A DNA stretch of 34,754 bases, taken from Bacteroidia bacterium. Lineage in GTDB: Bacteria > Bacteroidota > Bacteroidia > Bacteroidales > JAPLDU01. The notes below the pieces were generated by a model. It searched no databases. It worked only from the letters and a program-made list of their open reading frames with translations, and was not told the origin of the DNA. Below, one piece after another: positions 1 to 34,754 of the stretch (position 1 is its first letter; each line of letters begins with the position of its first letter). The stretch is from NCBI GenBank assembly GCA_026391255.1, contig JAPLDU010000056.1:1-34754 (forward strand), read 5' to 3'. The position numbers were made by a program, and so were the translations under genes.

Positions 1-134
1 TTGCCCTAATTTTTGAGTCGTTTATTTTCTCAGCAAATAAGTTGAAAGTAATTTCCCGGCAGATCAAAATTTTATTTACTCAACTGTCAGGGAAGAAGTA
101 CAAAATCTTAACAACTTGACATAAACAGCAGGCC
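1..134. other. left-edge intergenic sequence
   Basis: AT-rich sequence downstream of the thioredoxin-like gene. I see no reading frame, hairpin terminator or recognisable repeat here. Confidence 0.4.
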
Positions 135-1550
135 CTAATTATTCCTCTTTTTCAGTACATTATAAAAATGAGTTTCGAAATCTTCACGTGGTGAAGGAGC
201 AGGAACCAGCACCAGCTTGCCGTAAGGATCAATCAGGTAATATGTCGGGAAAGTCAGCACCTGGTACTGTTTCATGATGTCCTGGTTATTGCCGTAAAAA
301 AGGAATGTCCAGTTATAGTCTTTTTTCAGTAGTTCAGATGTAAAGTTTTTATAATCGCCTTCGCAGATCACAGTCACAATTTCGATCTGATCGCTATGGT
401 CGTGATTGAGTTTGTTGAGTAGTCCGAATTCTTCCAGGCAGGGCAGGTTGCTGAATGTGCAGAAATTCAGGTACACGTATTTTCCCCTCAGATCAATGAG
501 TTTCACATGCTGGTTATCGCGGTCAAGCAGTTCAAATAACGGGGCATCGTAACCCACCATCAGTGCGGTGACCTTGTCACGAAAGTTTCCGGCAATGATT
601 TTTATCCGGGGATTCCTGGTCTGAACAATAGTGGAATCAAGTAACTCAACCAGCCGGAAAGGAGGGAAGTTCTTTTCATAGTACGAGTTAAACAATTCTT
701 TCAGCAGTACGATTTCTTTCAGTTCATTATTACCCGCAGAATGGTTACCCGGCATTGAAGCAAGTATTGCATTGTAAGTTTTATTTGCTGCTTTTCCGTC
801 TGTCATTTTAGTACTGTCAGCAACTTCACCCTGTGAAATTTCGGCATTTTTATACACTTCATTAAAAAGATCCATATAGGCAGGGTTTTCATAAAGCACA
901 GGCTTGTTAAGGAAGTAATCACGGATGATTTTCTGATTTCCCCCGATGGTCAGGATAAGCCTGATATATGCGTACCGATATGTCCTGTAATCGAGGAAAA
1001 AAGAATTTCCGACCGGTTGATATGGCCTGTCAAATGCAGCCAGTATTGAGTCAACGGTGTGCTTTACTGTACGTTTATAGGCTATTGCCAGGATGGTTTC
1101 ACTCATCAGGCTGTCGTAATGGTCGTCAAACCCACGCAGCAGGTCATTCAGGTTATTTTGATCCTTGTTATTAATTCCAAGATAGATTTCATCGGGCTTA
1201 AAATAAGGATTCAGAAGCTGTGCCTGGTTTTTATCAGCCCAGGGTGGCAGGATAAGCTGATAATTTTTTCCGGGTTCGGCAAACAACAAACCTTTATAAA
1301 TACCCAGTTTAATACTCAGCCTACATACTTTTTCGAGGTTTATCGAAAAACCAAAATTACCGTCTTCATCAACACTGGTTTCGGCGAGCAATGTTTCGAT
1401 ACCCGTAAGATAGTCATTGCATGCCTGAAGCCTGAGCAGGTGTCCGCGATATGACGGGGCATTCCCGGAAATCACCACCAGACCGCCCGAAAAGCTTTGC
1501 TGATGAAAGACCATAAAAAAGAAAATCAAAAGATATTTTGAAAACTTCAT
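135..1550 (-). CDS. exported thioredoxin-fold (TlpA/AhpC-TSA-like) protein with degenerate active site
   Basis: A 471-aa exported protein. Residues 1-22 form a signal peptide (KYLLIFFFMVF core), so it probably acts in the periplasm or at the outer membrane. Residues about 25-130 resemble the N-terminal beta-rich domain (DUF4369-like) often placed before Bacteroidota TlpA domains, and a helical middle follows. The thioredoxin fold runs from about 333 (GYDAPLFELLD) to the end, with the cis-proline loop FPTYYLID (P435). Where TlpA proteins have NFWATWCGPC this one reads NFCTFSNLPC: the first Cys of CxxC is Asn368, the second is kept as Cys371, and an extra Cys sits at 364. A standard dithiol oxidoreductase is therefore unlikely; a one-Cys peroxiredoxin-like or structural role is possible. 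It stands alone. The family is clear, the substrate unknown. Confidence 0.8.
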   Translation of the reverse strand: MKFSKYLLIFFFMVFHQQSFSGGLVVISGNAPSYRGHLLRLQACNDYLTGIETLLAETSVDEDGNFGFSINLEKVCRLSIKLGIYKGLLFAEPGKNYQLILPPWADKNQAQLLNPYFKPDEIYLGINNKDQNNLNDLLRGFDDHYDSLMSETILAIAYKRTVKHTVDSILAAFDRPYQPVGNSFFLDYRTYRYAYIRLILTIGGNQKIIRDYFLNKPVLYENPAYMDLFNEVYKNAEISQGEVADSTKMTDGKAANKTYNAILASMPGNHSAGNNELKEIVLLKELFNSYYEKNFPPFRLVELLDSTIVQTRNPRIKIIAGNFRDKVTALMVGYDAPLFELLDRDNQHVKLIDLRGKYVYLNFCTFSNLPCLEEFGLLNKLNHDHSDQIEIVTVICEGDYKNFTSELLKKDYNWTFLFYGNNQDIMKQYQVLTFPTYYLIDPYGKLVLVPAPSPREDFETHFYNVLKKRNN

Positions 1551-1616
1551 CTTAGCCGGAAGTATTATTCGTGTTCAATGCATTCGTAGAGTTTGAATTA
1601 TAAAACTACCTAATTA

Positions 1617-1781
1617 CCTAACCCGGACAAGCCAGAACCAAACATGAAATCACAAATCTCAAAATACAAATAACAAATAAATATCAATCAACAAAATTAC
1701 AAATTCAAAATAATTTGTTTCGTATTTGAAATTTTGATATTGTTTATTATTTGTTTTTTGTAATTTGTAATTTGTATTTTT
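1617..1781. repeat. R1 palindromic AT-rich repeat, copy a
   Basis: This fills most of the gap between the thioredoxin-like gene and pfk. It begins with AACCCGGACAAGCCAGAACC, continues as CACAAAT/CAAATAA words, and then carries their complement (GATATTGTTTATTATTTG and ATTTGTAATTTG), so the two arms can fold back. The same element recurs at 11946-12140 and 16361-16550 (inverted) and, split by another element, at 29129-29562. It has no coding potential. R1 is a label used only in this annotation. Confidence 0.75.
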
Positions 1782-1820
1782 ACTACTCGGAGTAACCTCA
1801 ATCTTCAAATCGCATTGAAA

Positions 1821-3029
1821 CTAGTCGCCGGTCATTATAAACAATGGCTTAAACTCGAAACTGCTGAATACCGGTCGGAGGCGTTCCGTATTATAATATT
1901 TTTCGACGTTGACTAATTTTTTTGTACTGGTGATTATTTCAAGCGGAGCATTGTCATACCTGCCATTCCGGAGAATCACCAACCTGCCGTGAATACCTTT
2001 CAGAATCAGGTCAAGGGCAAGATTCCCGTAAGCCATGGGCACAATGGAATCGATGGCATCCGGGTCGCCCGAACGGACAAGGTAACCCAGTTTCTGGTTG
2101 ATTACGTTAATTGGTTTTCCATTATTGAACCGGGGAGATAGTTCCATGAATCGTGCAGAGACAAGATCACCGATACCGCCTAATTTCATGTGTCCGTATG
2201 CATCGGTTGAAGTATCTTTAAACACCATTTCACCGCCGGTGAAAATGGCGCCTTCGGAGACCAGTACTACCGAGTATTTGCTTGGGTTTGAGAACCTGTC
2301 TTTAACAAGCAGTTCAGTGAGCAGTTCCATGTCAAATTTGTACTCGGGTATTACACAACGGTTAGCAGCGCCGGCCATGGTGGGAAGTATGGCAGTAAAG
2401 CCAGCATAACGGCCGAAAACTTCAATGACCAGCACACGTTCATGTGATCCGGCTGAGGTTCGCAGGCTGTGCGTCATCTCGATGGTGCGGGTGATGCAGG
2501 TGCTGAATCCTATGCAATAATCAGTTCCCGGTACATCATTATCCATGGTTTTGGGAATGGCGATCACTTTCACACCTTCCTTGTACAATCTCACTCCGTA
2601 GCTAAGGGTATCGTCACCACCAATGGGAATGAGGAAATCAATTCCCAGGAAATCAATATTCTTCAGAACCTCTTTGGTCAGGTCGTTGACTTCCGCTTGA
2701 TACTTGTCTTTAAGGTGATCGGGCACATTCTCACGTGTCACATGGCTTGGCCGGGTACGTGAAGAATGCAGGAATGTACCGCCTGTACGTCCCACCCGGT
2801 TCACGGTGTCTTCGTCAAGATGCTGAACCCACGTGCTGTTATCGGCTTTTTTATCACGGATAACGTTCATAATTCCTGCCCAGCCCCGACGTATACCAAT
2901 CACATCGTATCCTTCGCGGATCGCACGTATCGTCACTGCCCGGATGGCAGGGTTCAGCCCCGGTACATCGCCTCCACCGGTGAGGATTCCTATTACTCCT
3001 TTTTTCTTTTTGATATTAATATTATCCAT
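1821..3029 (-). CDS. pfkA: 6-phosphofructokinase, PPi-type active-site signature
   Basis: A 402-aa phosphofructokinase of the PfkA superfamily that phosphorylates fructose 6-phosphate in glycolysis, in the cytoplasm. The nucleotide/phosphate loop is GGGDVPGLN (18-26), the second glycine-rich motif is IGGDDTL (136-142), the catalytic loop is PKTMDND (159-165), and the sugar-phosphate region has EVFGRYAG (203-210). In this family, Gly at the second position after GG and before TIDND indicates ATP use, while Asp and Lys at these places (here Asp140 and Lys160) are the residues of pyrophosphate-dependent and mixed-substrate group III enzymes. I therefore infer PPi as the likely phosphoryl donor, which would make the step reversible. 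The length suits group III enzymes better than the roughly 320-aa bacterial ATP enzyme. The start is the first Met of the frame, and the Lys-rich stretch just before the first beta strand supports it. It is monocistronic. Confidence 0.92.
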   Translation of the reverse strand: MDNINIKKKKGVIGILTGGGDVPGLNPAIRAVTIRAIREGYDVIGIRRGWAGIMNVIRDKKADNSTWVQHLDEDTVNRVGRTGGTFLHSSRTRPSHVTRENVPDHLKDKYQAEVNDLTKEVLKNIDFLGIDFLIPIGGDDTLSYGVRLYKEGVKVIAIPKTMDNDVPGTDYCIGFSTCITRTIEMTHSLRTSAGSHERVLVIEVFGRYAGFTAILPTMAGAANRCVIPEYKFDMELLTELLVKDRFSNPSKYSVVLVSEGAIFTGGEMVFKDTSTDAYGHMKLGGIGDLVSARFMELSPRFNNGKPINVINQKLGYLVRSGDPDAIDSIVPMAYGNLALDLILKGIHGRLVILRNGRYDNAPLEIITSTKKLVNVEKYYNTERLRPVFSSFEFKPLFIMTGD

Positions 3030-3129
3030 GCTTAATTCCTTAATTTACAAAAAAATATTAACGGCTCAACCCTCATTAGTATTTTATTTAAAACGAACAA
3101 TTGAACAATTGAACAAACGAACTTACAAA

Positions 3130-3137
3130 TATTTTTG
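3130..3137 (+). promoter_or_regulatory. orphan -7 promoter box (TAnnTTTG type)
   Basis: TATTTTTG followed by CAG, with a TTG 18 bases upstream at 3109-3111. It matches the Bacteroidota -7 consensus, but the sequence just downstream is the 86-bp repeat and the antisense of the GxxExxY gene. It may be a promoter cut off from its gene by insertion of that unit, or chance in AT-rich DNA. Confidence 0.25.
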
Positions 3138-3144
3138 CAGTTTA

Positions 3145-3230
3145 ATGGAACACGAATAACACAGATTTTACTGATTTACACTGATCCGTGATTATCTGTC
3201 GAATCCGTGTTATCTGTGTTCAATTTTTTT
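3145..3230. repeat. 86-bp repeat flanking the GxxExxY gene, downstream copy
   Basis: It runs from ATGGAACACGAATAACACAG to TCTGTGTTCAATTTTTTT. It is a direct repeat of 3623-3708, differing at about eight positions by eye. It is itself an imperfect palindrome: GAACACGAATAACAC at one end matches the complement of GTGTTATCTGTGTTC at the other. The last roughly 14 codons of the neighbouring gene lie inside it. Confidence 0.85.
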
Positions 3231-3607
3231 CTATCGTTTGTAAATATTTTCCTCTTGAATTCAGGGGTCTTACCAAAATTTAATAATAATCCGATTTCTT
3301 TTTCGGTTGCTTTCAGGTAATTGATTAACTGTAATTCATGTTCTTCAATAACAAACTCTGCTGCTTTTAATTCCAGTATTATTGAATCCTCAACAATTAC
3401 ATCGGCAAAATATTCACCAACTATCTGACTATCGTATAATACTTTTATTGGTTTTTGTTTCTCTGCTTTCAACCCATTTTTTACCAATTCAATTATCAAA
3501 GCATTTTCATAAACCTTTTCCAAAAATCCAAATCCAAGAGTATTATAAACTGTATAAAAGCATTTTATTATCTTGTTTGATAGTTCTTTATGTAATAATT
3601 CATTCAT
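3176..3607 (-). CDS. GxxExxY protein (PD-(D/E)xK nuclease-like)
   Basis: A 143-aa protein of the GxxExxY family, with the name-giving motif GFLEKVY at 27-33. The PD-(D/E)xK-like core is visible as Asp69 (EYFADV) and Glu79-x-Lys81 (ILELKA), followed by a Q93xxxxNY helix, which suggests a metal-dependent nuclease fold. Its target is not known to me. I place the start at the ATG at 3605-3607. The frame stays open to 3682, but those 25 codons are mostly encoded by the flanking repeat and look non-natural. The 3' end also runs into a repeat copy, giving the C-terminal tail NTDNTDSTDNHGSV. The gene plus its 86-bp flanking repeats looks like one transferable unit sitting between unrelated genes. Family assignment is firm, function is not. 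Confidence 0.88.
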   Translation of the reverse strand: MNELLHKELSNKIIKCFYTVYNTLGFGFLEKVYENALIIELVKNGLKAEKQKPIKVLYDSQIVGEYFADVIVEDSIILELKAAEFVIEEHELQLINYLKATEKEIGLLLNFGKTPEFKRKIFTNDRKKLNTDNTDSTDNHGSV

Positions 3608-3622
3608 ATATTTATATTTTTT

Positions 3623-3708
3623 ATGGAACACGAATAACACAAATTTGACTGATTTACACTGGTCTGTGATTATCTGTCGCATCAGTGTAATCTGTGTTCA
3701 TTTTTTTT
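3623..3708. repeat. 86-bp repeat flanking the GxxExxY gene, upstream copy
   Basis: Second direct copy of the repeat at 3145-3230, of the same length and orientation. It starts 16 bases upstream of the GxxExxY start codon. Together the two copies bracket the gene symmetrically. Confidence 0.85.
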
Positions 3709-3800
3709 CAAAGTTATCCAATTTTAATTATCTTTGTATTTAACTGAATCCTGCAGGTCAGGACTCGACTCATTGATAGTCAGTAATTCAAATGATTTGA

Positions 3801-3832
3801 TTTGTAACCTGGCCAAAGGATCAGTATATTTG
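3801..3832 (+). promoter_or_regulatory. Bacteroidota-type promoter (-33 TTTG, -7 TATATTTG)
   Basis: TTTG at 3801-3804 and TATATTTG at 3825-3832 are separated by 20 bases, an exact fit to the TTTG / TAnnTTTG primary sigma-factor consensus known from Bacteroides. The start codon of the T9SS protein lies 30 bases downstream. It probably drives the three plus-strand genes up to yicC. Confidence 0.7.
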
Positions 3833-3861
3833 TTTAAAAATAAATTTTAAATAATAGTGAT

Positions 3862-4626
3862 ATGAAAAAAGTTGTTTTTCTGTTATTTACATTTTTTTTA
3901 ACAGTATTTTCCCTGCAATTGTATTCACAATGTACTCCTGACCCGGGATGTGTTGATGATACGGTGCCCGGGCAGATATGTCCGGCTGTGCTTCCACAGG
4001 GAACCATAAATGTTCCGTACTCACAGGTAATGACAATCATACCTCCTGCAACTGCCGTCGTTTCATCACAGACTGTGAACATTTACAAAATCGTTCTTAC
4101 CAGCATCAACAACCTTCCCCCTGGGATTACAATGCAGACCGATGTGGCAAACAACACTTTCATGATTTATAATGTCACCAATCCGAAATACTGTGCATTA
4201 TTAAGCGGAACGCCGACCGATACAGGAACTTATAAATTAAAGATTGTCACTGAGGTATATATTAACTTGTTTAATAATCCTTTGGATGCCGGCGCTTTTA
4301 CAGATTCCACCTCTTATTTTATCAAAATAATAAGTCCCGGTAGTGGAATTATAATGGCAGACTATCGTCATTTCAGGATTCCGACCCCTGCCAATCCATT
4401 TTCTTTTGCTGATAAGCTGCAGGTGATTTCGCCCTATCAACAGCCAATTTCGCTTAAAATATTCAATTGTCTGGGACAAAAGGTGTATGAGGAAAATATT
4501 AAAGCAGTGGAAGGAGAGAATTATTTTCAGTTAAATGCCGGCAATCTTACTGATGGCCTGTATATTTATTCTGTCAGTAATGCCAATAATACTTTTAACG
4601 GAAGGTTGGTTATTTCTAAACGCTGA
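3862..4626 (+). CDS. secreted protein with putative Ig-like domain and T9SS type A sorting domain
   Basis: A 254-aa protein. The signal peptide is at 1-23 (MKKVVFLLFTFFLTVFSLQL, cleavage after YSQ), and a Cys-containing segment follows (CTPDPGC). Residues about 35-155 look like one Ig-like/cadherin-like beta domain; LPPGI and LSGTPTDTGTYKLKI are the hallmark strings of the putative-Ig (He_PIG) family. Residues about 180-254 form a T9SS type A C-terminal domain (SLKIFNCLGQKVYEEN, then LTDGLYIYSV and a basic end), so the protein is expected to cross the outer membrane by T9SS and be released or surface-attached. It is the first gene after a strong promoter. The TonB receptor starts five bases after its stop, which suggests co-transcription. 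No enzymatic motif is seen. Confidence 0.85.
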   Translation: MKKVVFLLFTFFLTVFSLQLYSQCTPDPGCVDDTVPGQICPAVLPQGTINVPYSQVMTIIPPATAVVSSQTVNIYKIVLTSINNLPPGITMQTDVANNTFMIYNVTNPKYCALLSGTPTDTGTYKLKIVTEVYINLFNNPLDAGAFTDSTSYFIKIISPGSGIIMADYRHFRIPTPANPFSFADKLQVISPYQQPISLKIFNCLGQKVYEENIKAVEGENYFQLNAGNLTDGLYIYSVSNANNTFNGRLVISKR

Positions 4627-4631
4627 TAAAG

Positions 4632-6884
4632 TTGGTTTTTCGTATTGCTATCCTTAATCTGGTATTATTTTTTCCCTTATTCCTGTTTGGGCAGAGTACC
4701 GTAATTAAAGGGAAGGTAACCGATGCCTCAAACCATGAGACTCTTATCGGGGTCAATGTTCTGATTACTTCTTCAAATGGCACGGCAACTGATGTTGATG
4801 GCAATTATTCCTTGGAAGTAAAAGAAGGTAAGCTTACAGTTACTTTCAGCTATATTGGTTACACGGCTGAATCCCGATTAATCAGCATCAAAGCCGGCGA
4901 AACGAAACGTCTTGATGTTGATATGCATCCTTCTACCGTGATGCTCGATGCCGTGGTGGTTTCTGCAGGCAAGTTCGAGCAGAAACTGGGTGATGTTACC
5001 GTTTCCATGGATGTGATCAAGCCCTCTATGATCGAGAATAACAACGCCACCAACATGTCCACCGTGATTGAAAAAGTACCGGGTGTGACAGTGACCGACG
5101 GGCAGGCAAGCATCAGGGGCGGCAGCGGTTACAGTTACGGTGCAGGCAGTCGTGTTATGGTGCTGGTTGATGATCTTCCCATCCTCTCATCCGATGTGGG
5201 AGATGCAAAATGGGATTATATACCGCTTGAAAATATTGAACAGGTTGAGATTCTTAAAGGAGCCTCATCAGCATTGTATGGTTCATCGGCATTGAACGGA
5301 GTAATCAATATACGTACTGCATTCCCGCGGCAGGAACCACATTCAACCATCGAAGTATTTTCAGGAATGTACATGGATCCAAAAAGGGAATCATTGAAAT
5401 GGTGGGGAAATACTCTGAGGCTCTTCAATGGTACTACATTCTCACACTCAAGAAAAATAGGCAATTTTGACCTGGTCACCGGCATCAATATTTATGATGA
5501 CGAGGGTTACCGAACGCAGAATTATGAAAAACATACCCGGTTTGACCTTGCGGTACGTTACCGCGATCCCAACATTAAGGGACTGTATTATGGTTTTGGC
5601 TCAAACGGGATGTACATTGATAAATCTGACTTTTTTCTCTGGCTCAGCGCCGATTCGGCTTACAAGCAAAACACAAGCTCGGTGAACCCGACTACCGGTT
5701 ATCGTTTTAACATTGACCCATACGTGGTTTACCAGCAGTCTGACAGCATCCGTCACAGCCTGAAGACCAGGTTTTACAGGGTAACAAATAATATTGCCGG
5801 AGCCAATAAGGACAACCGTTCAGATTCTTATTTTGCCGATTACCAGTTCCAGCGGAAATTCCGTAACGACCTGGTATGGATAAACGGTGTCACTGCGGAT
5901 TACGGCAATGTGGTGGCCGAATTATACGGCAATCATAAAAGCTCGGGTGAGGCAGTGTTCTCGCAGGTTGACAAAAAGTTTCTCGGGCAAATTTCATTTT
6001 CATTGGGACTGAGATGGGAGTTTTACCGGCTCGATCATGAAACCAAGGATTCACGGCCTCTTTTCCGTACAGGGGTAAATTATCAACTGGCTGACAATAC
6101 CTATCTCAGGGCCTCTTACGGCCAGGGTTACCGCTTTCCGACCATTGCCGAAAAATATACCGAAACTACCGTCAGCAGCCTGCGCATTTTTCCCAACCCG
6201 GACCTGAAACCTGAAACTGGCTGGAGCTCAGAGATCGGGATCAAGCAGGGGGTGAAGATCAGCAACTGGAACGGTTATCTTGATGTTGCCGCCTTCTGGA
6301 CAGAGTACCACGATATGATGGAGTTTACTTTTGGAGTATATAACCCTGATTCGATACCACCTTCCATTGACTGGATGGGTTTTAAATCTGTCAACGTAGG
6401 CAATGCACGCATTACCGGCATTGATGTAACATTTACCGGGCAGGGTAGTGTATGGGGATTACCTGCTACCATCCTGGCAGGCTATACTTATACCGATCCC
6501 ATTAACCTGAATGATACATTACATACCAGTACGAGCAAAGTATTGAAATACCGCTTTTACCATTCATTCAAGGCAGATGCCGAGATTGATCGTAAAATTC
6601 TGTCAGCCGGTATCAGTATGGAATACAACAGCAACATGGTCAACATTGACCGGGAGTTTGAAGATGGAATAGCCGGCATCCAGATATTTCCGGGCTTGAA
6701 AGAATACAGGCAGACACATAATAAAGGATACACGGTTTTTGATTTTCGTTTCGGCGTCCAGGCTACCACGAACTCAAAATTGTCCCTGATCATTAAAAAC
6801 CTCTTCAACAATGAATATATGGTCCGACCAGGAGATATCAGGCCACCGAGGAATATCACTTTTCAGTACCAACTTAAACTTTAG
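4632..6884 (+). CDS. TonB-dependent outer-membrane receptor
   Basis: A 750-aa TonB-dependent receptor that imports a ligand across the outer membrane using energy from TonB-ExbBD. After the signal peptide (1-20), residues 22-105 are a carboxypeptidase-regulatory-like beta domain (VIKGKVTDASNHETLIGVNV ... DVDGNYSLEV). About 115-230 is the plug (VIEKVPGVTVTDGQASIRGG, then EILKGASSALYGSSALNGVI). The rest is the 22-strand barrel, with the TonB C-terminal region NLFNNEYMVRPGDIRPPRN and a final FQYQLKL. The architecture resembles the siderophore/vitamin B12 type rather than SusC: it is shorter and no SusD follows. The start appears to be TTG at 4632, since no ATG lies between the in-frame stop (4617) and the hydrophobic segment. 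It is translationally close to the gene before (5 bases) and to yicC after (6 bases). The ligand cannot be deduced. Confidence 0.92.
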   Translation: MVFRIAILNLVLFFPLFLFGQSTVIKGKVTDASNHETLIGVNVLITSSNGTATDVDGNYSLEVKEGKLTVTFSYIGYTAESRLISIKAGETKRLDVDMHPSTVMLDAVVVSAGKFEQKLGDVTVSMDVIKPSMIENNNATNMSTVIEKVPGVTVTDGQASIRGGSGYSYGAGSRVMVLVDDLPILSSDVGDAKWDYIPLENIEQVEILKGASSALYGSSALNGVINIRTAFPRQEPHSTIEVFSGMYMDPKRESLKWWGNTLRLFNGTTFSHSRKIGNFDLVTGINIYDDEGYRTQNYEKHTRFDLAVRYRDPNIKGLYYGFGSNGMYIDKSDFFLWLSADSAYKQNTSSVNPTTGYRFNIDPYVVYQQSDSIRHSLKTRFYRVTNNIAGANKDNRSDSYFADYQFQRKFRNDLVWINGVTADYGNVVAELYGNHKSSGEAVFSQVDKKFLGQISFSLGLRWEFYRLDHETKDSRPLFRTGVNYQLADNTYLRASYGQGYRFPTIAEKYTETTVSSLRIFPNPDLKPETGWSSEIGIKQGVKISNWNGYLDVAAFWTEYHDMMEFTFGVYNPDSIPPSIDWMGFKSVNVGNARITGIDVTFTGQGSVWGLPATILAGYTYTDPINLNDTLHTSTSKVLKYRFYHSFKADAEIDRKILSAGISMEYNSNMVNIDREFEDGIAGIQIFPGLKEYRQTHNKGYTVFDFRFGVQATTNSKLSLIIKNLFNNEYMVRPGDIRPPRNITFQYQLKL

Positions 6885-6890
6885 GAAATT

Positions 6891-7766
6891 ATGCTCCAAT
6901 CAATGACAGGATTCGGTAAGGCCGTTTGTGAAGTGGCGGGCAACAAAATTACCATTGAGATCAAATCGCTTAATAGCAAACAAGCTGATATTTCAGTCAA
7001 AATGCCCCAGAAATTCAGGGAAAAAGAAGTAATCATCCGGAACGATATTCTTAAAAGCCTTGGAAGAGGAAAGATTGACTTTAACCTGAACGAGGATAAA
7101 ACCGGTTCCGACAGGCTTACTTCCATTAATGATGCGGTGGTGGAAGAGTATTTCAGAAAAATTAGCGATTTAAGCATAAAGCTTGGATTGCCGGTCACTG
7201 AGCAGGTGATGCAGGTGATCATGCGGCTGCCGGATTCACTCAGCATAAAAGAAGAAGAGATCAACGAGGATGAATGGCGGATTATTTCTGAATGTATTTC
7301 TCAGGTATTGTCGAAGGTACAGGAGTACCGGCAGCAGGAAGGCCAGGTTCTTGAAGCTGATATCACCTCAAATTTAAACAACATCATCCATTTACTTGAA
7401 CAGGTGAAAGATTACGAAGATCAGCGGATCACGACTATCAGACAACGCATAAACAACAGCCTTTCCGAAGTGTATGATTTGCTTACCTTTGATAAGAACC
7501 GGTTTGAACAGGAGCTGATTTATTATCTTGAAAAACTGGATATCAATGAAGAAAAGGTCAGGCTGGCCAATCATTGCAGTTATTTCCTCGAGACCATGAA
7601 ACAGGAAAAAGTTCCGGGCCGTAAGCTGGGTTTTATTTCACAGGAGATAGGCCGCGAGATCAATACCATCGGCTCAAAAGCCAATGATGCCAATATTCAG
7701 AAGATCGTAGTGAGAATGAAAGACGAGCTGGAAAAGATAAAAGAACAGCTTTTGAATGTTCTTTGA
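6891..7766 (+). CDS. yicC: YicC/YloC-family endoribonuclease
   Basis: A 291-aa cytoplasmic protein of the YicC family, known in Escherichia coli and Bacillus as an endoribonuclease-type RNA decay factor. The diagnostic N-terminus is LQSMTGFGKA (residues 2-11), the YicC-like N-domain covers about 2-155, and the conserved C-terminal DUF1732 part ends in GRKLGFISQEIGREINTIGSKANDANIQ...VRMKDELEKIKEQ. It follows the TonB receptor by six bases and probably shares its promoter. In many Bacteroidota yicC is followed by guanylate kinase and nadD. Here the next sequence is a repeat block and a convergent T9SS gene, so that order has been lost. Confidence 0.93.
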   Translation: MLQSMTGFGKAVCEVAGNKITIEIKSLNSKQADISVKMPQKFREKEVIIRNDILKSLGRGKIDFNLNEDKTGSDRLTSINDAVVEEYFRKISDLSIKLGLPVTEQVMQVIMRLPDSLSIKEEEINEDEWRIISECISQVLSKVQEYRQQEGQVLEADITSNLNNIIHLLEQVKDYEDQRITTIRQRINNSLSEVYDLLTFDKNRFEQELIYYLEKLDINEEKVRLANHCSYFLETMKQEKVPGRKLGFISQEIGREINTIGSKANDANIQKIVVRMKDELEKIKEQLLNVL

Positions 7767-7844
7767 TCAGGCTGTAGGTTTTCAGACTGTAGACTATTAG
7801 GATTTAACTCTGACATTCATAATTGACAACAGGAAATTTCTAAT

Positions 7845-7985
7845 TCACTCAGACCCTGAAAGGGTCGAAGCTCAATAGCCCCGGGCGCCAGCCCGGGGTT
7901 GAGAAATGCCCACCCATTGGTTTCCGGCTTCGCATGTAAAATGTTGTTATGAAACGAACAACTACCTGCGAAGCCGGCGCAATCC
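7845..7985 (-). repeat. R3 multi-hairpin repeat, copy a (inverted)
   Basis: This lies between yicC and the convergent T9SS gene. On the plus strand it holds CCCTGAAAGGG, then the hairpin CCCCGGGC-GCCA-GCCCGGGG (7879-7898), then the 11-bp stem CCGGCTTCGCA / TGCGAAGCCGG (7924-7934 and 7967-7977). Read on the minus strand it lines up with the copies at 10942-11148 and 11312-11517. It could also act as a bidirectional terminator for the two converging genes. R3 is a label used only here. Confidence 0.7.
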
Positions 7986-8031
7986 TCTCCAATATTATTC
8001 GACCCTCAGAATCATGAAATTGCCGGCCGGT

Positions 8032-9858
8032 CTATAACCTGATAATCTTTTTTACAATAATATTTTCTCCTTCTAAGACTCTGATAAAATATACCCCGGC
8101 AGGAATATCAGTCAGATTGATTATTGTTTTTCCCGTACCTGGAATTCCGGATGATCTGATTAATTTGCCGGATGCAGAATAAACCTCAATAAATAAGGGT
8201 TTGACTGAATTGATGACCAAATAGCCGGTAAACGGATCAAAGTCAATAACAGGCGACCTATTCACAATACCATTTATTCCGAGAATAGTCAATTCTATTT
8301 CGTCAGTCGCAATGCAACCAGAAGTGTTGGTAACGGTGACAGAATACACATTTGATTGTGAAACGGTAATGACTTGTGTTGTATCGCCGGTCGACCACAG
8401 GTATGTACACCCCGGATTGCCTGCATCAAGAGTAAGAGAAGCGCCGGGTAGTATAATTGTATCGTTCCCGAGGTTTACTATAGGAACCGGAAAAACTACT
8501 ACTTCATGTTGCGAAATATGAGTAAGGTTTCCGTTGTGCGTTGTGAGAATAACAGAATAGGTACCTGCTTGATTAAAAATATGATGAGGATTATGCAAAA
8601 CAGAAATACTGTCTGCTGATAAAGTATCGCCAAAATTCCAGTGGATGGTATCAAGCGCTGTATTGCTTAAAATATTAAAACTTACAGTCCCGCCTGCACA
8701 AACATCCTGATAAGAAAAATCCAGAAGGTTGCTAAAATAGGATGTAATAAAATTGGGAATGGATTTCATACTTTGACTTAAAGGTGGTACAACTAATAAT
8801 GTATCAATTATCATATTGCAGTTGTTCCCTTCAAGATTTGGTTGGTTAATTATGCACATCATACTTGAAGTTTGTCCACCTGAAATATAAATCTTACCAT
8901 CCGGGGCTAATTGTATTGCCCCATTACCATCAGCATACCACATATTTACTGAATTAATTATATCACTGGGACTTCCCGCATTAAGATTATACTGGTAAAT
9001 ATGAATACCGTCAGAAACATACATTTTTGATTCATCGGGTGAAAATTCAACTCCTTGCACTGCGAAAAAATTAGTATTATTAATAAGGAGATAATTTTGA
9101 ACAATACCAGTAGTATTGTTAAAGTCGTATAGTTCAACATATGGATTAAACCCAGGATTTACATAGTATTCTATAGCCAAAGCTAATTTTGACCCTTTGT
9201 TTGAAAATTTCATATCACCTCCGCCATAATTATTAATCCCGGAATATGTTGTACCGATAGAGGTAATAACCGGGCTGCTGAGTCCGACCGGTGTAATAAG
9301 GTAGGCATAGAACTGATCGGAGTTCCAGTTATGTACCATCACCCAGGTATCCACTTTATTGCCATGTACAACAGCGGTAATATTTTTTGCAACTTTGGGC
9401 AATAAATTGGTATTCTTGGTGCTGTCCACCACATCGCCTTTGCCGTTGTCGAGGTTCATATCAATTACTGTGTAATTAAACCCATGATCTTCACCTGTCG
9501 GAACATAGTAAACACTGATAGTAAACAGAAAATAAATATGTGTACTATTTGGAAGGGGAACAATTACACCGGTCTGTCCATTGCAACCGTATAATCCTGT
9601 TCCATGTGGCATAACCTGGTGGTATCTATTCCATACAGTCTTCCCGTCAGAATAAAATAATAAATTGCCCTGATAGTCAGAAATACAACATGTTTCATTG
9701 CCACAATTAGTTTGCCCTCCACTTTCATATACTTCATGACCCGAATTAAAACAAAATCCGGCATATCCTCCAAAATACCAATTATTTGCTTCACCCTGTG
9801 CATTAACAAAATAGGGTAATATTGATAAAAAAACGGATAAAATAATAATACGTTTCAT
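8032..9858 (-). CDS. secreted PKD-domain protein with T9SS sorting domain
   Basis: A 608-aa secreted protein. The signal peptide is at 1-20 (IIILSVFLSILPYFVNAQ). Residues about 25-380 look like a beta-propeller-like region of a common Bacteroidota type (NNWYFGGYAGFCFNSG, GNLLFYSDGKTVWNR, FSPDESKMYVSDG, QLAPDGKIYISGG). About 385-460 is a PKD domain (IHWNFGDTLS ... HIFNQAGTYSVILTT), about 460-527 a further Ig-like segment (YLWSTGDTTQVITV), and about 540-608 the T9SS type A sorting domain (IPAGVYFIRVLEGENIIVKKIIRL). It is expected to be exported by T9SS and attached at the surface. It converges on yicC across the R3 repeat and stands alone. The role is unknown; related proteins are usually annotated only by domain. 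Confidence 0.85.
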   Translation of the reverse strand: MKRIIILSVFLSILPYFVNAQGEANNWYFGGYAGFCFNSGHEVYESGGQTNCGNETCCISDYQGNLLFYSDGKTVWNRYHQVMPHGTGLYGCNGQTGVIVPLPNSTHIYFLFTISVYYVPTGEDHGFNYTVIDMNLDNGKGDVVDSTKNTNLLPKVAKNITAVVHGNKVDTWVMVHNWNSDQFYAYLITPVGLSSPVITSIGTTYSGINNYGGGDMKFSNKGSKLALAIEYYVNPGFNPYVELYDFNNTTGIVQNYLLINNTNFFAVQGVEFSPDESKMYVSDGIHIYQYNLNAGSPSDIINSVNMWYADGNGAIQLAPDGKIYISGGQTSSMMCIINQPNLEGNNCNMIIDTLLVVPPLSQSMKSIPNFITSYFSNLLDFSYQDVCAGGTVSFNILSNTALDTIHWNFGDTLSADSISVLHNPHHIFNQAGTYSVILTTHNGNLTHISQHEVVVFPVPIVNLGNDTIILPGASLTLDAGNPGCTYLWSTGDTTQVITVSQSNVYSVTVTNTSGCIATDEIELTILGINGIVNRSPVIDFDPFTGYLVINSVKPLFIEVYSASGKLIRSSGIPGTGKTIINLTDIPAGVYFIRVLEGENIIVKKIIRL

Positions 9859-9965
9859 AAAAGTAAATTTTATTTTTTAAAAAAACTCACACTCAAATAT
9901 CATAAATTCTATTTTATTCATAAATACCTAAGTGTTAGTTTAATAATCTTTTGGTTTTCTATGGT

Positions 9966-10391
9966 TTAATAAATATGATAGGAGTAATCACGATAATCAG
10001 GTAAGTTATAATAAACATTAACTAATGTTGCAGTAAAATTTGAGCCGGAATTACAATTATAGAGTGCATCACTCGTTCCATATCCTGTGCATGACCAATC
10101 TGATAAATATGCCACAGGAGTATTAGATCCATCGTAAAATTTTACAATTGCAACATATACATATGTCAAATCCTGAACAGGGATATCTTCTTCGGTTGTT
10201 GTGTTTGCCGGGCAGTCAAAGATATCATCATTATAATTCCCATTACATGGACTGCCATACTTTACATGACATTTGTAAGAGCAATGAGTAGCATTTCTTA
10301 CGAACAACCTAAGCTGAGGACCAGCAAAGGCATTATCTGCAATTATTGAACCGCAGATCAAAATTATTAGAAATAATATATATTTTTTCAT
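9966..10391 (-). CDS. small Cys-rich secreted protein, unknown function
   Basis: A 141-aa protein that I do not recognise. I choose the ATG at 10389-10391 because it begins a good signal peptide (MKKYILFLIILICGSIIADN, cleavage after AFA). The frame stays open upstream to 10460, but those 23 residues are basic and would bury the signal. The mature part has six cysteines (THCSYKC, SPCN, FDCP, WSCTG, YNCN), compatible with three disulphide bonds, and many Tyr/Asn/Thr, with a YRDYSYHIY end. There is no T9SS domain, membrane segment or lipobox. It is probably periplasmic or secreted by another route. Confidence 0.6.
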   Translation of the reverse strand: MKKYILFLIILICGSIIADNAFAGPQLRLFVRNATHCSYKCHVKYGSPCNGNYNDDIFDCPANTTTEEDIPVQDLTYVYVAIVKFYDGSNTPVAYLSDWSCTGYGTSDALYNCNSGSNFTATLVNVYYNLPDYRDYSYHIY

Positions 10392-10488
10392 TTTTAATAT
10401 TTTTAAAATATACCTACTCGTATAGCTTTTCGGCAACCGCTTATTTATTTTCTTTTTCAAGTGTTATTGACCTGTTTGTGTTATTAAT

Positions 10489-10518
10489 CCCGCCCGGTAT
10501 TTTGGAACGCCGGGCGGG
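10489..10518. other. 9-bp GC-rich hairpin
   Basis: CCCGCCCGG and CCGGGCGGG flank a 12-base loop. There is no T-run on either side, so it does not look like a standard intrinsic terminator. It may be a small dispersed palindrome of the intergenic repeat kind. Confidence 0.5.
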
Positions 10519-10519
10519 T

Positions 10520-10941
10520 GTTTCCTAAATTCATGACTGATCAGGATATTGTAATTTCTGTATGTAAAAGACTTATTACCGTTGAGATAATAATATTGAA
10601 TTGAATCATAAGAAGAATAAGACAGGGATTGGCAGGATTAACAGATAATAATTGTAGAAAATACCAAATAAATTGAGGAAATAAGAAATTCCGGTGTTAT
10701 CGGGAAATGCCTGCGAACTATTTTCCGGAATATAGGAAGAAGTATCTTCCGTCTTCCGTCTTCCGTCCATTTATAAGTTATTTTTGTTCCTGTAATTTTG
10801 GGAAAGATACAACATTATTTTATAAAATCCAAATTTATTTTTAAGTATTTGTAAATATTGCCAGGCGTTTAATTGGAAATGTCAATATGCCTGAATATAA
10901 GGTGATATCTGGTATTCGTTATTTAACCCTGCTGTACTGGT
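10520..10941. other. non-coding intergenic sequence, no gene seen
   Basis: AT-rich, with scattered short low-complexity words, for example three tandem copies of CTTCCGT at 10748-10768 and GACAGGGATTGGCAGGATTA at about 10621. I find no supported reading frame, tRNA or clear promoter. Confidence 0.4.
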
Positions 10942-11148
10942 TGCGCCGGCTTCGCTGGGTGATGGTTGTTTCAAAATAGCGTTTAACATGCGAAGCTGGA
11001 AACCAAGGGGGAGGTGGCACGTCAACCCCGGGTTTCGCCCGGGGCTATTAAGCTTTAAGTCCTTCGGACTTTTATTTAAAAATTATTTATCTATAGAGTG
11101 CAGGATTGGCCGGGAATACCAGGATGTGACCCTTACGTGGTCGGCGGA
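10942..11148 (+). repeat. R3 multi-hairpin repeat, copy b
   Basis: This copy has the GCCGGCTTCGC arm and its partner ATGCGAAGCTGG, then AACCCCGGGTTTCGCCCGGGG, AGTCCTTCGGACTTT and a tail ending in ACGTGGTCGGCGGA. It is about 90 percent identical by eye to copy c (11312-11517), which lies 163 bases further on in the same orientation. Confidence 0.8.
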
Positions 11149-11311
11149 TCCTGATTCAATCCATATGTCAAACCAGCCTTCCTGAATGGAATATTAACAC
11201 TGGCCTTCAGGCCGGGGAATACGAACCAGTCTGACCTCTACGGCTTTAGCCCTGAACCAGAATATCAATTGTCCTAAGCTCCGAAGGAGTAGGACGATGT
11301 AATGCAGGCTG
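11149..11311. other. spacer between two R3 copies
   Basis: It holds short palindromic words (TGGCCTTCAGGCCG and GCTCCGAAGGAGT) of the kind found in dispersed Bacteroidota repeats. No coding signal is visible. Confidence 0.4.
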
Positions 11312-11517
11312 TGCCGGCTTCGCTGGGTGATGGTTGTTTCAAAATAGCGTTTAACATGCGAAGCCGGAAACCAAGGGGGAGGTGGCACGTCAACCCCGGG
11401 TTTCGCCCGGAGCTATTCAGCTTTAACTCCATCGGACTTTTATTTCAAAATTATTTATCTATATAGTGCAGGGCTGGCCCGGGGCTACAAAGATGTGACA
11501 CCTACGTGGTCGGCGGA
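11312..11517 (+). repeat. R3 multi-hairpin repeat, copy c
   Basis: Third copy of the family seen at 7845-7985 (inverted) and 10942-11148. In the first hairpin the arms pair better here (CCGGCTTCGC with GCGAAGCCGG) than in copy b, where a base has changed to GCTGG. Confidence 0.8.
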
Positions 11518-11598
11518 CCAGCCGGGGTTAATTAAGAATCAATTAGTTAAAGGACTATTGTCCATTTTGTTCACTATTCGGAGTGGACTCAATGTTCG

Positions 11599-11613
11599 TC
11601 CGCCGGAGGCGGA
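11599..11613. repeat. TCCGCCnnnGGCGGA micro-palindrome
   Basis: TCCGCCGGAGGCGGA. Close relatives occur at 29175-29188, 29474-29487 and, degenerate, 31637-31650, so this is a small dispersed unit rather than chance. Confidence 0.5.
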
Positions 11614-11629
11614 GTTCGATTGTTCATAG

Positions 11630-11872
11630 TTATTCGGATTCCCCGACATCTTTGCTTTCTGAGACTTTCGCACGCCTGTATTTTATAATGGCATACAAAA
11701 CAGATATTATCAGCAATCCTGAGATACCATCCACCGGAGCGCTGCCTCCTATCGGCCCTTCATGGCCTGCATTGCCGGTAGGCGCCTGGGGATCAGAATA
11801 AGCAACCGCGGTAATAAAAATGAATGTGGCAAATGCCAGTGCAGGCATTATTGCCCTGATATATTTTTTCAT
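11630..11872 (-). CDS. small PID-CTERM-like sorted membrane protein
   Basis: An 80-aa protein with an N-terminal signal segment (IRAIMPALAFATFIFITAVA) and a short Gly/Pro-rich linker. It then carries APVDGISGLLIISVLYAIIK, a conserved P-[IV]-D-G motif followed by one hydrophobic helix and a basic stop (KYRRAK). This tripartite form matches the small Bacteroidota proteins called PID-CTERM, thought to be sorting signals by analogy with PEP-CTERM. The last 12 residues (KVSESKDVGESE) are an unusual acidic extension after the basic cluster. No processing enzyme is visible in the window. The role is unknown, and the assignment rests on motif shape only. Confidence 0.6.
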   Translation of the reverse strand: MKKYIRAIMPALAFATFIFITAVAYSDPQAPTGNAGHEGPIGGSAPVDGISGLLIISVLYAIIKYRRAKVSESKDVGESE

Positions 11873-11945
11873 AAGCAGTTTTTTAAATTGTTCAATATTA
11901 ATTTAGCTGTTTAGACTGTAGGCTATTAGACATTTAATATCAAAT

Positions 11946-12140
11946 TTCTGAAATCTTACCGCGTTTTGGCAAAAAATTCCAAAAAACAAATCACAAAAAA
12001 CAAATAATAAACAATATCAAAATTTCAAATACGAAATGCATACACCGGTTTTGAATTTATTATTTTGTTGATTCGAATTTATTTGTAATTTGTATTTTGA
12101 GATTTGTGATTTCTTGTTTGTTTCGGGCTCGTCCAGGTTA
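11946..12140 (-). repeat. R1 palindromic AT-rich repeat, copy b
   Basis: This fills the gap between the small PID-CTERM-like gene and the stop of the 1341-aa protein. It runs from TTCTGAAATCTTACCGCG through CAAATCACAAAAAACAAATA to ATTTGTGATTTCTTGTTTG and CGGGCTCGTCCAGGTTA. On the minus strand it aligns with 1617-1781. It is preceded by the short word GACTGTAGGCTATTAGA, also seen near 7780 and 16325. Confidence 0.75.
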
Positions 12141-12192
12141 AGTTCAGAAATTCAATAGCATCACTGTTATTATTAATTACAAATCAATCACA

Positions 12193-15100
12193 TTAAAAGA
12201 TAAGCAGCCGCCTGGCTATTGTATGATCTGGAAATCTCAACCTTACCAGGTAGACTCCGTCGGACAGCCCTGTACTTATCTTATTATTTTTGTCAGTGTT
12301 GATGTCCCGGCTCAGCAAACACTCACCGGTACAGGAAAACATATCCAGATGACATGGCGCTCCAGGGTAATTATAAATGTAAATATCGCTTCCATAGCTA
12401 TAAATTACCGTGTTTTTGGAAACATTGACAGAGTCAGGTTTTTCATAAGGGATAAAATGCAGGAGAAACCGTTCGGGTGGGTCTGAAATATTGGCATTAA
12501 ATGAATACCCAACGGTAGCACAAAACTCAGGAGTGATAAGGTAACTGCCGGTGCTGCCCACCCGGAAATCAAGCGGTATTGTAATTTCGTTATTCAGTAC
12601 CGGAAGTACGTTGATGGAATACTTTTGGTTATTTTTTATTGTGTACAGGTCTGGAGCTTCTTCATTCATACTGAACCATTTTTCAGTCCCTTCATAATTG
12701 CCGGCAGCAGAATCAAAGCTGACAATGACTTCGTCAGAATAAGTACCGTCACTGACTTTCAGTCTTATCAGATTCCTGATTAAATCATTATTTTTCAGGA
12801 AGAACTGATCCTGGAGAACCCTGATGCCGTCTGACATACCAAGGCTTCCCTGAAACGCCGACCGGACAAAAAAACCCTGGCCGGCCGGGATGATATTTCC
12901 GGCCGCGTTAATTCCCAGTCCGTTACATCCTGAATGATAGCTTGCCCATGAACCTGCCGCATCGTTCCAAATCCAGATATCATAACCCGCATTGTTTACC
13001 AGGCAATTCCTTGTCCAGCCTGTTGAAGCATCCCAGTCGACTGGCGAGGGATAAGGATTTCCTATGAGGTTGTAACCGTTCCCGATTCTTGTCACCGGGA
13101 ATGATACTTCAGCATGATTGAGATTTCCTTCAAACTGAAGAACCCGGGAGTTGGGAGCGTTACCACCAAAAACATACTTGGTCACATAGCCTTTATCCGG
13201 GGTGACATCATCAGCAGAAGTCAGACCCTGCCATGAATCTGCCGCTTCATTATATTTATCGAGGGTGCAGTTCAGGAAAACAGTACCTGTCTGACCTTGT
13301 GATGAACCTCCGGGGATTGTATTGCTCACAGGCAATGAGACCAGGTGGAATGCATTTCCGTTCAGGCAGCGTTCAACAATGGCCGTTCCATTGCCCGTGA
13401 AGCCATGATCAATAAATGAACCAGTTCCCGTTGTTCCTGAATGAATGACAAGGCAGCCGGGCCCGTCAAGTTCTGACAGGCCGTCAACACTGAGTGAGCA
13501 AGAGGGTGGAATATGTAGTATAGCTCCGCTGGAAACAAGCAGGTCACCGGTAACATTTACCGGTTGGGACAGTGAGAGTTGTGAACTGCCGGAAACACTG
13601 AGACTGCTGATAACCGGGGGCAATCCATTTCCTGTGACCTGCGACCCGGTCGAATTATAAAAATATGCAGCCCCGCTGCTGAAATTCCTCGCACCTGTCA
13701 GTCTGATGTTGCCCTGTGCTCCTATACTGCTGATACCGTCTGGTGAACCGATAATAAGTGTAGCTCCGCTTTCCAGGCTGAAAATCCCGCTGCCATCCAG
13801 AATATAATCACTCATGTCGAGTACTGAACCTGCTAAAACATCGAAAATTAAAGCACCCGTGAAAGTACCACCATTCCTGATAAAATGTTGCTCCTGTGAA
13901 CCTTTGAAATTTATTGTTCCATTACCGGACCCCGTCTTTGTTATTGTGCCTCCCGATATCACCAGGTCGCCCGACAGGTTAATCACGACATTTCCCGTAC
14001 CGGAACTCAGGTTCAGTGTGGCAATGTCTATTTCGCATGCACCACCAATATCAAGTGTATTTCCGGTATTGGCCACCATGCGTAGCGACCCGGTGCCGGT
14101 ACTTTGAACAATAAAACTGCCATTGATTACAGACAGGTTGCCGCCCAGACTGATATTGCCCGTTTGTTGCGGACAGTTCCAGATAAAATCAGCGAAGGAC
14201 TGGACCAGACCTCCCGGTGTCCCTGTATTTGTTGTATATCCGGATATTTCGCAGGTGGAACCCTCATGCCAGGTTGCAGAAGGGACAGTGCCTCTCGAAG
14301 TGGTAAAATGATGAAGATAGATGCCACCGTCCATAAATTCCAGGCTCCCCGTCGGGGTGACTGTCCCGGCATTGACAAGTTCACCATAAACCATCATGCC
14401 GGGGGAACTGCCATTGCTGATGGTAAAAACAACGGCCGGATTGATATTTACAATTGCACCTGCTTCAATTGTAACCTGGCCGGCCGATTGGTTGGTAGAT
14501 ACTGTTACGGAATGTCCGTTCGTCACGGAGATTGAATAAGCAGCATTTGAAGGTGCATCAGATGCCTGGTACCAGGTATTTCCGTCAAATGATGCCTGCC
14601 AGGTGAATGCTGTACTCCATTGGCCCGATGTGACAGTCCTGAAGTGATCGGTGGTATTGCTCCTGATGATTACGGTATCACTCACCGCAGAAATAACGCC
14701 ATTGGCACTTACAGTCAGGATGACCGTATCCGTTGCCAGGAAACGAAAACCAGGCGGAAAACTCAGTAATCCTGAACTTATCTGGCCAGGTATCCCTGAC
14801 ATTAAAACAGAACCACTGTTACCAACAATAATATCAGCAGAAAAATCAAGGTCTGTATTTGAATAATCATCCAGTGCGGCAATGACAGGTTGTGGATTCA
14901 GGTCATTATTAACATAAACAGTGGACGGAGGCTGGACAATAAAGCCAAGTCTTGTGGCCATAACGTTTATCCTGTTGACCCCGGATTGTACGGAGCTAAT
15001 TGCTCCACCTGCATCGGCCTGTCCAAAAGATGAACCGGTAGGATCAGCGCCTGCCGAAATGATCCTTAATTGAAACTGCTGATGATCAATTACGGAAGTC

Positions 15101-16218
15101 GTTTTAAAGCTCAGGTAAAGATCGATGCTGGCCGAATCATTGTCAGGGACTGTCAGCAACGCGCCACTGTTTCCTGAAAAAGTAATTGATTCGCCCGTCA
15201 CCGGAACTTCAGCAAGTAGTATTCCTGAATGAAAGATCGCGGCCTGTCTGATGGTTGATGCCCAGGAAGCCACTGAATTATTGGCTCCTTTTCCAATTGT
15301 TAAAGAAAGCAGTGATGTTCTAAGAGTATCAATATCCATAGTACCTCCGCCATCTCTCACGGTAAAAGACCATACCCTGATGCCATCCGAAGTTGTACTA
15401 ATCTGATCCGATGTGTAAGAAGTATAACTAATTGCTGGCGCTTCATTACCGGAACTGATGATATCGGAACTGTTAGCCAACGGTTGATTTGCAGTAATTG
15501 ACACATTATCAATTCCGAGTGCCTGTGCATTGCCTGTGGATGTACCGCTGCTAACCGAATAGTTCCAGGCCAGGTAAAGATCAGCATTGACAGCCATCGA
15601 CTGGTTCAGGGTTTTGGCCAGAACTGATACAACAGAACCCGGAGCATTTGAGAACCCATTGTTATCGGCATTGGCAGAAAAAGCAACCAGGAAATTACTG
15701 CCTGCATTTGACCAGGTGCTGCCATCCGCGGAGAAATACATCTGGATGCTGAAACCGGCCGGATTGGAGCCATTCCGGTATTTTTCCACATCGTATGACA
15801 GGATAAGCGAAGGAATCGTTACTGTACCGCTGTTGTGCAACCTGACATATACATTTACGCTTTTTGAAGCAGTGGTTGTCGAAATACCTCCCACAGCCCT
15901 GTCAAATGCCAGTGATGGGTCACCTGCAGCAAAATTGTATATACCATTGGTGGCAGTGCCGCCCATGTTATTGCCACCCCGTTGCTCAGTGTTTGAAGAA
16001 GCAGATGCATAACTGCTAACGGTTCGTGAGAGGCTGTTCTTATCTGCTTTCCATCCTGTCGGAAGAGATGCCGTCGCAGAAGTCCCGATGGAGAAGGATT
16101 CAGTAATAGTCTGGCCTGCCGTGATTGACAACTGGGTAAATCCTAAGCAGGGATTCAAAAACAGACACATAAAAACTAACAGGCTTTTAGCCTGAAAACA
16201 GTAAACAAATTTTTCCAT
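12193..16218 (-). CDS. large secreted multidomain T9SS protein, adhesin-like
   Basis: A 1341-aa secreted protein. After the signal peptide (about 1-29, LLVFMCLFLNPCLGF), residues 30-250 form a beta-sandwich common at the N-terminus of Bacteroidota surface proteins (PTGWKADKNS ... GIYNFAAGDPSLAFDRAVGG ... QALGIDNVSI). A second such domain follows (VWSFTVRDGGGTMDIDTLRT). From about 530 the sequence turns into short Gly/Ser/Thr-rich beta repeats (TFTWQASFDGNTWYQA, SLGGNLSVINGSFIVQSTG), typical of parallel beta-helix or filamentous adhesins. About 1285-1341 is the T9SS sorting domain (ISTGLSDGVYLVRLRFPDHT). No catalytic motif is recognised. It is bounded by R1 repeats on both sides. Confidence 0.8.
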   Translation of the reverse strand: MEKFVYCFQAKSLLVFMCLFLNPCLGFTQLSITAGQTITESFSIGTSATASLPTGWKADKNSLSRTVSSYASASSNTEQRGGNNMGGTATNGIYNFAAGDPSLAFDRAVGGISTTTASKSVNVYVRLHNSGTVTIPSLILSYDVEKYRNGSNPAGFSIQMYFSADGSTWSNAGSNFLVAFSANADNNGFSNAPGSVVSVLAKTLNQSMAVNADLYLAWNYSVSSGTSTGNAQALGIDNVSITANQPLANSSDIISSGNEAPAISYTSYTSDQISTTSDGIRVWSFTVRDGGGTMDIDTLRTSLLSLTIGKGANNSVASWASTIRQAAIFHSGILLAEVPVTGESITFSGNSGALLTVPDNDSASIDLYLSFKTTSVIDHQQFQLRIISAGADPTGSSFGQADAGGAISSVQSGVNRINVMATRLGFIVQPPSTVYVNNDLNPQPVIAALDDYSNTDLDFSADIIVGNSGSVLMSGIPGQISSGLLSFPPGFRFLATDTVILTVSANGVISAVSDTVIIRSNTTDHFRTVTSGQWSTAFTWQASFDGNTWYQASDAPSNAAYSISVTNGHSVTVSTNQSAGQVTIEAGAIVNINPAVVFTISNGSSPGMMVYGELVNAGTVTPTGSLEFMDGGIYLHHFTTSRGTVPSATWHEGSTCEISGYTTNTGTPGGLVQSFADFIWNCPQQTGNISLGGNLSVINGSFIVQSTGTGSLRMVANTGNTLDIGGACEIDIATLNLSSGTGNVVINLSGDLVISGGTITKTGSGNGTINFKGSQEQHFIRNGGTFTGALIFDVLAGSVLDMSDYILDGSGIFSLESGATLIIGSPDGISSIGAQGNIRLTGARNFSSGAAYFYNSTGSQVTGNGLPPVISSLSVSGSSQLSLSQPVNVTGDLLVSSGAILHIPPSCSLSVDGLSELDGPGCLVIHSGTTGTGSFIDHGFTGNGTAIVERCLNGNAFHLVSLPVSNTIPGGSSQGQTGTVFLNCTLDKYNEAADSWQGLTSADDVTPDKGYVTKYVFGGNAPNSRVLQFEGNLNHAEVSFPVTRIGNGYNLIGNPYPSPVDWDASTGWTRNCLVNNAGYDIWIWNDAAGSWASYHSGCNGLGINAAGNIIPAGQGFFVRSAFQGSLGMSDGIRVLQDQFFLKNNDLIRNLIRLKVSDGTYSDEVIVSFDSAAGNYEGTEKWFSMNEEAPDLYTIKNNQKYSINVLPVLNNEITIPLDFRVGSTGSYLITPEFCATVGYSFNANISDPPERFLLHFIPYEKPDSVNVSKNTVIYSYGSDIYIYNYPGAPCHLDMFSCTGECLLSRDINTDKNNKISTGLSDGVYLVRLRFPDHTIARRLLIF

Positions 16219-16360
16219 AAAAATTTAATTAAAGGGTTTGACAAAATGATGAAATATTTCGTAGCTATTTCATATTCAAATAGTTAATTAATAACAATAA
16301 ATGTAACTGCTCAGGAATATAGGCTGTAGGTTATTAGGCTGTAGACTATTAGTATTTTAT

Positions 16361-16550
16361 TTCTGAAATCTTGACGTGTTTTGGCAAAAAATCCAAAAAA
16401 CAAATCACAAAAAACAAATAATAAACAATATCAAAATTTCAATTACGAAACAAGCAACTTTGAATTTGTTATTTTGTTGATTGATATTTATTTGTTATTT
16501 GTATTTTGAGATTTGTAATTTCTTGTCTGGTTCTGGCTCGGCCAGGTTAG
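16361..16550 (-). repeat. R1 palindromic AT-rich repeat, copy c
   Basis: It is closely similar to copy b, running from TTCTGAAATCTTGACGTG to CTGGCTCGGCCAGGTTAG, and lies just upstream of the 1341-aa gene. It is preceded by two copies of GGCTGTAG-ATTAG words at 16322-16352. Confidence 0.75.
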
Positions 16551-16631
16551 GTATTTAGAAATTGTTTTGAATTTTATAACAAAGTTGAGTTAATCTTCTT
16601 ATATGATTGATTATTATTATATTATAAAGTT

Positions 16632-16790
16632 TTTCGTACCCTCCCCTTTTTCCCCTCCCTGCTGGCAGGGAGGGGATTGACCTCTATGTTTTATCCCTCC
16701 TTGCTCGCAGGGAGGGGTTAGGGGTGGGTAAAAATTGAATGCATCAATAGCTTGAAATTTTAATAATTCAAAACAGTTTCTTAGAAAATA
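16632..16790. repeat. R2 GC-box repeat, copy a
   Basis: CCCTCCCTGCTGGCAGGGAGGGG and a second version, CCCTCCTTGCTCGCAGGGAGGG, are followed by TTAGGGGTGGGTAAAAATTG and AATGCATCAATAGCTTGAA. The last part, with the hairpin, recurs at about 27847-27945 in the same orientation. The remaining 16791-16902 holds tandem GATACCT words and no gene. Confidence 0.7.
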
Positions 16791-16902
16791 AATCAATTAT
16801 CACACTAAAATTACTGTTTTTCCTGATACTTGATACCTGATACCTGATACTAATTCTAAACGCCTACAGTCTAAACAACATGAATAATTACCAACAAGCT
16901 TT

Positions 16903-19900
16903 TCACCTGATAATATTCAGTTGCAATGTCTGCACGGAACCTGCAGTAGTGAGCCTGACCAGGTATGATCCATTGGCAAATTCCGACAGGTCAATATCAA
17001 CCCGGTGGTTTCCTGCACTGAAAATTCCCGATACAGGTTTTGAAACAATGCTTCCGGCCAGGGTACAGATAGAAATATCAATATGCGAATCGCTGTTCGT
17101 GTAAAACTGAATTGTTGAGCTCTTAGAGGCCGGATTAGGGTACATACATGGAAATTCAGTACCCGATAATTTCAGGGATGCGGCAATACTGATCCCGTTG
17201 GCCGTGAACTGGTTGTTTCCGCTGATCCATTGATCAGCAAAAACAGGAATTTCGGTATTTTCAACCGGGTTCCAGAGACGCAGACAGAATGTTTCCAAAT
17301 TATATAGTCCGTCTTTTTCAGCAGACAGGTCATCATCACCCCAAATTGTAACGGCATTGAAACCTGAACTAAGAACCGTGTTTCCAACCAGTAATCCGTT
17401 TTCGTCAAACACAGCAATCTCAGAACTTTCAGGGAATCCGGCAAGAGCGCCGGGCATTAATCCAAGAGTCATATTATTCCCGGTAATGACGGGTTTACCA
17501 AAATGCCGGTTTTCCTGGTCCAACGGGAAAGATTTATCATTGTTAAAAGCATCTGCCGGGTAAGTCAGAGTTGAAGCTGATAAAAGATATACATAGTAAC
17601 CCTGTCCAGGGATCATATTCCCAATGCCGTTCAGGTTGTAATATGGCCAATAGACCAGGCCTGAACCACTTTTCACCAGGACAATTTCTGAAACAATGGA
17701 ACTCATCATAGTTTCAATATTTCCATTTGTATTACGAAGATAGGCAATAAGGTTCCAACCCTGTGACAGGCTGATTGGAGTATTCTGAGGTATTACAGCT
17801 ATGCCATTTATGCACAATGCTACGGCTGACTGTGTTTTTACCTGGTAACCATTACCGGTAATCATGTTTCCGATATTGTTGATGCCATATACCGGCCAGA
17901 ATACCTGGCCTGTCCCGCTTTTCGCAATCAGAATGTCCGGAATCACCGAAGCCATAACCATATCAATAGCCGGATTTGCAGGTTCAATATAGGTGGAGAA
18001 AATACCCCAGCCCTGGACCAAACTGATCACCTGTGTTTCAGGAACCACGGTCACATCAGCAATATCAGCAGAATCCCTTGGTTCGATTTTAAAAGCGGTG
18101 CCGGTATAGTTCAGTGGGCCGGTGACATTGTATTGCGAGCCGGTCAAAGGAGCATAGGTATAGAACATATTGTTTACACCGGCTGTACATGTACCATCGG
18201 AGATTAGCCATTCATCAGCACCCAGGCTGGGATTGGTACATGTAACATTCTCCACTTTGACCAAAACACCCTCATAATCTTCACACATCTGAGGAATAGT
18301 AATTACCACCGGCGCCGGTAAAATATTGCCGGATGAATTGACAATCAGGTAAGTGATGCTCTGGAGTTCGGTCATCCCAAGATCTTCGCTTACGGTAGCC
18401 CTGAGGGTAATCAGGTCACCCATGGAGACTGTGTTGACGGGCATAGATACATATACCCCATTCCAGGCGCCGGAGCCGTCCTGCAGGAAGAAGCCTGCAG
18501 GTGAACGGGCTGTTACTGTTCCACTGGTCTGTACAACCTGTCCTGCATAAGGAGAAACATTTGCCTGTCCCTGTATCTGATAAATAGTTATCACAGGCGG
18601 AATGAAATATGAAGCAACCGGGGAAGTGGTGTAAAGACCCAGATCATCAGTAGCTGTGATCCTGTAATATACAGTCGTACCTGTTGCCTGTGCAGGTATA
18701 GCTGACGACGTACAATATGTACTCCCTGAAGACAGGTTCATGGTAATGGTATTGGGAAAACTTATTCCATCCGTTCCCCAGCTTAACGACACATAACTGA
18801 CTGTGCCATCATCGGTGACAGTAGCAGATACTGAAACATTGTCGGCAGAAATGGGTGCTGACGGCAAAATTGCAATATTACTCACCACGGGAGGGAAATT
18901 GACAGCGGTATAACCGGTCCAGGTGATATTGTCAATAACAATCTGGTATGCCGTCTTATTTGCTATTTTTATCACGATATTCCCGACAATAGACAGGTTG
19001 GTTACAGTCATAGTGTGCACAGAAAGGTCGTCGAAAGCAACTGATGTACCGACAGAAACACCGTTAATGAAGACCTCGGCCTGTCTGTATCCGGCACTGG
19101 TAAAACCTTTTTTCAGATCTACAGAGATGGAAGATATTCCTCCGGTCAATGTTTGTGAATGGCAGTCGCTCAGGCTTGCCAGATTGCGGAGCAGTAATCC
19201 TCTTCCGTTGATCTGGTAGCCGGCATCATCACGGGATTGAACATAGTACCAGGTGTATCCGTTATCTCCGGTGAATGATCCATTGGTGTATGAGGAAAAA
19301 GCTGCCAGATTGGTGAATGTCTCGGTTTGCGTAACGGGACCAGAGGAAGCGACTAAATAATTCTGAGTTGCAGAAGTGGTTATCAGAGTTTCATTATCGG
19401 TAGCCACAATGTAATAAAATACGGTAGTAGCTGCAGGCTGTGCCGTGATTGGCGAGGAGGTCACCCAGGTACTTCCTGTTGAAAGATTCATGTTTATTGA
19501 ATTTGAAAATGTGAAACCATCTGTACCCCAGTGAAGAATTGCAGAGGTAACACTTCCATTATCAGTTATGGTTGCCGACACATTCACTACAGTAAGTTCA
19601 TTGGGAGATGCAGGGGAAATGCTGAAGCCGGAAATTGATGGCGGTGTGTTGAGCGGGATACAAACATTAGCTGCGCCTGGACTAGCAAAGACCGGGACTG
19701 ACTGGTATGTTCCGGCCGGGGCTATACTGTATGACCAGTTGGAGGCGAGTGAATTATCTGAAGCAGGATCACACAGGATGAGGGAAGGGCCATTCCCGTT
19801 TGGTCCGGTAGGCCATGGACTGACATTGCTGTATGTAACAGCATCAACAACATCTCCGGTAGTATTCAGAATAGTGATGGCAGCCCCGTTGTTGTCTAAA

Positions 19901-21231
19901 TTTCCCAATGTCCAGCCGGTGGAAGTAATGGAGAAAAATGAATTGACCACGGAAGAATATTTTGCAAGTACAATATATGTTCCCGCAGCCATTGCCAATG
20001 GAGGAAATTCATAAGTAACTGCTCCTGTAAAATGGTAGCCGCCCAATGTTATACTCGCCGCACCGGCATTATACAGCTCGATAAACTCAAGAGAATCGGC
20101 GCCTGACCCCGGGTCATCATACATGATCTCATTGATCACAAGTTGGCCGATGGTATTGTTATATATGAAAGGGTAGTTATAAGGAGCTGACATCATATTA
20201 TCTGCAAGATCTGAAATATTACTGATGGTCAAAGTATAGCTTTGCCCGGCAGTAACAGCGGCATTTAAAGCAAGAGTAACAGTATCGGCGCCTGTCAGAG
20301 TAACAACAGAAACAGTTCCAACACCGGTATAGTTAGCTGTGTTCTGGGCTGTTGATGAAGAAACGGCTTCACTGAACACCACTCTGATATTTGTGGAATT
20401 GATGAGAACAACGGATGCAACAGTGGGAGGGGTCACATCGACTGAAATCAATGTGAGGGTTGAAGCAATATCGCTTAGCTGGCTTGAACTGCTGAGAGCA
20501 ACAGTGGAAACAGTTCTGGCAACGTCCCAGGTACCGGTATTGAGGTTGTAAGATCCGGTCAGCCTGCTGAATACGCTACTTACAGGATCACCAAAGAAAA
20601 AGGTGTTGGTTCCGTTACCGAATGTACCCTGAGAACTAATGTAATGATCGTTGTCGGGAAGCATATATCCGCCGGTAGCCGGTTTTGCGTTACCAACTGC
20701 TGTCCCGAAGAACACAACATCTAACGGAATGCTGGTGGCAGTGAGTGAAGATATATTACCGGCAAAGACAGCTATCCCGTCCGCACTGCTACCTCCATTA
20801 CCAAGGACACCGCTTGTTCCTGCATTACCAAAACCATCACCAGACATGGTTTCTGTACTGATGGTCCTGATCCAGTTGGCAGACTGAATATCTGTTGAAC
20901 CTGCACCATTTATCAGTTTGCCTGATCCACCAACATAAAACACATCGCCGGCCGCCACAGCACCAGAGGTGAGGTTAAATCCATATGTCACACCTCCTCC
21001 CGTGATCCAGCCAGTTGATGTGGCTGTTCCATTATTATTAAAAACAACCGAGTAATTGTTCAATGCAAAATTTATTGCCTGTGTGGCCCTTAATTGAACA
21101 TACTCATACGGACTATCCGTACCGGAAGGGTTTGCATTATAGCCTGATATGAGTATCTGGCTATTAGCCAATTGCATCAAAGTAGTTAATAATAAACCAC
21201 TTAACGAGATTTTTAATAGATTTTTTTCCAT
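16903..21231 (-). CDS. multidomain secreted lamin-tail protein with T9SS sorting domain
   Basis: A 1442-aa secreted protein with signal peptide 1-24. Domains in order: an N-terminal beta domain at 25-265 (ILISGYNANPSGTDSPYEYV, itself lamin-tail-like); an Ig-like SwmB/Big-type domain at 267-355 (VRVVFSEAV-like, ...SYTLTISNISDLADN); a lamin-tail domain at 360-500 (INEIMYDDPGSGADSLEFIELYN); an Ig-like domain at about 535-625; a jelly-roll-like segment at about 635-775; a second Ig-like domain at 780-880; an OB-fold-like region at 885-1065 (AGFFLQDGSGAWNGVYV); two GW...GY repeats at 1068-1223 (LVQGWGIFSTYIEP and LSQGWNLIAYLRN); and the T9SS sorting domain at about 1358-1442. Lamin-tail plus OB-fold is a set found in extracellular nuclease-like proteins, but no catalytic domain is seen. 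It is paralogous to the gene upstream (21816-24794). Confidence 0.85.
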   Translation of the reverse strand: MEKNLLKISLSGLLLTTLMQLANSQILISGYNANPSGTDSPYEYVQLRATQAINFALNNYSVVFNNNGTATSTGWITGGGVTYGFNLTSGAVAAGDVFYVGGSGKLINGAGSTDIQSANWIRTISTETMSGDGFGNAGTSGVLGNGGSSADGIAVFAGNISSLTATSIPLDVVFFGTAVGNAKPATGGYMLPDNDHYISSQGTFGNGTNTFFFGDPVSSVFSRLTGSYNLNTGTWDVARTVSTVALSSSSQLSDIASTLTLISVDVTPPTVASVVLINSTNIRVVFSEAVSSSTAQNTANYTGVGTVSVVTLTGADTVTLALNAAVTAGQSYTLTISNISDLADNMMSAPYNYPFIYNNTIGQLVINEIMYDDPGSGADSLEFIELYNAGAASITLGGYHFTGAVTYEFPPLAMAAGTYIVLAKYSSVVNSFFSITSTGWTLGNLDNNGAAITILNTTGDVVDAVTYSNVSPWPTGPNGNGPSLILCDPASDNSLASNWSYSIAPAGTYQSVPVFASPGAANVCIPLNTPPSISGFSISPASPNELTVVNVSATITDNGSVTSAILHWGTDGFTFSNSINMNLSTGSTWVTSSPITAQPAATTVFYYIVATDNETLITTSATQNYLVASSGPVTQTETFTNLAAFSSYTNGSFTGDNGYTWYYVQSRDDAGYQINGRGLLLRNLASLSDCHSQTLTGGISSISVDLKKGFTSAGYRQAEVFINGVSVGTSVAFDDLSVHTMTVTNLSIVGNIVIKIANKTAYQIVIDNITWTGYTAVNFPPVVSNIAILPSAPISADNVSVSATVTDDGTVSYVSLSWGTDGISFPNTITMNLSSGSTYCTSSAIPAQATGTTVYYRITATDDLGLYTTSPVASYFIPPVITIYQIQGQANVSPYAGQVVQTSGTVTARSPAGFFLQDGSGAWNGVYVSMPVNTVSMGDLITLRATVSEDLGMTELQSITYLIVNSSGNILPAPVVITIPQMCEDYEGVLVKVENVTCTNPSLGADEWLISDGTCTAGVNNMFYTYAPLTGSQYNVTGPLNYTGTAFKIEPRDSADIADVTVVPETQVISLVQGWGIFSTYIEPANPAIDMVMASVIPDILIAKSGTGQVFWPVYGINNIGNMITGNGYQVKTQSAVALCINGIAVIPQNTPISLSQGWNLIAYLRNTNGNIETMMSSIVSEIVLVKSGSGLVYWPYYNLNGIGNMIPGQGYYVYLLSASTLTYPADAFNNDKSFPLDQENRHFGKPVITGNNMTLGLMPGALAGFPESSEIAVFDENGLLVGNTVLSSGFNAVTIWGDDDLSAEKDGLYNLETFCLRLWNPVENTEIPVFADQWISGNNQFTANGISIAASLKLSGTEFPCMYPNPASKSSTIQFYTNSDSHIDISICTLAGSIVSKPVSGIFSAGNHRVDIDLSEFANGSYLVRLTTAGSVQTLQLNIIR

Positions 21232-21390
21232 AAGACAGTAGTTTAAATTTTAAAAAAAACAATATCCATTTAGTAATTAACAGAATAAAAAATCTGTCCA
21301 GATGATTTTTTATTCAAGGCAAATTTTAAAAATTCTCAGGAATTCAGCAAATAAAAAACTGATTTCGGCAATTTATTTTAATATTTTTTA

Positions 21391-21598
21391 TCACTGTTAT
21401 CAGGTTAAAATGTTTGAGATTCTTCGCTTCGCTCAGAATGACAAGCTGTTCTGTAGATTTTTAAGGGAGTGGAGTTACTGAAGGCGAAGCCTCCAGTAAC
21501 CCCACTCTTCCACCTCTTAAATGCTTGTCATTCCGAGCGAAACGAAGTGCAGCGAGGAAACTAAAGTTTGTTTTGTCATTTTTACCGGTCAATAGTGA
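21391..21598 (-). mobile_element. 208-bp MITE-like palindromic element, copy A
   Basis: A 208-bp non-coding element with matching ends (TCACTGTTATCAGGTTAAAA at the left, complement of TCACTATTGACCGGTAAAAA at the right), flanked by the 7-bp direct repeat TTTTTTA (21384-21390 and 21599-21605). Inside are the complementary arms TTCGCTTCGCTCAGAATGAC and GTCATTCCGAGCGAAACGAA, and a central 17-bp hairpin (21469-21485 with 21489-21505, loop GAA). It is the inverted counterpart of the element at 29220-29427, of identical length. It encodes no protein, so movement would need a transposase from elsewhere. It lies between the two lamin-tail paralogues; the rest of 21232-21815 is AT-rich with no gene. 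Confidence 0.8.
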
Positions 21599-21815
21599 TT
21601 TTTTATAATGCAATCATTCAGATACTTGCATTATAAAATTAAACTAATTCTGATAAATTTTAATATTTTTAAGGTGTTCGTGAAATCGCTTTGCTAAGTT
21701 AACGATTTTAGATTTTTGATGTTATCATTAAATCAGATGATTATACATACTTCATTAATCATAAATCGTTGATCCTTGTTCTTAAATCAAAAAAGAATGA
21801 CTTTAAAGACAAACA

Positions 21816-24794
21816 CTATTTAGCGCTATTCACTGTGTTTGCAGGGTAGGTCAGAGTGGAAGCTGTATAAAGATATATCTGGTAACCTTGCCCGGGGATC
21901 ATATTCCCGATACCATTCAGGTTGTAATATGGCCAATAAACCAGCCCGGCGCCGCTTTTCACCAGAGCTATGTTTGATACAATGCCACTCATCATGGTCA
22001 CAATATTTCCATTGGTATTTCGCAGGTAAGCAATCATGCTCCAACCTTGTGGCAGGCTGATCGGAGTATTCTGCGGGATAATTGACATACCGGCTATATT
22101 TAAAGGGATGGCTGCCAGGGATTTTATCTGGTACCCGCTTCCGACAGCCATATTACCTATCTGGTTGACGCCGTAGGCAGGCCAGTATACCTGTCCTGGT
22201 CCGTTTTTAATAATCAGGATATCTGAAACAATGGAAGCCATTACAACATCAATGGCCGGATTAGTTGGTGCAACATAGGTGGAGAAAATACTCCAGCCCT
22301 GAACCAGGTTGATCACCTGTGTTTCAGGAACTACGGTCACATCAGCAATATCGGCAGAAAAACGAGGTTCAATCTTATACATATTTAAAGAGTAATAAAC
22401 AGGTCCGGTAACATCGTATAAATCGCCAACTACTGCAGAATAAGGCAAACCCATGTCATCCACCACGCAGTCTCCTGAACTGTCATCCACCAGCCATTCG
22501 CCATTTCCGTAAGCATTATTGGTACATGCTGCATTGTGAACTGTTACCAAAACACCTTCATATCCGTCAGTCTGGCTGACCTGTGATGTTGTCAGAATTA
22601 CAGGGGCTGGCAAAGGATTTGATGAGGAATTGATGATAAAAGAAGTAAGAGATTTGATTTCTGTCATATTATTGTATTCATCCACAAGCCCGGTAATAGT
22701 GACCGAATCACCCAAAGCCGGCTGGTTGGTAACATCATATACAAACACACCATTCCATTCTCCGGTGCCATCCTGTATAAAATATCCTGCAGCATTATAT
22801 TTTCCTGTAACAACGCCCCGGGTGGTAACATAAAAGCCCCTGAGCGGTGAATCACCTGAAATATCAGTGGTATATTGAACATCGTGAACTGAAACATTTC
22901 CGGTCACATCATTATACCAATATATCATATTATTTACGCCATCAATCACCGTATAAGTACGATTCGGTCCTGAAGGGAATTCGACAGTTGCCGGAGCATT
23001 GGAACCATTAATTCTGAATTTGAACTGCAGTGTAGTTGTGACCATCAGTTGGGGTAATGTAACAGTGTAGATCATATCACTGTTAGGACCGGACAATAAT
23101 GTACTACCCCAACTATTGAAGCTACCGGTAATATCCACAAAATCAGTGGATGGGTCAAATAACCCGATGGCATGATAATGTGACATGTTCACCTTAAATG
23201 AAACGTCAGCATTGGGAAGAGGGCAAACATTGGCGGCGCCTGGTGTGGCGTAAATGGTGGCTGATTGATAGATTCCGGCCGGGGTGACGCTATATGACCA
23301 GTTGGAGGCAAGTGAATTATCTGATAAAGGATCACACAGGATGAGGGAAGGGCCATTCCCGTTTGGTTCAGTCGGCCATGGACTTACATTGCTGTATGTT
23401 ACGACATCAACGACATCGCTGGTCGTATTCAGAATAGTAATGGTTGCTCCGTTGTTGTCCAAGGTTCCTGAGGTCCAGCCGGTGGAAGTAATGGAGAAAA
23501 ATGAATTGACTAAAGAAGGGTATTTTGAAAGTACTATATATGTTCCCGCAGCCATTGCCAACGGAGGAAATGCATAAGTAACTGCACCGGTAAAATGATA
23601 GCCGCCCAATGCTATGCTCGTCGCACCGGCATTATACAGCTCGATAAACTCAAGAGAATCGACACCTGAACCAGGGTCATCATACATGATCTCGTTGATC
23701 ACCAACTGGCCGATGGTATTGTTATATATGTATGTGTAGGTGTAAGGAGCTGACATCAAATTATTTGCCATGTCAGCTATATTGCTGATGGTCAAAGTAT
23801 AGCTTTGCCCTGCAGTAACAGCGGCATTTAATGCAAGTGTGACAGTATCAGTACCCGACAGGGTAGCCGTTGATAAAGCCCCGACACCGGTATAGTTAGC
23901 TGTGTTCTGGGCTGTTGATGAGGTAACGGCTTCACTGAATACAACTTTAATAGTCGTGGAATTGATTATACTTACTGATGAAACTGTTGGAGGAGTTATA
24001 TCACCTGAGACGAGAGTGATTAAAGATGCAATATCGGCAAGCTGGCTTGTGGCGGAAAGAGTCTGAATACTACCGGTACGAATCACAGTCCAGCTGCCGG
24101 AATTTGAGTTGTATGTACCTGTCAGTCTGACATAATCATTTGAACCTGGATCAGGACCCATCCAGGTATTGGTCCCATTACCATAGGTCCCCTGAGCGGT
24201 GAGATAATGATCATTATTAGGAAGAACATATCCGCCGGTGGCTGGAACGGCAGATCCAACTGCAGATCCGTAAAAGATTGCATCAATGGGAAGGGTGGTG
24301 GATGTAAGTGAAGAAATCAGACCGGTAAACACACCTACACCATCGGCATTAGAACCCCCGTTACCAAAGACACCGCCTGAACTTGCAGTACCAAAACCAT
24401 CTCCGGCAGTAGTCCCGGTATTAATTGTCCTTATCCAGGTGGCGCCTGAGATATCAGTACTTCCGGAACCATTGATACGTTTGCCTGTGCCCCCCACATA
24501 AAATACATCACCGGCTGCTACTGAACCGGATGTCAGGTTGAATCCATAGGTAAGACTGCCTCCTGCCACCCAACCGCTTGCAATGGCATTACCATTGGTA
24601 CACCAGACAACACAATAATTGGTCGTGCTGAAATTAATGGCCTGAGTTGCTTTTAATTGAACATACTCATATGGAGAGTCCGTCGATGCCGGATTAGCCA
24701 GGAATCCGGAAATTAAAATCTGGCAATAGCTGTGTTGTGTTATTGTAATAAGTAATAAGCAACTTAATAAAATTCCGGTTAGATTTTTTTTCAT
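21816..24794 (-). CDS. multidomain secreted lamin-tail protein lacking a T9SS domain
   Basis: A 992-aa paralogue of the preceding protein. I place the start at the ATG at 24792-24794 (MKKNLTGILLSCLLLITITQ signal peptide); the frame is open seven codons further upstream. It shares the N-terminal beta domain, the SwmB/Big-type Ig domain and the lamin-tail domain (INEIMYDDPGSGVDSLEFIE) at near identity. The middle then differs: a single carbohydrate-binding, CBM20/E-set-like domain (DVSFKVNMSHYHAIGLFDPS ... FVDITGSFNSWG) replaces the two Ig-like domains and the jelly roll. It ends with the OB-fold-like region and two GW...GY repeats, stopping right after LTYPANTVNSAK. The paralogue continues for about 220 residues, including the sorting domain. 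Without one this protein should stay periplasmic, use another route, or be inactive. Confidence 0.82.
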   Translation of the reverse strand: MKKNLTGILLSCLLLITITQHSYCQILISGFLANPASTDSPYEYVQLKATQAINFSTTNYCVVWCTNGNAIASGWVAGGSLTYGFNLTSGSVAAGDVFYVGGTGKRINGSGSTDISGATWIRTINTGTTAGDGFGTASSGGVFGNGGSNADGVGVFTGLISSLTSTTLPIDAIFYGSAVGSAVPATGGYVLPNNDHYLTAQGTYGNGTNTWMGPDPGSNDYVRLTGTYNSNSGSWTVIRTGSIQTLSATSQLADIASLITLVSGDITPPTVSSVSIINSTTIKVVFSEAVTSSTAQNTANYTGVGALSTATLSGTDTVTLALNAAVTAGQSYTLTISNIADMANNLMSAPYTYTYIYNNTIGQLVINEIMYDDPGSGVDSLEFIELYNAGATSIALGGYHFTGAVTYAFPPLAMAAGTYIVLSKYPSLVNSFFSITSTGWTSGTLDNNGATITILNTTSDVVDVVTYSNVSPWPTEPNGNGPSLILCDPLSDNSLASNWSYSVTPAGIYQSATIYATPGAANVCPLPNADVSFKVNMSHYHAIGLFDPSTDFVDITGSFNSWGSTLLSGPNSDMIYTVTLPQLMVTTTLQFKFRINGSNAPATVEFPSGPNRTYTVIDGVNNMIYWYNDVTGNVSVHDVQYTTDISGDSPLRGFYVTTRGVVTGKYNAAGYFIQDGTGEWNGVFVYDVTNQPALGDSVTITGLVDEYNNMTEIKSLTSFIINSSSNPLPAPVILTTSQVSQTDGYEGVLVTVHNAACTNNAYGNGEWLVDDSSGDCVVDDMGLPYSAVVGDLYDVTGPVYYSLNMYKIEPRFSADIADVTVVPETQVINLVQGWSIFSTYVAPTNPAIDVVMASIVSDILIIKNGPGQVYWPAYGVNQIGNMAVGSGYQIKSLAAIPLNIAGMSIIPQNTPISLPQGWSMIAYLRNTNGNIVTMMSGIVSNIALVKSGAGLVYWPYYNLNGIGNMIPGQGYQIYLYTASTLTYPANTVNSAK

Positions 24795-25038
24795 ATGGCA
24801 TAAAATTATAACCAATAATAAAATATTACACTTTAATAATTAACTGAATAAAGAAAAAAACATCTGATTTTTGATCTTCACAAATTATACATTTTAAATA
24901 ATACCACCAAGAAAAAACACTATTTTCACAATATTTTATTAATATTTTTTCTAATCTATGATTTGATAGTACATACAAGATCTCTTGTCCTACCTCATAC
25001 AGGGGTCTCATGAGATTGCTCCGCTGGTTTCTTTTCTT

Positions 25039-25062
25039 CTTTTGCTTCCTCAAAAGCAAAAG
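25039..25062. repeat. hairpin CTTTTGCTT / AAGCAAAAG
   Basis: A 9-bp perfect stem in a short low-complexity block (CTTTTCTTCTTTTGCTTCC) just before the next inverted repeat. The frame reading across it (24826-25149, minus) is repeat sequence, not a gene. Between 24795 and 25038 I see only AT-rich sequence. Confidence 0.5.
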
Positions 25063-25080
25063 GGCGCCACGAACGAGACG

Positions 25081-25136
25081 TTTCGACAAGCTCAATGTCC
25101 AGTCGCAAACTAAAGCGGGCGTTGAGCTTGTCGAAA
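25081..25136. repeat. 15-bp inverted repeat TTTCGACAAGCTCAA
   Basis: TTTCGACAAGCTCAA at 25081-25095 and its exact complement at 25122-25136 enclose 26 bases. This is a very common intergenic palindrome word in many bacterial genomes. It lies upstream of hydF. Confidence 0.7.
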
Positions 25137-25188
25137 TGTCGAAACGCACCGTTTATAGTCAGCAGGCCATATATGATCAAATAATGGT

Positions 25189-25196
25189 TAATTTTG
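25189..25196 (+). promoter_or_regulatory. -7 promoter box for hydF
   Basis: TAATTTTG, an exact TAnnTTTG match, followed by CAGTCTGAACTGA and then the hydF ATG 20 bases downstream. No good TTTG box is seen 19-21 bases upstream. The same string TTTTGCrGTCTGAAC follows the box at 29109-29116. Confidence 0.4.
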
Positions 25197-25216
25197 CAGT
25201 CTGAACTGATATTAAG

Positions 25217-26446
25217 ATGGCACTAACAGGACGAGACAACAAACCACACATCGGGATATACGGCAGGAGAAACAATGGCAAGAGCTCGCTGATCAACCTG
25301 ATTGCCGGACAGGATATTGCTATTGTGAGTGATCATGCCGGAACCACCACTGATCCCGTTAAAAAATCGTTCGAGATCAGTGGATTTGGCCCGGTAGTAC
25401 TGATCGATACTGCAGGGATTGATGACTTCGGGGAATTAGGAGACAAACGGGTGGCCCGTTCGAAGGAATCCTTAAATACCATTGACCTGGCCATACTGGT
25501 GATTACGGCAAACCGGTTTGAAGAACCTGAAAAGTCATTGGTGAAAATCTTAAATACCCTCGAAATTCCCTTTTTTATTGTTCATAACAAGTCAGACCTG
25601 GAGCCCCTTGACCCACAGGTAAAGTCATCGGTTGAAGAAGAGACAGGCGCTCTCATTTGTGATTTCAGTGCATTAACATCAGATGCAGGACTGCTGACAG
25701 ACCTTATCAGGAAAACCATACCGGCATCAGCGCTTAAAACACCTTCACTGCTTGGTGATCTCATCAGCTTTGGGGATATAGTATTGCTCATCACGCCGAT
25801 TGATGCCGAAGCGCCTGAAGGAAGGCTTATTCTGCCGCAGGTACAAGCTATCCGGGATATTCTGAATAATGATGGTGTGGCTGTAATTCTGAAAGAAAGG
25901 GAAATTGATTCTTTTCTTCGTAAAACAGGAATAAAACCCAGGCTTGCAGTGACCGACAGCCAGGTATTCGTAAAGGCAGATGCATCGGTGCCTCCGGATA
26001 TTCCGCTCACCAGTTTCAGTATCCTCCTGGCACGGTACAAAGGTGATTTTGAAAATTACCTGAAAGGTACACCTAAGATCTCAGAACTGAAGGATGGCGA
26101 CCATATCCTGATCCTTGAATCCTGCTCTCATCATGTCAGTTGTGATGATATAGGGAGGGTGAAAATTCCCAGGTGGCTTTCCGCTTTCACAGGCAAAAAA
26201 CTCGTATATGAAGTTGTTGCCGGTTTGAACAAGCTTCCTGTGGACATCGGCCGGTTTGCCCTGGTAATTCAATGCGGTGGATGCATGATCACCCGCCGGC
26301 AGCTGCATAACAGGCTTAAACCAGCCATAAATGCAGGCGTGCCGGTTACCAATTACGGAATGGCCATTGCCTATGTACAGGGAATTTACCGGAGAGCGAT
26401 CTCTCCTCTGATCCCGGATCACAGCGAAGGGGTTGATTATTTATAG
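25217..26446 (+). CDS. hydF: [FeFe]-hydrogenase H-cluster maturation GTPase HydF
   Basis: A 409-aa cytoplasmic GTPase and scaffold that carries the 2Fe subcluster made by the radical-SAM enzymes HydE and HydG and delivers it to [FeFe]-hydrogenase HydA. The GTPase domain shows the P-loop GRRNNGKS (16-23), TTTDP (43-47), DTAG (64-67) and NKSD (124-127). A dimerisation domain follows, and the C-terminal cluster domain has C303-x-H305 followed by 47 residues and C353-x-x-C356, the HydF-specific iron-sulphur motif. The length is normal for the family. HydE, HydG and a hydrogenase are not in the window, so the maturation genes are dispersed here. The presence of hydF implies that the organism makes an active [FeFe]-hydrogenase and lives at least partly anaerobically. 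Confidence 0.95.
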   Translation: MALTGRDNKPHIGIYGRRNNGKSSLINLIAGQDIAIVSDHAGTTTDPVKKSFEISGFGPVVLIDTAGIDDFGELGDKRVARSKESLNTIDLAILVITANRFEEPEKSLVKILNTLEIPFFIVHNKSDLEPLDPQVKSSVEEETGALICDFSALTSDAGLLTDLIRKTIPASALKTPSLLGDLISFGDIVLLITPIDAEAPEGRLILPQVQAIRDILNNDGVAVILKEREIDSFLRKTGIKPRLAVTDSQVFVKADASVPPDIPLTSFSILLARYKGDFENYLKGTPKISELKDGDHILILESCSHHVSCDDIGRVKIPRWLSAFTGKKLVYEVVAGLNKLPVDIGRFALVIQCGGCMITRRQLHNRLKPAINAGVPVTNYGMAIAYVQGIYRRAISPLIPDHSEGVDYL

Positions 26447-26705
26447 AATTTGAAGATTTGAAGATTTGAAAATTTGAAGATTTGAAAATTGAGATCACAC
26501 ACAAAATATTAAATATTTGGAATAAAGTCCAGTGACTGATCAGTTATCAATTAATCATGCCTTAATACCGGAATTAAACAATAAGTTTAATAATTAATTT
26601 TTTCAATTACTAATTTTATTGATTACCCGTATGTGTCATTCAATCATTATATTTTTACATTTTCAAATCCTCAAATTTTCAAATCTTCAAATTTCTTCTT
26701 ATTTT
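26447..26705. repeat. long inverted repeat of GATTTGAA words
   Basis: TTTGAAGATTTGAAGATTTG at 26449 onwards and the complementary TTTTCAAATCCTCAAATTTT to about 26693 form two low-complexity arms of roughly 40 bases around an AT-rich centre with no reading frame. This accounts for the gap between hydF and the HU/SPOR gene. It might serve as a hydF transcription end, but no T-tract hairpin is present. Confidence 0.6.
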
Positions 26706-26727
26706 TGAATGATTATTTGAAGAGAAA

Positions 26728-27729
26728 ATGGAAGTCAATAAATTTATTTACGAACTTTTATTTCAGTACGATTGCGTTATCCTGCCTGATTTTGGAGGAT
26801 TTATCGCAAACTACAGGTCTGCTGAAATCCACCCGAAATTCAATACATTCACTCCTCCGGGTAAAAATATTCTTTTCAACCGTAACCTTGTGCATAACGA
26901 TGGGTTACTGGTCAGTTACATTGCCCGTATTGAAAATCTTGAATATCTCGCATCAAAAAACATCGTTGTCGGATTTGTCAGGGAAACCCTTAGAAAACTG
27001 GAAAAAGGCGAAAGAGTGACTTTTGAAGGGATAGGGGTTTTTTATTTTGACAAACAAAGGAATCTTCAGTTCGAACCTGACAGCTCTACCAATTTTCTTC
27101 TCGATGCCTTTGGTCTTCCGACCTTCCGCTTTCCCGGCATCAGGGAACATAACACTGAGAGACAAATCAGGAGAAAGGTCAGTGGTTCGGGCAAGCCTCG
27201 TCCGCCGATACATAAGGTCACAGCCAGGAAAGTACTGATAGGTCTGCCATTAGTGATTGCCTTGATTGTTATCCCTGTAAGATCAACAATTAACAGGAAT
27301 TCAAGCCTGAGTTCCATTATTCCCCTGCCTTCATATCGGGTAACCCTCGTTCAGCCTGTTAAAGATAAGACATCCGGTGATAGTACAAATCTGGTTCCGG
27401 AATCAGTTAATGCTGCTTCTTTGCCATCACAAAATAACATTCAGGAAAAATCAGCATTGGCTCCAAAAACCGAAGTGCCGGTATTGACAGCACACCATGT
27501 AACGGGCGACAGGAGATTTTATGTTGTGGCCGGCAGTTTCAAATCGAACAAAGGTGCTCAAAAATTAAGTGATGAGTTGTCTGCCTTAGGATCAAATCCT
27601 GTCATCCTTGAACCCGATAATGGCAGAATAAGGATTGCTGTTTTTTCAAGTACCGACCGTCAGGAAGCTATTCAGAAACTGAACTCACTGAAGCCTGAAC
27701 ACCCTGACTACTGGTTGCTGGCCAAATAA
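26728..27729 (+). CDS. HU (CCDC81-type) and SPOR domain membrane protein
   Basis: A 333-aa protein. Residues 1-60 and 62-135 form the paired HU-like fold known from the CCDC81-like prokaryotic family (NKFIYELLFQYDCVILPDFG, GFVRETLRKLEKGERVTFEG, GVFYFDKQRNLQFEPD). A single membrane helix lies at about 168-184 (KVLIGLPLVIALIVIPV), a Pro/Ser/Asn-rich linker follows, and a SPOR domain occupies 262-333 (RRFYVVAGSFKSNKGAQKLS). SPOR domains bind denuded glycan strands of septal peptidoglycan, so the protein probably has its HU part in the cytoplasm and SPOR in the periplasm at division sites. Whether the HU part binds DNA or protein is not known. A weak TATTTTTG box (26700-26707) lies 20 bases before the ATG. 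Confidence 0.9.
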   Translation: MEVNKFIYELLFQYDCVILPDFGGFIANYRSAEIHPKFNTFTPPGKNILFNRNLVHNDGLLVSYIARIENLEYLASKNIVVGFVRETLRKLEKGERVTFEGIGVFYFDKQRNLQFEPDSSTNFLLDAFGLPTFRFPGIREHNTERQIRRKVSGSGKPRPPIHKVTARKVLIGLPLVIALIVIPVRSTINRNSSLSSIIPLPSYRVTLVQPVKDKTSGDSTNLVPESVNAASLPSQNNIQEKSALAPKTEVPVLTAHHVTGDRRFYVVAGSFKSNKGAQKLSDELSALGSNPVILEPDNGRIRIAVFSSTDRQEAIQKLNSLKPEHPDYWLLAK

Positions 27730-27846
27730 TCAGTTCTAAGTTCATAAAGTTCATAAAGTTTATAAAGTTTGTAAAGTTCAGAACAGTCAGAATTCAATTA
27801 ACAATTTCAATCAAAAAGTTAGTTGACTGATGCCTGAAATTCGCAG

Positions 27847-27945
27847 GGATCAGTTCCCCTCCTTGCTTGCAGGGAGGGGTTAGGGGCGGGTAAAAATTAA
27901 ATGCATCAATAACTTGAACTTTTTAAAAATTCAAAACATTTTCTA
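27847..27945. repeat. R2 GC-box repeat, copy b
   Basis: CCCCTCCTTGCTTGCAGGGA and GGGGTTAGGGGCGGGTAAAA are followed by AATGCATCAATAACTTGAA, matching 16687-16790. The same gap also holds near-tandem AAGTTCATAAAGTTTATAAA words (27736-27780) and CTTTCAACTTTCAACTTTTA (27961-27980). Confidence 0.7.
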
Positions 27946-27996
27946 AATAATTAATTCCTAACTTTCAACTTTCAACTTTTAACTTTATAAACTGAC

Positions 27997-29028
27997 TTAC
28001 CATCCTGTGAAATAGCCCGCCAGTCCGGCAATTGCTCCAATCAATATGCACAGGCCCTTGCCAATCAGGAAGCTTTTTCTTGATTCAGCAATAAGTATCA
28101 GGCTGCCATGACCATCCTGAACAATTGAATTGGCAAGTAAAATGCTGAAAGGAATCATTCCTTCAAGGAAGAGAGTGATAAAAACCAGGTGAGGACCTGA
28201 CTGTGGAATGATCCCGATGATCAGGGCAAAAATCAGAATGATGAGAAGGTTGTGTTGTATCCAGTTTTCCAGGTTGAAATAATCCCTGATAAGCAGAAGG
28301 AACAGCAATGTACCGAATGTCCACAGGAATATCCTGATAAGGTGCGATTTAAATACATGCTCTACCAGGTGTTCTTTCAGGAAGTGTTCTGATGTTGTGG
28401 CTACTATGAATACAGCGACCAGGCTGATGACCAGGAATGTGATTTTTTCCCAGGACTCCAGTGTCCAGTAACCAAAATTGATCTCGCCAACCACCAGCAG
28501 GATTATAAAAATAATGAGACCCAGCAGCAGTGCGGCACGCTCAAAACTGATATGTATGCCATGTGTACGTGGCCCGCTGTGTATCTTGTGTTCATGATGA
28601 TCCTCCCGGTGTATTTTAAAATGCTTTTCGGTGAGAGGACTGAAATTTTTATTTTTGAATATCAGATTGACGGCCAGGCCAGCCACGATGGCCAACGGAA
28701 GAAGTATCGCATTTAATTTCAAAGCCACTGATGGCATTGTAGAAAACATGACGAACGATTCATCACCGGTAACGGCGATCATCACGGCCACCAATGCCCC
28801 GATATTTACGAACCTGTGCAGGTATAGGGATGCAATGGTGAATCCTCCGATACATCCGGGAACCACACCAATCACGGAAGCAAATATAACCTGCAGAACG
28901 GAAGACTTGCGAAGATGCTGACCCCACGATTCATTTGACTGTACATTGAGGTATTCAATGATAAGCATGATAACCATCACGAAACTGGTGATCATCAGCG
29001 CTTCTTTGAGTGTTTCAAGTATCGTCAT
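27997..29028 (-). CDS. putative 10-TM metal exporter (ArsP_2 family)
   Basis: A 343-aa inner-membrane protein that matches the putative heavy-metal exporter family PF11449, whose members are often annotated as manganese transporters. It has about nine or ten hydrophobic helices. Two related signature loops are visible, GVVPGCIGGF (54-63) in the first half and GIIPQSGPHLVF (272-283) in the second, which suggests an inverted-repeat transporter. A His-rich loop at 136-160 (KHFKIHREDHHEHKIHSGPR) may bind divalent metal. The acidic TGDES (88-92) lies in a membrane segment. It is monocistronic, between R2 and R1 repeats. The transported ion is not shown by the sequence. Confidence 0.78.
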   Translation of the reverse strand: MTILETLKEALMITSFVMVIMLIIEYLNVQSNESWGQHLRKSSVLQVIFASVIGVVPGCIGGFTIASLYLHRFVNIGALVAVMIAVTGDESFVMFSTMPSVALKLNAILLPLAIVAGLAVNLIFKNKNFSPLTEKHFKIHREDHHEHKIHSGPRTHGIHISFERAALLLGLIIFIILLVVGEINFGYWTLESWEKITFLVISLVAVFIVATTSEHFLKEHLVEHVFKSHLIRIFLWTFGTLLFLLLIRDYFNLENWIQHNLLIILIFALIIGIIPQSGPHLVFITLFLEGMIPFSILLANSIVQDGHGSLILIAESRKSFLIGKGLCILIGAIAGLAGYFTGW

Positions 29029-29108
29029 TGCTTAACAGCCTTGTTTATCTATTTGCAAAGAAAAGAAAACTTGCTGACAGGAAAAGACTTTTAAGAAGAA
29101 AAGTGCAG

Positions 29109-29116
29109 TACTTTTG
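29109..29116 (+). promoter_or_regulatory. -7 promoter-like box upstream of a repeat block
   Basis: TACTTTTG followed by CGGTCTGAAC, similar to the box before hydF. The next plus-strand gene (29571) is over 450 bases away, beyond R1 and the MITE. If this is its promoter, the repeats have inserted into the leader. Confidence 0.3.
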
Positions 29117-29128
29117 CGGTCTGAACAA

Positions 29129-29219
29129 CCTGACCCGGACGAGCCGGAACCAAATAAGAAATCACAAATCGCAATCCGCCGTGGCGGAACAAATATCAAA
29201 TAAATAATAATAAAAAAAA
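29129..29219 (+). repeat. R1 repeat, copy d, left part
   Basis: It runs from CCTGACCCGGACGAGCCGGA through AATCACAAATCGCAA to the poly-A run at 29212-29219, where the 208-bp element is inserted. It carries an extra TCCGCCGTGGCGGA palindrome at 29175-29188. Confidence 0.7.
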
Positions 29220-29427
29220 TCAATGTTATCCGGTAAAAATAACAAAACTAATCTAAGATTCCTCACTGCACTTCGTTTCGCTCGGAATGACAAGCATTTA
29301 AGAAGTGGAAGATTGGGGTTAACGGAAACTTCGTCTCCGTTAACCCCAATCCCTTATAAATTAACAGAACAACTTGTCATTCTGAGCGAAGCGAAGAATC
29401 TCAAACATTTTAACCGGACAACAATGA
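29220..29427 (+). mobile_element. 208-bp MITE-like palindromic element, copy B
   Basis: It has the same length and ends as copy A (TCAATGTTATCCGGTAAAAA at the left; complement TCATTGTTGTCCGGTTAAAA at the right), in the opposite orientation. The flanks are runs of A on both sides (29212-29219 and 29428-29434), consistent with a 7-bp A/T target duplication. The central hairpin 29313-29329 with 29333-29349 (loop TTC) has one mismatch and differs from copy A by several paired changes. It is inserted into R1 copy d and is therefore younger than it. Confidence 0.8.
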
Positions 29428-29562
29428 AAAAAAATACCAAATTCAAAGTAGTTTTTTCGTAATTGAAATTTTGACCGCCGTGGCGGATTGTTTATTATTT
29501 GTGATTTGTTTTTTGTTATTTGTGATTTTTTTCCAAAATGTGTCAAGATTTCAGAAATTAGA
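29428..29562 (+). repeat. R1 repeat, copy d, right part
   Basis: It continues the R1 element after the MITE: AATTGAAATTTTGA, an inserted ACCGCCGTGGCGGA (29474-29487), then TTGTTTATTATTTGTGATTT and the end GTGTCAAGATTTCAGAAATT, which is the complement of the start of copies b and c. It finishes eight bases before the deacetylase ATG. Confidence 0.7.
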
Positions 29563-29570
29563 TACAAAAA

Positions 29571-30425
29571 ATGAAACCCTGCCTTATTTTCTGTACATTG
29601 CTGTATTTCAGTTCATTTTATTCTTTCGCACAGGATAAAGAATTCAGGAACGACAAGTTCATCCGGCATTTGTACCACGACAGCTCGTATGTGAACCATA
29701 AGACAAAGCTTATTAAGTTATTTGCCCATTCGAAGCCGGGACAATGGGGCGAGTTTGTTAAAGGGGTTGACGAAGAACTTGCTACTCAGCGTAAGATCAT
29801 TGCATTGACTTTTGATGCCTGCGGAGGAAAACACGGAAGTAAATACGACAGGGAACTGATAGAATTTCTTAGAGCAGAAAAGATTGCTGCAACATTATTT
29901 GTCGCCGGAATATGGATAGATAAAAACACCGAAACGTTCAGAATGCTAAGTCGTGATACTTTATTTGAGATAGAAAATCACGGATTTAATCACAAACCCT
30001 GTGCAGTAGATGGAGAAAGTGAGTATGGGATCAGGGGAACCCATAATGTGCCGGATGCATATGATGAAATCGAGGCCAATGAGTTAAAGATACAGAAACT
30101 CACCGGCAGGCGGCCCTTGTTTTACCGTTCAGCTACTGCGTATACCGACGAAGCATGTGCTAAAATTGCCCGCCAGCTTGGTGTTACGGTCGTAAGTTTT
30201 GATTTATTGTCAGGAGATGCCATCCCTCACAACCCGGTGGATACTATTGTACATAATGTTTTGAAAAATATGAAACCTGGAGCCATAGTAATCATGCACT
30301 TCAACCGGCCCGAATGGAACACTTATGAAGCCCTGAAAAAGATCGTCCCTCAACTCAGAAAACTGGGCTATAGCTTTACACGCCTGCAAGATTATCCGCT
30401 AAAGGAAGACAAGGCTTCAGAATGA
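29571..30425 (+). CDS. secreted polysaccharide deacetylase (NodB/CE4 family)
   Basis: A 284-aa exported enzyme with signal peptide 1-20 (IFCTLLYFSSFYSFA), expected to remove acetyl groups from N- or O-acetylated sugars of peptidoglycan or a surface polysaccharide. NodB motifs: TFDAC at 80-84 (catalytic-base Asp82; the usual second, metal-binding Asp is Ala83), H137-x-x-x-H141 in ENHGFNH as metal ligands, FYRSATAY (184-191) in place of the RPPYG motif, and IVIMHFN with His243. TFDAC is a recurrent variant in a subset of the family, so activity may be retained with altered metal binding. Its ATG is only eight bases after an R1 repeat, which places the repeat in its leader. Confidence 0.88.
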   Translation: MKPCLIFCTLLYFSSFYSFAQDKEFRNDKFIRHLYHDSSYVNHKTKLIKLFAHSKPGQWGEFVKGVDEELATQRKIIALTFDACGGKHGSKYDRELIEFLRAEKIAATLFVAGIWIDKNTETFRMLSRDTLFEIENHGFNHKPCAVDGESEYGIRGTHNVPDAYDEIEANELKIQKLTGRRPLFYRSATAYTDEACAKIARQLGVTVVSFDLLSGDAIPHNPVDTIVHNVLKNMKPGAIVIMHFNRPEWNTYEALKKIVPQLRKLGYSFTRLQDYPLKEDKASE

Positions 30426-30696
30426 TGGATGATGGATGATGAACTATGAATGATGAGTTATGAACTCTGATGAAATAATGATAGATTTTAGATATGACAA
30501 TTATTTCAGGACTCAGATTAGCTGTATCAAATACCCCGGAGTACATAACAAAACATATTATGAAAATAGTTCATGCCCTGAAGGGGCAATTGCAATAGCA
30601 CAGGGCAACGTCCTGTGAAATATGAAGTGAATAAATATTATTCAGCCCTGAAAGGGCGAAAGCATAATACGATACCATAATTATTAAAAGTTTTTG
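30426..30696. repeat. intergenic block of short palindromes
   Basis: It starts with near-tandem GATGGATGATGGATGATGA words. It then has three small hairpins, GCCCTGAAGGGGC (30575-30587), CACAGGGCAACGTCCTGTG (30599-30617) and GCCCTGAAAGGGC (30645-30657), a dispersed repeat type. No reading frame is supported. Confidence 0.6.
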
Positions 30697-30770
30697 TAAG
30701 TATGATATTAGAGAGGTTCACGTATAGTTTTGTAAGAGCACCGGGTGAAACTCTCAGTCGTAACTCGGCT
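30697..30770 (+). mobile_element. remnant of a group II intron 3' end (domains V-VI)
   Basis: TTCACGTATAGTTTTGTAAG resembles the 3' half of bacterial group II intron domain V and its linker (CACGTACGGTTCTGTGAG), preceded by GTATGA and a GAGAGG loop. It is followed by CCGGGTGAAACTCTC and CGTAACTCGG, which resemble domain VI and the 3' end (GGGTGAAATTCCC ... CTACTCGA). The 5' arm of domain V pairs poorly, and no intron-encoded reverse transcriptase or 5' intron end is present, so it would be a dead fragment. The match is from memory of the consensus; a covariance search would settle it. Confidence 0.45.
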
Positions 30771-30813
30771 TTAGACAATCTTAAAAAGACGACAAAAGCA
30801 AAATAGTGAATGC

Positions 30814-31287
30814 TCAATCACAGATAATAATGTAACCGTCTTTGCCATTGTAAGTCATATTCCAGTGCATCATTATATCACGACCTATAAGACAATCAAA
30901 TCCTTTTAGAGGGCAACTCACAACAGGAACTTCTTTTCCGCTGCCCCAATGGAATTGAATATAGGCATAATAAGCAGGACGTTCCTGTTCGTCCTGAACA
31001 GAAGTAACTTTTTGAACACCTGTTTGAATAAGCATCAATGCTTCGGCAACCTTTGGTGTAATGACAGTTCCAAAAGCCCCTGTGTCAATTAAGGCATTAA
31101 TCCTTACAGATGGAACAGGATTACCTTCTGCAGCAAGTTTCTGTGCAACTGACTTAGGATGTGTAATAGTTATTGGTATGATAGCGCCTCTGTTTTGCAA
31201 TGCAATTCCGGGGTGAATGGGAATGAGAATTTTTTTACCCTCCTTCTCTACTTGTTGAAGACCGCCAAAAGGTATTGTAACTATCAT
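30814..31287 (-). CDS. retropepsin-like aspartic protease
   Basis: A 157-aa protein with a single retropepsin-like fold. The catalytic motif is ALIDTGAFGTVI (65-76, Asp68), and the later hydrophobic-hydrophobic-Gly element is DCLIGRDIMMHWN (131-143). One active-site Asp per chain means it should work as a homodimer, like viral retropepsins. There is no signal peptide, so it is probably cytoplasmic. Its ATG overlaps the stop of the upstream small gene by ATGA (31284-31287), a sign of translational coupling. Bacterial proteases of this kind are commonly found next to such a small partner. Substrates are unknown, and self-processing of the partner or role in stress is only speculation. Confidence 0.85.
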   Translation of the reverse strand: MIVTIPFGGLQQVEKEGKKILIPIHPGIALQNRGAIIPITITHPKSVAQKLAAEGNPVPSVRINALIDTGAFGTVITPKVAEALMLIQTGVQKVTSVQDEQERPAYYAYIQFHWGSGKEVPVVSCPLKGFDCLIGRDIMMHWNMTYNGKDGYIIICD

Positions 31288-31508
31288 AGTGCTGCAGTTG
31301 AGATAAAGTTTACCGGTGTGGTTTCGGACATAAAATAAACGAGGAAACTACCTTCAATGCCGTAGTTATTAACACCTTCTTCAGCCGCCGCATTATAGGT
31401 ATCAAATGACCCGACAACCTGTTGCTCGTTAACAAGAATATACTTGTTGCGATAAAGGTTTAAGAGGTTATCAAAGTCTCCTTTGACATACTCTAAATTT
31501 TGAGACAT
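31284..31508 (-). CDS. small DUF5678-like protein, partner of the retropepsin
   Basis: A 74-aa cytoplasmic protein. I choose the ATG at 31506-31508 because an AAAGGA stretch lies just before it. The frame extends upstream to 31628, but that part crosses the promoter region and looks unnatural. The sequence YVKGDFDNLLNLYRNKYILV...QQVVGSFDTYNAAAEEGV...GSFLVYFM has the form of the DUF5678 family: a Tyr/Trp-x-x-Lys-Tyr-[IV] strand, a short turn, then a helix and FLV strand. It overlaps the protease gene by four bases and the two are surely co-transcribed. It could be an adaptor, inhibitor or substrate of the protease; the sequence does not tell which. Confidence 0.65.
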   Translation of the reverse strand: MSQNLEYVKGDFDNLLNLYRNKYILVNEQQVVGSFDTYNAAAEEGVNNYGIEGSFLVYFMSETTPVNFISTAAL

Positions 31509-31554
31509 TTTTTCCTTTAACATTTTATGAAGTTTTATTACTATTTTTGGACTG

Positions 31555-31562
31555 CAAAGATA
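31555..31562 (-). promoter_or_regulatory. -7 promoter box for the DUF5678/retropepsin pair
   Basis: Reads TATCTTTG on the minus strand (then CAGTCC), an exact TAnnTTTG match 46 bases before the chosen start codon. No clear TTTG box is seen 19-21 bases further upstream. Confidence 0.4.
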
Positions 31563-31636
31563 AAAAAATTTTCCTGTTAACCATTCTTTTCCGATATTTA
31601 CACTCCGTAAAGGTATCCACACAAACATAATTCCGT

Positions 31637-31650
31637 CCTGCCTTGGCGGG
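31637..31650. repeat. degenerate CCnGCCnnGGCGGG micro-palindrome
   Basis: CCTGCCTTGGCGGG lies 10 bases before the start codon of the restriction enzyme, where it could form a small hairpin in the leader. It is related to the units at 11599-11613, 29175-29188 and 29474-29487. Confidence 0.4.
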
Positions 31651-31660
31651 AATTAATGCT

Positions 31661-34600
31661 ATGAGCAACCCAACGATAAATAAATACTATTCTGCACTTG
31701 ACAGGGTATTGCAATTCGGCAAATCGTCGAACGAACAAAGTATACGCACCCCGTTCCTGAACCTGCTCAACGAATATGCCCGCAAGCAAAACTACGAGGT
31801 AGTGGCAGAAGTCACCTGTCTGGGAACAAAAGGCAGGCCGGTGCGCCCCGATGGCATTGTAAAAAACCTTTTCGGCCTTGACATCGGACTTTGGGAAAGC
31901 AAGGACGAAAAGACCGATCTCGATGACGAGATTGATGCCAAGATCAGGAAAGGATACCCACTGACCAATATCCTGTTTGAGGACAGCCAAACCGCTGTGC
32001 TTTACCAGCGGGGCGCTGAAATTAACAGGGCGCCGGTAAGGGATGCAGATCAACTACACAAGCTGCTGATTGATTTTTTTGCTTATAAAAGCGATACCGT
32101 TTATAAGTTTGAAGACGCCCTAGAAAAATTCAAAGCCGATATTCCCATCATCGTTGAAACCTTACGCAGCCGGATTGAAGCCGCCGGCAGGAAAAACAAA
32201 AACTTTATAGCAGTCAGCGCCACTTTCCTCGAACTATGCAAGACCGAGATCAATCCGGCGATTACCGAAGCCGATGTGCGTGAAATGATGATACAGCACA
32301 TCCTTACCAGCGACCTCTTTAGCAAAGTATTTGACGACCCTGAATTTCACCGCCACAACAACATTGCCCGCGAACTGGAAAAACTGGTTGAAACCCTGTT
32401 TGACTACAGCGAACGCCGCAACCTGCTTGGTCAGATCGAGCATTATTACGATGCCATCAACAGCGCTGCCGCAGGTATTGCCGACCACCACGAAAAACAG
32501 AAATTTCTGAAAGTGCTCTACGAAAACTTTTATAAGGTATACAACCCCAAGGCGGCCGACCGTCTGGGCGTAGTATACACCCCGAATGAAATCGTAAATT
32601 TCATGATCGAAAGCACCGATTACCTGCTGCACAAACATTTTAATAAAACTTTGTCCGATAAAAACGTGGAAATATTAGACCCGGCCACCGGTACGGGCAC
32701 TTTTATAACGTCTATTATTGATTACATTCCCAACCACCTCTTAGTTTACAAGTACAAAAATGAAATACACGCGAACGAAGTGGCCATCCTGCCTTACTAC
32801 GTGGCTAACCTGAACGTGGAGTTTACCTTCAAGCAAAAGATGGGTTATTACGAAGAATTTAAAAACCTCTGCTTTGTGGATACGCTCGATAACACAGACG
32901 CCCTGGCATACAGCGGAAAACAACATGATCTTTTCGCACTGACAAGCGAAAATACCGAACGCATTAAAAGACAAAACAGTAAAAAGATTTCGGTTGTAAT
33001 TGGAAATCCGCCATATAATGCCAACCAGTTAAATGAAAATGAGAATAATAAAAACCGGGAATATCCTGCAATTGATAAGCGAATAAAGGATACCTACATA
33101 AAACATAGTACTGCGCAAAAGACAAAATTATATGATATGTATACCCGGTTTTTAAGATGGGCTACAGATAGAGTGGATAAGAATGGAATTGTCGCGTTTA
33201 TCAGCAACAGTTCCTTTATTAATTCAAGGACTTATGATGGTTTCAGAAATGTAGTTGTTAAAGAATTTAATGAAATATGGATAATAGACTTAAAAGGAAA
33301 TGCAAGGACAAGTGGAGAACAAAGAAGGAAAGAGGGCGGAAACGTATTCTCTGATTTAATCAGAGTGGGGGTTTCTGTTTATTTTTTAATAAAAAAGGAA
33401 AATGAAGAAGGTTGTAAAATTTATTATAATGCAATACAAGATTACGTAAAAGCGGATGAGAAAAAAGAATATTTGCAGGTAAATAAATTACAGAATTTAA
33501 AGTTTGAAAAAATTATTCCTGATAGAAATAATAACTGGATAAATCTTGCTGAAAATGATCTTGATTGTTTAACAGCACTTATTGATAAAGATGTAAAATC
33601 AGGCAAAAGCAACAAAGCTCTTTTTATTAATCATTCTTTAGGAATAGCAACAAATAGAGATGAATGGGTATATGACTTTTCACAAAATAATCTTGAAATA
33701 AAAATCAAATATTTTGTTGACATTTATGTCAGTGAATCAACAAGATGGAATAATTCAGATAAAAAATATCTGATAAAGGATTTTGTTGATAGAAAAATAA
33801 AATGGACATCAGAATTAGAAGCTTATCTGCAGAAGAAATATCCATTAGTCTATATAAAAAATAGAATACGTGAAGGAATTTATCGACCATTTATTAAACA
33901 ATTTGTGTATTTTGATAAAGTAGTTATTCACAGATTATATCAACAAGAGAATTTTTGGGGAATAGAAAATACTTATGAAAACTTTGTAATTTGTATAAAT
34001 ACAGGTGGTAAAGAATTTAATGTCATAGCTTGTGATTGTATTCCTAACAATCATTTTAATGGGGATTCTCAATGTCTTCCACTCTACAATTATAATAAGC
34101 AAGGTATCCGTAAAGATAACCTCACCGACTGGGGCATAGAGCAGTTTGTAACGCATTACAATGACAAAACAATTACAAAAGAAGACATCTTCCATTACAC
34201 GTATGCAGTGCTGCACAACCCGGCATACCGCAAAAAGTACGAGCTGAATTTAAAGCGTGAGTTTCCCCGCTTGCCATTTTATGAGGATTTCCGGCAATGG
34301 GCTGCCTGGGGCAAGTCGTTGATGGATTTGCATATTAACTACGAATCCATTGAACCATTTCCCTTACAGGAGCACACTATTGTAGTAAAAGCAAAACCCG
34401 GACTGCAAAAGGAAATGTTCAGTATTGCAGCAGAGCCTGAAGTGATGTTTGGCAAAATGCCGAAAGTTAAAGTCAGACTGAAGGCCGATAAGGAAGCCGG
34501 AACGATTGAAATTGACGAGAATACCTCTTTATCAGGCGTACCTAAAGAAGCCTGGGATTACAAACTTGGTAACCGCTCAGCCCTCGAATGGATACTCGAC

Positions 34601-34754
34601 CAGTACAAGGAAAAGAAACCCACCGATCCCACCATCGCCGAAAAATTCAACACCTACCGCTTCGCCGATTACAAAGACCATGTGATTGACCTGCTGAAAC
34701 GGGTGTGCACAGTGAGTGTGGAGACGATGAAAATAGTAAATGAGATGGGAAAAA
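31661..34754 (+). CDS. type ISP / IIG-like restriction-methylation enzyme, 3' end cut by window edge
   Basis: A frame open for 1031 codons from the ATG at 31661 to the right edge without a stop. Residues 1-120 are a PD-(D/E)xK-like nuclease domain: P63-D64 and E79-S80-K81 (LWESKDE). A helical linker follows (about 130-300), with LGVVYTPNEIVNFMI before the N6-adenine methyltransferase, whose motif I is DPATGTGTF (340-348) and catalytic motif IV NPPY (449-452). The target-recognition region covers about 530-810. The C-terminal part has the typical type ISP strings LTDWGIEQFVTHYND, ITKEDIFHYTYAVLHNPAYR and WAAWGKSLMDLHINYE. The last visible residues (VCTVSVETMKIVNEMGK) are like the usual end, so little is missing. 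There is no helicase domain between nuclease and methyltransferase, unlike LlaGI (about 1600 aa), which makes it closer to type IIG. It should methylate and cut DNA at one specific site. Confidence 0.9.
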   Translation, partial: MSNPTINKYYSALDRVLQFGKSSNEQSIRTPFLNLLNEYARKQNYEVVAEVTCLGTKGRPVRPDGIVKNLFGLDIGLWESKDEKTDLDDEIDAKIRKGYPLTNILFEDSQTAVLYQRGAEINRAPVRDADQLHKLLIDFFAYKSDTVYKFEDALEKFKADIPIIVETLRSRIEAAGRKNKNFIAVSATFLELCKTEINPAITEADVREMMIQHILTSDLFSKVFDDPEFHRHNNIARELEKLVETLFDYSERRNLLGQIEHYYDAINSAAAGIADHHEKQKFLKVLYENFYKVYNPKAADRLGVVYTPNEIVNFMIESTDYLLHKHFNKTLSDKNVEILDPATGTGTFITSIIDYIPNHLLVYKYKNEIHANEVAILPYYVANLNVEFTFKQKMGYYEEFKNLCFVDTLDNTDALAYSGKQHDLFALTSENTERIKRQNSKKISVVIGNPPYNANQLNENENNKNREYPAIDKRIKDTYIKHSTAQKTKLYDMYTRFLRWATDRVDKNGIVAFISNSSFINSRTYDGFRNVVVKEFNEIWIIDLKGNARTSGEQRRKEGGNVFSDLIRVGVSVYFLIKKENEEGCKIYYNAIQDYVKADEKKEYLQVNKLQNLKFEKIIPDRNNNWINLAENDLDCLTALIDKDVKSGKSNKALFINHSLGIATNRDEWVYDFSQNNLEIKIKYFVDIYVSESTRWNNSDKKYLIKDFVDRKIKWTSELEAYLQKKYPLVYIKNRIREGIYRPFIKQFVYFDKVVIHRLYQQENFWGIENTYENFVICINTGGKEFNVIACDCIPNNHFNGDSQCLPLYNYNKQGIRKDNLTDWGIEQFVTHYNDKTITKEDIFHYTYAVLHNPAYRKKYELNLKREFPRLPFYEDFRQWAAWGKSLMDLHINYESIEPFPLQEHTIVVKAKPGLQKEMFSIAAEPEVMFGKMPKVKVRLKADKEAGTIEIDENTSLSGVPKEAWDYKLGNRSALEWILDQYKEKKPTDPTIAEKFNTYRFADYKDHVIDLLKRVCTVSVETMKIVNEMGK

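Follow-up and report, generated by a model that had tools for sequence, protein, structure and literature searches.

Bioinformatics analysis revealed that the window, the whole stretch of DNA analysed (34,754 nt), carries two copies of what is, with a probability of about 0.8, a non-autonomous, IS4Sa-like MITE of the IS4 family, in which the pairing of a central hairpin is kept by DNA template switching between the two arms. Most likely, the hairpin stays paired through copying errors that rewrite one arm from the other, and not through selection on an RNA. The family would thereby constitute a natural record, held within one genome, of the upkeep of palindrome pairing, with double changes, loop flips and arm corrections distributed over 22 dispersed copies.

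Copies, Boundaries and Target-Site Duplications

The two 208-nt stretches, located at positions 21391–21598 (copy A) and 29220–29427 (copy B), share the TCAnTGTTrTCCGGT ends that had been ascribed to them in the original prediction. Copies A and B are oppositely oriented: read in the same direction, they are 91% identical, and as given they align poorly. The copies are indeed of equal length, but the element was found to be slightly shorter than the 208 bp initially assigned to it: the mobile unit is 206 bp long, reads 5'-CA...TG-3' and is flanked by a target-site duplication (TSD) of 9 bp. Copy A, which was taken as the reference orientation, spans positions 21392–21597 of the plus strand. 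Its left terminal inverted repeat (TIR), CACTGTTATCAGGTTAAAA, lies at 21392–21410 on the plus strand and is of the end type present on full-length IS elements, and its right TIR lies at 21578–21597 on the minus strand. The TSD of copy A, ATTTTTTAT, is found at 21383–21391 and 21598–21606, and the left and right flanks are identical at 9 of 9 positions. The 7-bp TTTTTTA duplication described earlier for this copy is real, but represents only the inside of the 9-bp repeat, and the reading with TCA...TGA ends and a 7-bp duplication was therefore replaced by that with CA...TG ends and a 9-bp one. Copy B (29221–29426, minus strand) is likewise flanked by a perfect 9-bp TSD, AAAAAAAAT, on both sides (29212–29220 and 29427–29435), which had been overlooked. 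No long ORF was detected within the window copies, and the fold z-scores of the two 208-nt copies relative to shuffled sequence are −6.9 and −13.2. Copy A is situated between two clearly related long genes for lamin-tail-domain proteins (16903–21231 and 21816–24815).

A genome-wide search with the element, as proposed in the original prediction, was performed in the assembly from which the window originates (4.08 Mb, 161 contigs, 97.5% complete), which, judging from its genes and relatives, is probably of the Bacteroidota. It yielded about 22 full-length copies, a few of which have a damaged end, and several fragments. In the 19 copies with readable ends, the identity of the 9-bp flanks is 84% within a copy vs. 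52% between copies, and it falls to 26% at the tenth base; among widths of 7 to 11 bp, none other than 9 is equally prominent. With the element read as CA...TG, the flanks match at 7 to 9 of the 9 bases in 16 of the 19 copies. The duplicated 9-mer is A+T-rich, its first base being usually A and its last usually T. The element is thus short (206 bp), non-coding, present in multiple copies (22 of them full-length), bounded by TIRs and by a TSD of fixed length (9 bp), and has ends in common with an autonomous element, namely with the full-length IS of other genomes described below. These are the features of a MITE, and the initial designation as MITE-like was correct; it can be sharpened to that of an IS4-type MITE with 9-bp duplications.

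The same assembly also contains a second MITE family, with a length of about 249 bp, at loci L032, L033 and L038 (contigs C26, C4 and C42, respectively). This family has similar ends (TCAnTGATrTCCGGA / TCATTATTGTCCGGT) and a different interior that contains other small palindromes. In addition, a third MITE type may exist on contig C23 near positions 540–830.

Full-Length IS4-Family Partners

A full-length transposon with the same ends, the existence of which had been suggested, does exist, but in other genomes. An end-sequence scan of 393 genomes of the order, in which the reversed-pattern control was near zero, gave matches in 118 genomes, and in six of these (G164, G278, G335, G229, G256 and G012) pairs of oppositely oriented ends are found 1.39–1.43 kb apart. 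Six near-identical full copies of the full-length element are present in G164. The full-length elements encode one ORF of about 400 codons with DUF4372 and DDE_Tnp_1 (PF01609) domains. The deduced transposase matches NF033592 (IS4 family) with 194–200 bits (cut-off, 115), and the Y(2)R(3)E(6)K motif is visible in its sequence. The ends alone are common to the full-length IS elements and the MITE. Duplications of 9 bp with A...T ends are found in the MITEs and also flank most of the full-length IS elements. In G037, both the MITE at L050 and a 1431-bp IS resident in that genome carry the end variant CCGAC in place of CCGGT, which supports recognition of the MITE by the local transposase. A MITE family is thus tied to IS4-type elements that are spread across many families of the order.

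According to the literature, elements of the IS4Sa subgroup have CA------T ends and direct repeats of 8–10 bp (De Palmenaer et al. 2008, PMC2266710), and both the ends (CAnTGTTrT) and the repeat length (9 bp) observed here agree with the table given in that study. The ISPepr1 subgroup (ends YT-AA-YTT, 7–8-bp repeats) was rejected, since the ends differ and the repeats found here are 9 bp long.

In the assembly of the window, neither a DDE_Tnp_1 search nor a direct protein search of the 161 contigs, performed with a positive control, revealed a matching transposase. For a MITE, an autonomous partner in the host genome is usual but not required. Given that none with these ends was found in an assembly that is 97.5% complete, the mover of the MITE may have been lost, may be unassembled, or may be located elsewhere. 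Two DDE transposases of this genome were considered as partners and rejected because their ends are CTAAGTACATGACAAAA, and a TIR pair 1.4 kb apart on contig C28, considered as a full-length element, turned out to be a chance match within ordinary genes. Locus L066 (contig C3, 302–977) contains a direct repeat of 300 bp (94% identity, spacing 376), which adjoins an unrelated DDE transposase gene that has the CTAAGTACATGACAAAA ends.

We infer that the MITE is transposed in trans. A transposase recognising the CAnTGTTrTCCGGTnAAA ends would cut the MITE and paste it into A+T-rich targets of the A-N7-T type, 9 bp of which would be duplicated. The transposase in question remains putative in the host of the window, as counterparts were detected exclusively in other genomes of the order.

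Covariation of the Central Hairpin

The interior of the MITE contains two nested inverted repeats, i.e., an inverted pair of REP-like arms and, between them, a central palindrome, the arms of which measure 19 bp and the loop 3 nt. In copy A, the REP-like arms correspond to an exact 27-nt dispersed palindrome, AGATTCTTCGCTTCGCTCAGAATGACA (21417–21443, plus strand), and to its inverted variant, CTTGTCATTCCGAGCGAAACGAAG (21524–21547, plus strand). The central hairpin of this copy is formed by a 5' arm of 19 nt (21467–21485), the loop GAA (21486–21488), which reads TTC (inverted) in other copies, and a 3' arm of 19 nt (21489–21507), all on the plus strand. In copy B, the hairpin with its 19-nt arms and 3-nt loop occupies positions 29311–29351 of the minus strand.

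Comparison of the two window copies confirmed that four pairs of the central stem differ by double changes that preserve the pairing, exactly as described in the original prediction. The two pairs said to have changed from G-T to G-C are indeed G-C in copy B, but on the plus strand of copy A they are A.C, with G.T on the opposite strand. In an alignment of the 41-nt hairpin from 21 copies, 92.2% of the pairs are standard and 9 of the 19 pairs are doubly changed, with 25 doubly changed cells compared to 5.3 in shuffles. None of 500 shuffles reached the observed pairing, number of doubly changed pairs or number of doubly changed cells, and slid versions of the alignment reduced the pairing to 34–46%. 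Addition of MITEs from G052 and G037 increased the number of doubly changed pairs to 14 and the pairing to 98.5%, the latter value not being a fair sample because the 14 added rows were hand-picked and lean to well-paired copies. The hairpin covariation is thus real on the unselected set of copies. It was not lost when more copies were aligned, and differing lengths or unshared ends, which had likewise been named as outcomes contrary to the initial claim, were not encountered either.

Nearly all copies of the element, as well as MITEs of other genomes, retain the hairpin, a pattern that is also compatible with some structural role. Nevertheless, it does not follow from the paired drift that the structure is under selection or that a replication mechanism depends on the hairpin, as had been proposed, since template switching in the course of ordinary DNA replication gives the same double changes. 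The record held by the family calls for caution before compensatory changes in repeats are taken to prove an RNA function.

Probable Marks of Copying between Arms

Several observations point to one arm being copied from its partner. A GAA-like loop is present in 13 copies and a TTC-like, i.e., inverted, loop in nine, and at least five changes between the two forms are required on a tree of the copies that is weakly supported, near star-like and poorly resolved, so that the order of single events cannot be read from it. The sister copies L009 and L013 have the loops AAA and TTT, respectively. In L023, the whole inner segment is inverted and the ends are unchanged, and in L007, the two marker mismatches of the REP-like inner arms are corrected to the version of the opposite arm. 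L015 differs by an extra G in one of its arms and an extra C in the opposite one. The inner arm of L019 carries a clustered multi-base change, CCG to GGT, which is not accounted for by simple correction of the arms.

According to published work, template switching leaves two signatures, namely, the homogenisation of arms and the inversion of spacers, including that from GAA to TTC (PMC8604942). The correction of quasipalindromes is an established process in E. coli (PMC7202029), and template switching is also among the proposed origins of compensatory changes in RNA genes (PMC8794818). Both signatures, homogenised arms and inverted spacers, are present in the family. We infer that template switching is the cause of the paired changes. 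After insertion, the palindromes would behave as quasipalindrome mutation sites: at a replication fork that runs into the hairpin, the growing strand may switch template to the other arm, and a mutation of one arm would be copied to the partner arm, giving an apparent compensatory change. In other cases, the switch would invert the loop or, as may have happened once, the whole inner segment.

An alternative source of these changes and inversions would be gene conversion or recombination between dispersed copies, combined with cruciform-stimulated inversion, in place of template switching during replication. With 22 similar copies at hand, recombination could have spread double changes from copy to copy, and the inversion in L023 could stem from recombination between the inner arms. 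However, arms of 19 nt separated by a loop of 3 nt offer little length for homologous recombination, and the majority of the double-change types are confined to one or a few copies, making this explanation rather unlikely.

Selection on the hairpin as an RNA, terminator or mRNA-stability structure was considered as well. Here, the MITE would be transcribed from flanking promoters, and stem-breaking mutations would be removed until compensated. Such a role would agree with the strong covariation among the 21 copies and across genomes, with the very stable fold, and with reports that MITE RNAs affect mRNA stability. The stem mismatches, however, comprise 17 G.T, 12 A.C and 21 others, the last of which are evidently tolerated, and G.T is not significantly in excess over A.C; this argues against RNA selection, because selection on an RNA of one strand should favour G.U. 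According to a hand count, 8 of the 13 types of double change involve transversions and cannot proceed via a wobble (G.U) intermediate. Moreover, the stem diverges by 12–14%, faster than its surroundings (~9%), and the loop by 45%. Loop inversions, an inverted inner segment and co-corrected markers are likewise accounted for by template switching, but none of them is predicted by selection on an RNA hairpin. A search of Rfam with the element gave no match. Convergent gene pairs flank only 1 of 16 scorable insertions, as assessed with a crude ORF caller; given this lack of enrichment, a terminator role finds no support in the insertion sites. Taken together, the mixture of mismatches, the transversional double changes, the loop inversions, the events in L023, L007 and L015, and the divergence of the stem favour copying at the DNA level, and RNA selection appears improbable.

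Finally, a requirement of the hairpin for transposition, e.g., with the transposase recognising single-stranded DNA or a cruciform, could account for the central palindromes in MITEs with related ends from the window's genome, G052 and G037, but is highly improbable, given that the ~249-bp family has similar ends and another interior, that the full-length IS elements have only the ends in common with the MITE, and that IS4-family transposases act on double-stranded ends.

The 27-nt REP-Like Palindrome

The REP-like inner arm AGATTCTTCGCTTCGCTCAGAATGACA is present in the window at 21417–21443 and 29375–29401, and was also recorded at loci L108–L187 and L254–L310. With a divergence of 2.6%, it is among the best-conserved parts of the MITE, and the conservation ends at the edges of the unit. 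At least 120 GTDB genome stretches contain exact copies of it. According to the record titles, the matches listed include Bacteroidota, Chloroflexi, Acidobacteria, Firmicutes, Nitrospirae and Nitrospinota, as well as Planctomycetes, Verrucomicrobia, Ignavibacteria, Deltaproteobacteria, Elusimicrobia, Armatimonadetes and others; the sources among these listed matches are mostly MAGs, together with isolates such as Winogradskyella and Chryseobacterium. Within one mismatch, the palindrome occurs in 38 of 296 Bacteroidota genomes, compared to none for the reversed control. The ends of its stem covary (TT/AA, TC/GA, CC/GG, TG/CA and TA/TA) in 50 of 51 matches from viral contigs, and in G600 it is often found as inverted pairs. 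A literature search for the sequence of AGATTCTTCGCTTCGCTCAGAATGACA found no description of it as a repeat. RAYT (Y1_Tnp) genes were rejected as its movers: in six genomes, only 1 of 26 loci (L244) has even a distant copy nearby.

Tentatively, AGATTCTTCGCTTCGCTCAGAATGACA might be a stand-alone, REP-like mobile palindrome of about a dozen or more phyla that is captured as inverted pairs by unrelated elements and the stems of which are kept paired by template switching, a possibility to which we assign a rather low likelihood. Its exact sharing across about a dozen phyla may be more surprising than the MITE itself.

Comparison with Known Systems

The element resembles those of the IS4Sa subgroup (PMC2266710) in its CA------T ends, 9-bp repeats and 1.39–1.43-kb partners with a single ORF for a DDE transposase bearing the YREK motif; the placement is based on the ends, duplication length and motif only. 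Similar to the bacterial MITEs RUP, NEMIS, ERIC and Nezha (PMC3733652), it is short, non-coding, intergenic and multi-copy, with TIRs and strong secondary structure. It belongs to a different family, however, and differs from them by its inverted REP-like arms and its central palindrome with loop inversions. With quasipalindrome and template-switch mutation (PMC7202029, PMC8604942, PMC8794818), the family has in common the homogenisation of arms, the inversion of spacers and multi-base compensatory changes. In contrast to those systems, in which reporter or orthologous genes were used, the record here is held by about 22 dispersed transposon copies of one genome, in which template switching may be counted without a reporter.
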